From a virus: a stretch of 45,196 nt of DNA. A program made the translations under genes and the position numbers. Under the pieces are notes generated by a model. It ran no database searches. It was not told the DNA's origin and saw nothing but the letters and a program-made list of their open reading frames with translations. Positions 1 through 45,196 of the stretch are shown piece after piece; within the stretch, counting starts at the first letter, position 1, and each line of letters starts with the position of its first letter. The stretch covers positions 1-45,196 of the IMG/VR virus record IMGVR_UViG_3300036046_000010; one strand, given 5' to 3'.

Positions 1-21
1 GTCTTGGGGGTTGTCCGCCAT
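1..21 (-). CDS. 5' end of the holin-like gene (terminal-repeat copy)
   Basis: The first seven codons of the 76-aa coiled-coil/membrane protein encoded in full at 44860-45090. The ATG lies at 19-21 and reads off the left edge of the window. It is present because bases 2-127 duplicate 45071-45196. The single edge base (1) differs from the full copy. It is not an independent gene. Confidence 0.8.
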
Positions 22-127
22 GTTGACCTCTGAATAGGAAAAAGGCCGGAACTCTTGCGAGCCCGGCCCCGTGTGGCTGCTTGGGTGCCGCCGCTATCTG
101 CGCGAGAGCTTCCCGATGAGCATCTTG
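2..127. repeat. Terminal direct repeat, left copy
   Basis: Bases 2-127 are identical to 45071-45196 (126 bp). The repeat runs through the start of the holin-like gene, a rho-independent terminator and the end of the peptidase-like gene. A repeat of this size at both ends of a contig is typical of a circular assembly graph closed at k-mer length. It need not be the physical phage terminus. T7-like phages do have direct terminal repeats, but these are usually longer and often lie in gene-poor DNA such as 37.2-39.1 kb here. Confidence 0.9.
39..68 (-). terminator. Rho-independent terminator after the peptidase-like gene
   Basis: On the minus strand GGCCGG-g-CTC pairs with GAG-tt-CCGGCC around a GCAA tetraloop, followed by TTTTT (39-43). 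It lies 26 bp after the stop of the 94-459 gene and just before the start of the 76-aa holin-like gene. It therefore separates the tail-fibre unit from the packaging/lysis unit. The same site appears again at 45108-45137. Confidence 0.85.
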
Positions 128-459
128 AGTGCGATGGTCCACGGCATCCGGGGCCACCGCAGTACATCGCGGTTCGGCCCCCAGGTCGGGTTCTGGCAGT
201 CGATCCAGCCGTGCTCCCGGTGCCAGAGCACCGCGTGGGAAACCCACCGCACGCCCTTGACGCGCCAGATAGCGGCCCGGCCTGTGCAGAGCGCGAGCCA
301 GAAGCGCCAAAGGGAGCGGCCCTCGGCAATCCACAGGGCCGTGACCGCGAAGTCATCGCAGTCACCTTCCAGCGGTCCGGTGGGGGCCGACAGGATGCGG
401 AAGCTGTCTACCGTGTCGCGTCGCCAGCGAAAGCGGCGGGTGAAGTCCTGAATGGTCAT
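94..459 (-). CDS. Transglutaminase-like cysteine peptidase-type protein
   Basis: A 121-aa protein with the ordered residues of the small papain/transglutaminase-like fold. Cys34 sits in EGDCDDFA, His75 in SHAVL and Asp87 in WIDCQNP, which matches a Cys-His-Asp triad. The GDC(D/E)D(F/Y)A signature is that of bacterial transglutaminase-like cysteine peptidases. Function is inferred from the motif. It could process or cross-link a virion component or act on the cell envelope. It has no signal peptide. It is the last gene of the tail-fibre unit, 9 bp after the neighbouring 128-aa gene, with a GGAG site 7 nt before ATG, and is followed by a strong terminator. The C-terminus is rich in Trp and basic residues. 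An inactive binding domain is possible, but the triad residues are all present. Confidence 0.62.
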   Translation of the reverse strand: MTIQDFTRRFRWRRDTVDSFRILSAPTGPLEGDCDDFAVTALWIAEGRSLWRFWLALCTGRAAIWRVKGVRWVSHAVLWHREHGWIDCQNPTWGPNRDVLRWPRMPWTIALKMLIGKLSRR

Positions 460-468
460 ACCGTGCTC

Positions 469-855
469 CTAGATCGCCGCGTACTTGCGGAAGAAGTCGT
501 CGAGTTGCGCCGCACTGGCTCCCCGGCTCTGGGCCATCATGAGGAGAAGCTCGTTGCTCCGCTGGATCACGGACGGCCTCAGCGCACGGGCACGCGCCCG
601 GAGGCGCGGCTTGGTCTGGTCCGGCCCGGTCTCCGGGATGCCGCTCAGGGCACCCTCGACCGTGGCAGGGAGCGCGCTCGCGCCCAGCCACGCCGCAGCC
701 TCCGCGTCGGTGATCCACGCCTGCTCGGTAAGCCCGACAATGAACTGCGCGAAGCTGATCTCGGCAGGGACCGGGGCCTGTAGTACAGGCCAGCTATGCG
801 CAGCGATCTCCCCGGCAGTCATGGGGACAACTACGCCGTTCAAGAGTTTCTGCAT
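469..855 (-). CDS. Hypothetical tail-fibre-linked protein (assembly/chaperone-like)
   Basis: 128 aa. It starts three bases after the tail-fibre stop with a GGAG site 7 nt upstream, so the two are co-translated. The N-terminus (MQKLLNGVVVPMT) is followed by a helical, Ala-rich middle. The C-terminus ends in a pattern (SAAQLDDFFRKYAAI) that resembles small proteins encoded right after fibre genes in many prophages. Position and pattern suggest a fibre-assembly helper or small tail protein. No catalytic motif or membrane segment is visible. The product is probably real because it fills the gap exactly between two good genes, but the role is inference. Confidence 0.6.
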   Translation of the reverse strand: MQKLLNGVVVPMTAGEIAAHSWPVLQAPVPAEISFAQFIVGLTEQAWITDAEAAAWLGASALPATVEGALSGIPETGPDQTKPRLRARARALRPSVIQRSNELLLMMAQSRGASAAQLDDFFRKYAAI

Positions 856-858
856 GAC

Positions 859-2238
859 TTACTCCTTGAAGCTCTCAATCCGGTATTCGCCGGAGGCGAT
901 GTTCCCGGTGGCATAGAACAGCCGGAGGGCGTTCACGCTCGGGGTGTCGCGGAACAGGGTAACGGAGTTCCCGACGAGCGCACCGTCCCGGTTAAGGCAG
1001 TACGCCGGACCCTGCATGATGAATTGCAGGGCCAACGCCCGTGCCTCCAGCCGCGCGGAGACTCCCCGCTCTGCTGCAACTGCGCCGCCCACCGACGCAG
1101 CGATGTTGAACGCCGCCTGTGCGCCCTCATACGAGGTGCCGGGCGCGGCGGCGGTGATAGCACCTACGCGCTGCGAGTTGTACAGGGCGTCCGTGAGGAA
1201 GCTCGTACCACCGTCCGTCGAGACGCGCATAAGGAGCCACACGTCATCGTTCGCAGGCCGGAAAGCATCAAGGTGAAGTACATGCCGGGTGTATCCGGCG
1301 GGCAGCACGATGTCCACGGTGGCCACGGCAGAGCCGATGTTCACGCGGGTCACGATAGAGCGCGCATCCTGCGCAGCCTTGAGGCCAAGCGGGGTGAGCA
1401 CCTTCGTGTTCAGCGCCCCCGCAATGGCTTCTGCCGTCGAGGCGATCCACGTTCCGGCCACGGTGTCCGCAGACACGGCACCTGTTACGGTCACGCCAGT
1501 GTTCGTGGTGATGAGCTTCTGCGCGTTGTTGAAGAACAGCGACACAGCGGCCCCCGCCGTGGCGAGGAGCATCTGCGCTGTACCGAGCTTGTTCCGCAGC
1601 CGGATCGTGTCCGACTGCACGTTCAGGCCGGTGCTGTACTGCACGTTCGCCTCGTCGGAGGCACCCCAATGCAGGATACCCGTACCGAGCATCTTGAGCG
1701 TGCTGGAGAAACTCCAGCCAGCCGTCACCGCCTCGGCGGATGCCTTCCGGGTGTACAGCGCCGGATTGAAGGTTGCCGCAAGGGTCGCGCTGGCTTCCGC
1801 CGCGTCCCGCGCGGTCTCCGCACCAGTGCGCGCAGTCTGCGCCTGATCCCGGATACCGAGCACGCTATCGAGGATCGGACCAGTGAAGCCGTCGAGCCGC
1901 CCATCGAGCAACTCATGGATGTTCATCATGGCCTGCTTGAAGGCCCGCACCAAGCTGACGCGCGTAACCGATCCGGTCTGTTCCAGGTCGATCTCAAGGG
2001 TGTCCTTGGGGACCGTCCGCTGGATAACGACCGTGCAGGGATTGGGCAGCGCAGCCGTGACGCGGATCGTGCCCGCGACCGGGCGCGTGTACGCGCGGTA
2101 GGTCTGATCGCCGAGGCCATCGACCTCACCGATGACGTAGACTTGCACATCGTCCGGGTCTAGCACACCGAGGGCCGGATTGAACACGAAGTCCTGGGCA
2201 CCGCCGGTATACGGGTATTCTGTCCGAGAGTAGCCCAT
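859..2238 (-). CDS. Tail fibre protein (T7 gp17 N-terminal type)
   Basis: 459 aa from the ATG at 2238. That start is chosen over the in-frame ATG at 2259 because AGGAG lies 7 nt before it. Residues about 1-130 match the virion-anchoring domain of T7-type tail fibres (YPYTGG..DFVFNP, then VTAALPNPCTVVIQRTVPKDTLEIDLEQTGSVT). A short Ala-rich helix (about 125-150) leads to a beta-rich shaft and C-terminal receptor-binding part that I do not recognise. It is shorter than T7 gp17 (553 aa). The adsorption role is established for the family. Receptor specificity cannot be read. It is preceded by a terminator-like hairpin and the CATTAGATGAAGGG motif, so it probably begins its own transcription or processing unit. 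Confidence 0.9.
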   Translation of the reverse strand: MGYSRTEYPYTGGAQDFVFNPALGVLDPDDVQVYVIGEVDGLGDQTYRAYTRPVAGTIRVTAALPNPCTVVIQRTVPKDTLEIDLEQTGSVTRVSLVRAFKQAMMNIHELLDGRLDGFTGPILDSVLGIRDQAQTARTGAETARDAAEASATLAATFNPALYTRKASAEAVTAGWSFSSTLKMLGTGILHWGASDEANVQYSTGLNVQSDTIRLRNKLGTAQMLLATAGAAVSLFFNNAQKLITTNTGVTVTGAVSADTVAGTWIASTAEAIAGALNTKVLTPLGLKAAQDARSIVTRVNIGSAVATVDIVLPAGYTRHVLHLDAFRPANDDVWLLMRVSTDGGTSFLTDALYNSQRVGAITAAAPGTSYEGAQAAFNIAASVGGAVAAERGVSARLEARALALQFIMQGPAYCLNRDGALVGNSVTLFRDTPSVNALRLFYATGNIASGEYRIESFKE

Positions 2239-2254
2239 CGGCGTCTCCTGATTG

Positions 2255-2290
2255 TTCATTAGATGAAGGGGCGAGCATTTGGCCCGCCCC
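2255..2290 (-). terminator. GC-rich hairpin plus CATTAGATGAAGGG motif before the tail fibre
   Basis: The arms GGGGCGAGC (2268-2276) and GCCCGCCCC (2282-2290) form a 9-bp stem with one mismatch just after the stop of the 1139-aa internal virion protein. No U-tract follows on the minus strand. Instead the overlapping motif CATTAGATGAAGGG (2257-2270) occurs, also present at 17371-17384 and 38088-38101. It may be a terminator, an mRNA processing site or a promoter-associated structure. Confidence 0.55.
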
Positions 2291-2299
2291 CAGATTGGC

Positions 2300-5200
2300 C
2301 TAGTCGAACATCCGCGAGAGCACGTAGGTGCCCGCGAACGGGATCGCCTTGATCGCCTGGTTGTCGTACCAGTCGGCTTCCCCGGTGAGGGTGTTGGCCA
2401 CTGCGCCGGGTATCCGCATGGTAGCGTTCAGCATGTTGACCGTGGGCGGGGTCCAGTCGTGGTACGGGCCGTACTGGCTGATCCGAGCCTCGTCCATGCC
2501 GAGCAGGGTCATCACCGGATCGTAGATCATGGGGATGAAGCCGGTCATGTTGCTGTAGTTGAATGCCGACTTCGCGGTCTCCAGCGGAGTGCTCTCCCTG
2601 CCGTCCAGCGCGTCCCTGATCTTCGAGGCAACTGCTGCGGTTGCAAGGCCGTAGAGCACCGTGGCGAGCGCCTGCTTGTCCATGAAGCGCGCGTTGCGCA
2701 CGGCCTGCTTCTGGATCGCTTGCAGGGGGAAGGTCTTGAGGTGCATCAGAATGCTCCCTGCGTGGGTGTGCATCCAAGCGTCCTGCTCGCCTGCCATGGA
2801 CTTCTGCACGATCTGGTTCATGTTCCGCACAATGGCGGAACCGAACGTCTCGGCGAGGTCTGGCGACCACTTGTCCATGTTCAGCTTGTTCACGAAGGTA
2901 CTACGCCCACGGGTGGTGAACTCCACCGTCCCGTTGTTGATAAGCGCCTCAAGTGCAGTGAGGTCATCAGGCAGGAAGCCCATGTCTCCGAAGCGCGCCC
3001 TCAAGCTCTCCGAGAGGTCTGCCCCGGTGTCCATCGCGGACTTGAGTTCCCGAAGCACCTTGTCAACTGCCCCGAGTACTGTGGTGCGTTGCTGGAAGGA
3101 TCGGACTTGGTTGAACGCGCTGGTGTAACCTTGCACGAACGAGCCTGCGGAGGTCCACTTGCTGACCGCCCCAAGCCAGCCAGCGCGGTCGGCCCGAGTG
3201 GTGTCGTCGAGATCGAGCCATGTGGCGAAGTGCCAATGCTCTTGCCCGATCTGCCCGGTAACGAACGCGAGGTCGTCCAGCACAGCCTGGTTGCCCGCCT
3301 TTAGCTGCTTGTCGAGGACCGCCATCGGGCCACGGGTCATCCAGTTCGCAAGGCCCTGCTGGGCAATGGCCACGCCGGTCTCAGCGATCTGCGTGACCCC
3401 GAGCTTCTCCAGGAGGGAGAGGTTCGTGATCCGCTTCGCCAGCGCCACCACGCCGATGCCTTCGTTCGTCTGGCCCCGCGCGTACCCGTGGACCGGCCCC
3501 GCGTTGAAGTGGCTGAACATCGCCTCCAGCAACTCCGCGTCCATCGGCTCCTCGCCAAGGGCGCGCTGCTCTGCACGGGCCGCGTCGATGAACTCCCGGC
3601 GCTTCGCCCGGTTCGTGATCCCCACGCGGGCCAGTGCTGCGGAGCCCGCCATCTGGCGGGTGTACCGCTGCCATACCCCGTGCATGTCCTGATCTATCAG
3701 GTCCACGATGCGGAGGTCGGAGCCGTCTGTGGTGCGGATCACGGCGTTCATGTCCACGTCGTTCCGGGTCTTGGCGAAGCTCTCCTTCGAGCGGTTGTGC
3801 TGCGCCCCGGTGAGCCTGTCGAGGAGTTGATCTACGTCAGCCTCGCGCATCCCGGTCATGAGCATACTCTCTCGGAGGAACGTCTTGCCGTCCCCGGTGA
3901 GCATCGACATCACGCTCATGTCGAGGTCCGCGTCCTTGGTGATTGCCCGATGAACAACCGCCTTTGCGACTGCATCCGCGTCTTTCCCGGCGGCCATCCC
4001 GGCCTGCCGGTAAGACTGTGCGAGCGCGGCCACGATCTCTTTGCGATCAGTGATGCCCTGCTGCTCCAGCCGTAGGATTGCCACGCCATCCCACTTGTAC
4101 GGGGTGTAGCCCCTGCTCGGCGGGATCGCGTCGAAGCCGTCGAGCGCGGTCTCTCCTGCGCGGCCCTTGCCGATCTCCAATGCCGCGACGCCAGCAAGCT
4201 CGTACTGGTCGGCGGCTCTGCGGATTTCCGCGTCGCGGGACGCCCCGGATCGGCCAAGGCGGCGGTCGTTAAGCTCCAGCATGACTTCCCGGTTGAAGGC
4301 CCGGATGCCCTGCTGGTTGATGCCAACGCCGCTGTTCTGCCAAGTCGCGTTCTGGCGCTTAGCCCACTCAAGCTGCTCCCGGAGTACCTTAGTCCCGAGG
4401 TGCGTCTGCATCCGGTTGTGGTAGTTCTCCATGAAGGTAGCGGCGGTGCCCCTGCCCCGACCAAGACCGTTCGCGCTCTCGAACACGTTCCCCGCCATGA
4501 AGTTCAGCACGGCGGACTTGCTCTGGTAGAGCCTGCGGAAGTTGTTCGTGGTGAGGTTCAGCGCGCCGAACGTGGCCACCTTACTCCACCACTCCTCATC
4601 GGCGTCTGCCTTGCGGTCAGCCCAGCCGGTGTCGTGTCGCCACGTCTCCGCTGCGGTGATGATCCCTTGCTCGGTCGGGGTAACCCCGGCAGTGGGTGTC
4701 GCGGTGTTGCCGATGCCCGGCGTCACCTGCTGTGCCCCCACGGTGCTCTGCTTGTCGTTATCCCCGATCCGTTCCCCGACCACGCCGTCCTTCAAGGCGA
4801 ACTCGCCATCCGGCATGTAGATACTGATGTCGTCGGCCTGCATGTTGCTCACATCCGGGTGCTCCCGGAAGGCCACGTCGTCCCGCGCGATCCGGTCGTA
4901 GAACTCCTTCTGCGCGGCCTGCACCGAGGCCCGCACGTCGCCCTTGACGATAGTACCGATCCCGCCCCCGAGGAGCGCGGATTGCAGCGCCATGTTCGCC
5001 ACGTCCTGCCAGCCGGTCGTCTCCCGGAGGTAGGCGTCCGCAGCACCCACGACGACGCCTGCTTGCAGTCCCGCGTTCACGCCCTGCGCGATCCCGGAGA
5101 CCCGCATGGCAGCACCCGGCCCGAGCCGAACAGCCCGCGAGGCGCGGAGGGCTGTTCGGGCGATCTTGACCGAGCCGTAGGCCCCGCCCGACATGAAGCT

Positions 5201-5719
5201 CAGGGGGAGGTCCACGTCAAACAGCGAGCCCGCCAAGCTGGCAAGCTGGCCGTCGTCCTGTGCGGCCATGCGCCGACCGCGCTCAAGCTCCTGGGTTACA
5301 CGGGCCTTGGCGCGGAGAGCGGCGTCGTAGCTGTCGTTCTCCATGATATCGTCGTGGTACTCAAAGGGTATGCCCGTGGTGAGTTCCTCGTACTTCGCGT
5401 CTTTGTCGTAGTCGCGTTTCCCGGCGCGATAGCCCGTGAGGGAAAGTACTGCCGCCGCTGCCTTGGTGAACGGGTGTTGCCGCAGAGCGTCATCCGGGTT
5501 GTCTGCGAACCACTCGTCGGCAAGTGGTGCCGCCTCGTCGGTAATGACCTGCACAGCCGCGCCTGCTGCGGTACTCTGGAGGCCGTCCACAAGGTCGTCC
5601 GTCCAGGGCTGCTGTGCCTCGGCGCGCGCGATCTCTGCTGCGCGAGCGGTGCCGGGGACAGCCCACTGCTCCTCGGCCTGCTTGCGTTTCTGCTCGTCAG
5701 TGAGCCAAGTGTCGGCCAT
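2300..5719 (-). CDS. Internal virion protein, gp16-like (DNA ejection)
   Basis: 1139 aa starting at MADTWLTDEQ (ATG 5719). The longer in-frame start is rejected because GGAG lies 6 nt before this ATG. Size and position (third of three internal proteins, directly before the fibre) match T7 gp16 (1318 aa), which enters the cell envelope and forms the DNA-ejection channel. It is mostly helical, with Gly/Ala-rich hydrophobic stretches near residues 150-240 that could insert in membrane. The lytic transglycosylase domain found at the N-terminus of T7 gp16 is not recognisable here. A comparable domain is present in the preceding protein instead. Hairpins flank the gene at both ends. Confidence 0.82.
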   Translation of the reverse strand: MADTWLTDEQKRKQAEEQWAVPGTARAAEIARAEAQQPWTDDLVDGLQSTAAGAAVQVITDEAAPLADEWFADNPDDALRQHPFTKAAAAVLSLTGYRAGKRDYDKDAKYEELTTGIPFEYHDDIMENDSYDAALRAKARVTQELERGRRMAAQDDGQLASLAGSLFDVDLPLSFMSGGAYGSVKIARTALRASRAVRLGPGAAMRVSGIAQGVNAGLQAGVVVGAADAYLRETTGWQDVANMALQSALLGGGIGTIVKGDVRASVQAAQKEFYDRIARDDVAFREHPDVSNMQADDISIYMPDGEFALKDGVVGERIGDNDKQSTVGAQQVTPGIGNTATPTAGVTPTEQGIITAAETWRHDTGWADRKADADEEWWSKVATFGALNLTTNNFRRLYQSKSAVLNFMAGNVFESANGLGRGRGTAATFMENYHNRMQTHLGTKVLREQLEWAKRQNATWQNSGVGINQQGIRAFNREVMLELNDRRLGRSGASRDAEIRRAADQYELAGVAALEIGKGRAGETALDGFDAIPPSRGYTPYKWDGVAILRLEQQGITDRKEIVAALAQSYRQAGMAAGKDADAVAKAVVHRAITKDADLDMSVMSMLTGDGKTFLRESMLMTGMREADVDQLLDRLTGAQHNRSKESFAKTRNDVDMNAVIRTTDGSDLRIVDLIDQDMHGVWQRYTRQMAGSAALARVGITNRAKRREFIDAARAEQRALGEEPMDAELLEAMFSHFNAGPVHGYARGQTNEGIGVVALAKRITNLSLLEKLGVTQIAETGVAIAQQGLANWMTRGPMAVLDKQLKAGNQAVLDDLAFVTGQIGQEHWHFATWLDLDDTTRADRAGWLGAVSKWTSAGSFVQGYTSAFNQVRSFQQRTTVLGAVDKVLRELKSAMDTGADLSESLRARFGDMGFLPDDLTALEALINNGTVEFTTRGRSTFVNKLNMDKWSPDLAETFGSAIVRNMNQIVQKSMAGEQDAWMHTHAGSILMHLKTFPLQAIQKQAVRNARFMDKQALATVLYGLATAAVASKIRDALDGRESTPLETAKSAFNYSNMTGFIPMIYDPVMTLLGMDEARISQYGPYHDWTPPTVNMLNATMRIPGAVANTLTGEADWYDNQAIKAIPFAGTYVLSRMFD

Positions 5720-5740
5720 GCGCCTCTCCTGAAATGAAGT

Positions 5741-5765
5741 GGCCCCCACCTAACTGGCGGGGGCC
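5741..5765 (-). terminator. Terminator-like hairpin between internal virion genes
   Basis: GGCCCCCACC (5741-5750) pairs with GGCGGGGGCC (5756-5765), 9 of 10 pairs with a 5-nt loop, in the short gap between two internal virion genes. The minus-strand 3' flank (ACTTCATTTC) is only weakly U-rich, so termination would be partial. An mRNA-stabilising role is equally possible. Confidence 0.55.
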
Positions 5766-5771
5766 GATGTC

Positions 5772-8700
5772 TTACTGTCCGGGGATGCCGCCGAAGCCGC
5801 CTAGGCTCGGAAGCACTTGTCCCCCCGGCTTCTTGGTGAACTCCCCCTTGCGCTTTGCCATGTAGAGCTTGCCGATCTCTTGCGTCGGAAGCACGATCTC
5901 GTCGGAGTAGTTCCCATCCGGCATGAGTACCTGAATGGCAATCTGGTCCTTGCCGCTTGGGAAGGCTCGGAAGGGACGCACCTCGCCGCGCCGACTGTCG
6001 CGTGCCTCTCGGTACGACATGGCAGGAGCGAAGTCTACGAAGGGGATTGCGTCGATGCTGCTCTGCATCCACTGCGGGAGGTTCTCCGCGAAGGTCGTGC
6101 CGCTCACGAATGGATATTGCTCCTGCACTTCCGGGCTGCGCAGCCAGTGCATGACTGCGGAGTTCACGTCGCTGTCGTGCCGGAACTCCACTGCGCGGTT
6201 CCCGAAGAACAGCTTACCGATGTCCCCGTCCGCCTGGAGGATCACGGGGTCGCCCCCGATGATCGCAGTGCGGCGCTCGACGTTTTCTGCGGCGCGGGCC
6301 ACGAGGTCGGCGTCCTTGTGGTGCGGAGTTTGCCGCTTCAAGCGAGAAAGCTCCGTAGCAATCTCGTCGCGTACGCGTCCCTTGTTTTCCTCTGCCCACA
6401 TCCGGTCGGTTGCAACATAGCCCCGATCGTCCGTCTGGTCGTAGAGGGCGTCATCCTGCCAGATGGCGTGGAGCCAGTTGATGTCCTGCGAGTTCAGGTA
6501 GTCCTCCGTAGCAGCGTCGATACCTGCCTGCACATCAGGACGCGTCATGAACTCGTCCACCTTACCGGCAAACGGGTTGTCGGGGCTCTCCAGCCCCACG
6601 TCCCTGACGGCATCCGCGATAAGGGCAGGGTCTCCCCCGGTGCGCGCCAAGATAGCCTCGGCAGTGCCGCGCTCCGCGCCCGTGAGCATCGTATCGGCTG
6701 CGCGCGGGTTCAGGGCTTTGAGTTCCCCGTACTGCGTCACCACATCGACGATACGCGGGCTGGGGTTCCCGTCCTTGTCCACGAGGCTTTGCCGCATGGT
6801 CGCGTTCGCGTAGCGGCTGACCTTCGGGTCCACCACCCCCATCTGGGCGTAGTTGACGTTCATGTCCCGCCCCATGAGGGTGTTCGCCGCGTCCTCCGAC
6901 ATGGCCCCCTTGGCGACGGCCTCGTTGTAGGGCTTGGCGGTGTTCTCTTGGATCATCTTGAAGGCGCGGTCTTGCAGGGCCTTGGGGAGGTCGCCGACTG
7001 CACCGGCTGCGATAGCCGCCTCGATCTCGACGTTCTCCTCGCGATAGATACGGCCCCTCTCCATGGCGGCTCTGGTCTTGACCACCATTTCCTCGGCGGC
7101 GGCACCGTCCTTGCGGTCGATAAGCCGGATACCTGCATCGTCAAAGATCGACTTCCGGGCATCGACGTACGCGGCGTTCGCGGCTGCGATCTGCTCATTC
7201 GTCGATGCCGGGTTGTTCAGCACTTCCTCCCACGCAAGGCGTGGTACAGACAAGGATGCCTCCGCTGCCTCGACCTGGAGCCTGTACGTCTCGTCGCCGC
7301 TTTTCTTCGCGGCGTCCAAGCTGTAGTCCTCGGCCTTCTTGATGGTGGCGACTTCGTGCTTCACATCAGCCTCGGTCAGGGCGCGTCCGTACTGTGAGTA
7401 CAGGTCCCTGCGCTCAGACTGCCACTGGCTGCGACCGATCTCCCCACGAATGAACCTGCCGTCCACATCGTAGAGGCCCGGCTCGGTGGCTGCGTAGGCG
7501 GCGAGCGCGTTCCGCTCGTATGCCTCGTCCCTAAGAGCCTTCGCGCGGTTGTACCGCTCGTCTGCACCCATGTACTCCTGCATCTCGCCGGAGCCGTGCT
7601 TGGAGAGATAGTCGGTGAGGCTGGTACCGAGTTCGTCTGCTGGGTTGTATGCACCACCGCTCTCCACGAACTGCCGCATACCGCCCTTGCCACCAAGATG
7701 CCCCACGGCCACGAGGCCGGAGAGGGTCACGGTCACGCCATTGATGGTCGTACCGATTGCCCCGGTGGCCTCTGCTGCCTCAATGAGGTCCACGAAGTGC
7801 CGCTGAGCGATCTTCTTCTGATCTGCCGCGCTCATCGCGGTGTACTCAGAGACCGTCAGGTTCGGGATACCCATCATGTGGGTGACTTCATCCAGCCGGG
7901 CCTGACCCATCTGGACCAACCCGCCGAAGCTCCGCCCGTCCTGATTGGTCCGGTGCGCGGAAGCATTGCCCCCGCTCTCGGTCCCGATCAGGCTGTCCAT
8001 GATGATGTTCGCCTGCGCGGCCCGGTCGCCCCGGAGCCCGGCCTCCTCGATCAGAAGGCCCCGCGTCTGCCGACCTACGTTCTGGCCGTGCTCAGCATCC
8101 GCGTAGATAGCCCCGGCGTCCGCCTTGTCCATCTTGATACCGTGGTCGGCCCAGAGGATGCTCAACTCCTCGACGGCCTCATCCGGGGTAAGCTCCCCCA
8201 TCTCCACGCTTTTCATGAGGGCCTGTTCACCATTGAACAGGTCTGCGTTGTACTCGGTCTTGCGCCGGGTCATGAACCGTTCTTGTGCGGCCTTGATCTT
8301 GTTCTGCTCGTCGGTCGTGAGGTTGTCCCCGAGGAGGCCCTCCTTCACGAGCGCTGCGTAAGCCAGCGGGTTATCGTTGTCGAACGCCCGGACCACCCCG
8401 CTTACCGTAGCGGCCTGCCTACGATTGTCGCTGAGGCCCGCCGTGGGACTGTCCTCGCCGCCCTGCGCGAACAGCACGAGAGCATCCGTGGCGGTGGGGT
8501 CGCGGCTGATAACGTCGATTCCGCGCTCCAGCGCGTCGAAGTTCTCCTGCTCCTTCCATCGCAGATGCGCCGTGGTGTGGTCCACCACAAGCGTAGGCAT
8601 CTGCCCGGCCATCTGCTCTCGGATGAGCCGAGCGGTATCGGGGTCCACCCCTTGCAGGGCACCCTCCAGCCGCGAGACGTACTGATCCCGGTAGCCGTCC

Positions 8701-9086
8701 GGGTCAAGCTGGTAGTCGCCCTGGGCGATCTGCTCGCGCTGCGCGGCGAGGAAACTCGACGATACCGTCTGGGCATCAACCAAGCGGTAGCCGTCGAGCG
8801 CCCACTTGTTGCCCGCCATGCCGATGTCCTCAAGGGCTTGACCCTGGGTGTAGGCCATCTGCCCGGCGAGAATGTCCTTCTCTTGCTGGATGTTCACAGC
8901 CTCGGCGATCTTGGCCCCGCCCCACTCGGCCAAGCCCTGCGCAACGCGCTGCTGCTGGCTGAGGTCCGGTGCCCGGATCGGGGGCGGTGCCGAGAGCCCC
9001 GGCCCTTGCAGGGTGATCGGCTCCATCCCAGCATGACCGGCGAGGCGGTCTTGGGGTGCCTCGCGGCGGGTTTGACCAGTGGCCAT
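5772..9086 (-). CDS. Internal virion protein, gp15-like, with a lysozyme/SLT-like domain
   Basis: 1104 aa from MATGQTRREA (ATG 9086, GGAG 6 nt upstream). The longer in-frame start has no ribosome site. It is second of the three internal virion proteins and equivalent in position to T7 gp15, but longer. Residues about 360-480 contain a lytic-transglycosylase-like segment: IGTESGG with candidate catalytic Glu370, then FGGLVQMGQARL, then AVGHLGG. In T7 this activity is on gp16, so the domain appears to have moved to its partner. The rest is long amphipathic helix. Its expected role is local peptidoglycan opening and periplasmic conduit during DNA entry. The role follows from the family. The domain call is by motif only. 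Confidence 0.8.
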   Translation of the reverse strand: MATGQTRREAPQDRLAGHAGMEPITLQGPGLSAPPPIRAPDLSQQQRVAQGLAEWGGAKIAEAVNIQQEKDILAGQMAYTQGQALEDIGMAGNKWALDGYRLVDAQTVSSSFLAAQREQIAQGDYQLDPDGYRDQYVSRLEGALQGVDPDTARLIREQMAGQMPTLVVDHTTAHLRWKEQENFDALERGIDVISRDPTATDALVLFAQGGEDSPTAGLSDNRRQAATVSGVVRAFDNDNPLAYAALVKEGLLGDNLTTDEQNKIKAAQERFMTRRKTEYNADLFNGEQALMKSVEMGELTPDEAVEELSILWADHGIKMDKADAGAIYADAEHGQNVGRQTRGLLIEEAGLRGDRAAQANIIMDSLIGTESGGNASAHRTNQDGRSFGGLVQMGQARLDEVTHMMGIPNLTVSEYTAMSAADQKKIAQRHFVDLIEAAEATGAIGTTINGVTVTLSGLVAVGHLGGKGGMRQFVESGGAYNPADELGTSLTDYLSKHGSGEMQEYMGADERYNRAKALRDEAYERNALAAYAATEPGLYDVDGRFIRGEIGRSQWQSERRDLYSQYGRALTEADVKHEVATIKKAEDYSLDAAKKSGDETYRLQVEAAEASLSVPRLAWEEVLNNPASTNEQIAAANAAYVDARKSIFDDAGIRLIDRKDGAAAEEMVVKTRAAMERGRIYREENVEIEAAIAAGAVGDLPKALQDRAFKMIQENTAKPYNEAVAKGAMSEDAANTLMGRDMNVNYAQMGVVDPKVSRYANATMRQSLVDKDGNPSPRIVDVVTQYGELKALNPRAADTMLTGAERGTAEAILARTGGDPALIADAVRDVGLESPDNPFAGKVDEFMTRPDVQAGIDAATEDYLNSQDINWLHAIWQDDALYDQTDDRGYVATDRMWAEENKGRVRDEIATELSRLKRQTPHHKDADLVARAAENVERRTAIIGGDPVILQADGDIGKLFFGNRAVEFRHDSDVNSAVMHWLRSPEVQEQYPFVSGTTFAENLPQWMQSSIDAIPFVDFAPAMSYREARDSRRGEVRPFRAFPSGKDQIAIQVLMPDGNYSDEIVLPTQEIGKLYMAKRKGEFTKKPGGQVLPSLGGFGGIPGQ

Positions 9087-9126
9087 GTGCGTCTCCAGTT
9101 GAGTGGGGTGGGAAGTGGTCCCGCTA

Positions 9127-9678
9127 CTACTTGCGGAACCACTCTGCCATCTTGTCGGCGGTCCTTTGACCATCGGGCTGGTGGCTGTCGTAGATGTCGA
9201 TCATGCTGGCCCCGAGACCGAGGAGGGCACTGGCCGCACTCGGCTTTCCGATGGGGGAGATGTCCTTGCCCATGACCTTGGCGAACTCGATGTTCCGCCG
9301 GGTCTGGGTGTTGGCCCGCGCCTGCTGGAACTTCTGGTGCCGAAGGGCCTGCTTGGCTTGGAGGCGGCTCCGCATGAGGCCGCGCATGACCCCGGTGACG
9401 GAGCCGCCCGCAGCACCGGCAGCGGCAGCGGAAACCTCCGCCTCCGCCCGGTCCTGCATGGCAGTAATCTCCAGCGCAACCCCGGCCCGGACCAATGCGT
9501 CCCGGCTGTCGATCTCGTTCTGCGTCTGCACGTTCAACTGCATGGCCGCAGAGATCGCCGACATTTTCTCTTGGTAGTCGCGGGAAATCCGCTCCATCTT
9601 CGACTGATGGGAAGCCGCACTGAACGTGCTGAAAGCACCCACCGCCTTCATGCCCATCTGCATGTACATCAGGCTCAT
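9127..9678 (-). CDS. Internal virion protein, gp14-like
   Basis: 183 aa from MSLMYMQMGMK (ATG 9678), overlapping the stop of the tail nozzle gene as ATGA. An upstream in-frame start is less likely. The length and the small, Ala/Met-rich, helical composition with hydrophobic N-terminal and central segments (about 78-98) match T7 gp14 (196 aa). T7 gp14 inserts in the outer membrane as part of the ejection conduit with gp15 and gp16. Gene order tail tubular B, gp14-like, gp15-like, gp16-like, fibre is conserved across the group, which is the strongest evidence. Confidence 0.8.
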   Translation of the reverse strand: MSLMYMQMGMKAVGAFSTFSAASHQSKMERISRDYQEKMSAISAAMQLNVQTQNEIDSRDALVRAGVALEITAMQDRAEAEVSAAAAGAAGGSVTGVMRGLMRSRLQAKQALRHQKFQQARANTQTRRNIEFAKVMGKDISPIGKPSAASALLGLGASMIDIYDSHQPDGQRTADKMAEWFRK

Positions 9679-12083
9679 TCCCGGCCTCCCTTGAAAGCTT
9701 GCCCGGTCCACGCGATGTCCAAGATCGTCGTGGGCCGAACGTCATCAGAAAAGATGGTCAACTCGGACCAGTCGGAACGCTCGCCCCACGGGACGTGCAG
9801 GATGCCCGACCGCACGCCGTTCCTAAGCGGGTCGGCTGCGTCGTCATCGGTGTTGAACCAGTCCACAACGTACTCGATGGGATCGGTGCGGTAGCGGCTG
9901 TCCATGACGGCCTTGAGGTAGCCGGTGTCCCGGTACTCGACCATGAAGCCATTCACCACGAGATGTACCCGAGGCAGGGGCCGACCGTCCCGACCACGGG
10001 CCACGGGCATAGTTGGGGCGAACCACCGCGAATACGGCAGGCCGCAGATGACCGCTGCCCCGGCGGGGGCCGCGTCCGCGTACAGCGTGTACGTCACGTT
10101 CCCCGAGGCGTCCGGTGCGGATACCGCAGAGGCCGAGGCCGGCGCACCTGGGTTGGGGCAATCCTCGCCCTGCACGAAGCGTGCCCCGATGTACGGTAAA
10201 ACCACGGTGTTGTCCGCCGCGACCGTCTTGGTCTCTTGGAGGTCGAGGCAGATGTGGTACTGAGCGAGGTCATCCACTGGAATGTCCAAGTCGAGTGCCG
10301 TGAAGATGTAGGTGGACGTGCCGCCTACGCTGCCCGCCTTTTCCATCACGACAACAAGCTCACTGCCAGAGAAGTAGAAGTGGCGAACCGGCAGGGGCAT
10401 CTGCCACTTGCTCCAAGCGGACTGGATTTTCTCCGTCTGTGCCCAGAGGTACTTGTAGCACCAGATCGTCGTGGTGTGCTGCGGACTGGTCGTCTTGAAC
10501 ACCGCCATGTTGAAGTTCGTGCTGCACCGGGCGTGATCGACGAGCCCCTCAATGTAGCGGTCTGCTGCTTCGGTCAGGGTATCGGCCCCGTTCGTTGCAA
10601 CCGCGTCATTCGTGAAGAACTCCTTGATCCCGGAGAAGCGCCCGGACTTGAACGGGAACAGAACCGTGCGGCCAGTAGCCACCGGCTTTGCCCCGCCCTG
10701 CATCTCGAACGCGGTGGTCAGCACCATCGCGGCGTTCGCGGAGGTGATCTTGTCCTCGCCAGTGATGATGTACTGCCCCCTGCCGGGATCAGCCATCAGC
10801 ACAAGGTCGCGGTCGAACGGGACAATCCAGTCGAGCCGCACGTCCGCCCCGTCCGTGGCCTCGGTCGATGTGATGTTCACCGGATCGGTGACTAGCTCCG
10901 TAAGGGCAGTCTCCTTGAAGAAGTCGAGCGGGCGGCGGGTGCGGCTCATGCTGCAAGAGCCTCCCCCTACTACCACCAGCCGGGACTGGAAGCCCCCGAG
11001 GTCGCGGATCGGCGATCCTACGAAGTCGGGGAACGGGTTAGTCTCTGCGTCGCCAACCCTGCGGGGGAGCCAGCCGCCCCGCTGGAGCGAGAACGTGGAC
11101 GGGCCTGTCCTGACAAGGGCGTGTGGCATAGTCGTCAGGTCGAATGCGGCGACCTCCGCGACGTTGTACCACTCCTCCCACGTACCTGGGGAACCGAAGC
11201 CTGCGCCTACGGTCGTGGTGGTCGCAGAGGCGAACCGGAGGTAGTAGTCGTCCTGTCCGCCACCGTCGTCGCCAGTGATCCGCACGAGCATCCCGTGCGG
11301 GGCGGTTTCGGCGAGGTCGGCGGTTTCCTTTGTGGCGGTGGTGAAGCAGCGGATAGTGACGCCCTCGCCCTCGTCGTCAACCTTGAGGGAGAAGTTCGCG
11401 GCGCTTTCCTTGATGTATAGCGTACCCTCCGAGCGGGTCAGGGTAGTGGTGACCTTCTTGCTGCCATGCGCGTTAAGTGAAACGCGAAGCTGCTCGATGA
11501 TGTATGGCGCGGCAGTCTTGTCGGCATCCCCGGCGTTGGTGCCGGTGGGGGTCTTGTAGGTGCCCACCGCAACCGCGCCGTCTGCATACAGGATTGTCGC
11601 GGTGTACGTCCTGGAAAACATCCCGCCGACGCACAAGGCAATTCCGGCACGGTCTACTACCTCGCCCGCTACGGGTGCTGCCGCCTTGGCCACGAGCACA
11701 TCGCGGTTCGTGAGGAACACCTCGTCATCGCCGCTGTCGTTGAATACGTACGCGCGCATGTCAGCGCCGATGTAGGCGAGTGCTGCGGCGTCCTGTGGGG
11801 TGACGGTCTGCTCGACGCCCGCCCCGGTCCACATCTGTAGTACGCCGGGCTTGTAGCCGAGTACGTACTCCTCACCGCCGATCTGTACGTCAAGAAAGGC
11901 CAGCCCGGTGTGCGGGCTGTTAAGCACGGTGCCCCGGAGGTGGAGCGCCGGGCGGGCGGTAAGGCCCTGCACAACGTCGCTGATGTAGTTCACCTGCGCG
12001 GTGAGGGTGCCCTCTGCGCGGTTGCGGAAGGGCTGCTGGCTCACACCTTGAAGGAGCGAGCCGAGGGAACCTTCAATCGACAT
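9675..12083 (-). CDS. Tail tubular protein B (tail nozzle, T7 gp12-like)
   Basis: 802 aa, close to T7 gp12 (794 aa). It begins MSIEGSLGSLLQGVSQQPFRNR, which matches the conserved start of T7-type nozzle proteins (G.L..GVSQQ...R.). It continues with beta-rich repeats (YVLGYKPG, YIKESAANFSLKV, GGFQSRLVVVGG, MSRTRRPLDFF). It forms the distal tail tube that closes the portal channel and anchors fibres. The start at 12083 has GGAG 7 nt upstream, and the stop overlaps the next start by ATGA. Full length with no interruption. Assignment is secure from length, motif and order. Confidence 0.92.
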   Translation of the reverse strand: MSIEGSLGSLLQGVSQQPFRNRAEGTLTAQVNYISDVVQGLTARPALHLRGTVLNSPHTGLAFLDVQIGGEEYVLGYKPGVLQMWTGAGVEQTVTPQDAAALAYIGADMRAYVFNDSGDDEVFLTNRDVLVAKAAAPVAGEVVDRAGIALCVGGMFSRTYTATILYADGAVAVGTYKTPTGTNAGDADKTAAPYIIEQLRVSLNAHGSKKVTTTLTRSEGTLYIKESAANFSLKVDDEGEGVTIRCFTTATKETADLAETAPHGMLVRITGDDGGGQDDYYLRFASATTTTVGAGFGSPGTWEEWYNVAEVAAFDLTTMPHALVRTGPSTFSLQRGGWLPRRVGDAETNPFPDFVGSPIRDLGGFQSRLVVVGGGSCSMSRTRRPLDFFKETALTELVTDPVNITSTEATDGADVRLDWIVPFDRDLVLMADPGRGQYIITGEDKITSANAAMVLTTAFEMQGGAKPVATGRTVLFPFKSGRFSGIKEFFTNDAVATNGADTLTEAADRYIEGLVDHARCSTNFNMAVFKTTSPQHTTTIWCYKYLWAQTEKIQSAWSKWQMPLPVRHFYFSGSELVVVMEKAGSVGGTSTYIFTALDLDIPVDDLAQYHICLDLQETKTVAADNTVVLPYIGARFVQGEDCPNPGAPASASAVSAPDASGNVTYTLYADAAPAGAAVICGLPYSRWFAPTMPVARGRDGRPLPRVHLVVNGFMVEYRDTGYLKAVMDSRYRTDPIEYVVDWFNTDDDAADPLRNGVRSGILHVPWGERSDWSELTIFSDDVRPTTILDIAWTGQAFKGGRE

Positions 12084-12091
12084 GGTATCTC

Positions 12092-12676
12092 CTATTCGTC
12101 AGACAGGGGGAGGCGGCGGTGTGCGTTTCCTCTCCCCGTCTGCATGGCACTCGTACCGGAGAAGAAGTTCACGTCTGCGTTCTTGAGGTGCTCGGCCTTG
12201 AAGCCGATCCACGCGCTGTCCCGCTCTGCGCGGTAGTTGCTGAGCTTTGGCTCGTTGCCATCCTCGTCGAGGTAGAACTCGAACACGGCGCGGGCCTTGA
12301 TGTAGGCCACGGCCTGCGGAGGCATCTCCTCGATCTCAAGGAGTTCCACGTAGTTGATCCGAACGGGCTTCCCGATGGTGTACGACGCCATGTCGGGGTC
12401 GAACAGCCGGGTGCCCCTGCGCACGAGCTTGCTGCCCCGATCTACGGGGTCAACGTGTAGTGCAGTGCTGGGCAGGATAAGTTCGCCGTCCAGCGTGGGC
12501 TGTAGGGTACGCACCGACTTGTTGAACCACCACCCCGTGCTCTGCACCTCTCGGCTGACGGTGGCGAGCTTTGCGCTCGCCTTGATGTAGAAGGGGTGGC
12601 GGGTGTCGTTGGTGGCCAGAGGAGCGGTTCCCGTGGACGCCACCATAGCATTGATGACTTCGAGTTTGGTAAGCAT
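12092..12676 (-). CDS. Tail tubular protein A (T7 gp11-like adaptor)
   Basis: 194 aa from MLTKLEVINAMVASTGTAP (ATG 12676, GGAG 6 nt upstream), nearly the length of T7 gp11 (196 aa). The in-frame ATG at 12733 would add residues from the terminator region and is rejected. The N-terminal signature (LEVINAMVASTG.APL) and the sequence WWFNKSVRTLQP are typical of this gatekeeper. It forms a 12-fold ring between the portal and the nozzle. It opens a new unit after the capsid terminator. Confidence 0.92.
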   Translation of the reverse strand: MLTKLEVINAMVASTGTAPLATNDTRHPFYIKASAKLATVSREVQSTGWWFNKSVRTLQPTLDGELILPSTALHVDPVDRGSKLVRRGTRLFDPDMASYTIGKPVRINYVELLEIEEMPPQAVAYIKARAVFEFYLDEDGNEPKLSNYRAERDSAWIGFKAEHLKNADVNFFSGTSAMQTGRGNAHRRLPLSDE

Positions 12677-12731
12677 GGAGTGCTCCTTTGTCACTGGAGA
12701 GGCACAACTCGTGTGCCTGTCAAGGGACAAC

Positions 12732-12767
12732 AAAAAACCCCCCGAGTGGTGTGAACCACCCGGAGGG
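12732..12767 (-). terminator. Rho-independent terminator after the major capsid gene
   Basis: On the minus strand a 12-bp stem (12756-12767 with 12738-12749, two or three G-T wobbles) encloses a 6-nt loop and is followed by TTTTTT (12732-12737). It lies 17 bp after the capsid stop. This mirrors the T7 terminator position after gene 10 and would reduce expression of the downstream tail genes relative to the capsid. Confidence 0.93.
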
Positions 12768-12784
12768 CACAGGAGAGAGAAGGA

Positions 12785-13765
12785 TCAGACGTTCGCGGTG
12801 ATCGTCGCGGCGCTCGACTGGAACACCGAGCCGCAGAGGTCCGGGCGACGGTTCGACACGCCGAAGGCGAGGAAGCTGTCGATGAACCACTGCTTCTCCT
12901 CTTTCGAGAAGAACACGTCGGAGGTCAGTGGGATCGTCTCGCCCGAAAGCAGCGACTTCGGGTGCAGGACCGTGGCAACGACCTTCGCCTCGTCGGCAGA
13001 CACGTCGTAGGCGTTGTTGTTGTCCGCGTTCGACAGGAGGTGCCCAGAGATCGCCGCCTTCGGCATCCGCGCCGTGGAGATCACGGGGCAGCCCTTGATG
13101 CCCTTGAACTTGCCGTCAGCGAAGTCGCCTGCGCTGGAGAAGTCGCCGTTCACGAGCTTGTCGTTCGACAGGAGGATGTCGTAGTACGTCGGGCGCACGA
13201 ACACTGCGCACTCGTTGATGTCGATGTCCTCCTCCTCCATCTGGGTGAGGATCGCCGCGATCTTCGCGTAGAGCTTGTTCGGGTCGAGTTCGTCGTTCGC
13301 CGCCGCCATCTTGGCGACCTTGCCAGCGCCAATGGCACCGTTCAGGCCAGCCGGGGCGGGAAGCAGGGACGACTTGACGCCCTGGATCAGGAACGCTTGG
13401 TCGAAGAACTTGGCGATCTCCTTGCCGTGGTCCTCGCCGAGTTCCTTGCGGGCGTTGAAGTCCGTCTGGAACTCGTTCAGCATCGAGCGGTTGTCGCGGG
13501 CGAGCACGACAGTATCGACGGTCAGCGAGACGCGACCGAACGGGGTCGGCGCTGCATCCGGGCGAACGCCGGGGGTCAGCGACTTCAACGTGGTCCGACC
13601 GATCCGGCGGTTGATGAGGGTGTCCGTGCCACGCACGGGGGCGAGCTTGTAGAACCGGCGCATCATGGAGGACTTCGTGATCTGTCCGTCCACAACGCCG
13701 CCGTACTGCTCGATCATCTCCACGCGGGACTGATCGGACAGGTGAAGGCTGTCGGTGGGAAGCAT
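12785..13765 (-). CDS. Major capsid protein (T7 gp10-like)
   Basis: 326 aa, close to T7 gp10A (345 aa). It follows the scaffold gene with AAGGAG 7 nt before ATG, the strongest ribosome site in the structural block. Features of the HK97-fold capsids of this group include MIEQYGGVVDGQITKSSMMRRF near residue 17, LINRRIGRTTLKSLTPG, and VDTVVLARDNRSMLNEFQTDFNARKELGEDHGKEIAKFFDQAFL. It forms the icosahedral shell. It is immediately followed by a strong terminator. I see no evidence of a frameshifted long form as in T7 gp10B. Confidence 0.93.
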   Translation of the reverse strand: MLPTDSLHLSDQSRVEMIEQYGGVVDGQITKSSMMRRFYKLAPVRGTDTLINRRIGRTTLKSLTPGVRPDAAPTPFGRVSLTVDTVVLARDNRSMLNEFQTDFNARKELGEDHGKEIAKFFDQAFLIQGVKSSLLPAPAGLNGAIGAGKVAKMAAANDELDPNKLYAKIAAILTQMEEEDIDINECAVFVRPTYYDILLSNDKLVNGDFSSAGDFADGKFKGIKGCPVISTARMPKAAISGHLLSNADNNNAYDVSADEAKVVATVLHPKSLLSGETIPLTSDVFFSKEEKQWFIDSFLAFGVSNRRPDLCGSVFQSSAATITANV

Positions 13766-13775
13766 GTGCTACTCC

Positions 13776-14621
13776 TTAGAGGTTTTTCGCCCGGCCTGCG
13801 GCGCGAGCGGCGTTGATTTCGTCGATGACAGCCTGCGAGGCACCCGAGGCATACGCCTTGTCGAGTTCAGCGACGTACTGCGCACGGGTAAGCGCGCGGG
13901 TGGATGCAGGTGGGGCGCCGTCGCCCAGAAGCTCAGATGACTTCGCGGGCAGGGTACTGTTCTTGGGATCAGCGTTGTACTTGCTGGCCAAGTCCGCTGC
14001 GGCGAAGCGGGACTGCGGGCCACCCGCATCGAGCATGGCCCGGTACTGCGCCAACTCCGCTTCCGGGATGTTCGCCTTGGCCCATCCCGAGACTGCTGCC
14101 CAATTCTCCTGTCCGCCAACAGCCTCGTGCACGTCCTTGAGGATCGTAGTCGTGTACGTGGCGTTCCGCCGGATGAAGTTCTCGGTCCCGGCCAGGATCA
14201 GTGCCGCCTTTGCCTTGCCGACCTTCTCCACCAAGGCGTCCCGGTCGATCTTGGTCATATCCCCGGCCTTGACGGCATCGAACAGGATAGCCTTGGCGTC
14301 GTCCGGGGTCATGCCCGCGTTCTGGAGGAGCGTCAGCACGCTGTCGCCAACCTCGGTCCCGGTGCTGCCCCACAACTCGGTGTTCAGGGGCGCGTCGTCC
14401 TTGGCCTTGGCGGCTTCTGCGGCTGCGGCGGCGTCTGCTGCCGCCTTGGCCTCGTCTGCCGCTTTCTGGTCCGCAGCGGCCTTCTCGGTGGCGGCATCCT
14501 TCGGGGGCTCGTTCGGCGGCGCGGGCGGCGCAGCATTGCCATTGCCCCCGGTTGCGGGGTCGATGTCTGCCGAGGCAGCGCCTTGCGCGAGCGCCGCCTT
14601 GTCGATCACGGGTTCAGTCAT
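13776..14621 (-). CDS. Capsid assembly scaffolding protein (T7 gp9-like)
   Basis: 281 aa between portal and capsid, the invariant scaffold position. The N-terminal 90 residues are low-complexity, rich in Ala/Lys/Glu/Asp (AAADQKAADEAKAAADAAAA) and highly acidic. The middle is helical. The C-terminus is basic (INAARAAGRAKNL), as expected for the capsid-binding end. It guides procapsid assembly and leaves before packaging. Start ATG overlaps the portal stop (ATGA), so translation is coupled. Assignment is from position, length and composition, since scaffold sequences diverge quickly. Confidence 0.87.
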   Translation of the reverse strand: MTEPVIDKAALAQGAASADIDPATGGNGNAAPPAPPNEPPKDAATEKAAADQKAADEAKAAADAAAAAEAAKAKDDAPLNTELWGSTGTEVGDSVLTLLQNAGMTPDDAKAILFDAVKAGDMTKIDRDALVEKVGKAKAALILAGTENFIRRNATYTTTILKDVHEAVGGQENWAAVSGWAKANIPEAELAQYRAMLDAGGPQSRFAAADLASKYNADPKNSTLPAKSSELLGDGAPPASTRALTRAQYVAELDKAYASGASQAVIDEINAARAAGRAKNL

Positions 14622-16189
14622 TTGCTCTCCTGAATTGCGGCCTTGCCTGCCTCAACCTGCACCGCCCCTTGGGACTGCATGTTGATAAGCTGCTGCTCTT
14701 GCTGCATGGCTGCCTGCTGGTTCGCGGCCATCTCGTCCTGACTAAACAGGAACTCCTTCCACTTGACGGAGTGGTTGGTGAAGATGAAGCTGGCGAACTT
14801 CAGCGGGTTAATCGCGCCACGGATTTCCTCGGGAACTCCTTCGAGGAGTGCGAGGTCATTAATGGCGCGGCGAAGGTTGTCGAGTTGCCCCTCGCGGGAC
14901 AGGCTCTCAAGTCCCGTGGTGACGACGACCTCGAACGCAGGAAGCTTGCTGTTCCCGAGTTCGGTATCGAAGTTGATCTGCGATACAGCGTACTCTGCCT
15001 CGTACTTCTGCCACTCGATAGCGAGGCGGCTGTAGAGCCCGCCGAACGCGCTTTCGAGTTCCATGGCGATGAAGCGGATTTCCTCGGCGGTCACGCGCTC
15101 CGCGTCCCGCACCCCGGCGCTGCTCAGGAGGAACGCCTGCGCGAGTTCGCGTTCGAGGTTCTGGATGATCGCGGCGGTGGCCTGGACCTCCAGCCTACGC
15201 TGGCTCTCGGGGGTGCTGATGTCGTCGCGACGGCCTTGGTGGTAGCTGCCACGGGGCGAGGCGTTAAGCTCCGCCACGTCGAGCACAGAGGACGGGTCCA
15301 CCAGGAACTTGATGTCCGCCATGACGCCGATCATGTCGATCAGCGCCTTCGTGAGCACGTCGATCTGGTGGAACGCAACGGCGTAGTCCTCGACGAGCCC
15401 GCGCCCGTAGTGCTCCCCTCGTGCGAGGTTCCACACCAGGGGAAGGATCGGCACGTCCACCGGCTTGTACTTCTTCCCGGCGTCAACGAGGATGCTGTCC
15501 ACGCCCTGCTTGAAGGCCCAGCGAGTACCGTCCCACTTGAAGTGCGAGTACAGCACGCAGTCGTCGGTCTCCTTGATGCCCGGCCTCACGTTCTTGACGC
15601 GCTGCTGGATGTCCGGGGGGATGTTCCCGAACTTCTTGGCGTCCCGGAGTAGCACCTCTTGGGCCTTGCCCGTGATGTCCCTGCGGATGCAGAAGTCCTT
15701 TACCCCGTAGACGGCACGAGTGTCATCCGGCAGTCGGCGCAGGATCGCGTTCCCGGAGATGATCTTGTGTTTGACCACATCAATGGCCTGTGGGCGGTAG
15801 CTGGCGAGCTTGAGCTTCCGCATGGCCACTTCCTCGACGGCAGCGGTCTCCTCGCGGACGGCCTCGGCGAACTCCGCCTCCTTGCCTGCGCCAAGCTCCT
15901 TCTTGAGTTCCTTCCGCATCTCCGGGGTCAGGGCCACTGTGAAGAACGGGCGGTCGTGCGGGAACATCGTGTCCACGACCTTGTTCGCCAGATGGTTCAC
16001 GAGGCGGGCACCGATGGCCACGTCAGCCTTGTTCTGCTCCGCGTGGGCGGAGTTGTCCTCAGGACAGACTGCCGGGATCGTCCAGCGGGCGTACTCCTCG
16101 GTACGCCGCTCAAGGTCGCCCTTCTCGTTCTGCATGACCGTCCAAAGCTGGTCGAGACCGATTTCGGTTGCGTCGGGGTTAGCCCACAT
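14618..16189 (-). CDS. Head-tail connector / portal protein (T7 gp8-like)
   Basis: 523 aa, close to T7 gp8 (536 aa). Family features are visible: ERRTEEYARWTIPAVCPED near residue 28, the NHLANKVVDTMFPHDRPFF segment, KVLVNPS-equivalent IKFLVDPSSVLD, and ERELAQAFLLSS.VRDAERVTAEEIR. It forms the dodecameric portal through which TerL pumps DNA. Start overlaps the upstream stop as TGATG and the end overlaps the scaffold start. The C-terminus is Gln-rich (NQQAAMQQEQQLINMQSQ). Secure call. Confidence 0.93.
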   Translation of the reverse strand: MWANPDATEIGLDQLWTVMQNEKGDLERRTEEYARWTIPAVCPEDNSAHAEQNKADVAIGARLVNHLANKVVDTMFPHDRPFFTVALTPEMRKELKKELGAGKEAEFAEAVREETAAVEEVAMRKLKLASYRPQAIDVVKHKIISGNAILRRLPDDTRAVYGVKDFCIRRDITGKAQEVLLRDAKKFGNIPPDIQQRVKNVRPGIKETDDCVLYSHFKWDGTRWAFKQGVDSILVDAGKKYKPVDVPILPLVWNLARGEHYGRGLVEDYAVAFHQIDVLTKALIDMIGVMADIKFLVDPSSVLDVAELNASPRGSYHQGRRDDISTPESQRRLEVQATAAIIQNLERELAQAFLLSSAGVRDAERVTAEEIRFIAMELESAFGGLYSRLAIEWQKYEAEYAVSQINFDTELGNSKLPAFEVVVTTGLESLSREGQLDNLRRAINDLALLEGVPEEIRGAINPLKFASFIFTNHSVKWKEFLFSQDEMAANQQAAMQQEQQLINMQSQGAVQVEAGKAAIQESK

Positions 16190-16527
16190 CAGAGGCCCCC
16201 CACGTTACCTTGGCCCCGCCCCAGCATGTCGCCTATGCGCTTGCTGGCACCGGAGTTCGCCGTACTGGAGCCCTTGGTTGCGCTTCCAGCGTCCCCGGCT
16301 GCGGCGCTCTTGACGGCCTTGTCATCCACACCGAGCTTGACCGTGAGGTCTTGCTCACGCGGTCCCTTGAGCTTCGCGGCCTCTGTTGCGCGCGTCTCTT
16401 GTCGGGCAGCGTCCTGCCTTGCGGCGTTCTCGGCCTTCTTCTGCTGCTTCGATTGGTACACCGTGGCGGCGACCGTTGCAGCGCCAGCGATAGCGGCAGC
16501 GGCCACGACTGAGGAAACGATGGCCAT
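16189..16527 (-). CDS. Small hypothetical protein before the portal, N-terminal hydrophobic segment
   Basis: 112 aa. Residues 2-23 are a hydrophobic Ala-rich helix (VSSVVAAAAIAGAATVAATV). A charged Gln/Lys/Arg/Glu helix (24-60) and a Gly/Ser/Ala-rich low-complexity tail follow. In T7-like phages this slot holds small proteins of unclear role (T7 gp7 to gp7.7), some of them minor virion proteins. It overlaps the portal start (TGATG) and follows the acetyltransferase by 8 bp. It could be a minor virion or membrane protein. No enzymatic motif is seen. Confidence 0.65.
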   Translation of the reverse strand: MAIVSSVVAAAAIAGAATVAATVYQSKQQKKAENAARQDAARQETRATEAAKLKGPREQDLTVKLGVDDKAVKSAAAGDAGSATKGSSTANSGASKRIGDMLGRGQGNVGGL

Positions 16528-16535
16528 GCGGCCTC

Positions 16536-16937
16536 CTAGAGTTGGAGGCGGTGGCCGCGCTCCTTGTGCATCTCGAAACCGAGGCGGGAAAGGAGGGCCT
16601 CCGCCTCTGGGGGAGATGTGTCGAGGGTACTGGCACGAACTTCGTTCGCACCCTGCTCCTTGGCGTAGCGGATGAGCTTCAACAGGAGCTTGGCTCCCTG
16701 CCCATCATCGGAGTACCAGCCGGTCTCCAGCATGATGTCGTACTCCCTAACCGGGTCCGGTACGAGGAGTGCAGAGATGAAGCCTGCCTTGGTGATAAAG
16801 ATCACCCCGGTCTGCATGTGCAGGCTATACCAAGCTTCGAGCCTAGAGTTGCTCAGTGGTACATCGTAGTAGGCGTGATTGAACTCGTGAACCATCCTCG
16901 CTACGAAGTGGAAGTCTTCGTGTGTGGCCTGCCTCAT
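16536..16937 (-). CDS. GNAT-family N-acetyltransferase
   Basis: 133 aa from MRQATHEDFHFVARMV (ATG 16937, overlapping the upstream stop as ATGA). The GNAT fold is visible. A central beta strand (GVIFITKAGFISALLV) leads to the acetyl-CoA-binding loop DGQGAKLLLKLIRYAKEQGA (the Q/RxxGxG/A-type pyrophosphate loop). The C-terminal SRLGFEMHKERG is the typical GFxxxxxG ending. It transfers acetyl from acetyl-CoA to an unknown amine. The target may be a host or phage protein. Acetyltransferases recur beside the portal gene in related podoviruses. The domain is secure, the substrate unknown. Confidence 0.83.
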   Translation of the reverse strand: MRQATHEDFHFVARMVHEFNHAYYDVPLSNSRLEAWYSLHMQTGVIFITKAGFISALLVPDPVREYDIMLETGWYSDDGQGAKLLLKLIRYAKEQGANEVRASTLDTSPPEAEALLSRLGFEMHKERGHRLQL

Positions 16938-17197
16938 CGGCCCCGCCACTTCTCGAAGAAGCGTACCCGCTCTGCTGTGCGGGTCTCCGGGGGAATATCC
17001 CGATTTATCTGCTGACCGATACTTGGCCCATGCAGTGCCACCAAGATTGCTTCCCTAAAGTCGATCTTTGCTTGTTCATACCCTGCATCAAACAGGGTAC
17101 TGCTGGATGTCATCCGGGATGCTCTGGTCATTGCCAGAAGCTTGTCCACATCCTTCTGCCCGAGGGCTGGTGCCGCCAGGCTCTTGAGTTCTGTCAT
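16934..17197 (-). CDS. Hypothetical 87-aa protein
   Basis: Begins MTELKSLAAPALGQKDVDKLL (ATG 17197) with GGAG 7 nt upstream. It is helical, basic at the C-terminus (RTAERVRFFEKWRGR), and its stop overlaps the acetyltransferase start. The coding frame is overlapped for 110 nt by the C-terminal part of the preceding ORF in another frame. No recognisable motif. The ribosome site and tight coupling make it likely real. Function unknown. Confidence 0.65.
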   Translation of the reverse strand: MTELKSLAAPALGQKDVDKLLAMTRASRMTSSSTLFDAGYEQAKIDFREAILVALHGPSIGQQINRDIPPETRTAERVRFFEKWRGR

Positions 17198-17339
17198 TGA
17201 AGTTCTCCGGGTTGCTGATCTCCTCTAGTAGCTCACTACCTAGACAGGTCTTGAGATCTAGAGGTATATCCAGTCCTCTACCTAGGAACTCCACTGATAG
17301 GAGTATCTGTTCTGATACTGTTAGATCAGAGTAGTTCAT
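17088..17339 (-). CDS. Hypothetical 83-aa protein with atypical codon use
   Basis: The first gene after the RNA polymerase. Residues 1-47 (MNYSDLTVSEQILLSVEFLG...) look like a compact amphipathic fold. The last 36 residues are read in a second frame inside the next gene and are Gly/Ser/Pro-rich, so they may be non-essential. The segment 17200-17340 is much lower in GC than the rest and is full of rare codons (CTA, ATA, AGA) and CTAG sites. The ribosome site is weak (GGAG too far upstream). It could be a recently acquired small gene or a regulatory segment that merely lacks stops. Confidence 0.45.
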   Translation of the reverse strand: MNYSDLTVSEQILLSVEFLGRGLDIPLDLKTCLGSELLEEISNPENFNDRTQEPGGTSPRAEGCGQASGNDQSIPDDIQQYPV

Positions 17340-17359
17340 CTAGGAGTAATCTCCGGGTT

Positions 17360-17392
17360 ATCCTTATCTTCATTAGATGAAGGGATAAGGAT
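17360..17392. terminator. Hairpin immediately after the RNA polymerase gene
   Basis: ATCCTTAT/ATAAGGAT and CTTCAT/ATGAAG form a 14-bp interrupted stem with a 3-nt loop directly after the RNAP stop. It includes the CATTAGATGAAGGG motif (17371-17384). There is no U-tract. It is AT-rich, unlike the other hairpins. It marks the boundary between replication and structural genes and may act in termination, RNA processing or as part of a phage promoter. Confidence 0.55.
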
Positions 17393-19855
17393 TTACCCGA
17401 AGAAATAAGGACTTACCAGAACCTCATCGAGGTCTAAGGCTCCAGTAGGGGGGAGTTCAGGCAGGGTTATACCGTGCCGGGCCTCATGCTGATCCTTGAA
17501 GGAGAGCAGCAGGTTGTTCTGACCGTGGAGCTTAACGAACTCCTGTCGGATTACCTTGTGCCACACTTCGGTATCACAGGCGTGTACACCGAAGTCATCG
17601 TGGATCATGGCGAAGCTGTCGATACCGTGGAGCACACCAGAGTTAACACACATCAGCATATGAGTAGCATCAATGCTGTGCACGAAGTTCGGGCTGCTGC
17701 CTTGGCGCTGCTTACGGACATCAAGCTCGTCAGTGTCAGTGGCGATCCTCAGTTGCAGCCTGCCATTGATCTGGGTCTCAATCTGCCGGGTCGTGTACTT
17801 CTTCGTGGCCTGCCGCACCGGGAAGCCCAGCGGGGTGTCATACCGGATCGGGTGCCCGGCCTTAGCCAAGATGCTTGCACAGGACTGGAGCCAGTCCATA
17901 GCCTGCCGGGCCGCGACCACGACTTCGCTGATCGAGGACCAGAGCTTCGGGCTGAGGTACAGCGCATGGCGGAACCCGGTGCCCTTCTCGAAGTAGCCTG
18001 GGGCGGTCTCTGCCTGCCAGCGGAAGATCGTCTCGGTGCAGGCCATGGCGGTCGAACCGTACGGCAGCGTCATGACCGGCACCTTCGGGAGCTTCCGGTT
18101 CATGCGCTCCTCGCCCCAGACGTGCTTGAACAGGGCGAGCCAGTTGGCCGCACCGCCGTGCTCCGGGGTGTTCATGGACCGCAGGCCGAGGAGCTTCCGG
18201 GTGCAGACATCCCCGACTTGCTGGTAGATGTCCGAAGGCACGTCAGCGGGAACGAGGTTCACCGCAGTGCCGCCCACAGCATCCCGCAGCATCGCCGAGA
18301 AGTGCTGGAGCCCGTTGCAGGAGCCGTCTAGCGCCACAGGGAGCCGGGAGCAGAAGTTCTCCGGGTCAGCTACCGCATCGGCGTACTCGAAGCACCACGC
18401 GAGGAACTGGTAGGGCTTGTCGGCATCCTTCCAGACATCCTTCGCGGAGATCGGATCGGCCGCAACCCGGAGCCAGTGCTCCCGGTTCTCGTCGATCCAC
18501 GCCACGCGGTCATCGTAGCTCACCTTGTCCTTGCCGAACTTGTTCGCCCCGTGCACCCGCAGCCAGTACCAGCCGGAGGCCCCTAGGCGCTTCGCCGTGG
18601 CGAACTCCAGAAGGCCCTTCGACTGGTCCGTCCCTTGCGGGGACAGGCCGGTGGTGGTGCTGTAGACCCTGCCCCGGAAGTCGCACTGGTAGACGTACCA
18701 GAACGTCTCGTGCTGGAGCATGTCCCCGGCGATCCTGACGGTGCGGGCCACGGCGAGGTTCTGCGCGATCCGCTCCTTCTCCATGCTGTGCATCTCGCGG
18801 GCAGCGGCCTTCCAGTCCTCGAAGGCAACCCGGCGGGGATCGTCATCGGCGAGGTCCGCGACCTTCACCTCTGCGGCCAGCGGGCTCGGGGGGATGTCGT
18901 ACGGGTCCGACCGGGGCATCCCGATCTGGAGGTTCTTGTGCCAGACTTCCCGCATCACGGCGTGGACCCGGCGGTTCACCCTCCAGCCAGTGCGCTGCAT
19001 GGCGTTGATTGCCTTGAGCACCTCCGGCATCTCCGCCTCTGCCACCTCCGGTCGGGTCCGCCAGGTTGCCTTCACCAGCGGGGTCCGGTTGCGGAGCGGG
19101 GCAGAGTAGAAGCCCCCGTCAAGCGGGGAAGTCCAGTCTGCTGGTGGGATGATGCACGGCATGAGGTCCGGGCTGCTCACCTCGTTCATCTCGTTGCTGC
19201 TCAACACCCACTCGATGCACCCCGGTGTCGGGGAGATGAACGCCTCCTGCCTGCCACCCTTGCGGGGTACGTGCTTAATCTCCACGAGGTCGCACACTTC
19301 GAGCAAGAGCGAGATGACCAGCGAGCCAACGCCGAACAGCGTGTCCCGGTCCCAAGCTTCCCACTCCATACCGAGGTCGCGGGACTTCACCGATAGGACG
19401 TTCCGCTTGTGGTCGTAGGACTTCGTGCCTTTGGCCTCCCATGAGCGGATGATCTCGTCGTAGTATTCCTTGTACTCGGTCTGGAACTTGCTGAACCGGA
19501 TGTCATCCTCCACGCAGCGGCCCACATGGATGGCGACGTTCTGGAGTGTGGCGGGGTTGTAGAGCGTGCTGATGATCGCCTTGAGGCAGAACATGGCCGA
19601 CTTGTCGGTGTTCAGCGTGTCGAGGAGTTTCGCGTACTTGTTGCGTCGGCGGCCCTCCGGGTGCCTGCCCGCGAGGTACGCTTGGATGTTGTCCGATATT
19701 TGCAGGACGTAGCTGCGAAGCAGGGTCGCCCCGGCGCGCGTCTCGTGCGCCCGCTCGCCCTTCACTGCCTTGTCTTGCTGTGCACGGAAGCGGTCAACGC
19801 CGTGCTGGATCATCCGCTCCTCCCACGCCAACTGGTCGTGGATCGTTGGTGTCAT
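17393..19855 (-). CDS. Single-subunit DNA-directed RNA polymerase (T7 type)
   Basis: 820 aa from MTPTIHDQLAWEERM (ATG 19855, ATGA overlap with the upstream gene, GAGGG 8 nt before). An in-frame extension to 19915 is rejected. T7 RNAP is 883 aa. Catalytic elements are intact. Asp510 lies in ALDGSCNGLQHFSAMLRD (T7 Asp537). Lys591 and Tyr599 lie in KVPVMTLPYGS (T7 Lys631, Tyr639). Asp753 lies in SFAMIHDDFG (T7 Asp812). The template-contacting SPNFVHSIDATHM is also present. The C-terminus SPYFFG keeps the aromatic foot but ends in Gly. It transcribes phage genes from phage-specific promoters. Its location after replication genes and before structural genes is the phiKMV arrangement, implying that host RNAP transcribes the early and replication genes. 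Confidence 0.96.
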   Translation of the reverse strand: MTPTIHDQLAWEERMIQHGVDRFRAQQDKAVKGERAHETRAGATLLRSYVLQISDNIQAYLAGRHPEGRRRNKYAKLLDTLNTDKSAMFCLKAIISTLYNPATLQNVAIHVGRCVEDDIRFSKFQTEYKEYYDEIIRSWEAKGTKSYDHKRNVLSVKSRDLGMEWEAWDRDTLFGVGSLVISLLLEVCDLVEIKHVPRKGGRQEAFISPTPGCIEWVLSSNEMNEVSSPDLMPCIIPPADWTSPLDGGFYSAPLRNRTPLVKATWRTRPEVAEAEMPEVLKAINAMQRTGWRVNRRVHAVMREVWHKNLQIGMPRSDPYDIPPSPLAAEVKVADLADDDPRRVAFEDWKAAAREMHSMEKERIAQNLAVARTVRIAGDMLQHETFWYVYQCDFRGRVYSTTTGLSPQGTDQSKGLLEFATAKRLGASGWYWLRVHGANKFGKDKVSYDDRVAWIDENREHWLRVAADPISAKDVWKDADKPYQFLAWCFEYADAVADPENFCSRLPVALDGSCNGLQHFSAMLRDAVGGTAVNLVPADVPSDIYQQVGDVCTRKLLGLRSMNTPEHGGAANWLALFKHVWGEERMNRKLPKVPVMTLPYGSTAMACTETIFRWQAETAPGYFEKGTGFRHALYLSPKLWSSISEVVVAARQAMDWLQSCASILAKAGHPIRYDTPLGFPVRQATKKYTTRQIETQINGRLQLRIATDTDELDVRKQRQGSSPNFVHSIDATHMLMCVNSGVLHGIDSFAMIHDDFGVHACDTEVWHKVIRQEFVKLHGQNNLLLSFKDQHEARHGITLPELPPTGALDLDEVLVSPYFFG

Positions 19856-20538
19856 CCCCATGCCCTCGCCATGCCTTCGGCGATGCCGGGGTACGTGTCC
19901 GACCGGGCGAGCCACCTGTCATCCGAGGGGCCGAGATTGTTCTGCCCGCTGTCGGTCTGGTTCGACCAGCGCTCCAGAAAGTCCGGGCCGGTGTTACCGT
20001 TCTCGCGGTCAGACTTGCCCATAGCCCGGTGCCGGGGAACCAATCTGCCTGGCACCCGTCGAGCTGGGTCGAGCTGGAGCATCGGTAGCCCCGCCAGCCA
20101 GAGGCCGGTGAGCTTGCTCGCGTCGTCCCCGAACTCGTAGGGCTGGACGCACTGGTCCGCCGGGCGGATCGCGGTGGAAACGAAGGACCGCGCCGGGTTC
20201 TCAATGGCCTTCGGGTACGGCAGCGCGAGGAGGCGGCGGAAGTTCTCCAGCGCCTCGTCGCGGGCCTCCCGGCGTGCCGCCCCCACGAGCGTACCCGGCT
20301 TGACCTTCTGGTGGTACGGCCCGTCCCCGAACGCCCATGCCGCCGCGACGGTCAGGTACGTACACATCGGGTGCAGGATCGCCATGTCCCACTTGTCGGG
20401 GAGGACTTCCCAGACATCGCAGGTGAGGTGCTTGGGGTGGTCCGCTTCGCGTAGGTCACAGGTCCATACGTCATGGCCCCGTGCCTCGAATGCGGCACGA
20501 GTGTGCGGGCACCTTGAGTACCCGATCAGGATTTTCAT
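19852..20538 (-). CDS. DNA methyltransferase-like protein (cytosine-type motifs)
   Basis: 228 aa. A Rossmann-like start (MKILIGYSRCPHTRAAFEARGHDVWTCDL) is followed by HPMCTYLTVAAAW, which resembles motif IV (P-C) of C5-cytosine methyltransferases. IENPARSF then follows, resembling the ENV/ENP motif VI. This compact type is common in phages and annotated as a methylase. The Pro-Met-Cys spacing departs from the usual PC dipeptide, so activity or target base is uncertain. A role in protecting phage DNA is plausible. The stop overlaps the RNAP start. Confidence 0.6.
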   Translation of the reverse strand: MKILIGYSRCPHTRAAFEARGHDVWTCDLREADHPKHLTCDVWEVLPDKWDMAILHPMCTYLTVAAAWAFGDGPYHQKVKPGTLVGAARREARDEALENFRRLLALPYPKAIENPARSFVSTAIRPADQCVQPYEFGDDASKLTGLWLAGLPMLQLDPARRVPGRLVPRHRAMGKSDRENGNTGPDFLERWSNQTDSGQNNLGPSDDRWLARSDTYPGIAEGMARAWG

Positions 20539-20553
20539 GCTGTCTCCGGGGAG

Positions 20554-20955
20554 TTAGGTGGCTGCGGCCTTAGCGGCAGCACGGCGGGAGCGGGCCTTGG
20601 CGTTAGTGGCCAGCCGCTTCTCCTCAGCCGTCTTGTGTGTGTGGTGGTAGATACCGCCGTGTTGCGGTGTCATGTGGCGCTGGTGGTACGCGATGAAGTT
20701 CTCCAGCCACGCCAGCGGCGTAAGCTCCGCCTTGGCCCTGCGGACAAGGTTGAACACCTTGCCCTCAATGCCGTTGCAGTTGATGCAGAGCACGTCGCGG
20801 ATGAAGCCCGTCTGGTGGTCGTGATCCAGTGCCGGGGCTTTCTTGCTGCGGGCAGTCAGGGAACCGTGGCATAGCGGGCAACGGTATCCCTGCTGCTTGA
20901 GGAGAGCTTCTCGGACCTGCACCGCCTGCGATGCCTTGATCCTGGGGTGGCTCAT
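20554..20955 (-). CDS. Recombination endonuclease VII-type nuclease
   Basis: 133 aa with the endonuclease VII signature. Zn-binding Cys26-x2-Cys29 (YRCPLCHG) is followed by the catalytic LDHDHQTGFIRDVLC (Asp44, His45, Asp46, His47) and the second Cys57-x2-Cys60 pair (CINCN). T4 endonuclease VII resolves Holliday junctions and branched DNA before packaging. The same role is expected here. The tail is His-rich then Ala/Arg-rich basic. Start ATG overlaps the stop of the 38-aa zinc ribbon (ATGA). Confidence 0.9.
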   Translation of the reverse strand: MSHPRIKASQAVQVREALLKQQGYRCPLCHGSLTARSKKAPALDHDHQTGFIRDVLCINCNGIEGKVFNLVRRAKAELTPLAWLENFIAYHQRHMTPQHGGIYHHTHKTAEEKRLATNAKARSRRAAAKAAAT

Positions 20956-21068
20956 TCCTTCACTGTGGTCTTTTCATAGGCCCGGTAGCGCATCCCGCAC
21001 TTCGGGCAGCACAGGTCCACTCCGGTGGGGTAGAGCCTGTGCTCGCAGATGTTACATTTGAAGGCCAT
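20952..21068 (-). CDS. 38-aa zinc-ribbon protein
   Basis: Found by reading the gap: it fills the space exactly, with ATGA overlaps at both ends. The sequence has two Cys pairs (CNIC at 5-8, then CCPKCG with Cys21 and Cys24), the knuckles of a zinc ribbon, and ends in a charged tail. Such mini zinc ribbons are frequent in phage replication operons. It may bind nucleic acid or modify a polymerase. No further assignment is possible. Confidence 0.72.
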   Translation of the reverse strand: MAFKCNICEHRLYPTGVDLCCPKCGMRYRAYEKTTVKE

Positions 21069-21328
21069 CAGACGTTCGGCGCGTTGCAGGAGGACCTGAT
21101 TTCATCTGCTAGGGCACCCACGATCTGCCCGGCAGCAAATGCCTCCAAGGCACTTAACGTGCGCTCAACGCGGCGGATGTCGGCTTGGAGGTCCGCAGTC
21201 TGCGCGGTCGTGGCGTTGTCGATACGGGCGAAGATGCAGAGAAGCCCTAGCAGCACCGCGATCTTGAACCACGGGAAGCCGGGGACGGGGACCGCGATCT
21301 CCCGGAGTTCGTCGTTGGTGACACTCAT
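21068..21328 (-). CDS. Small single-pass membrane protein with periplasmic/cytoplasmic coiled tail
   Basis: 86 aa from MSVTNDELREIAVPVPG (ATG 21328, AGGAG 8 nt upstream). The longer in-frame start is rejected. One transmembrane helix (about 20-36, FKIAVLLGLLCIFARI) is followed by a helical heptad-like tail (TADLQADIRRVERTLSALEAF) and a terminal Cys. It sits among replication genes, next to another membrane protein. Its architecture resembles small phage holin/anchor proteins. Membrane tethering of replication or superinfection exclusion are possibilities. No firm function. Confidence 0.65.
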   Translation of the reverse strand: MSVTNDELREIAVPVPGFPWFKIAVLLGLLCIFARIDNATTAQTADLQADIRRVERTLSALEAFAAGQIVGALADEIRSSCNAPNV

Positions 21329-21332
21329 TGGG

Positions 21333-21545
21333 TCACTCCTTTCTTTCGGTTGCACGAAACACTCGCCGCACGGCGAACGCCCGGATGTTGCTCACGACGA
21401 ACATCACGAGGGTTGCTGTGCCTGCGGTGGCTGCTGTGGTGGGGACGCCGATCAGCGGGAACACAAACAAGGCAACGAGATAGGCCAAGAAGAAGCCCCC
21501 CACCGTGTTCGTCAGCGTCTCGGCGATGTCTCTCCGGTAGCTCAT
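21333..21545 (-). CDS. Small two-pass membrane protein (widespread phage type)
   Basis: 70 aa from MSYRRDIAETLTNTVGG (ATG 21545, overlapping the exonuclease stop as ATGA). Two hydrophobic helices (about 13-35 and 38-55) are followed by a basic C-terminus RAFAVRRVFRATERKE. The pattern ETLTN..GG...AYL..L...P..G....A......FT/V.S..R....RR.F matches a common small phage membrane protein family of unknown function (I believe DUF7220). It could be checked by profile search. Confidence 0.72.
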   Translation of the reverse strand: MSYRRDIAETLTNTVGGFFLAYLVALFVFPLIGVPTTAATAGTATLVMFVVSNIRAFAVRRVFRATERKE

Positions 21546-22540
21546 TGGGTCACCCCCTTGAGCCACTCGATGACATCATTCGGGTTCTTGTTCCGTCGCA
21601 TCCACAGGAGGAGCATGTCCCCCAGAAGCGCCTGTGTGGGCGTGACCGGCTCATCGGTCGCCCAATGCTTGTACTCGTAGCCGACCTCGGTGTGCGCCTC
21701 GGTGTATAGTTTCCGCACAAAGTGGAAGCAGTCTCGGTCGTTGTACACGTCCTTGAGTAGCGCGTAGGTCAAGACCGGTCCGCAGGCCTTGCCCCTCTGC
21801 GTGGGCTTCCCGGCGGCGTACTTCGAGGGCACCAGCGGGACACCCCGGATGTTGTCGGCGGTGTCCCCCATCAGGCACTGCGCCCAGAAGAACTTCGTGC
21901 CCCACCCCCGGAGCTTCTTGCTGGAGCCGCTCTCGTCGATCCAGACGGAGCCGAAGCGGTCCCCCACACAGAAGATTTTCCCGGTGTCGAAGTCGTAGTG
22001 CAGGCCGGGGACCATGCGGAGGTCTTTGTCCATCGACACGATGACGGAGAGGTTCGACTGTCCCCACGCGCCGTCCGGGCTCATGGCGGCGTAGTTCGCC
22101 TGTGTCATGCCGTCATCCGCTTCCTGATCGAGGTGGACTACCCCGTTCAACTCCTCGCCGATGAAGGCCCGCATCAGATCTAGGTGCTCCGGGGATGCCT
22201 TGTTGTTCCGGTTCCCTTGGTACTCCCGCTGCACCGCCTGCTGATACCTGCCACCTTTGGTCGATCCGGGTGGAGTGATGTGCATCCGGTATTCCGATGC
22301 CCCCACCAGCCGCATGAAGTGCTCGGCCTTCCGGCGGGCAATCTCTTGCATGTCCTTGAAGGTGCGGCGGGGCTTGATCCCGTCTAGCTCGTCCTTCGTC
22401 TCGGCAGACGCCTGATACGCGATGAAGTCCGCGTCGATGTGCGCGATCCGCCCCGGCACACGCTCGGGGTAGACCGCCGCCTCGACCTGGGCGCTGAGGT
22501 CATCAGCACCCAAGCCGAAGGCGGACAATCCGTCCTGCAT
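21542..22540 (-). CDS. 5'-3' exonuclease (FEN/T7 gp6 type)
   Basis: 332 aa. Metal-binding and substrate motifs of the 5'-nuclease superfamily are visible: AHIDADFIAY at the start, REYQGNR, EADDGMTQ (second acidic cluster), VSMDKDLRMVPG, and CLMGDTADNIRGVP (third cluster, helix-hairpin-helix). T7 gp6 (300 aa) removes RNA primers and degrades host DNA for nucleotides, and a similar role is expected. The region between motifs includes a Gly-rich insertion (RGWGTKFFWAQ). It is coupled to the upstream ssDNA-binding-like gene by TGATG. Confidence 0.9.
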   Translation of the reverse strand: MQDGLSAFGLGADDLSAQVEAAVYPERVPGRIAHIDADFIAYQASAETKDELDGIKPRRTFKDMQEIARRKAEHFMRLVGASEYRMHITPPGSTKGGRYQQAVQREYQGNRNNKASPEHLDLMRAFIGEELNGVVHLDQEADDGMTQANYAAMSPDGAWGQSNLSVIVSMDKDLRMVPGLHYDFDTGKIFCVGDRFGSVWIDESGSSKKLRGWGTKFFWAQCLMGDTADNIRGVPLVPSKYAAGKPTQRGKACGPVLTYALLKDVYNDRDCFHFVRKLYTEAHTEVGYEYKHWATDEPVTPTQALLGDMLLLWMRRNKNPNDVIEWLKGVTQ

Positions 22541-23469
22541 CAGAGCCCCAGCGCGGCCAGGGGGTCGCCAGCCTCGTCAGCCGGGGCAGCGGGGGCCTTC
22601 TCGACCTTTGCGGCGGGGGTAGTGGCCGATTTCTCGACCGGGGCCTTGGCGGGGCTCTTTTCGGCCTTCCCGGCGGTCGGGGCTTCCGGCTCCAGCGAGA
22701 GCGCGCCGAGTCCCCCGATCAGGGCTTGCAGCGCCGAGCCCTCGAAGTTCGTGGCGTTCTGCACGATGTCCTCTTGCAGCCAGTTCCGGCTGACCGTGGT
22801 GACGTTCCCCTTCGCGTCCTTCACTTCGCGGGTGCCGTCGATGAACAGGCTGTCCCACTGTGCCTTGCTGGGCTTGTCCCAGAGGAGGAGCCGGGGGTTC
22901 TGCGTGACTTCCGGGACCGGCAGAGGCACGAGAGTGTCGGCGTCCAGCGGGTCGGTCTGGTACATCGGGGCACCGATCATCCAGTTCCCGTCAGCATCCC
23001 TGAGGTTCGCGTAGGTGACTTCCTTGCCGTCTGCCCCGGTGTTCTTGTTGTGGACGACGGTGACGAGGAAGGCCTCGCCGAGCATGGCGCTCATGTGCTT
23101 CACGCTGTCGCGTCCGTAGCGCATCTTGCCGAGGAGCTTGAAGAACGCGGCGTTCTCCGAGAGCTTCTTGGCGACCTTCACGGTGATGATGTTCGTCACG
23201 CGCTTCTTGACGCCATCGACCTCGACCTCGCGGATGTGCTTCTTGCCGTTCAACTCGAAGTACAGCCGGACCTCCTCCGCGTCGGGCTTCTCCTTGCCCT
23301 GCCACGGCTTCTGCTTCCGCTTGCCGACCTCGACGTAGCCGATGAAGCGTGCGGGGGTAGGGCCTGCCGGGGGAACCTCGTGCTCAAAGGCAGCGCCCTT
23401 GGCCTCGGTCTGATCTTCAAGCTGCTCGGCAGCCTCGTTCGCCTCAGCGAGGAGTGCATTCAGTGTCAT
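22540..23469 (-). CDS. Single-stranded-DNA-binding-like protein
   Basis: 309 aa between DNA polymerase and exonuclease, the slot used for ssDNA-binding proteins in phiKMV-like phages. Residues about 40-190 are beta-rich and basic/aromatic (ARFIGYVEVGKRKQKPW..., VRLYFELNGKKHIREVEV, FLVTVVHNKNT), compatible with an OB-fold. Residues 240-300 are an Ala/Pro/Lys-rich linker. The last residues DPLAALGL nearly repeat the C-terminus of the 142-aa protein at 31403-31831. In T7 gp2.5 and bacterial SSB the C-terminal tail recruits partner enzymes, so this tail may be a shared docking peptide. Family assignment is mainly by position and architecture. Confidence 0.68.
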   Translation of the reverse strand: MTLNALLAEANEAAEQLEDQTEAKGAAFEHEVPPAGPTPARFIGYVEVGKRKQKPWQGKEKPDAEEVRLYFELNGKKHIREVEVDGVKKRVTNIITVKVAKKLSENAAFFKLLGKMRYGRDSVKHMSAMLGEAFLVTVVHNKNTGADGKEVTYANLRDADGNWMIGAPMYQTDPLDADTLVPLPVPEVTQNPRLLLWDKPSKAQWDSLFIDGTREVKDAKGNVTTVSRNWLQEDIVQNATNFEGSALQALIGGLGALSLEPEAPTAGKAEKSPAKAPVEKSATTPAAKVEKAPAAPADEAGDPLAALGL

Positions 23470-23488
23470 GTTGTGTTCCTTGTGGTGT

Positions 23489-25780
23489 TTACGCGGCGGG
23501 CGCGTAGTGTTTCAGGTCGAGCATGTTCGGCCCCACTTCCGCCTCGACGGGGAAGGGCACGGGGCACTCGATGTTGAAGTGCTTCTTGAGCATGGCGGGC
23601 ACGGCTTCCATGATTCGCTTCATGCCTGGAATGACGGTGTGGACCACATCCGGGTGCATATCGACCCACACGCAGTCGTGGACGGTGTTCACCAGGAGCG
23701 CCTTGCCCCCGAAGTTCCCCGTCTTGGTGAACCAGCGCCAGAGATACCCGAGGACGATCTGAACGATCTCCCCGCCGGTCCCCTGCACCGGGTAGTTCTT
23801 GAGTTCCGGGGGCGAGAAGCTCTCGGTGATCCCCTGCTGTCGCATGAACGCCGGGGCGTCCCACGAGCGCCACGAGTAGATCGTCCCGGTCGGGGCCTGC
23901 CAGTTCCCCCGGCGGAACACCCTGTAGCCCCGCTCCGGGTCGCGGAACGGCTCCGCCGTGGCGTTCACTTCCTTCTCCACCTTCGCGTTGAACCGGCCCA
24001 CGCCGGGGTACATCCGGTCCTCTGCTTCGATGAGTTCCTTCACGGTCTCGATGTCCAGCCCGGTGGCATCGGCGATAGCCGCTGCCCCTGCCCCGTAGGC
24101 GCGCTGGAAGCTAAACTCCTTCACTCCGGTGCGGCGTTTCTTCCACAGCGGGTACTCCGCGTATGCCTCGTCCTTGCACCAGACGATAGCTTCCTCGTAG
24201 GTGCAGCCGTACTTCGCGGCCACGCGCTTGCAGTGGAAGTCGATCCTGTCCTGCAAGTCGCTGACGAGGTTCACGTCGCCGCTCAGGAGACCCTGCACGA
24301 CGACCTCAAGCTGGCTGTAGTCCAGTTCCCCCACCACGCCGTCCGGGAACCGGCTGGTCATCATCGCCTTCACGTCCGACTTGTCCCCACGCGGGATGTT
24401 CTGGAAGTTCGGGTCACTCGACGAGAGCCGAGTGGTGACAGTGCTGGTGTGGTTCAGCTTGTGGTGGACGATGTGGTTATTGCGGTCCACGCAGGTGAGC
24501 ATCCCCGAGAGGTTGCCCTTGCCGTCATCCCGGACGTAGTACGTGCCGATCTCCTTGTTCAGCGCACCGAACTTCCCCATCGCTTTCAGGAACGGGATGT
24601 CCCGCTTGGAGATGCGGTCGATCACGTCAGAGCCAGTGCCGTACACGGCGTTGCCGCGCCCGTCGGTGAGCTTCGTTTTCCACTCGGGGTCGGGCTTGGT
24701 GTAGCCGGGCAGCGTGTAGAAGAAGTCCTGGTACTTGACCTTCAACTCCCCCGGCACGGTCACGTTCTTGAACTTGCCCTGCCCGATTTGTTTGCCAGAC
24801 TGGAAGATGTCCTGTCGAACACCCCCGCTTGGGCCGCTGTGCCAAAGCAGGTTGCCGGCGTCATCCGGGGTGCATTCCGCCGGATCGCGCGGCACCCCGT
24901 CGAACAGCGGCCACTTCGCCGTGGCCTTGAGCCGGGCGAGTTCCCCGGTGGCCCCGTCTAGGTACGTGTCCTGCTTCTCGTAGCGGATGGTGCCGCCGAA
25001 GATCAGGGCGCTGAGGTGTACCCCGCTGCCCCAGTTAAAGCCGACCTCCTCCGGGATGTCCGCGATGTACTGCTGGAGTTCAGCCCGGACCTCCGCCAAC
25101 TCCGCCGTTCGCTTGGCTAGGTCAGCCTTGGCGCGGACCACGTCGATCTTGATGCCGTTGAACTCCATCTCCGCCGTGGCGCAGAGACCGTCCATGCGGA
25201 GCTTCATGCCCTCGGTGAGGCCCACGGCCTCCGCCTCGGCGATCTGCCCGAGATACACCAACTCGGTGTTCCCGATGTCGCCGCTGTTCCGGCCCTCGGC
25301 CTCGGTGCCGATGAGGTAGTCCTCCAAGAGTTCCGGGTCGATCTCGGAGGTCATCACCCCCGCCGCCCATAGCTCCTTGATGCCGTCGATCTTCTTGCGC
25401 CCGCCGTAGCTCTCGACGATGGCGTCGAGTGCGACCATCTGGTACTTCTGCTGCTGCCCCCGGAGGAGGTATTCCGCGTACTGCGTGCAGTGGATACGTC
25501 CGCCACGCTGGAAAAAAGCTTGGAGCGTGTCGTTGGAGAACACTCGCTCGTAAAGTAGCTCGAACTTCGCGTTGTGAGCCACTAGTACATCCACATCATC
25601 TGGGATATGGATTTCCCTGACTGTCTCACGCGAAGGAAAGTGTTCCATACTCGCACGGCTATCTCCTTGGAACTTCCAGCCCCGCATGACGATCCAGTTC
25701 CTGTCGTCGAACGGGTTCGCCTTGCGCTTGTAGGTGCTGTGGGTCTGTGTCTCCAGGTCGAGGATCATGTAGCGTGACAT
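23489..25780 (-). CDS. Family A DNA polymerase with 3'-5' exonuclease domain
   Basis: 763 aa (T7 gp5 is 704). The N-terminal exonuclease has DLETQ (Exo I, Asp8/Glu10) and LVAHNAKFE (Exo II, with Glu in place of the usual Asp). Polymerase motif A is DYSQLEV, motif B RRTGVKEFSFQRAYG, motif C VHDCVWVD with catalytic Asp702. Motif C reads HDC rather than the usual HDE. It replicates the phage genome with the helicase/primase. Start ATG 25780 with AAGGAAC upstream. The 15-bp gap to the kinase suggests one operon. The exact Exo III motif is not obvious to me, so proofreading strength is uncertain. Confidence 0.94.
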   Translation of the reverse strand: MSRYMILDLETQTHSTYKRKANPFDDRNWIVMRGWKFQGDSRASMEHFPSRETVREIHIPDDVDVLVAHNAKFELLYERVFSNDTLQAFFQRGGRIHCTQYAEYLLRGQQQKYQMVALDAIVESYGGRKKIDGIKELWAAGVMTSEIDPELLEDYLIGTEAEGRNSGDIGNTELVYLGQIAEAEAVGLTEGMKLRMDGLCATAEMEFNGIKIDVVRAKADLAKRTAELAEVRAELQQYIADIPEEVGFNWGSGVHLSALIFGGTIRYEKQDTYLDGATGELARLKATAKWPLFDGVPRDPAECTPDDAGNLLWHSGPSGGVRQDIFQSGKQIGQGKFKNVTVPGELKVKYQDFFYTLPGYTKPDPEWKTKLTDGRGNAVYGTGSDVIDRISKRDIPFLKAMGKFGALNKEIGTYYVRDDGKGNLSGMLTCVDRNNHIVHHKLNHTSTVTTRLSSSDPNFQNIPRGDKSDVKAMMTSRFPDGVVGELDYSQLEVVVQGLLSGDVNLVSDLQDRIDFHCKRVAAKYGCTYEEAIVWCKDEAYAEYPLWKKRRTGVKEFSFQRAYGAGAAAIADATGLDIETVKELIEAEDRMYPGVGRFNAKVEKEVNATAEPFRDPERGYRVFRRGNWQAPTGTIYSWRSWDAPAFMRQQGITESFSPPELKNYPVQGTGGEIVQIVLGYLWRWFTKTGNFGGKALLVNTVHDCVWVDMHPDVVHTVIPGMKRIMEAVPAMLKKHFNIECPVPFPVEAEVGPNMLDLKHYAPAA

Positions 25781-25794
25781 GTTGCGTTCCTTGG

Positions 25795-26355
25795 TTAGAG
25801 GCCCAAGACCTCTACAAGCTCCCTGCGGAAGCCCTCAGCTTCTCCGCAGTTCGGGACGACATGCGTGTACGCCCCGTGCCGAAGCGCACGCTCGCTCAGG
25901 TGGCCAGTGGCTCCGGGTGCGCCCGGCCATGTCGGCCTGATCTTGACGACGTGGCCCCCGAGCTTCCTGATCTCCAGCGCCTCGTTGAGAAACCGGCAGT
26001 CATCCACGACCACGCTGCACCCTGCGGCGAGGTGCTCCAGGATCGGCTGCATGGCGAGGTTCACCCAGAGGTCCGGGGCGATCAGGTCGCGGCCCCACTC
26101 GGTCCCGAGCGTGACCATGATGTGCCTCGGGGTCCTGCCCCCGAAGAGTTCCAGCGGGGTTTCCTTGAGGTCGCCCTCGCTGTAGCGCAGGAGTTCCTCA
26201 TCGGGCACACCGGCGTAAGTCAGGAGGGTGTGCATCATGGCCTTGAGGGGACCGGCGAACTTCATTCGGGTGAACCCGAACTCCTCCACGAGGATACTCG
26301 CGGCATAGGACTTCCCCGAGCCCGCAGGCCCGTGAAGAGCGATCAGTCGTTGCAT
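25795..26355 (-). CDS. Deoxynucleoside monophosphate kinase-like protein
   Basis: 186 aa. It starts MQRLIALHGPAGSGKSYAAS with a clear P-loop (GPAGSGKS, residues 9-16). It has a lid/substrate region (TPRHIMVTLGTEWGRDLI) and a Walker B-like strand VVVDDCRF (about residues 116-123). The arrangement matches phage dNMP kinases (T4 gp1/T5 dNMP kinase type), which phosphorylate dNMPs to feed replication. It lies between the metallophosphatase and polymerase, consistent with nucleotide salvage from degraded host DNA. Secure NTPase fold, with substrate inferred. Confidence 0.85.
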   Translation of the reverse strand: MQRLIALHGPAGSGKSYAASILVEEFGFTRMKFAGPLKAMMHTLLTYAGVPDEELLRYSEGDLKETPLELFGGRTPRHIMVTLGTEWGRDLIAPDLWVNLAMQPILEHLAAGCSVVVDDCRFLNEALEIRKLGGHVVKIRPTWPGAPGATGHLSERALRHGAYTHVVPNCGEAEGFRRELVEVLGL

Positions 26356-26368
26356 GTCTGTGATCCTG

Positions 26369-26494
26369 TTAGCGTACCTTGCGCGGCACGCGGGGGATGT
26401 GTGGCCTGCCCCAGACTATCCGAGGCAAGCTGGCGAGGTAGGCTGCCATGGCGGCTTTGCGCTGTGCCCTCGCGGCGAAGATGGCGGCCAGCAT
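26369..26494 (-). CDS. Hypothetical 41-aa basic protein
   Basis: Reads from the ATG two bases after the metallophosphatase stop to a TAA just before the kinase. It is an Ala/Arg-rich helix (MLAAIFAARAQRKAAMAAYLASLP) with a basic end (RPHIPRVPRKVR). It fills the gap neatly and its start is next to an upstream stop, the pattern used throughout this genome, but the ribosome site is poor. Possible small DNA-binding or membrane-active peptide. May be spurious. Confidence 0.42.
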   Translation of the reverse strand: MLAAIFAARAQRKAAMAAYLASLPRIVWGRPHIPRVPRKVR

Positions 26495-26496
26495 CC

Positions 26497-28170
26497 TCAC
26501 TGGTCCCGCCAAGCCCGGCCCTCCCTGATGGTCAGGATGGCCCGCTTTGCGTTCGAGTACGTCACGATCAACGAGTGGCTCCAAGACGAGAGCCCGCGAT
26601 TGTAGCCCATGTCGAGCTTCCCGTAGACGCCTGCGGTGTACACCCCCTCTGTGATCCCGGCGCTGTGCGTGTGCGCGGTGTTAGCCTTGCCCACCGTGCG
26701 GAGGTTCTTCGGGTTCCCCCGTGCCCCGTTCGGCCCGAGGTGCCCGTGCAGCCCGCACTCGATCTCATCCAGAAGGACATAACTGTCGTCCTCCTGCACG
26801 AACGTCGATTTGAACAGGAAGTGCGGTTGCAGGTGCGCTCGAAGTGCCGTGGTGAATGGCCTTGCCTTGATGCCGCGCTCCCGATTGATGTAGCAGTCGG
26901 CGTTCATCTCGTGCCAGAACCGGGCGTTCACCGGGTCGTACATCGCAGCACTGTTGCGGAGCCAGTGCTCAATCGCTTGGTCGTGGTTGCTGACCACGAT
27001 GACGTGCTTCGACCACGGCCTGAACGCGACGGTGTTCAGGAACTCGCCGACCTCCTTGAACTCCTGCTGCACGTTGTCGGTGCCCTTGAGGTGCATCTCG
27101 TGCAGGAAGTGCGGGTCTTTGATGTTGTGGTGGTTCCTCGCGGTGAAGTCGATGGTGTCGTGGAAGAACTGGACCTCCGGGCGAAGCTGGTCCACAACCC
27201 CATCAGCACCGAACACGGTTTCCAGCACAGCGAAGTCCACCTTCGCCCAATGGATGTCCCCGTGGGTGATCGCGGCGACCGGCTCGGTGTTAAGCTGCCG
27301 GGGGCCTGCCTGATGCCAGTACGTATCGAGGTCATAGAACCCGCCAGAAGCATCGGCGTTCAACTGTCGTGCCCACCAGTTGCCCCGGTCATCCACCTCG
27401 ACCACCAGCGCCCCAAAGACGTGATGGAAGTCGGCGACCTGTCCTGTGGACTTCTGGATGTAGTTCCGCGCCGTGACGGTCCCGGTGGTGTACAGGAACT
27501 TCGCCCGGTCGTTCTTCATGGTCGGGACGCTCTCCATCGCCATCTTGACGTGCGGGATGATCCCGGAGGCGCGGCGGGTGTAGCCCTTGAAGCTCGACAG
27601 GGGGCTGATCCGGGTCGGGAGCACGTTCAACTCCCCGCACCACACGAGGTCGTCTGTGATCTCCAGCGGGCTGTCCGAGACGTACGGCGCGATCCGGGGA
27701 TCATACCAGATGTCGTCGGTGTCGCTCGCCTGCTTGGTGCCAGGCTTGACGCCCTTGCTGCCCCACTCCGCCTTGTTGTAAGTGAACCGGCTGATGTGCA
27801 GGCTCGCGTCTCGTGCAGCGCAGTACACCTCCAGAGCCGCGAAGAACGGCTCGTTCAGGTACGTGTTGCTCTGGGCGCAGGTGAACACAAAGGTGTGCCC
27901 CTCTGCGCGCTCCCGGCGCATGTCCGGGGCTTCCAGCGTCCCGCCGATGACGGGCTGGGGTTCCGCAGCGGGCTCCTCTGCTGCGTCGGCCTGTTGTGCC
28001 CACTTCTGGCACAGCCCAATCATCCGGGCGCGGAACCGCTTGGGGTGATCCTTGGCGGCAGGTAGATCAGAATAGCGGTCCGCTAGGTAGTTCAGGGCGG
28101 GCTGGCCAATGGGCATAGCCGCCCAAGCGTCTAGCACCGCGTACACTTCGGCGTCAGTCAGTCGCGCCAT
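26497..28170 (-). CDS. Metallophosphatase-family protein (T5 A1-like)
   Basis: 557 aa. The metallophosphoesterase signature is split as usual: GDIH at 304-307 (Asp305, His307), SNHD at 394-397 (GNHD equivalent), GLHGH at 473-477 and HTHSAG at 500-505 (GHTH motif). The length and layout match the T5 A1 protein, a Mre11-like factor tied to host DNA breakdown after T5 infection. The N-terminal 100 residues (PALNYLADRY...IGLCQKWAQ) may be a DNA-binding extension. In this operon it would support host-genome degradation or DNA-end processing. The fold is well supported. The A1 link is from memory of architecture. Confidence 0.75.
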   Translation of the reverse strand: MARLTDAEVYAVLDAWAAMPIGQPALNYLADRYSDLPAAKDHPKRFRARMIGLCQKWAQQADAAEEPAAEPQPVIGGTLEAPDMRRERAEGHTFVFTCAQSNTYLNEPFFAALEVYCAARDASLHISRFTYNKAEWGSKGVKPGTKQASDTDDIWYDPRIAPYVSDSPLEITDDLVWCGELNVLPTRISPLSSFKGYTRRASGIIPHVKMAMESVPTMKNDRAKFLYTTGTVTARNYIQKSTGQVADFHHVFGALVVEVDDRGNWWARQLNADASGGFYDLDTYWHQAGPRQLNTEPVAAITHGDIHWAKVDFAVLETVFGADGVVDQLRPEVQFFHDTIDFTARNHHNIKDPHFLHEMHLKGTDNVQQEFKEVGEFLNTVAFRPWSKHVIVVSNHDQAIEHWLRNSAAMYDPVNARFWHEMNADCYINRERGIKARPFTTALRAHLQPHFLFKSTFVQEDDSYVLLDEIECGLHGHLGPNGARGNPKNLRTVGKANTAHTHSAGITEGVYTAGVYGKLDMGYNRGLSSWSHSLIVTYSNAKRAILTIREGRAWRDQ

Positions 28171-29443
28171 CTTCGGCTCCTGTATCTTCTGCGGTGAAGG
28201 GTATGTCCTCGTACCTGGCGCGCTGCGGGTCGTACTTCACCGTAGCTCGCGGGTCTGGGGCAGCGCCCTCTCTCCTGAGTTTGTTCTTGGGCATTCCGAT
28301 GTACCGGACTGCCGCGAGGCCGGGGTCATTGCTCGCCCCGATCATAAGCTGGAAGTCGCAGGCACCTTGCTTGCCCGTCTTGCTGTCCTTGAGCATCCCG
28401 AGCGTGGGGAATTGCAGCCCGTCGCCCTCGTTGCTGATCTGGGAGGTGGCCAGTCCGGCGTGGCCGTACTTCACGGCAAGCTCCCGTGCCCACTGATACA
28501 TCCGCTCCAGCCCGAGGTCCGTGCGGGCCGCGTCACCGAAGCCGCGCACGTTGTCGATCATGTCGTAAACGACGATGCCCGGCTGGTTCCGCTCCACGAT
28601 AGCCTCCACCGTGAAGCAGTCGGCGTTGTGGATGTCGATCACGCGGACGCGGTCGATTGCACCCATGACCTCCTCGTACAGGCCCTTGAGCCGACCGGCG
28701 GTGTTCCAGAGGATCAACTCGCTGACCTTCGCCCCGAGGGCTGCTTGGTACAGCCGGGGGATGATCCGCTTGCCCGGCCCCTCGTTGTTCAGCCACACGG
28801 CGGGCTGTCCCGGTGGAAGCTGGGCGGCGAGGTTCGTAAGCTCGCTGGCGATGAACGTGGTCTTGCCCTTGTCCGGGCGACCGGCGATGATGCCGAAGTC
28901 ACCGGGCCGGAGGCCGCGCACGCTGTCGTTGAGGCACTGCAAGCGCCACCGGAGCCCGGCGTCACTGACCTCCTCCGCGAGAAGGTCGCCGATGTCGTCC
29001 CGGATGAAGTCGATGTCCCGGATACCCGCATCGGCCTTGAACTCGTCGAGGGCCTGGCTGAGCACGCCTTGGATGTTCGGAAGATCGCCCGCGTCGAACT
29101 TAGCGAGGATCGTGGCAAGCTGCGTCCCAAGCCGAAGCTCCAGCATGGACCGCATGATCGTGTTCTTCTCGTCCTCGCCGACATCTACTGTGAGGGCATT
29201 CTTGATGATGCCCTCGTAGGCCGCGCGCTGCTCCGCCGAGAGGGACGGATGCCGGGCACGGAACACCGGGATGAAGGTAGCGTGGTCGATGCTTTGATGC
29301 TCGGGTAGCTCCGAGAAGTAGTGCTGGAAGTCGTCAAGGAGCGCGACAGTCTGCGCGTCAAGGGCCGTTGCTGGCACCCTGCCGCGCATCTTGTAGAACT
29401 CGCTGCGGTACTTGACGATCCGCAGGAGGTTCAGGTCGATCAT
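28154..29443 (-). CDS. Replicative DNA helicase (DnaB/T7 gp4 helicase type)
   Basis: 429 aa. Residues 1-150 form a helical N-terminal domain. The RecA core starts at about 165 with NDSVRGLRPGDFGIIAGRPDKGKTT (Walker A 188-196) and GIVVYDMIDNVRGFG (Walker B). GHAGLATSQISNEGDG (H4-like) and a C-terminal KNKLRREG segment follow. It unwinds the fork as a hexamer. In T7 primase and helicase are one polypeptide, but here they are separate genes with a 92-aa gene between. The start overlaps the upstream stop (TGATG) and the C-terminus overlaps the metallophosphatase start by 17 nt. Confidence 0.92.
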   Translation of the reverse strand: MIDLNLLRIVKYRSEFYKMRGRVPATALDAQTVALLDDFQHYFSELPEHQSIDHATFIPVFRARHPSLSAEQRAAYEGIIKNALTVDVGEDEKNTIMRSMLELRLGTQLATILAKFDAGDLPNIQGVLSQALDEFKADAGIRDIDFIRDDIGDLLAEEVSDAGLRWRLQCLNDSVRGLRPGDFGIIAGRPDKGKTTFIASELTNLAAQLPPGQPAVWLNNEGPGKRIIPRLYQAALGAKVSELILWNTAGRLKGLYEEVMGAIDRVRVIDIHNADCFTVEAIVERNQPGIVVYDMIDNVRGFGDAARTDLGLERMYQWARELAVKYGHAGLATSQISNEGDGLQFPTLGMLKDSKTGKQGACDFQLMIGASNDPGLAAVRYIGMPKNKLRREGAAPDPRATVKYDPQRARYEDIPFTAEDTGAEDGATD

Positions 29444-29721
29444 CAGGCAGCCAGTGCTGCCCGCATGGCACGCTCATGGCGCGGCTGGGGCTCCTCCGGG
29501 GCCGTGTTCGGGTAGAAGAACTCAAGGATGGCGCGGCGCTGCTCGTTCTGGATGTGCCGGATGACCTCGTTCAGGTCCGCAGCGTTCTCCGCCGCCACGA
29601 AGGTCTGGCCGCGAACGTGGTTGAGGTCTGCGGTGCAGTACACGATGAAGCCGTTCATGGCGGCTTCCACGCGGAGCCCGGCGTGTTCGCGAGGCTTGGC
29701 ATCAAGGGCAGGGAGTTTCAT
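29443..29721 (-). CDS. Hypothetical 92-aa protein between primase and helicase
   Basis: Begins MKLPALDAKPREHAGLRVEAA with a leader GGAACCTGAGAC just before ATG, a variant of the leader shared with three early genes. It has a beta strand (MNGFIVYCTADLNHVRGQTFVAAENAAD), an alpha segment (DLNEVIRHIQNEQRRAILEFFYP) and an acidic then Ala-rich end. No known motif. Sitting between the split primase and helicase, it may bridge or regulate them. That is inference from position only. Confidence 0.65.
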   Translation of the reverse strand: MKLPALDAKPREHAGLRVEAAMNGFIVYCTADLNHVRGQTFVAAENAADLNEVIRHIQNEQRRAILEFFYPNTAPEEPQPRHERAMRAALAA

Positions 29722-29724
29722 GTC

Positions 29725-30525
29725 TCAGGTTCCTGTGTGTTGCGCGAGGAGCCGCCGCAAATCTGCTCGGTGGAGCCGCTTCGGGTCGTCGCTTGTTCGG
29801 ATACGGGTTAGCTTCACGGGGTGCAGCGCCATACGTGCCCGGAGCTTGCTCCAGGCGGCATCGCCAGCTTTGTCCCCGTCGAACCAGCCGATCACATGCC
29901 GGGTGCCCTCGGCGATCTCCGCCGCCTGCACTGCCGTGATCGAGGTTCCCAGCACGGCTAGGGCGTTCGCCCCGGCCCGCCAGACTGCAATAGCGGAGAG
30001 GATGTCCTCGACTACCACGGTGGCCGTGTCGGCTCTGTTGGGCAGTCGATAGATGGTGTCAGCCGGACCTCCAAGCATCCGGTACTTCGGACGCTCACCA
30101 AAGACTGCCCTGCCCAAGAGGCCCTGCAATCTTCCGCGCTGGTGAATAGGGATGAGCACGCGGCGCGTATCTTCGTGCCACCGCATACCGTAGTCGTTGC
30201 TTGCCTCCTCAGGGGTCAGGCCCCCACGAAGCGCCCATACCCGCGCCTCAGGTGGCCCCTCGCTTAGGGGCACCGCCGTGTCTGGCATGGTGATCTGGGT
30301 TCTGGCGGCGAGTTGATCCTCGGCCTGCCGGGTCTTGAGTATCTCGCCGATACTCCGGGGACCGTGCGGATGGAACTCGTCGGTGCCGCACCGGAAGCAG
30401 TGCAGGCTCACGCCACCGTGCCCGTTAGAGATAAGCGCGCTCCGGTCAAACGAGCAGTGTACGGCCCTTCGTTTCGATCCTACGGGCAGTTGCCGCGCCT
30501 GTTCCTTCCACGTCATCGCTGTCAT
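29725..30525 (-). CDS. DNA primase (zinc-binding and TOPRIM domains)
   Basis: 266 aa from MTAMTWKEQARQLP (ATG 30525; ATG 30516 is also possible). An N-terminal zinc-finger-like region has HC at 23-24 and CFRCG at 43-47, one half of the usual CxxC pair being changed. The TOPRIM core follows, with VVVEDILSAIAVWRAG (catalytic Glu) and HVIGWFDGDKAGDAAW (the DxD). It makes RNA primers for the lagging strand. It is split from the helicase, unlike T7 gp4. The start lies within the end of the preceding gene (about 80 nt overlap), so the exact start is uncertain. Confidence 0.87.
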   Translation of the reverse strand: MTAMTWKEQARQLPVGSKRRAVHCSFDRSALISNGHGGVSLHCFRCGTDEFHPHGPRSIGEILKTRQAEDQLAARTQITMPDTAVPLSEGPPEARVWALRGGLTPEEASNDYGMRWHEDTRRVLIPIHQRGRLQGLLGRAVFGERPKYRMLGGPADTIYRLPNRADTATVVVEDILSAIAVWRAGANALAVLGTSITAVQAAEIAEGTRHVIGWFDGDKAGDAAWSKLRARMALHPVKLTRIRTSDDPKRLHRADLRRLLAQHTGT

Positions 30526-30853
30526 CTGCGCCTGCCTCGAACACTTGGACGACCGAGAACGCACTCCGGTAGCATCCGACGCTGTTCCCTGAGATCGCCT
30601 GCGATGCTGCCATGCTCGCTACGATACACGGTGGCTGCTTGGCACGGGTGTTCAGCGGGTAAAGCACAATGGCCGTGCCGTGGATTTCCGCCGTGAGGGC
30701 ATACTTGCTGCACAGGTCCGTTGCGAGGTGCTCCAGCGCGCGGTGCGCCGGGGCGTGACCGGACCGGATCGAGTGCATGGCGCTGTCGATCCTGGAGATG
30801 AACCCGCTGGAGCGGAGCGCGATGTCCATGAGGCGGTCAACTGTGGGGGTCAT
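30446..30853 (-). CDS. Hypothetical 135-aa protein upstream of primase
   Basis: Begins MTPTVDRLMDIALRSSGFIS, overlapping the upstream stop as ATGA. It has a helical N-terminus, a short beta pair (ALTAEIHGTAIVLYPL), then a low-complexity acidic and basic end that overlaps the primase start in another frame. No motif recognised. The coding potential is good in the first 100 residues. The terminal part may be tolerated overlap. Confidence 0.58.
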   Translation of the reverse strand: MTPTVDRLMDIALRSSGFISRIDSAMHSIRSGHAPAHRALEHLATDLCSKYALTAEIHGTAIVLYPLNTRAKQPPCIVASMAASQAISGNSVGCYRSAFSVVQVFEAGADDSDDVEGTGAATARRIETKGRTLLV

Positions 30854-31057
30854 AGTGGCACCTCTGCGTTCTGGAGGAAGAACGGGGGCAGTCGTCGGTC
30901 GGTGTAGTACAGGAGCACCTTCCAGCCGAGCACTGCGCCGCGTTCTTCGTGGGGACGAACAGTCGCCTTGCGGATGTGATCGCGCTCAACGCAGACTTTC
31001 GCTGCTGAATTCGCCGCGCGTTCGTTGATGAAGATCGCGGGGGGTCGGGTCGGCCAT
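30850..31057 (-). pseudogene. Small gene interrupted by a one-base shift at a C6 run
   Basis: The ATG at 31057 is in frame with only six sensible codons (M-A-D-P-T-P) before a run of six C (minus strand; G6 at 31039-31044). After it the coding frame shifts. If the run were C5, the reading would be one open frame of about 68 aa. It would continue AIFINERAANSAAKVCVERDH to a basic, aromatic end (LLYYTDRRLPPFFLQNAEVPL) and a TGA overlapping the next ATG. No alternative ATG/GTG/TTG start exists in the downstream frame after the preceding stop. Either a sequencing/assembly error, a real mutation or programmed slippage. Confidence 0.55.
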
Positions 31058-31059
31058 GA

Positions 31060-31293
31060 CTAGGCCCTGCCCCAGATGGCGGCGGCGAGTTCATCCGTCA
31101 TGGCGCGGACCATGCGGCCCTTGGTCATGTGGGTGTACTCGATGCAGTCGCGGGTGTAGCCGGGGAGGCCTTCGACGTAGGCCGTGATGGCGATCCGACC
31201 GAAGGGTTCGCTCTTGGCGATGCGGGTGCGCTGCTTGGCTGCGAGGGCACGGCGGATGCGGCGGGGAAGCCCCGCTTCGTTATGGTTCAGCAT
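31060..31293 (-). CDS. Hypothetical 77-aa basic protein
   Basis: Begins MLNHNEAGLPRRIRRALAAKQ with AGGAACC upstream, first gene after a rho-independent terminator (31327-31355). The N-terminus is strongly basic, compatible with nucleic-acid binding. The rest is mixed alpha/beta (FGRIAITAYVEGLPGYTRDCIEYTH) ending AAAIWGRA. No recognised domain. Confidence 0.62.
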   Translation of the reverse strand: MLNHNEAGLPRRIRRALAAKQRTRIAKSEPFGRIAITAYVEGLPGYTRDCIEYTHMTKGRMVRAMTDELAAAIWGRA

Positions 31294-31326
31294 GATGTGG
31301 TTCCTGTGGGTGTCAGCCGGGGAAAT

Positions 31327-31355
31327 AAAAAGGCCCGCCCCGCTAGGGACGAGCC
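31327..31355 (-). terminator. Rho-independent terminator after the winged-helix-like gene
   Basis: Minus strand: GGCTCGTCCC pairs with GGGGCGGGCC (10 bp, some G-U) around a TAGC loop, followed by TTTTT (31327-31331). It separates the lysogeny block from the replication operon, which must therefore have its own promoter or depend on read-through. Confidence 0.9.
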
Positions 31356-31402
31356 TTCACGACTGCGGGGGGGCTTTGCCCTCTCCCGCTATGTCGGGTA
31401 GA

Positions 31403-31831
31403 TCAGATGCCGAGGCCCGCGAGCGGGTCGCTGGCAACGGTCGGGTCAGCGGTGACGACTTCCTCAGCCTTCGCCTTGCCCTTGGCGGAAGCCGCCGTGG
31501 CCTGCGCGCCAAGGGTGTTGCCCGCCTCCGGGGTGGCCTGCACCGCGCCGATACCGTAGGTCTGCCGCGAGGGCTTCGACACGAGGCCGAGTTCGACCGC
31601 CTTGTTCAGGTAGCCCCGAACGGTCTGCTGCGTCGGCACGTCGATGCCCATACGGATCGAGGCGGCGATGATCTGGTTGATGTCGAGCTCGACAAAGCCC
31701 GCCTCTGCGCCCTTGCGGACGACCTCGGCATAGACCTTCGCGTGGTCCGCGCCCTCGGTCGCCAGCTTCTTGGCGAGGTCCTCCGGGAGGTCCGAGAGGT
31801 CAGCGAAGTCGAACGGGTTCTTGGTGCTCAT
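31403..31831 (-). CDS. Winged-helix-like protein with SSB-like C-terminal tail
   Basis: 142 aa from MSTKNPFDFADLSDLPEDLA (ATG 31831 after AGGAGAGAA; the adjacent ATG at 31834 is an alternative). The in-frame extension to 31936 is rejected. Residues 50-95 have the shape of a small winged helix (INQIIAASIRMG...TQQTVRGYLNKAVELGLVSKPSRQTYGIG: three helices then a wing). The last third is a flexible Ala/Lys/Glu linker ending SDPLAGLGI, nearly the same tail as the ssDNA-binding-like protein (GDPLAALGL). A replication-initiator, regulator or accessory DNA-binding factor is plausible. Terminator directly downstream. Confidence 0.72.
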   Translation of the reverse strand: MSTKNPFDFADLSDLPEDLAKKLATEGADHAKVYAEVVRKGAEAGFVELDINQIIAASIRMGIDVPTQQTVRGYLNKAVELGLVSKPSRQTYGIGAVQATPEAGNTLGAQATAASAKGKAKAEEVVTADPTVASDPLAGLGI

Positions 31832-31862
31832 CATTTCTCTCCTGTGATGTGCAAGTGTGGTG

Positions 31863-32105
31863 CTAGACTGCATCTTGCAGTACCGCCAGTCCAGCGCAGC
31901 GGTTAGCCAAAGCCCGGAAAACGATAGGGAAATCAATGCCCCCGCTCCGCCCGGTTAGCCAACCTAAGTCGCTGATTTCACGCACTTGGTACAGTCCCTC
32001 CGGACCTACCAATTCTTCTTTTTTGTGCATGTTTATCAGTAACTTAGGGAATAATTGGGCTAACCTGAAATCCGGGTTAGCCAGTTTCTCTCGGGGCCGG
32101 ATCAC
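31863..32105 (-). CDS. Possible 80-aa regulator coupled to the integrase (GTG start)
   Basis: The GTG at 32105 overlaps the integrase stop as GTGA, the coupling also used at 35399. The product has a helical first part (EKLANPDFRLAQLFPKLLIN). A second part (GLYQVREISDLGWLTGRSGGIDFPIVFRAL) weakly recalls small AlpA/excisionase-type HTH proteins. An internal ATG (32030) gives a 55-aa version. The ORF contains four copies of the GGTTAGCC/GGCTAACC octamer, so the same DNA may be a protein-binding region instead. Moderately likely gene, function unproven. Confidence 0.42.
   Translation of the reverse strand: MIRPREKLANPDFRLAQLFPKLLINMHKKEELVGPEGLYQVREISDLGWLTGRSGGIDFPIVFRALANRCAGLAVLQDAV
31901..32082. 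repeat. GGTTAGCC/GGCTAACC octamer cluster next to integrase
   Basis: Four copies: 31901-31908, 31953-31960, 32058-32065 (inverted) and 32075-32082. The last two form an inverted pair 9 bp apart. More copies occur at 37771-37778, 37803-37810, 38389-38396 and 38402-38409. Outside these clusters I noticed only one (in the portal start). Candidate integrase arm-binding sites or operators. Confidence 0.7.
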
Positions 32106-33208
32106 TTCCCGGTGTCCCCGGCGAGGCGATCAAGAGCCCTGTCCGCGAGCCCCGCGCGGGTCACTTTGCTCGTGTACCGCTCGACTTCCGCCAGGGTCTT
32201 GTGCCCCGTGATGCTCATGATCTCGTGCGGCGTGGCCCCGGCCTCTGCGAGCCTTCGGGATACTGCCTTCCGCAATCCATGGCTGGAGCACTCCGGTAGC
32301 CCGGCCTTGTCGCACCAGGCACGCATGGCGTTCCCGAAGCCGTTCGAGGACCGCTGCTCCCCGTGAACCGTCTGGAGGAACGTGCCGACTTCCGGCGGGA
32401 TCAGGTCAAGCCGCCGCTGCAACTCCGGGTGGATCGGGATGTCAACCAGCACCCCGGACTGGTTCCGGGTTTTCTGCCTGCGGTACTGCAACCGCCCGTC
32501 CTTGATGTTCTCCGGCCCTAGCTGCACCACGTCCACCCGCGCTGCCCCGGTGTAGAGCATCAGGGCCATGGCGAGGTCGGCTGTGGTGCCTACCTCCCAC
32601 TTATCCTGATACTTCTTGATCTCGGCCTCGGTCCATGTGTGGAAGCCGTCCGGGTTCACGGTGTGGTACTTCTTCGCCTCCCGTGCGGGGTTGAAGTCGA
32701 TGAGGTGCATGTCGTGCTGGGCGTGGTCGAGGATCGGCCGAAGCGTCTTGAGCAAGTTGTTCGCCGCTGCGGGCGTGTCGGCCTTCTGCGCCATGAGTGC
32801 CTTTACGTCCGACAGCGACATCTTCTCCACGAGCTTGTCGCCGTGCTCCTCTCTGAGCTTCTCGGCGATGCTGCGGTGCCCCCTAACCGTAAGGGGGGCG
32901 TACCGCTTGAAGTCGGGCGACTGATACCAGCTTTCGATGACGCTGGAGAGGCTACCGTGGGGAGCCTGAGAAACGCCTCCGGTAGCCTCCCCAGCGGAGG
33001 ACAGGCGGATACCCGCAACGGCTGCGGTGTAGCGCCGGAGGAACTCCGGACTTCCGTAGACCGTGCCGAGGTTCACGACCAGCCCATCCTTCCGGTATCG
33101 CCAGCGGAGCTTGCCGTGGCGGTCGCGGTAGTGGCTAACTCCAGGAAATTCCTGGGTTAGTTTAGAGACCCCACCCTTCCGGGCGCTTGCGTTCTTTGGG
33201 CGTGGCAT
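32102..33208 (-). CDS. int: Tyrosine-family site-specific integrase
   Basis: 368 aa. N-terminal basic arm-binding region, core-binding helical domain (about 85-180), catalytic domain with every active residue: Arg224 (TGAARVDVVQL), Lys246 (RRQKTRN), His310 and Arg313 (SSHGLRKA), His336 (ITGHKTL) and nucleophile Tyr345 (EVERYTS). It would recombine attP with a host attB. Presence in a T7-like phage indicates the ability to lysogenise, as in integrase-bearing marine podoviruses. Start ATG 33208 lies inside the preceding gene (47-nt overlap). A near-palindrome lies within its 5' coding region (33135-33160). No attP is identifiable without host sequence. Confidence 0.94.
   Translation of the reverse strand: MPRPKNASARKGGVSKLTQEFPGVSHYRDRHGKLRWRYRKDGLVVNLGTVYGSPEFLRRYTAAVAGIRLSSAGEATGGVSQAPHGSLSSVIESWYQSPDFKRYAPLTVRGHRSIAEKLREEHGDKLVEKMSLSDVKALMAQKADTPAAANNLLKTLRPILDHAQHDMHLIDFNPAREAKKYHTVNPDGFHTWTEAEIKKYQDKWEVGTTADLAMALMLYTGAARVDVVQLGPENIKDGRLQYRRQKTRNQSGVLVDIPIHPELQRRLDLIPPEVGTFLQTVHGEQRSSNGFGNAMRAWCDKAGLPECSSHGLRKAVSRRLAEAGATPHEIMSITGHKTLAEVERYTSKVTRAGLADRALDRLAGDTGK
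33135..33160. promoter_or_regulatory. Near-perfect palindrome inside the 5' end of int
   Basis: CTAAC-t-CCAGGAA, a, TTCCTGG-GTTAG forms a 12-bp stem with a one-base bulge. The preceding GG makes a GGCTAACT, close to the octamer found near the integrase stop. It could be an integrase or repressor binding site or fold in the mRNA over the int start region. Confidence 0.5.
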
Positions 33209-33347
33209 TAGCTGTAACTCCGAGGTGGATAACTACGCGGCCATCAGGGTGCATTTCAACGCTGCTCGGTGTCAAGCCCTTCCGCTGGGCAGTCTCGATG
33301 GTTTGCTCAATGCGGAGTTGCGTGGCGAGTATGCGGCGTTGGGTCAT
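33162..33347 (-). CDS. Small protein upstream of integrase (excisionase candidate)
   Basis: 61 aa. Begins MTQRRILATQLRIEQTIETAQRKGLTPSSVEMHPDGRVVIHLG: a helix then a beta hairpin (VEMHPDGRVVIHLG) and a basic end (KERKRPEGWGL). Small proteins with the pattern of helix-AGL-xxxVEMxPDGxIxV are common directly upstream of integrases in alphaproteobacterial prophages. A directionality or regulatory role is an inference from position. Ribosome site weak. It overlaps int by 47 nt. Confidence 0.62.
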   Translation of the reverse strand: MTQRRILATQLRIEQTIETAQRKGLTPSSVEMHPDGRVVIHLGVTANATPKERKRPEGWGL

Positions 33348-33369
33348 GTTTGTCTCTTGTGTTTCGGTA

Positions 33370-33387
33370 GGGGCCAGTGAAAGCCCC
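33370..33387 (-). terminator. Short GC hairpin after the 239-aa early gene
   Basis: GGGGC/GCCCC with an 8-nt loop, 7 bp beyond the preceding stop. No U-tract follows. Weak terminator or processing hairpin. Confidence 0.35.
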
Positions 33388-33393
33388 GGTATC

Positions 33394-34113
33394 TCAGTTC
33401 AGTCCGCCAAGCGGCGTGTCGTTCCACGACTTCGCATTGGCGATACGCCATGCTGCCAGGGTCTTGATCGGACGCCGTGCCCGCTCCCGGAGGTAGTCGA
33501 GGATTTTCCACGGGCGCTTGCACTTGTCGCCCGCCCAGAGCGTGTTAGACACGAGACCGTTCCCGAGTTCATGCTCCATGAGTTCGTACTCTTTCCACTG
33601 ATCCCACCCGCAGGCCAGTTGCTGATCGAGATACGCGGCGAGCAGCGCCCCAAGCTGGTTGTGATCCCACTCGGAGAGCCTGCCCCAGTCCTGCCAGCGA
33701 TTGCTGTAGAACGAGCAGAAGCCACTCCGGCTGGTGAACCGTTCCTTCACGATACGGTCGAACGTGTTCCGGTCAGTGGCGACCCAGAGCCGGGCGATTT
33801 CATCTCGGCTGATCTTGATGAACAGCCGGTCGGTCGTGAAGTTGTACTCGCGTGGGCTTTCCATCGTGACGAACTCGCCTCCCGTGAGGTACTCCGCGAT
33901 GAAGTTCTCCGCGTACGCCCTGGCGTACTCCAGATGGAAGTTGCCGTAGTCGGCGGTATCGCAGAAGAGGTCCATGAGGCTCTGCGGGATGTCCTCCCCG
34001 ACCTCCTCCGCGTACACGTCAGCGATGTACTCGAACTCCCTGTCCGCCTCGCCGTCGTGGATGCTGTGATAGAACCCCGCGAACGGGATAGCGACCTCGT
34101 GTGTGTATTCCAT
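33394..34113 (-). CDS. Hypothetical early protein, 239 aa
   Basis: Starts MEYTHEVAIPFAGFYHSIHD (ATG 34113) directly after the leader GGAGCCTGAGAAACTC shared with the gene at 35758-35913. The in-frame 34131 start lies within that leader. Acidic, Tyr/Phe/Trp-rich (VYAEEVGEDIPQ, SPREYNFTTDRLFIKISRDEI) with a basic C-terminus. The SPREYNFTTDR pattern recurs in phage proteins of unknown function. Acidic early proteins often bind host factors, but nothing specific can be claimed. Followed by a short GC hairpin. Confidence 0.72.
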   Translation of the reverse strand: MEYTHEVAIPFAGFYHSIHDGEADREFEYIADVYAEEVGEDIPQSLMDLFCDTADYGNFHLEYARAYAENFIAEYLTGGEFVTMESPREYNFTTDRLFIKISRDEIARLWVATDRNTFDRIVKERFTSRSGFCSFYSNRWQDWGRLSEWDHNQLGALLAAYLDQQLACGWDQWKEYELMEHELGNGLVSNTLWAGDKCKRPWKILDYLRERARRPIKTLAAWRIANAKSWNDTPLGGLN

Positions 34114-34129
34114 GAGTTTCTCAGGCTCC
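34114..34129 (-). promoter_or_regulatory. Leader repeat GGAGCCTGAGAAACTC before an early start codon
   Basis: A 16-nt element immediately before ATG, identical to 35914-35929 and to the loop of the hairpin at 38947-38987. Degenerate relatives (GGAACCTGAGA) precede the ATGs at 36833 and 29721. It contains the ribosome-binding region. Confidence 0.75.
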
Positions 34130-34193
34130 AATGTGGGCGGCTCATCAGTGCGGGTGCCCTTGTCCGCAGACCGGGGTGTCAGCCCGGTTTCGC

Positions 34194-34331
34194 CTATCCT
34201 TGGTTGCTCAGTGGTCGTCCCTCACGGTGCCACTTCTCGATTGCGTGCTGCATGAGGCCGAGGAGCCTCGCTGCGGTGTCCTGCGTTGCCGCCGGGGTGG
34301 CCATGACTTGCCCGTTGAACACAAGGATCAT
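34194..34331 (-). CDS. Hypothetical 45-aa early protein
   Basis: Found by reading the overlap: ATG 34331 overlaps the upstream stop as ATGA. The sequence MILVFNGQVMATPAATQDTA.. then a helix (RLLGLMQHAIEKWHREG) looks like a small soluble alpha/beta peptide. Tight coupling supports it. No function assignable. Confidence 0.6.
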   Translation of the reverse strand: MILVFNGQVMATPAATQDTAARLLGLMQHAIEKWHREGRPLSNQG

Positions 34332-34693
34332 GGCCCGAAATCCACATGCGGCATAGCCGGGTCGGTGTACGGGTCGCGCCGGGGTTCCTGCGGCGTCACG
34401 TCCCGCCAGAACGTGCGGGACCTGGCCTGCATCGCAGCGTCGAACCCCCGGTCATACGCCCGGAGGAGGGCACGGCCAGTCTGGAGCACCAGCGCCATGA
34501 CCAGACCGCCGACGATGGCGATCAGGATACCCACGGTGCTGCCATGCAGGGCGAACCCGGCGATCAGCGCGAAGCCCACGTCGATCAGCGTGGCGTGCCG
34601 CAGGATCGTGCGCAGCCCGATGATCCGGCCTAGCAGCACCAGCGCCGACGCCACCGCTGCAATGGCCATGAGGAGCACAAGGTCGATGCTCAT
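34328..34693 (-). CDS. Three-helix membrane protein, early region
   Basis: 121 aa from MSIDLVLLMAIAAVASALVLL (ATG 34693, overlapping the 32-aa gene's stop as ATGA). The long in-frame extension to 34960 lies over other genes and is rejected. Three hydrophobic helices (about 3-21, 33-50, 52-75) are followed by a basic cytoplasmic tail (RALLRAYDRGFDAAMQARSRTFWRD) and a Pro-rich end. Candidate superinfection-exclusion or host-membrane factor, by analogy only. Confidence 0.7.
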   Translation of the reverse strand: MSIDLVLLMAIAAVASALVLLGRIIGLRTILRHATLIDVGFALIAGFALHGSTVGILIAIVGGLVMALVLQTGRALLRAYDRGFDAAMQARSRTFWRDVTPQEPRRDPYTDPAMPHVDFGP

Positions 34694-34788
34694 GGCCGCA
34701 CCCACGCGGGCACTTCGCCGCCCTGTCCACCTGTGCTGAACCACGCCACGATGAGCACTCCGAGGATAATCATCTGCGTCTTGCTCAT
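34690..34788 (-). CDS. 32-aa single-pass membrane peptide
   Basis: MSKTQMIILGVLIVAWFSTG then a hydrophilic tail. One transmembrane helix (5-18). ATGA overlaps both neighbours. Found by reading the gap. Such leader-like membrane peptides are common in phage early operons. Confidence 0.6.
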   Translation of the reverse strand: MSKTQMIILGVLIVAWFSTGGQGGEVPAWVRP

Positions 34789-35399
34789 CCCAGCATCCTC
34801 TGATCGAGCCGCTTCCCTGCGGCGGTGAAGGTGTATTCGTTCGCAATGATGCCCTCAGCGAGCACCTCATCCGAGTGCAGGTACTCGTACTCGCACTCCA
34901 GGGTGTCGTAGAGCCGCCGGGCCAAGTCCCGCATGGCCTCCAGCACCGCCTCCTCCGCATCCCCCGCAGGCTCCGACCAGCCGTCCATTACCGAGAGGTC
35001 ACTGACGTACATCGTGCCCTCGTGGCAGTACATCCCCTGCGTCCGTATGGTCGCTGCAAGGAACGTCTCGCACGTCTGCTGGAGTGCATCCAGCCGGTCG
35101 GCGATGCCGTGCAGCACCGTGTCCAGTGGTGCGTACTCGCGGATTGCCTCAGGTGCCCCCTCAGCGTATGCCCACCGCCCAGAGAAGCACGCCCCATCGC
35201 CCTGGCTCCAGAAGCCGGTGAAGCCGGGCTTCACCTCTGTGATCCCGAGGATCGCACAGATACGGAAGAAGTCGTCGTACACCGCGTCCCACCAGTCGTA
35301 GTCGGTGGTGACCTCGCTGAACCACTGCCGGGCACGCTCCTGCGCCTCTACATCAAGCTCGTCGTAGGTGTATACCGTGATGCGGATTTGCTCACTCAC
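34785..35399 (-). CDS. Conserved hypothetical early protein, 204 aa (GTG start)
   Basis: GTG start at 35399 coupled to the previous stop (GTGA). Sequence begins MSEQIRITVYTYDELDVEAQERARQW, then DYDWWDAVYDDFFRICAILGI, then GFWSQGDGACFSG. This pattern recurs in phages and prophages of Proteobacteria as a protein of unknown function, sometimes annotated as antitoxin-like. Acidic, aromatic, with a helix-rich C-terminus. No membrane segment. Function unknown; conserved and full length. Confidence 0.75.
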   Translation of the reverse strand: MSEQIRITVYTYDELDVEAQERARQWFSEVTTDYDWWDAVYDDFFRICAILGITEVKPGFTGFWSQGDGACFSGRWAYAEGAPEAIREYAPLDTVLHGIADRLDALQQTCETFLAATIRTQGMYCHEGTMYVSDLSVMDGWSEPAGDAEEAVLEAMRDLARRLYDTLECEYEYLHSDEVLAEGIIANEYTFTAAGKRLDQRMLG

Positions 35400-35761
35400 A
35401 GTTCCGCCTCCTCTGCGTCCAGCATCTCCACAAGGGCACGCTCGATCCGGCCCCGCATCTCCCCGTAGGCGATGATGCAGGCGAGCGTGTAGATGTCCGG
35501 GTCAGATGGCGTCCCAGTATCCGCAAGGAACTCCTCTCCGTACTGCGTGTCGCAGTGCGCGCAGAGCATCAGCGCCTTGTGGTTGTAGATCACCCACTCG
35601 TGCCAATCCGCCATATCATGCGCCGCGTCCATGATGGCGTTGCGGTAGTCCTCCAGCCGCTCGCCGTCTTGCATGTCATACCGGGTGTTCCCGATGATCT
35701 CCGCAGCGATCTCCTCGCACTCCTGCGTGAGGGCGCAGTCATTGATGACAAAGCCGCTCAT
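35396..35761 (-). CDS. Hypothetical acidic early protein, 121 aa
   Basis: Starts MSGFVINDCALTQECEEIAAEII, with ATG overlapping the upstream stop (ATGA). A CAHCDTQYG segment contributes a possible CxxC metal or redox pair. The rest is acidic helix. Coupled to the downstream 204-aa gene by GTGA. Likely functions together with neighbours 34785-35913 as one early operon. Confidence 0.7.
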   Translation of the reverse strand: MSGFVINDCALTQECEEIAAEIIGNTRYDMQDGERLEDYRNAIMDAAHDMADWHEWVIYNHKALMLCAHCDTQYGEEFLADTGTPSDPDIYTLACIIAYGEMRGRIERALVEMLDAEEAEL

Positions 35762-35913
35762 TTACTGCACTCCTCTGTGCTGATCCACGCCTCTGCGGGA
35801 AGGTCCATGCGCTCAAGCGCGTCGTTCGTGCAGGTGATGGCGTCGGTGCCGTCGAGGTAGACCTCTGCGGTATCGCCGTTGTGCCACTCGACGTTGATGA
35901 CAAAGCTTTTCAT
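35758..35913 (-). CDS. Hypothetical 51-aa early protein
   Basis: Found by reading the region: ATG 35913 follows the shared leader GGAGCCTGAGAAACTC, and the stop overlaps the next ATG. The product MKSFVINVEWHNGDTAEVYL.. is a beta-rich acidic mini-protein. The leader/hairpin pair upstream (35936-35986) duplicates that at 36857-36909, suggesting specific control. Function unknown. Confidence 0.68.
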   Translation of the reverse strand: MKSFVINVEWHNGDTAEVYLDGTDAITCTNDALERMDLPAEAWISTEECSK

Positions 35914-35929
35914 GAGTTTCTCAGGCTCC
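35914..35929 (-). promoter_or_regulatory. Leader repeat GGAGCCTGAGAAACTC (second copy)
   Basis: Identical to 34114-34129. With the next base it matches all 17 nt of the loop at 38959-38975. Lies directly before the ATG at 35913. Confidence 0.75.
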
Positions 35930-35931
35930 GG

Positions 35932-36072
35932 TTACGTGCAGGATCGCACTGTGATGCGGCAGGAGTGCCGCATGGCGGTATGATCCTGTGGTGTAAGCGG
36001 GACCGCTCCGGGCCGGTCCCCCACCCACTGCCCGCCAGCGCCTCTCTCCGGCTGACGGCTAGGTCGTGCCAT
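35932..36072 (-). CDS. Possible 46-aa leader-region protein
   Basis: ATG 36072 has a strong GGGGAG 6 nt upstream and an open frame to TAA at 35932. The frame runs through two hairpins (a 7-bp GGGACCG/CGGTCCC stem and the paired-hairpin block 35936-35986). The composition (Arg/Gly/Pro, then Cys/Arg) is not protein-like. It may be a leader peptide or simply the transcribed leader. Confidence 0.33.
   Translation of the reverse strand: MARPSRQPERGAGGQWVGDRPGAVPLTPQDHTAMRHSCRITVRSCT
35936..35986 (-). promoter_or_regulatory. Paired-hairpin leader block, copy B
   Basis: Contains GTGC-aggatc-GCAC and ATGCGGCA-ggag-TGCCGCAT, followed by ATGATCC (plus-strand reading). Copy A lies at 36857-36909 with the same 14-mer, the same AGTGCCGCA element and ATGATCC. 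Both stand just upstream of early genes. Candidate operator or RNA control element. Confidence 0.65.
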
Positions 36073-36225
36073 GTAGTCTCCCCTTTCTCATGACCCCACA
36101 CCGGAAGAACAACGGTCAGCCTCTATGAGCATGGCTTCGCCGGGCTGCGGGAGGTACACCTATGCCGCACTACGCCCTCAGCACTCCACAGGGTAGGGAG
36201 GTGCCGTTGTTCATCGGGTATGGGT

Positions 36226-36245
36226 GGGCGGGTGTTCCCCCGCCC
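36226..36245 (-). terminator. GC hairpin after the 187-aa early gene
   Basis: GGGCGGG pairs with CCCGCCC (6-nt loop) 25 bp after the preceding stop. No U-tract. Weak terminator or processing structure. Between 36073 and 36269 I see no convincing gene. Confidence 0.45.
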
Positions 36246-36269
36246 CTGCCCCGCGCCGTGCCTTGGGGA

Positions 36270-36833
36270 TCAGGCCCGGACGCTGCCGCTCGCCAGCGCC
36301 GCTTCTGCGGCACGCTTGGCGCTCAGGTCGGTCAGCGCCGCCTTCACAGCGGCCAGCATCTCGGCGTCCACGTTGTCACCCTTCGCGCTGTTGACGCGCT
36401 GCCCGGCCTGCTTCAAGAGCTTGCTCAGGCTCTCGCCGAAGTTGATCGGCTTGTATGCCGCCTCAGCCTTGAACTCATACCACCGCTTCTGCATGATCGT
36501 GTCCATGGGCAAGTCAGCGCCCTTGATCGGTCCTGCCGTGAAGTGTTCCGGCACGTCTTTCGACTTCTCGACGTAGACGAAGCCGAACATCACCTCCACC
36601 CACTCCCGGATCGCGTTCAGCCGCAGCCCCTTGGGCATGGCGTCAATCAAGGCGTTAACACGCTTCACAGCAGGCCGGATGTCGCCGGTTTCTTTCCAGC
36701 GGAAGGCGATGGCGTAGAGGTGCCGGTGAATGTCCATCTGGACACTCTCTCCCCTCTTGGCGATGCTGGCCGCATCCTTGCTGAAATCGGCATCGCTCAC
36801 GAGCGTCGTGATATTCAGGGTCTTGCTGGTCAT
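36270..36833 (-). CDS. Hypothetical early protein, 187 aa
   Basis: Begins MTSKTLNITTLVSDADFSKDAASIAKRGESVQ, after leader GGAACCTGAGAGAGAACC. Helix-rich, mildly basic, soluble, with conserved-looking aromatic stretches (LYAIAFRWKETGDIRPAVKRVNALI, MQKRWYEFKAEAAYKP) and an Ala-rich end. Its size and position recall early proteins of phiKMV-like phages, but I cannot name it. A paired-hairpin leader (copy A) and a hairpin after the stop bracket it as a separate unit. Confidence 0.72.
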   Translation of the reverse strand: MTSKTLNITTLVSDADFSKDAASIAKRGESVQMDIHRHLYAIAFRWKETGDIRPAVKRVNALIDAMPKGLRLNAIREWVEVMFGFVYVEKSKDVPEHFTAGPIKGADLPMDTIMQKRWYEFKAEAAYKPINFGESLSKLLKQAGQRVNSAKGDNVDAEMLAAVKAALTDLSAKRAAEAALASGSVRA

Positions 36834-36856
36834 GGTTCTCTCTCAGGTTCCAAGCA

Positions 36857-36909
36857 GTGCAGGATCGCACATCAGTGAGGCACCGCAGTGCCGCACTAAT
36901 TCATGATCC
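36857..36909 (-). promoter_or_regulatory. Paired-hairpin leader block, copy A
   Basis: GTGC-aggatc-GCAC, then GTGAGGCAC-cgca-GTGCCGCAC (one mismatch), then ATGATCC. It shares the 14-mer GTGCAGGATCGCAC with copy B. The hairpin arms differ while pairing is kept, which points to selection on structure. Confidence 0.65.
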
Positions 36910-36911
36910 CG

Positions 36912-37007
36912 CTAGAGCCACTTCTGCCCTAGGCTTGCGATACCGCAGCAAGCCACGATTGCACCGATCACAGCCCAGTAGGCTGGCAAGTCTTGCAGCG
37001 TATCCAT
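36912..37007 (-). CDS. 31-aa single-pass membrane peptide
   Basis: MDTLQDLPAYWAVIGAIVAC.. with a hydrophobic helix (about 10-25) containing two Cys and a short polar end. Starts 1 bp after the previous stop (TGAGATG). Found by reading the gap. Early membrane peptide of unknown role. Confidence 0.58.
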   Translation of the reverse strand: MDTLQDLPAYWAVIGAIVACCGIASLGQKWL

Positions 37008-37008
37008 C

Positions 37009-37182
37009 TCAACGCATCCCCACCTTAGCGATGTTGTCCTGATGCCTGCCCGGAAAGCGCGCCTCAACTGCGGCACTCTCTGCCATACGCTTGGCCTTGT
37101 TGCCCTTTGGCTTCACTGCCTTGCCTTGCTCACGGTAAGCCTTCAAGAGGCTGTAGTCGATTGCTTGTGTCTTGCGTTTCAC
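37009..37182 (-). CDS. 57-aa basic early protein (GTG start)
   Basis: GTG at 37182 with GAGAGGAAGG upstream. The product (MKRKTQAIDYSLLKAYREQG.., Lys/Arg-rich middle, FPGRHQDNIAKVGMR end) is a small basic protein that could bind nucleic acid. It is the first gene of the early region and is preceded by two strong inverted repeats (37203-37220 and 37222-37269), implying regulated translation or transcription. Confidence 0.66.
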   Translation of the reverse strand: MKRKTQAIDYSLLKAYREQGKAVKPKGNKAKRMAESAAVEARFPGRHQDNIAKVGMR

Positions 37183-37202
37183 TTGCGTACCTTCCTCTCG
37201 CA

Positions 37203-37269
37203 GTGACGCTGTTGCGTCACGGCTCCCCTACATAAACCGGAAGCACGTTCCGGCTTATGACCGGGGAGC
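37203..37269 (-). promoter_or_regulatory. Nested inverted repeats before the first early gene
   Basis: GTGACGC-tgtt-GCGTCAC (37203-37220) lies next to a larger structure (37222-37269). Its outer stem is GCTCCCC/GGGGAGC. Its inner stem is CATAAACCGGAA/TTCCGGCTTATG (one mismatch that pairs as G-U in RNA) with a 5-nt loop. Likely a folded 5' leader or operator. Confidence 0.7.
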
Positions 37270-37770
37270 TATCTAGTGGCGTGTCCTGCTAGGCTGTCAG
37301 ATGACCAGTCAAGGAACATCATTCGCCTGTTACAGGAAGCCCGCTAGTCGCTTCCTTGTCTTTGCCCATCTGGCGCAAGACCTCATCTGGCGCGGCAGGC
37401 AAACTTGTGCAGGGACGCTCACACGCCACAACGGTTCTGCTATGCGGGCTAGTGCCCGGTCCGCTATTTAGTCGCCTTTCGGCCACCCTGCGGCTAGGTG
37501 TCGCTTCATAGTCAGGGAAATCGGTGTCAGCCGAGATTACCCTTGGTCTTGTGTCCGCTGGTAGTATTTGCACCCTATCGCGGTCCCCTTCCGGGGTAGG
37601 GCCTAGACTTGTGGCGCTAGCACCATCCTGTTTCTCGATACAGGCATCACATGGGAATGTGTAGTGCGTTCATCCCATCTTACGCCCTAGTGTCGTCTAG
37701 CTAGGTCTAGAACCGTTGTTACCTTGCGGCGGCTGGTCGTTGCCGTCTTTCGATAGCCAAGTTGTGCCAT

Positions 37771-37810
37771 GGCTAACCTAAGCTTGCAAGAACTTTTTTC
37801 GGGGTTAGCC
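37771..37810. repeat. Inverted pair of the GGCTAACC octamer
   Basis: GGCTAACC at 37771-37778 and GGTTAGCC at 37803-37810 flank an AT-rich 24-bp spacer. The adjacent CTAAG sequence resembles that beside the copy at 31953-31960. Further copies at 38389-38396 and 38402-38409. Confidence 0.65.
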
Positions 37811-37942
37811 CAACTATTTTACAACTAGTTGAAATCTAAGGAAACTTTCCATGCCTAACCTAGGTTATCCTAGAGTGTTCTAGTGCGGGTAGTGTCTTAG
37901 AGCATGGGTTATCTCGGGTGCTAGCTAGGGTATCTTCCTAGG

Positions 37943-38436
37943 TATAATCCGGGATTGGTATCCGGGCTAGGGATCAAGCTGCACGGGTATGGTCCGGGCT
38001 ACTATCCGGGCTAGGTGCCTAGGTCTTATCTAGGTTCTATCTGGGTATGATCCTCATGGGTGAAACAGATGCAGGTTTCGTGTGTTCATTAGACGAAGGG
38101 ACAAGCTAGGGTCCGGGTAGGGATGCAGTTCCGGGCCAGGATGAAAGCCAGGATGAGGGCAGGTATCAGCTAAGATCAAAGCAGGTAGCTACCCGGATCA
38201 AAGCAGACAGATGCGCCCAGAAGCACGCGAGCTCATGCAAGCCGGGTCGAACCTAGGTCCAATCCAGGTATAATCCGATTTCGGACTACATCACGCCAGA
38301 GGCACCTAGCAGCGCGTTCCCGTGTTCAGGCTAGGGCGGCCTAGGAAAGCCAGAGATACCCCTCTAGCGGGCTTCCTACGGCCTCTAGGGCTAACCTTTC
38401 GGGCTAACCCCGGGCTATCCCATTGATCCGGGCTAC
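37943..38436. repeat. CCGGGCTA-type direct repeats
   Basis: TCCGGGCTA cores at 37961, 37993, 38005 and 38428, with related forms (TCCGGGAT at 37949, TCCGGGTAG at 38112, TTCCGGGCCAG at 38129). Several are preceded by TA(T)-rich bases (TATAATCC, TATCC, TATGGTCC). The first four lie about 12-32 bp apart, like iterons or clustered operators. Confidence 0.6.
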
Positions 38437-38946
38437 ACATGGCAGGCCATACCGGGCTGCAACCGTGCGAAACAGGGGATGCTAGCCGGGTGTACGCCCG
38501 TGTGAGCCATAGCCGCGCGCGAGGGGCCTACGGGGGAAACGGCGGCGCTGGATGGGGTAGATACCCCCTCGCAAAAATATGCCGGAAATTTACGTTCACC
38601 CTGTTCTCAGACAGGGCAGAGCTCTGGTGGCCCACTCTTGTGTGGACCGCAGGCAGAACACGCATGACTACTCCATCGCCGCACTCTACGAGCGGCTTCA
38701 TGGGTTACACAACGAGCTTCCGCAGGTGTCAGCCGGGGCGGGGGTGCTCTGGTGCCGATCCCTTTATGGTTGCAGCGGGGAAGTCAAGGGATTACCTCGG
38801 GTAAATCGTGCCGGGGGAACTGCATACCCGGTATGCACGCAGTGGTTGTCGAGATTTCGCCATAAATGCGTTGACTTGGGCGAAACAATCAGGTTAGAAC
38901 ACGCAGGTCAGCCGGGACGCTGCCCGATCCGGGCGGTGCATCGGGG

Positions 38947-38987
38947 GGCCGATCCGGGGAGTTTCTCAGGCTCCGCCCGGATCGGCC
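38947..38987. promoter_or_regulatory. 12-bp perfect hairpin whose loop matches two early leaders
   Basis: Arms GGCCGATCCGGG (38947-38958) and CCCGGATCGGCC (38976-38987) enclose a 17-nt loop GAGTTTCTCAGGCTCCG. The loop is the exact complement (as plus-strand RNA) of the 16-17 nt immediately before the start codons at 35913 and 34113. A sigma-70-like plus-strand promoter (TTGACT at 38871, TAGAAC 18 bp later) lies upstream. Candidate antisense RNA, or a duplicated leader element read on the minus strand. Confidence 0.6.
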
Positions 38988-39081
38988 TTCGGCTGAGACG
39001 GCTCCGCAGCCTCGGCCTGCTTCGGATACCCCCGAGAGGCCCTGAAATAGCCCCGTCTAGGGGCCTTCCCGAGCAGAGGTA

Positions 39082-39109
39082 GGCTACCCCACCCGGAAGT
39101 GGAGTAGCC
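39082..39109 (-). terminator. Terminator-like hairpin at the end of the late genes
   Basis: GGCTACTCCAC/GTGGGGTAGCC (11 bp with one G-U on the minus strand, 6-nt loop) lies 48 bp after the last late gene. No U-tract. Likely end of the late transcript. Confidence 0.6.
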
Positions 39110-39156
39110 CCTGTGCGGGCCGCTTTTCGGTCGTCCGGACGCGGGTGCGTCCTGGC

Positions 39157-39465
39157 TTAAGCCACGGCGACCGAGGGCACAACGACCACGGTTTTGCCGT
39201 CGATGTCGTCGATGCCGAGGTAGCCGCCCGCGACCGAGCGCACCCAGACCTTCGAGCCGGAGTTGAAGCCGAAGATGACCTCAACTGCGGCGTTCCGGGG
39301 CATCGGGGTGCCCGCCACGGTGGGGGCAGCGGCAGCCTTCACGGCGATCTCGAAGTCCGAGCCCGCAGCACGGAGGATCAAGTGGTTGCCCATGTCAGCG
39401 GGGGCGAGGATCGAAGCGAGGTCGGTCCAGGTGTTCGCGACGAGGCGGATACGGCGTTCAGCCAT
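39157..39465 (-). CDS. Small beta-rich late protein, 102 aa (virion candidate)
   Basis: Last late gene, start ATG 39465 with AAGGAG upstream, overlapping the collagen-like gene by 8 nt. Predicted mostly beta strands ([53 protein letters not shown]). Compact, no Cys, no signal. Its location beside fibre-like proteins suggests a small virion decoration or fibre-tip protein. Not recognised. Confidence 0.65.
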
Positions 39466-39928
39466 GTTGTTCTCCTTTGGTGGTGTTGCGTTTCAGTCCA
39501 GCAAGATGCAGCAGGAAGTCCTCGAAGGTGCCTCTGCCGTACCGCTCTTGCCACATCTCGTAGGCGCTCAGGCCCGGTGCTCCGCGCTCTCCGCGCTCTC
39601 CGGGGTCTCCCTTGTCGCCCTTGGGGCCGGGGTTGCCGCGCGCGCCATCTGCGCCTGTGTAGCCACGGGGACCGGGCTCCCCTAGAGCCCCCCTCTCCCC
39701 GCGCAGGCCGTCCGTTCCGTCGCGACCGTCTTTGCCGGGCAGGCCGTCCTTGCCCGGCGCTCCGGGAGTACCGCGCTCACCAGCAGGGCCCTGGGGGCCG
39801 GGTTCACCGGGAGGTCCCGGCTGACCGTTCTCTCCCGGAAGGCCGCGCTCCCCGGGCATACCGTCGCGACCATCGCGCCCGTCCTTGCCCGGCTCGCCCG
39901 GAAGTCCCCGGTAATACTGTGCTGTCAT
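39458..39928 (-). CDS. Collagen-like repeat protein, charged Gly-X-Y type
   Basis: 156 aa from [11 protein letters not shown] (ATG 39928, AAGGA 7 nt upstream). ATG 39958 overlapping the upstream stop is an alternative. About 35 Gly-X-Y triplets, rich in GKDGRDG, GERG, GPPGEPG, are followed by [26 protein letters not shown]. That C-terminal module is the same kind as [21 protein letters not shown] in the neighbouring gene. Collagen-like triplets trimerise in phage fibres. Probably an accessory virion fibre or stalk. Confidence 0.75.
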
Positions 39929-39954
39929 ACCTGTGTCCTTGTGTTGCTCTCTGC

Positions 39955-40902
39955 TCATCGGGCCGCAGTCGGTGTGAACTCCACCTTGATGTAGTCCCAA
40001 GAGCAGATGTTCGCGTAGGCGCTAGCACCCACGGTGCGCTTCATCTGGCACCCTGCCCCGGTCGATCTCCCTGCGGCAGTGGGTATGGTGGTGGTGATGG
40101 TCGCCACGAGCGTAGCATTCATGTAGAACTCTGCGCGCGTACCTGCTGCGTTCACGATGATGTCGAACTTGTACGTCGTGTTGATCGCAGCGAGTACCCC
40201 GGTATCAACCGCAGTCTCGGTGTTGTTCGAGCGGGTGACTGCCTGCCACTTCCCACCGTTGACGGCGTGGTTGTACCGGAAGTACACCCCGTCCGTCGCC
40301 TCGGTGCCTGTAGAGGTGACATCATGGAAACCAAAGCGCAGGGAGTAGTCTGCGTTTACCGCGTCGGAGAGGATCAGATGCCGGTAGCGCCCGGTTACCC
40401 GCGCGGCTCCAGTACCTAGCCGGATAGCGGTGGTCCCGAGCATCATCGAGAGGCCCCCGGCAGCGTTCGCCCCGAGGTTCATGCGGCCCCAGCCGATACC
40501 GGCGTCGTCCAAGTCGGTGGATAGCGCCCATGTGGCACTGGAGGTAACTCCGGCGCTCCAGTTGCTGTCCCCGACTATCTGCATGAAGTCGTTGCATACA
40601 GAGAAGGTCACGATGGGATCAACCGTCCCTGCCGGACCCTGCGGCCCGGTTGGGCCTTGTACACCCTGTATACCTTGGATTCCCTGAATGCCCTGCGGAC
40701 CCTGTGCACCGGCAGCGCCAGCAGCGCCGGGATTACCCTGCGGTCCCTGTGCCCCGGTGAGGGATGCAAGCCATGCCTCTTCGGTGCCAACGAAGCCTGC
40801 CGCCACCGCGATCTCGTAGGCCGACAGGCCGTCATCCCCGGGCGGCCCGGCAGGGCCAGTGCCTCCGCCCCCGCCGCCGGTGCTGAATGGATACATCGGC
40901 AT
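39955..40902 (-). CDS. Collagen-like fibre protein with C-terminal beta domain
   Basis: 315 aa. Order: Gly-rich start ([19 protein letters not shown]), a [24 protein letters not shown] module (residues 25-48), about 12 Gly-X-Y triplets ([13 protein letters not shown]), then a beta-sandwich-like domain (100-315) with lectin/jelly-roll character ([47 protein letters not shown]). Likely a secondary receptor-binding fibre on the virion. Domain order resembles phage collagen-like tail proteins. Adhesin role is inference. Confidence 0.78.
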
Positions 40903-40904
40903 GG

Positions 40905-41159
40905 CTACACCACGTAGTAGACGACCGTGGTGGTGTCTACTCCCCTGATCCAGATGTTCTGAACAGTGGCCATGCGCTCCAGCGCCACGCCCGGTGGCAA
41001 CTTGAAGGCGCTAGCCGTGACCGGGTTATCACCGATGTACAGGTATATCTCAGCACCCTCAGCCCATATGATCCACGGGTCCTGGGCAGCGTCTGCGGGG
41101 AGCTTCTGCCACGACAGGGTGGTGGCCATCTGGCCAGTCCTATTACTGATCCGTGCCAT
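40905..41159 (-). CDS. Small beta-rich late protein, 84 aa
   Basis: Starts MARISNRTGQMATTLSWQKL (ATG 41159, GGAGG 6 nt upstream). The in-frame extension is rejected. Alternating hydrophobic strands (IIWAEGAEIYLYIGDNPV, VQNIWIRGVDTTTVVYYVV). Lies between the spanin and collagen-like genes. A minor virion or fibre component is plausible. Unnamed. Confidence 0.62.
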   Translation of the reverse strand: MARISNRTGQMATTLSWQKLPADAAQDPWIIWAEGAEIYLYIGDNPVTASAFKLPPGVALERMATVQNIWIRGVDTTTVVYYVV

Positions 41160-41493
41160 AGTTCCTCCTTCGGAAGCATCCCCGGATGTACCGGGCGATC
41201 TCCTGCGGGGATGGGATGAGGAGACCCGAGAACAGGCACAGCAGTGCCAGAACATATGGGTCGGTGGTGGTGTTCTTGACGGTTCCCGTCTGGTGGATGA
41301 CCTGGGCAGCAGGTGCCTCGATCTTCTGGTCCACTACAGTGGCCTGCATGGCCTGCGTGTTGGTCCTGCCTGCTTGGACGTTCGCCGCGACTTTGGGACC
41401 ACCCCCGGTCAGGAGACCTAGGGGGCTCGCGCCGCACGAGGCCAAGGTGATGCACAGCAGGAGTGCCGCGATCCATCGCTTGAGCCGTCTCAT
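41143..41493 (-). CDS. Unimolecular spanin (u-spanin) candidate
   Basis: 116 aa. The N-terminal lipoprotein signal MRRLKRWIAALLLCITLASC has lipobox LASC and lipid-bearing Cys20. Then comes a periplasmic stretch (21-78, Thr/Ala/Gln-rich) and a C-terminal transmembrane helix (79-94, VLALLCLFSGLLI) with a basic cytosolic tail. This outer-lipoprotein plus inner-membrane-anchor layout is that of T1 gp11-type u-spanins, which fuse the two membranes in the last lysis step. It lies immediately after holin (ATGA overlap) and endolysin. No Rz/Rz1 pair is seen elsewhere. Confidence 0.78.
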   Translation of the reverse strand: MRRLKRWIAALLLCITLASCGASPLGLLTGGGPKVAANVQAGRTNTQAMQATVVDQKIEAPAAQVIHQTGTVKNTTTDPYVLALLCLFSGLLIPSPQEIARYIRGCFRRRNYGTDQ

Positions 41494-41684
41494 CGGGTGC
41501 CCTGCTTGAACACCGCGTCGAGTGCGAAGGCTGCGCCACCGAACGTGAAGATCGGGAGCGTGAGGAACTCCGCGATCTGCTTCGCCTCCGGGGTCGATAC
41601 ACCCCAGACGAACATATACCCGAGGAACACGAACATCACCGCAGCGGTTTCCCGCTTGTAGGTCTTGAGGGCCTTGTCACTCAT
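41490..41684 (-). CDS. Holin-like membrane protein
   Basis: 64 aa. Two hydrophobic helices (about 14-29 and 41-57) with a charged N-terminus (MSDKALKTYKRET) and a basic end (KQGTR), a class II-type holin layout. Between endolysin and spanin, overlapping both (8 nt and ATGA). It would form the inner-membrane lesion that releases the endolysin. Family not named. Confidence 0.78.
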   Translation of the reverse strand: MSDKALKTYKRETAAVMFVFLGYMFVWGVSTPEAKQIAEFLTLPIFTFGGAAFALDAVFKQGTR

Positions 41685-42294
41685 AGACGTGCTCCAATGC
41701 GTACCAGTAGTTCGCTGCGTAGTCCGCGATCATGTCGCCGTTCTTCTTGGCGTCACCGTTGATGATGAGCCGGTCAGTGCGGTCGAACTCCGGGGACTTC
41801 ATGTTATCCGGCACCTCGTCGAGGCTGTACTTCGTGAACAGCCCCTCCTTCATCCCGATGAACAGGATGTCGAGGGAGTGCTTCCACTTAAGGGCGAGGT
41901 CCGGGTGCTGCTCCAGCTTAATGCGGAGGCGCTTGCCGAACTTCACGTAGTTCTCGTGCCAAGTGATCTGCACAAGTCCGCGCCCGTAGTACGACTGCCG
42001 GTAAGGCCCGGCGGGGAGCGCGTAGTTCGTGCGGATGATGCCCTTGGCGTGGAGGTTCGCCACAGCGCGCTGCGCAGAGGCGTCGGTCTTGACGAAGCCC
42101 TCGCGGAGCGGCTGCATCCGCCGCCCGGTCTCATGATGCACCGTGGCGAGCACGTACGCGAGGTCCGGGCGGCTGAACCCGTCAGCCACGCCGTACTCCA
42201 CGATCCGGGTCAGCCCGTCCACCTGCGGCTCCGTCAGGCGACCCCCGAACAGGGGCTTGCGGACGACTTGGAAGAAGGATGCCGGTACTGTCAT
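41677..42294 (-). CDS. Endolysin, GH19 chitinase/lysozyme-like
   Basis: 205 aa with GH19 hallmarks: AYVLATVHHETGRRMQPLREG (catalytic Glu55, second acid Glu65), YYGRGLVQITWHENYVKFG (the YxGRGxxQLT(W) motif) and INGDAKKNGDMI. It cleaves peptidoglycan glycan strands. No signal peptide, so export depends on the holin. Start overlaps the upstream stop by ATGA. Confidence 0.92.
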   Translation of the reverse strand: MTVPASFFQVVRKPLFGGRLTEPQVDGLTRIVEYGVADGFSRPDLAYVLATVHHETGRRMQPLREGFVKTDASAQRAVANLHAKGIIRTNYALPAGPYRQSYYGRGLVQITWHENYVKFGKRLRIKLEQHPDLALKWKHSLDILFIGMKEGLFTKYSLDEVPDNMKSPEFDRTDRLIINGDAKKNGDMIADYAANYWYALEHVYE

Positions 42295-42713
42295 GCAGTC
42301 TCCGCCTCGAAGGCCGCGAGCTTCGCTTCCGCGTCTTGGAGTTGCTTCACGAGGCGCTCCACGCTGCGTTTGGCATCAGCCCGCGCAACGTACTTCGCGG
42401 CTGCCGCCTGGTTCTCCAGAGCCGCCGCGCGCTGAGCGGCCTCGTTCTGCTGGTCCTCCAGACAGGTAGCGCCGTGCTCGGCGAGGCAGCGCAGGACGCC
42501 GATCACGACCTCCAGCTTGTCCGGGTCGCCATGCACGCGGCCCACGGCCTTGGCCCCCTCGACGCGCAGCGCCGTGGTGATGCCGTAGGGGTCGTGCGGC
42601 CACTCGATTGCAGTCGGGTTCGTCACCCGCCCGGAAACCTGCCGGTCGAGTGCCTCGACAATGACCGCCGGGGGTGCAGCCGTGGTCTGCACGGGTGCAG
42701 TCTCTTTTGCCAT
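42291..42713 (-). CDS. Hypothetical coiled-coil protein between TerL and endolysin
   Basis: 140 aa. Beta/loop N-terminal half (VIVEALDRQVSGRVTNPTAIEW, GITTALRVEGAKAVGRVHG), then a long coiled coil (87-138, Ala/Gln/Glu/Lys rich). No membrane helix, so not an Rz. Position next to lysis genes may be incidental. ATGA overlap with endolysin. Confidence 0.65.
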   Translation of the reverse strand: MAKETAPVQTTAAPPAVIVEALDRQVSGRVTNPTAIEWPHDPYGITTALRVEGAKAVGRVHGDPDKLEVVIGVLRCLAEHGATCLEDQQNEAAQRAAALENQAAAAKYVARADAKRSVERLVKQLQDAEAKLAAFEAETA

Positions 42714-42723
42714 TGGGTTGTCC

Positions 42724-44523
42724 TCAGATCTTTCGCCGCATACGCGAGAGCGCGTTCGGCTGGTTGCTGGTCTTGAAGAAGCTGTTCCAGCCGGGCACGG
42801 GTCTACCGTTCCCCAGGGGGTTCTTCATCATGTCGTTATAGCGGGACTGCGCTGCCCTAGCTCGGGCCTTGAACTCGTCCTGTGCGAGGTGCGCCGTCCA
42901 GAAGCGTACTGATCCCGCGAGGGCGTCTAGCCGGTCGTCATGGATCAGCGCGCCCTTTTCCCGCGTGATCCGGGATAGCTGGTAGAACACGCTGTACGAC
43001 GAGCGCTGCTCTATCGGGTACTTCCGGCACTCGTTGATGTCCTTCTCCAACAGGGAGAGGTCCGCAACTAGCCGGTTAGAGCCTATGACGGGCTCTAGTA
43101 CGTCGATGATGCGAAGCTCCTTCTGCCCGCTCTCCCACACATCTTCTATGTGGCAGGCGTGTTTTCGGAGCAAATTCGGCCTCCAGACAGAGGCAAGTGC
43201 CCCGTTCCCGAAGTTCTTCTCCACGTCTATCCGGGAGGGCTTCCACTTCGCGGCCACCTCCGTGAGCATGTCGAGGCTCCCGGCGTCCAAGCCGCCGGGA
43301 ACACCGCCGATGTCCACCCAGAAAACGCGCCCGGCGAGGAACTTCGTGACCGCGTAGGCCGTCTCGTCCCCGTTCTGGCCACCCCCGGCGGGGTCCACGT
43401 ACATATGCGTGTCTTGGAAGTTACCGAACTCGGTGCCGAAGCTTGCTGCCCGGTAATAGCTGTCCGCGATTGGCCAATCCATCGGGGTCTGAATGAAGGT
43501 CTCGTTCCCCGGCTGGAAGTGGATTTCCAGCGGTGCCGACTTCTGTGCGACGTGCATGAACACGAGCTTGTCCGCCTTGAGCGGGAAGCGGTGCGCGTCC
43601 ATGAGGCGCGTGTCGAGCATGTGCTGCAACTGGAAGTACGCCCGGCCCTGGTCGATCTCCTTGGCCGTGAGTAGCCCCTCGCCGAGCAATGCCGGGTCGG
43701 TGGGCTTCCCCCGGTCGCCCATGGGGCCACCGCCAAGCTGGACCGCAGGAGAACGCGCCAGCATCTCCCGGATGATCGGGGCGAGGTGCGCGCCGTAGTT
43801 CTGGAGCTCCTCCCCGGTCGGATATCGTCCCGGCCATATGCGGATATCGAAGCCCCGACTGACGAGCCCGTTGTAGATGCTGTCCACCGACTGCGGGGTG
43901 CCGAGGTAGATGATGTCTCCGGTCGAGCAGATTGAGGTGAAGTCGCGGGTGAGGTGCCGGAGGCGCTCGCGCTGGACTTCCGTGGCGCTGTTCTTGGCGC
44001 TCTCCACGTCATCCGCGATGAGCACGTCAGCGCGCTTACCCTGCATGTTCGAGGTGATCCCGATGCAAGCGATGCTCGGGGACTTCTCCGGTCCCTTGAG
44101 TTCATGGTGCACGTCGAACGCCTTGACCGACACGCGGTCGCCGGCGGACCTATCCGGGCGGAGGCATTCAAGCTCCTCCATCCCCATGATGATCTGGATG
44201 ATCCAGTTCGCGATCTCGGTCGCCATGTCGGAGCCGGAGGACACGATCAGGACCCGCGTGGTGGGGTCGTGGATCATGCGCCAGACGGCATAGCACGCGG
44301 TGATGGTGGTCTTGGCTTGACCGCGCTGCGCCTGGATCATGCGGTACTTAGGCCCATGCTCCAGATAGCGCGCGATGTCGAGTTGCAGCGGGGTGCAGGT
44401 GAAGCCGAGCAATCCGGTGATGACATCATAGAGGAACGGGCCGAACTCCTTGTACTCCTCGCGGAGCATGTCGAGTTCTCGCCAGCGTTCACCGGGGGCG
44501 AACGGGCGCCCCTCCTCAGCCAT
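42724..44523 (-). CDS. Terminase large subunit (T7 gp19-like)
   Basis: 599 aa (T7 gp19 is 586). ATPase: Walker A RGQAKTT (67-73) and Walker B VLIADD (168-172), followed by the C-motif region. Nuclease: HMYVDPAGGGQNGDETAYAV with the first metal-binding Asp and VEKNFGNGA. It translocates and cuts concatemeric DNA at the portal. Start overlaps TerS by 8 nt. Confidence 0.95.
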   Translation of the reverse strand: MAEEGRPFAPGERWRELDMLREEYKEFGPFLYDVITGLLGFTCTPLQLDIARYLEHGPKYRMIQAQRGQAKTTITACYAVWRMIHDPTTRVLIVSSGSDMATEIANWIIQIIMGMEELECLRPDRSAGDRVSVKAFDVHHELKGPEKSPSIACIGITSNMQGKRADVLIADDVESAKNSATEVQRERLRHLTRDFTSICSTGDIIYLGTPQSVDSIYNGLVSRGFDIRIWPGRYPTGEELQNYGAHLAPIIREMLARSPAVQLGGGPMGDRGKPTDPALLGEGLLTAKEIDQGRAYFQLQHMLDTRLMDAHRFPLKADKLVFMHVAQKSAPLEIHFQPGNETFIQTPMDWPIADSYYRAASFGTEFGNFQDTHMYVDPAGGGQNGDETAYAVTKFLAGRVFWVDIGGVPGGLDAGSLDMLTEVAAKWKPSRIDVEKNFGNGALASVWRPNLLRKHACHIEDVWESGQKELRIIDVLEPVIGSNRLVADLSLLEKDINECRKYPIEQRSSYSVFYQLSRITREKGALIHDDRLDALAGSVRFWTAHLAQDEFKARARAAQSRYNDMMKNPLGNGRPVPGWNSFFKTSNQPNALSRMRRKI

Positions 44524-44860
44524 GTTGCACCTTCAAGGTGGACAGGTCCACGATGTTCCCGCGCTTTTCGCGGCGTTCTGCGAGCCTACGCTCCTGATCG
44601 GAAAGCTCCGTGATCTGCTCGTTGTCGAAGCTGATGCTGTTGTCCTTGAGGAACTTCGTGATCGCCGAGAGCATCGCCGGGTTCGGCATAGCACCATCCG
44701 CCAGAAGCTCTCGGAGAACGTCGTCCTCGATCTGGCTGGGGTCCACGGTATCCACCGCGTCCAGCCGGGCCTCATATCGGGAGAGCACCTTCTGGAACAC
44801 CGCAGTGATCTTCATGTGCAGCGCGCCGAGGGCCTTCTCGTTTGCTGATCCCTTGGCCAT
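44516..44860 (-). CDS. Terminase small subunit (T7 gp18-like)
   Basis: 114 aa directly before TerL, overlapping it by 8 nt. Helical, DNA-binding-type small subunit (ALHMKITAVFQKVLSRYEARLD, ISFDNEQITELSDQERRLAERREKRG). Sequence pattern and order match T7 gp18 (89 aa). It recognises packaging sites and stimulates TerL. Confidence 0.87.
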   Translation of the reverse strand: MAKGSANEKALGALHMKITAVFQKVLSRYEARLDAVDTVDPSQIEDDVLRELLADGAMPNPAMLSAITKFLKDNSISFDNEQITELSDQERRLAERREKRGNIVDLSTLKVQHG

Positions 44861-45090
44861 TACAGTAGCCCTAGCTTGCGGAAGATGACGGTGATGGTGG
44901 TGGGGACGGCAACGCCAAGCCCGGCAGTGAGCACCCCGATCCGGGTGGCAAAGCCCTCCAGTCGGGTAGTCCTCTCCTCCAGCTTTGTCATGCGCCCGGC
45001 CTGCTTCTCACTCGCCTCAACCAGTTTCTTGATGTTCGCGTCCATCCCACCAAGCAGGAAGTGCAGCGTCTCTTGGGGGTTGTCCGCCAT
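44860..45090 (-). CDS. Holin-like coiled-coil/membrane protein (T7 gp17.5 position)
   Basis: 76 aa. A coiled coil (18-46) is followed by one transmembrane helix (about 51-70, IGVLTAGLGVAVPTTITVIF) and a short basic end. Small proteins of this layout (XhlA-like) act in lysis, and the slot between fibre and TerS is that of the T7 holin gene 17.5. A second holin candidate lies at 41490. Start overlaps the terminal repeat. TerS start overlaps its stop. Confidence 0.7.
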   Translation of the reverse strand: MADNPQETLHFLLGGMDANIKKLVEASEKQAGRMTKLEERTTRLEGFATRIGVLTAGLGVAVPTTITVIFRKLGLL

Positions 45091-45107
45091 GTTGACCTCT
45101 GAATAGG

Positions 45108-45137
45108 AAAAAGGCCGGAACTCTTGCGAGCCCGGCC
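45108..45137 (-). terminator. Rho-independent terminator (repeat copy)
   Basis: Second copy of the 39-68 terminator, within the terminal repeat. Stem 45113-45137, U-tract 45108-45112. Confidence 0.85.
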
Positions 45138-45162
45138 CCGTGTGGCTGCTTGGGTGCCGCCG

Positions 45163-45196
45163 CTATCTGCGCGAGAGCTTCCCGATGAGCATCTTG
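45163..45196 (-). CDS. 3' end of the peptidase-like gene (repeat copy)
   Basis: The last codons and TAG of the gene encoded in full at 94-459, repeated because of the terminal overlap. Runs off the right edge. Confidence 0.8.
   Translation of the reverse strand, partial: KMLIGKLSRR

Follow-up and report, generated by a model that had tools for sequence, protein, structure and literature searches.

The stretch of DNA analyzed here (the window) is a 45.2-kb IMG/VR virus record from a T7/phiKMV-like podovirus. Its minus strand encodes a single-subunit RNA polymerase, a family A DNA polymerase, a DnaB-like helicase, a primase, and a tyrosine integrase, and its best annotated relatives (Paracoccus phages ParMal1 and ParKuw1 and phage MedPE-SWcel-C56) are all Autographiviridae. 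The window phage appears to be a temperate T7-like phage of alphaproteobacteria; like LUZ100, Pasto, and HTVC019P, it belongs to the Autographiviridae and carries an integrase. The element of interest, a long hairpin referred to here as hairpin A, is located in a largely noncoding segment at 37.2 to 39.15 kb, flanked by the last late gene on one side and the first early gene (PHROG 1448) on the other. In ParMal1, ParKuw1, and MedPE-SWcel-C56, the equivalent late/early gap spans 1.2 to 1.9 kb. Within the window junction, positions 37200 to 38800 are enriched in CTAG and ACCTAGG-type words and probably hold genome ends or early promoters. A separate repeat, CCCTTC(A/G)TCTAATGAA, occurs three times on the minus strand (2255-2270, 17369-17384, and 38085-38100; 0.02 expected) and is intergenic in every case: after the RNA polymerase gene, near the end of a late gene, and before the early genes. 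These copies are candidate promoters of the phage RNA polymerase.

The original prediction described hairpin A as a perfect 12-bp stem displaying a 17-nt loop, and both elements are exact: the arms fall at 38947-38958 and 38976-38987 and enclose the loop GAGTTTCTCAGGCTCCG. When read as plus-strand RNA, the stem reaches 15 bp via two G·U pairs. The matches claimed between the loop and gene starts are likewise accurate, with 16 of the 17 loop nucleotides recurring directly before the minus-strand ATG at 34113, all 17 recurring directly before the ATG at 35913, and the related sequence GGAACCTGAGA preceding the ATGs at 29721 and 36833 (Table 1). The word GGANCCTGAGA is present in six copies in the window, where 0.11 would be expected; four of these stand right before minus-strand ATGs, and two lie within long hairpin loops. 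Hairpins of at least 10 bp with a 14-nt loop stretch that is repeated elsewhere were found at two loci, compared to none in 200 dinucleotide shuffles. As the repeats and hairpins exceed both expectation and shuffles, the observation is not due to chance. A bare 14-mer scan of IMG/VR returned essentially chance matches among the matches listed and later served as a negative control. We also considered a coding explanation for hairpin A, which is overlapped by a 167-amino-acid plus-strand open reading frame (ORF; 38579-39082). This ORF was judged to be fortuitous, since two related phages (L132 and L133, described below) have no long antisense ORF across the hairpin.

Table 1. Positions of the hairpins, leader tags, and associated genes (window coordinates unless another locus is given)
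Feature	Position	Strand	Evidence or remark
Hairpin A, 15-bp stem (12 perfect pairs, 2 G·U pairs, and 1 further pair) with anti-leader loop; core of the proposed small RNA (sRNA)	38944..38990	+	Covariation with four relatives; covariance model match of 53.5 bits
17-nt loop GAGTTTCTCAGGCTCCG, complement of early-gene leaders	38959..38975	+	Duplex energies
Sigma-70-like promoter, TTGACT (38871-38876), 18 bp, TAGAAC (38895-38900)	38871..38900	+	Best site in 200 nt; predicted transcription start about 38907
Leader tag CGGAGCCTGAGAAACTC, upstream of ATG 35913 (51-aa ORF)	35914..35930	-	
Leader tag GGAGCCTGAGAAACTC, upstream of ATG 34113 (239-aa ORF)	34114..34129	-	
Leader tag GGAACCTGAGA, upstream of ATG 36833 (first early gene)	36841..36851	-	
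Leader tag GGAACCTGAGA, upstream of ATG 29721 (92-aa ORF, primase/helicase interval)	29723..29733	-	
First early gene, PHROG 1448	36270..36833	-	L132 and L133 orthologues carry exact tag GGAGCCTGAGAACACCATG
Target gene, 239 aa	33394..34113	-	No assigned function (weak PHROG 37559)
Target gene, 51 aa	35758..35913	-	No assigned function
Target gene, 92 aa, upstream of helicase	29443..29721	-	No assigned function
Tyrosine integrase gene containing hairpin B	32102..33208	-	PF00589, 1.6e-13; PHROG integrase
Hairpin B in the integrase coding sequence, 17-bp stem (one G·U pair on the mRNA strand), loop with GTTTCTCAGGCTCC	32941..32996	-	z = -4.8
Complete T7-like prophage, Pseudorhodobacter antarcticus	L227; G010:C55:18573-61863		In tRNA-Met gene, 18-bp att core

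Several early and replication genes have the shared tag, GGAGCCTGAGA, 1 to 7 nt ahead of their ATG. In the window phage, the tag is followed by AACTC, a 3' extension that is common to the hairpin A loop and its two exact leaders and is absent in other phages. Computed duplex energies of the loop with these two leaders are -34.5 kcal/mol (35913) and -33.0 kcal/mol (34113), compared to a mean of -13.1 kcal/mol for other gene starts, and the window loop pairs with its own leaders 4 to 9 kcal/mol better than does any loop taken from another phage. The leaders at 36833 and 29721 have one mismatch each to the loop. The leaders are unstructured and contain no hairpin (folding z of about 0). Neither a search of IMG/VR with the exact window leader nor a single-protein scan with the first early gene returned any matches. 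An imperfect palindrome, GTGCGATCCTGCAC, occurs shortly before the tag in the leaders at 35913 and 36833 (minus strand, about 35931-35960 and 36852-36880, respectively) and is possibly an operator or a leader hairpin.

Terminase searches yielded four relatives (L130 to L133) with terminases of 76 to 82% amino acid identity. All four carry a hairpin at the same late/early junction, and in each the loop on the strand opposite the genes reads ...TCTCAGGCTCC. An 11-nt loop core is invariant across the window and the four relatives, and the stems share no common sequence. The stem alignment, which comprises five sequences only, nevertheless has 94.7% of its cells paired, with two-sided changes in 13 of 16 pairs; none of 500 shuffles reached any of these measures, and slid controls were 43 to 53% paired. 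The tag co-occurs with the hairpin: each of the three relatives with early-region sequence carries GGAGCCTGAGA before ATGs of early or replication genes (the L131 sequence ends before its early genes). Two GGAGCCTGAGAACACCATG leaders are found in each of L132 and L133, and the L130 record has the leader GGAGCCTGAGAACCCATG. The window, L132, and L133 all carry the tag on their first early gene; other tagged genes encode the DNA polymerase sliding clamp (L132) or are small genes with no assigned function, and tagged genes adjoin the primase gene in both the L130 record and the window. In addition, 5'-untranslated-region (UTR) hairpins with loops showing TGAGCCTGAGAAC are present twice in L132 and once in L133. 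Co-conservation of loop and leader had been named beforehand as the test on which the original prediction could fail, and this co-conservation is what the relatives display.

The system is confined to this group of phages. A covariance model built from the five sequences gave no significant match when run against the other 65 sources, most of them more distant relatives, and among 397 genomes of the host's family it matched one, through the P. antarcticus prophage already represented by L132. The 10-mer TCTCAGGCTC occurs 244 times in all fetched loci, with stems of at least 8 bp only in this phage group. More distant relatives, including Paracoccus phages and MedPE-SWcel-C56, possess the first early gene but have neither hairpin nor tag, and a generic search for loop-leader complementarity in distant relatives gave only noise. 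The system is therefore clade restricted and dispensable for T7-like growth. Within the clade, hairpin A is almost certainly a conserved functional element.

For the strand on which hairpin A acts, the original prediction favored a plus-strand antisense RNA and offered an extra copy of a minus-strand leader element as the alternative. Runs of T (U-tracts in RNA) follow the hairpin on the antisense strand in three of the five sequences (L130, L132, and L133, but not the window or L131 copies) and are absent on the other strand. The antisense-strand fold is the more stable one in four of five sequences. All nine G·U cells in the alignment are G·U on the antisense strand and A·C on the other; seven of these are in the outer stem beside the U-tract, and the wobble and U-tract signals are therefore partly one signal. 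The cleanest case is L131, in which a 15-bp stem on the antisense strand contrasts with 6 bp on the mRNA strand. U-tracts, wobble cells, and folding energies thus favor the plus strand, and we hold with good confidence that the active RNA is the antisense strand of hairpin A; its transcript and effect are what we infer.

A minus-strand function is unlikely by comparison with these signals. In this view, a translational regulator of phage or host origin would bind RNA at GGAGCCUGAGA, which is exposed without a hairpin in the leaders and displayed in hairpin loops in 5' UTRs and after late genes, with hairpin A serving as an extra copy, a high-affinity site, or a decoy. One core is indeed common to leaders and loops, every copy of the tag in the prophage has the mRNA-strand orientation, and the 5'-UTR hairpins of L132 and L133 show the tag on that strand as well. 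However, the strand signals of hairpin A, including the short mRNA-strand stem of L131, favor the opposite strand; the leaders lack a hairpin; and a second hairpin, within the integrase mRNA, displays the complement rather than the tag. Recognition of the CsrA/Rsm type also requires GGA, which the UTR-hairpin loops (TGAG) do not contain.

A sigma-70-like promoter had likewise been proposed upstream of hairpin A. The site is present where it was placed, 46 nt before the stem, and outscores 95.5% of shuffled versions of its own 200-nt upstream region (P = 0.045), which makes it individually plausible but no more, as P values in the other four phages range from 0.35 to 0.43. L132 has TTGACC-17-TAGATA at a similar distance from its hairpin; the sites in L130, L131, and L133 are not convincing. 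Because the promoter is good in the window and not significant elsewhere, the transcription start is the weakest link in the reconstruction.

We propose that host RNA polymerase would transcribe an sRNA of about 85 nt from the plus strand of the noncoding late/early junction, with hairpin A as its 3' hairpin. The large loop, a perfect complement of the dedicated ribosome-binding tag on several early and replication genes, would pair in trans with the unstructured leaders and occlude the Shine-Dalgarno sequence and start codon. The tagged genes would then be translated less together, as one posttranscriptional regulon. The 5'-UTR hairpins of L132 and L133, with the tag in their loops, would suit loop-loop kissing. 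The same loop is found on wholly different stems in four related phages, one of which is integrated in a chromosome, and is therefore very probably part of a real switch that lowers these genes. That the RNA acts specifically as a trans-acting antisense translational repressor of the tagged phage regulon is, in our assessment, likely.

The integrase gene contains a second hairpin with the same loop (hairpin B), which the original prediction had missed. Its loop has the same 14-nt stretch as hairpin A, in the polarity of the sRNA loop, on an unrelated stem; the covariance model for hairpin A retrieved hairpin B at E = 4.4e-7, outside the training set. In L132, whose integrase is 55% identical, CTCAGGCTCC occupies the equivalent site of the gene but in a different codon phase; the surrounding segment can fold, and on the mRNA strand its pairs include wobbles. 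With few sequences to compare (two), this pattern is what selection on RNA, rather than on protein, would give. The integrase mRNA may be a second source of the anti-tag loop. It could instead belong to an RNA timing circuit, in which the antisense RNA is mainly a titration target or an activator and is sequestered or mimicked by late-strand read-through RNA or by the integrase mRNA loop. Sense transcription through hairpin A would yield a perfect anti-antisense loop, and the recurrence of the integrase anti-tag in the window and L132 in different codon phases would fit such a circuit. We nonetheless find it quite improbable, as the pairing spans the Shine-Dalgarno sequence and reaches the ATG, which is the classic geometry of repression, and no upstream inhibitory structure was seen for pairing to open.

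A DNA-level element (i.e., a cruciform or protein-binding palindrome at a genome end with a role in packaging, replication, or recombination, and only secondary similarity to the leaders) would suit a junction that probably holds genome ends and has very stable hairpins, but is highly improbable given that conservation falls on the loop, which exactly matches the start-codon tags of several genes, that the stems vary freely, that G·U pairs and U-tracts are features of RNA, and that one copy is inside the integrase gene.

Phage antisense RNAs directed against ribosome-binding sites are already known, C4 and Sar being examples. The C4 antisense RNA of phages P1 and P7 and the C4-like RNAs of prophages base-pair through their loops with a ribosome-binding region and favor lysogeny (PMC5320573, PMC8546580). 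The window loop is similarly complementary to the ribosome-binding site of its targets. However, C4 folds into three stems bearing a' and b' loops and is released by RNase P from a longer precursor, whereas the conserved part in the window is a single long hairpin that is encoded opposite the genes and has one loop for at least two to four targets. The Rfam C4 covariance model gave no match in the window region, where only a type II hammerhead was found. The Sar RNA of P22 and the OOP and aQ RNAs of lambda are phage antisense RNAs that act on the translation or stability of lytic and lysogenic regulators (PMC12197685). These RNAs are cis-encoded opposite one target gene, whereas the window RNA is proposed to act in trans on scattered tagged leaders. 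A bacterial chromosomal sRNA, RepG, binds through its terminator loop; in the window, by contrast, the phage supplies both the loop and the matching tag on several of its own genes. RepG of Helicobacter pylori controls expression via an mRNA leader (PMC8295292). In the temperate T7-like phage LUZ100, antisense RNA has been seen and is located in structural genes (PMC10134795). The open-licence literature searched contained no description of a single-hairpin RNA that reads a dedicated tag of scattered genes in a T7-like phage.

The L132 phage is integrated in the Pseudorhodobacter antarcticus genome (strain CGMCC 1.10836), where its hairpin A lies at about 26.1 kb of NZ_FOCO01000020.1, and on either side of it is an 18-bp copy of the tRNA-Met gene 3' end (C55:18573 and C55:61846). 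It is thus a T7-like prophage of about 43 kb that retains the whole hairpin/tag system, and as a real prophage with an att-like tRNA-Met repeat, it indicates that the element is kept in a temperate phage. Integration beside the integrase gene splits the early promoter region of this prophage from its replication and RNA polymerase genes. How integrase-bearing T7-like phages keep their lytic genes silent is a question for which MarR-type proteins have been proposed, specifically for LUZ100-like phages (PMC10134795). In the early genes tested for the present phages, no repressor or MarR-like protein was recognized. A role in lysogeny is attractive because the prophage keeps the entire system and because no such protein was recognized among those genes; with less certainty than for repression itself, the likeliest role would be the restraint of lytic early genes in lysogeny or early infection. 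If true, control of a tagged regulon by one compact RNA would add a new principle of regulation to the T7-like family and would provide a ready-made tag/anti-tag pair for synthetic regulation.

A parallel exists in the start-associated sequences (SAS) of cluster K mycobacteriophages. As with SAS, a repeated and strongly conserved tag is found at the ribosome-binding site of early genes, here 1 to 7 nt before the ATG. The SAS consensus (GGGATAGGAGCCC) differs from the window tag, and the phage family is another. Upstream 17-bp inverted repeats (ESAS) accompany about half of the SAS sites. In the window, the palindrome noted above was seen in two leaders. The role of SAS was still termed unknown in a 2024 study (PMC11373665), and K1 phages have one lone reverse SAS copy that was given no explanation by Pope et al. 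(PMC3203893). In Anaya (L324, 29871-29883) and CrimD (L325, 28836-28848), this reverse copy forms part of the loop of a stable gene-strand hairpin; the loop would show CCUCCUAUCC, the complement of the SAS tag. Shaobing and Enkosi share the hairpin, with stem changes that preserve pairing. In Ekdilam and Krueger, the SAS is the same but the hairpin loop is not complementary to it, the corresponding hairpin in Ekdilam, Krueger, and Cain bearing other pyrimidine-rich loops. Most K subgroups tested keep SAS and lack the complementary loop, and AnnaSerena (cluster EF) has no such hairpin. Given the Ekdilam and Krueger loops and the lack of a hairpin in AnnaSerena, independent reinvention is a lead, not a result. 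The broadest reading, in which one antisense RNA rather than a repressor protein is the main brake of the T7-like lineage, the integrase mRNA shares the anti-tag, and the K1 SAS system arose independently by the same logic, is doubtful.

The hammerhead noted above, a type II ribozyme at 34132-34195 on the minus strand (Rfam RF02276), scores 41.8 bits, which exceeds the gathering threshold, and immediately precedes the tagged leader of the gene at 34113. Predicted self-cleavage would trim the 5' UTR of this gene to a short stretch near the tag. Type II hammerheads have been reported near ardA, marR, and integrase genes in an Agrobacterium prophage region (PMC3088659). A further minus-strand repeat, CCGGCTGACACC, recurs with zero or one mismatch at 30055, 31309, 34175, 37523, and 38725. 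Its use as a second pairing site for the 5' part of the sRNA was rejected, having found no support in relatives. One copy lies within the hammerhead, and another is 15 nt upstream of the ATG of the gene at 31293.
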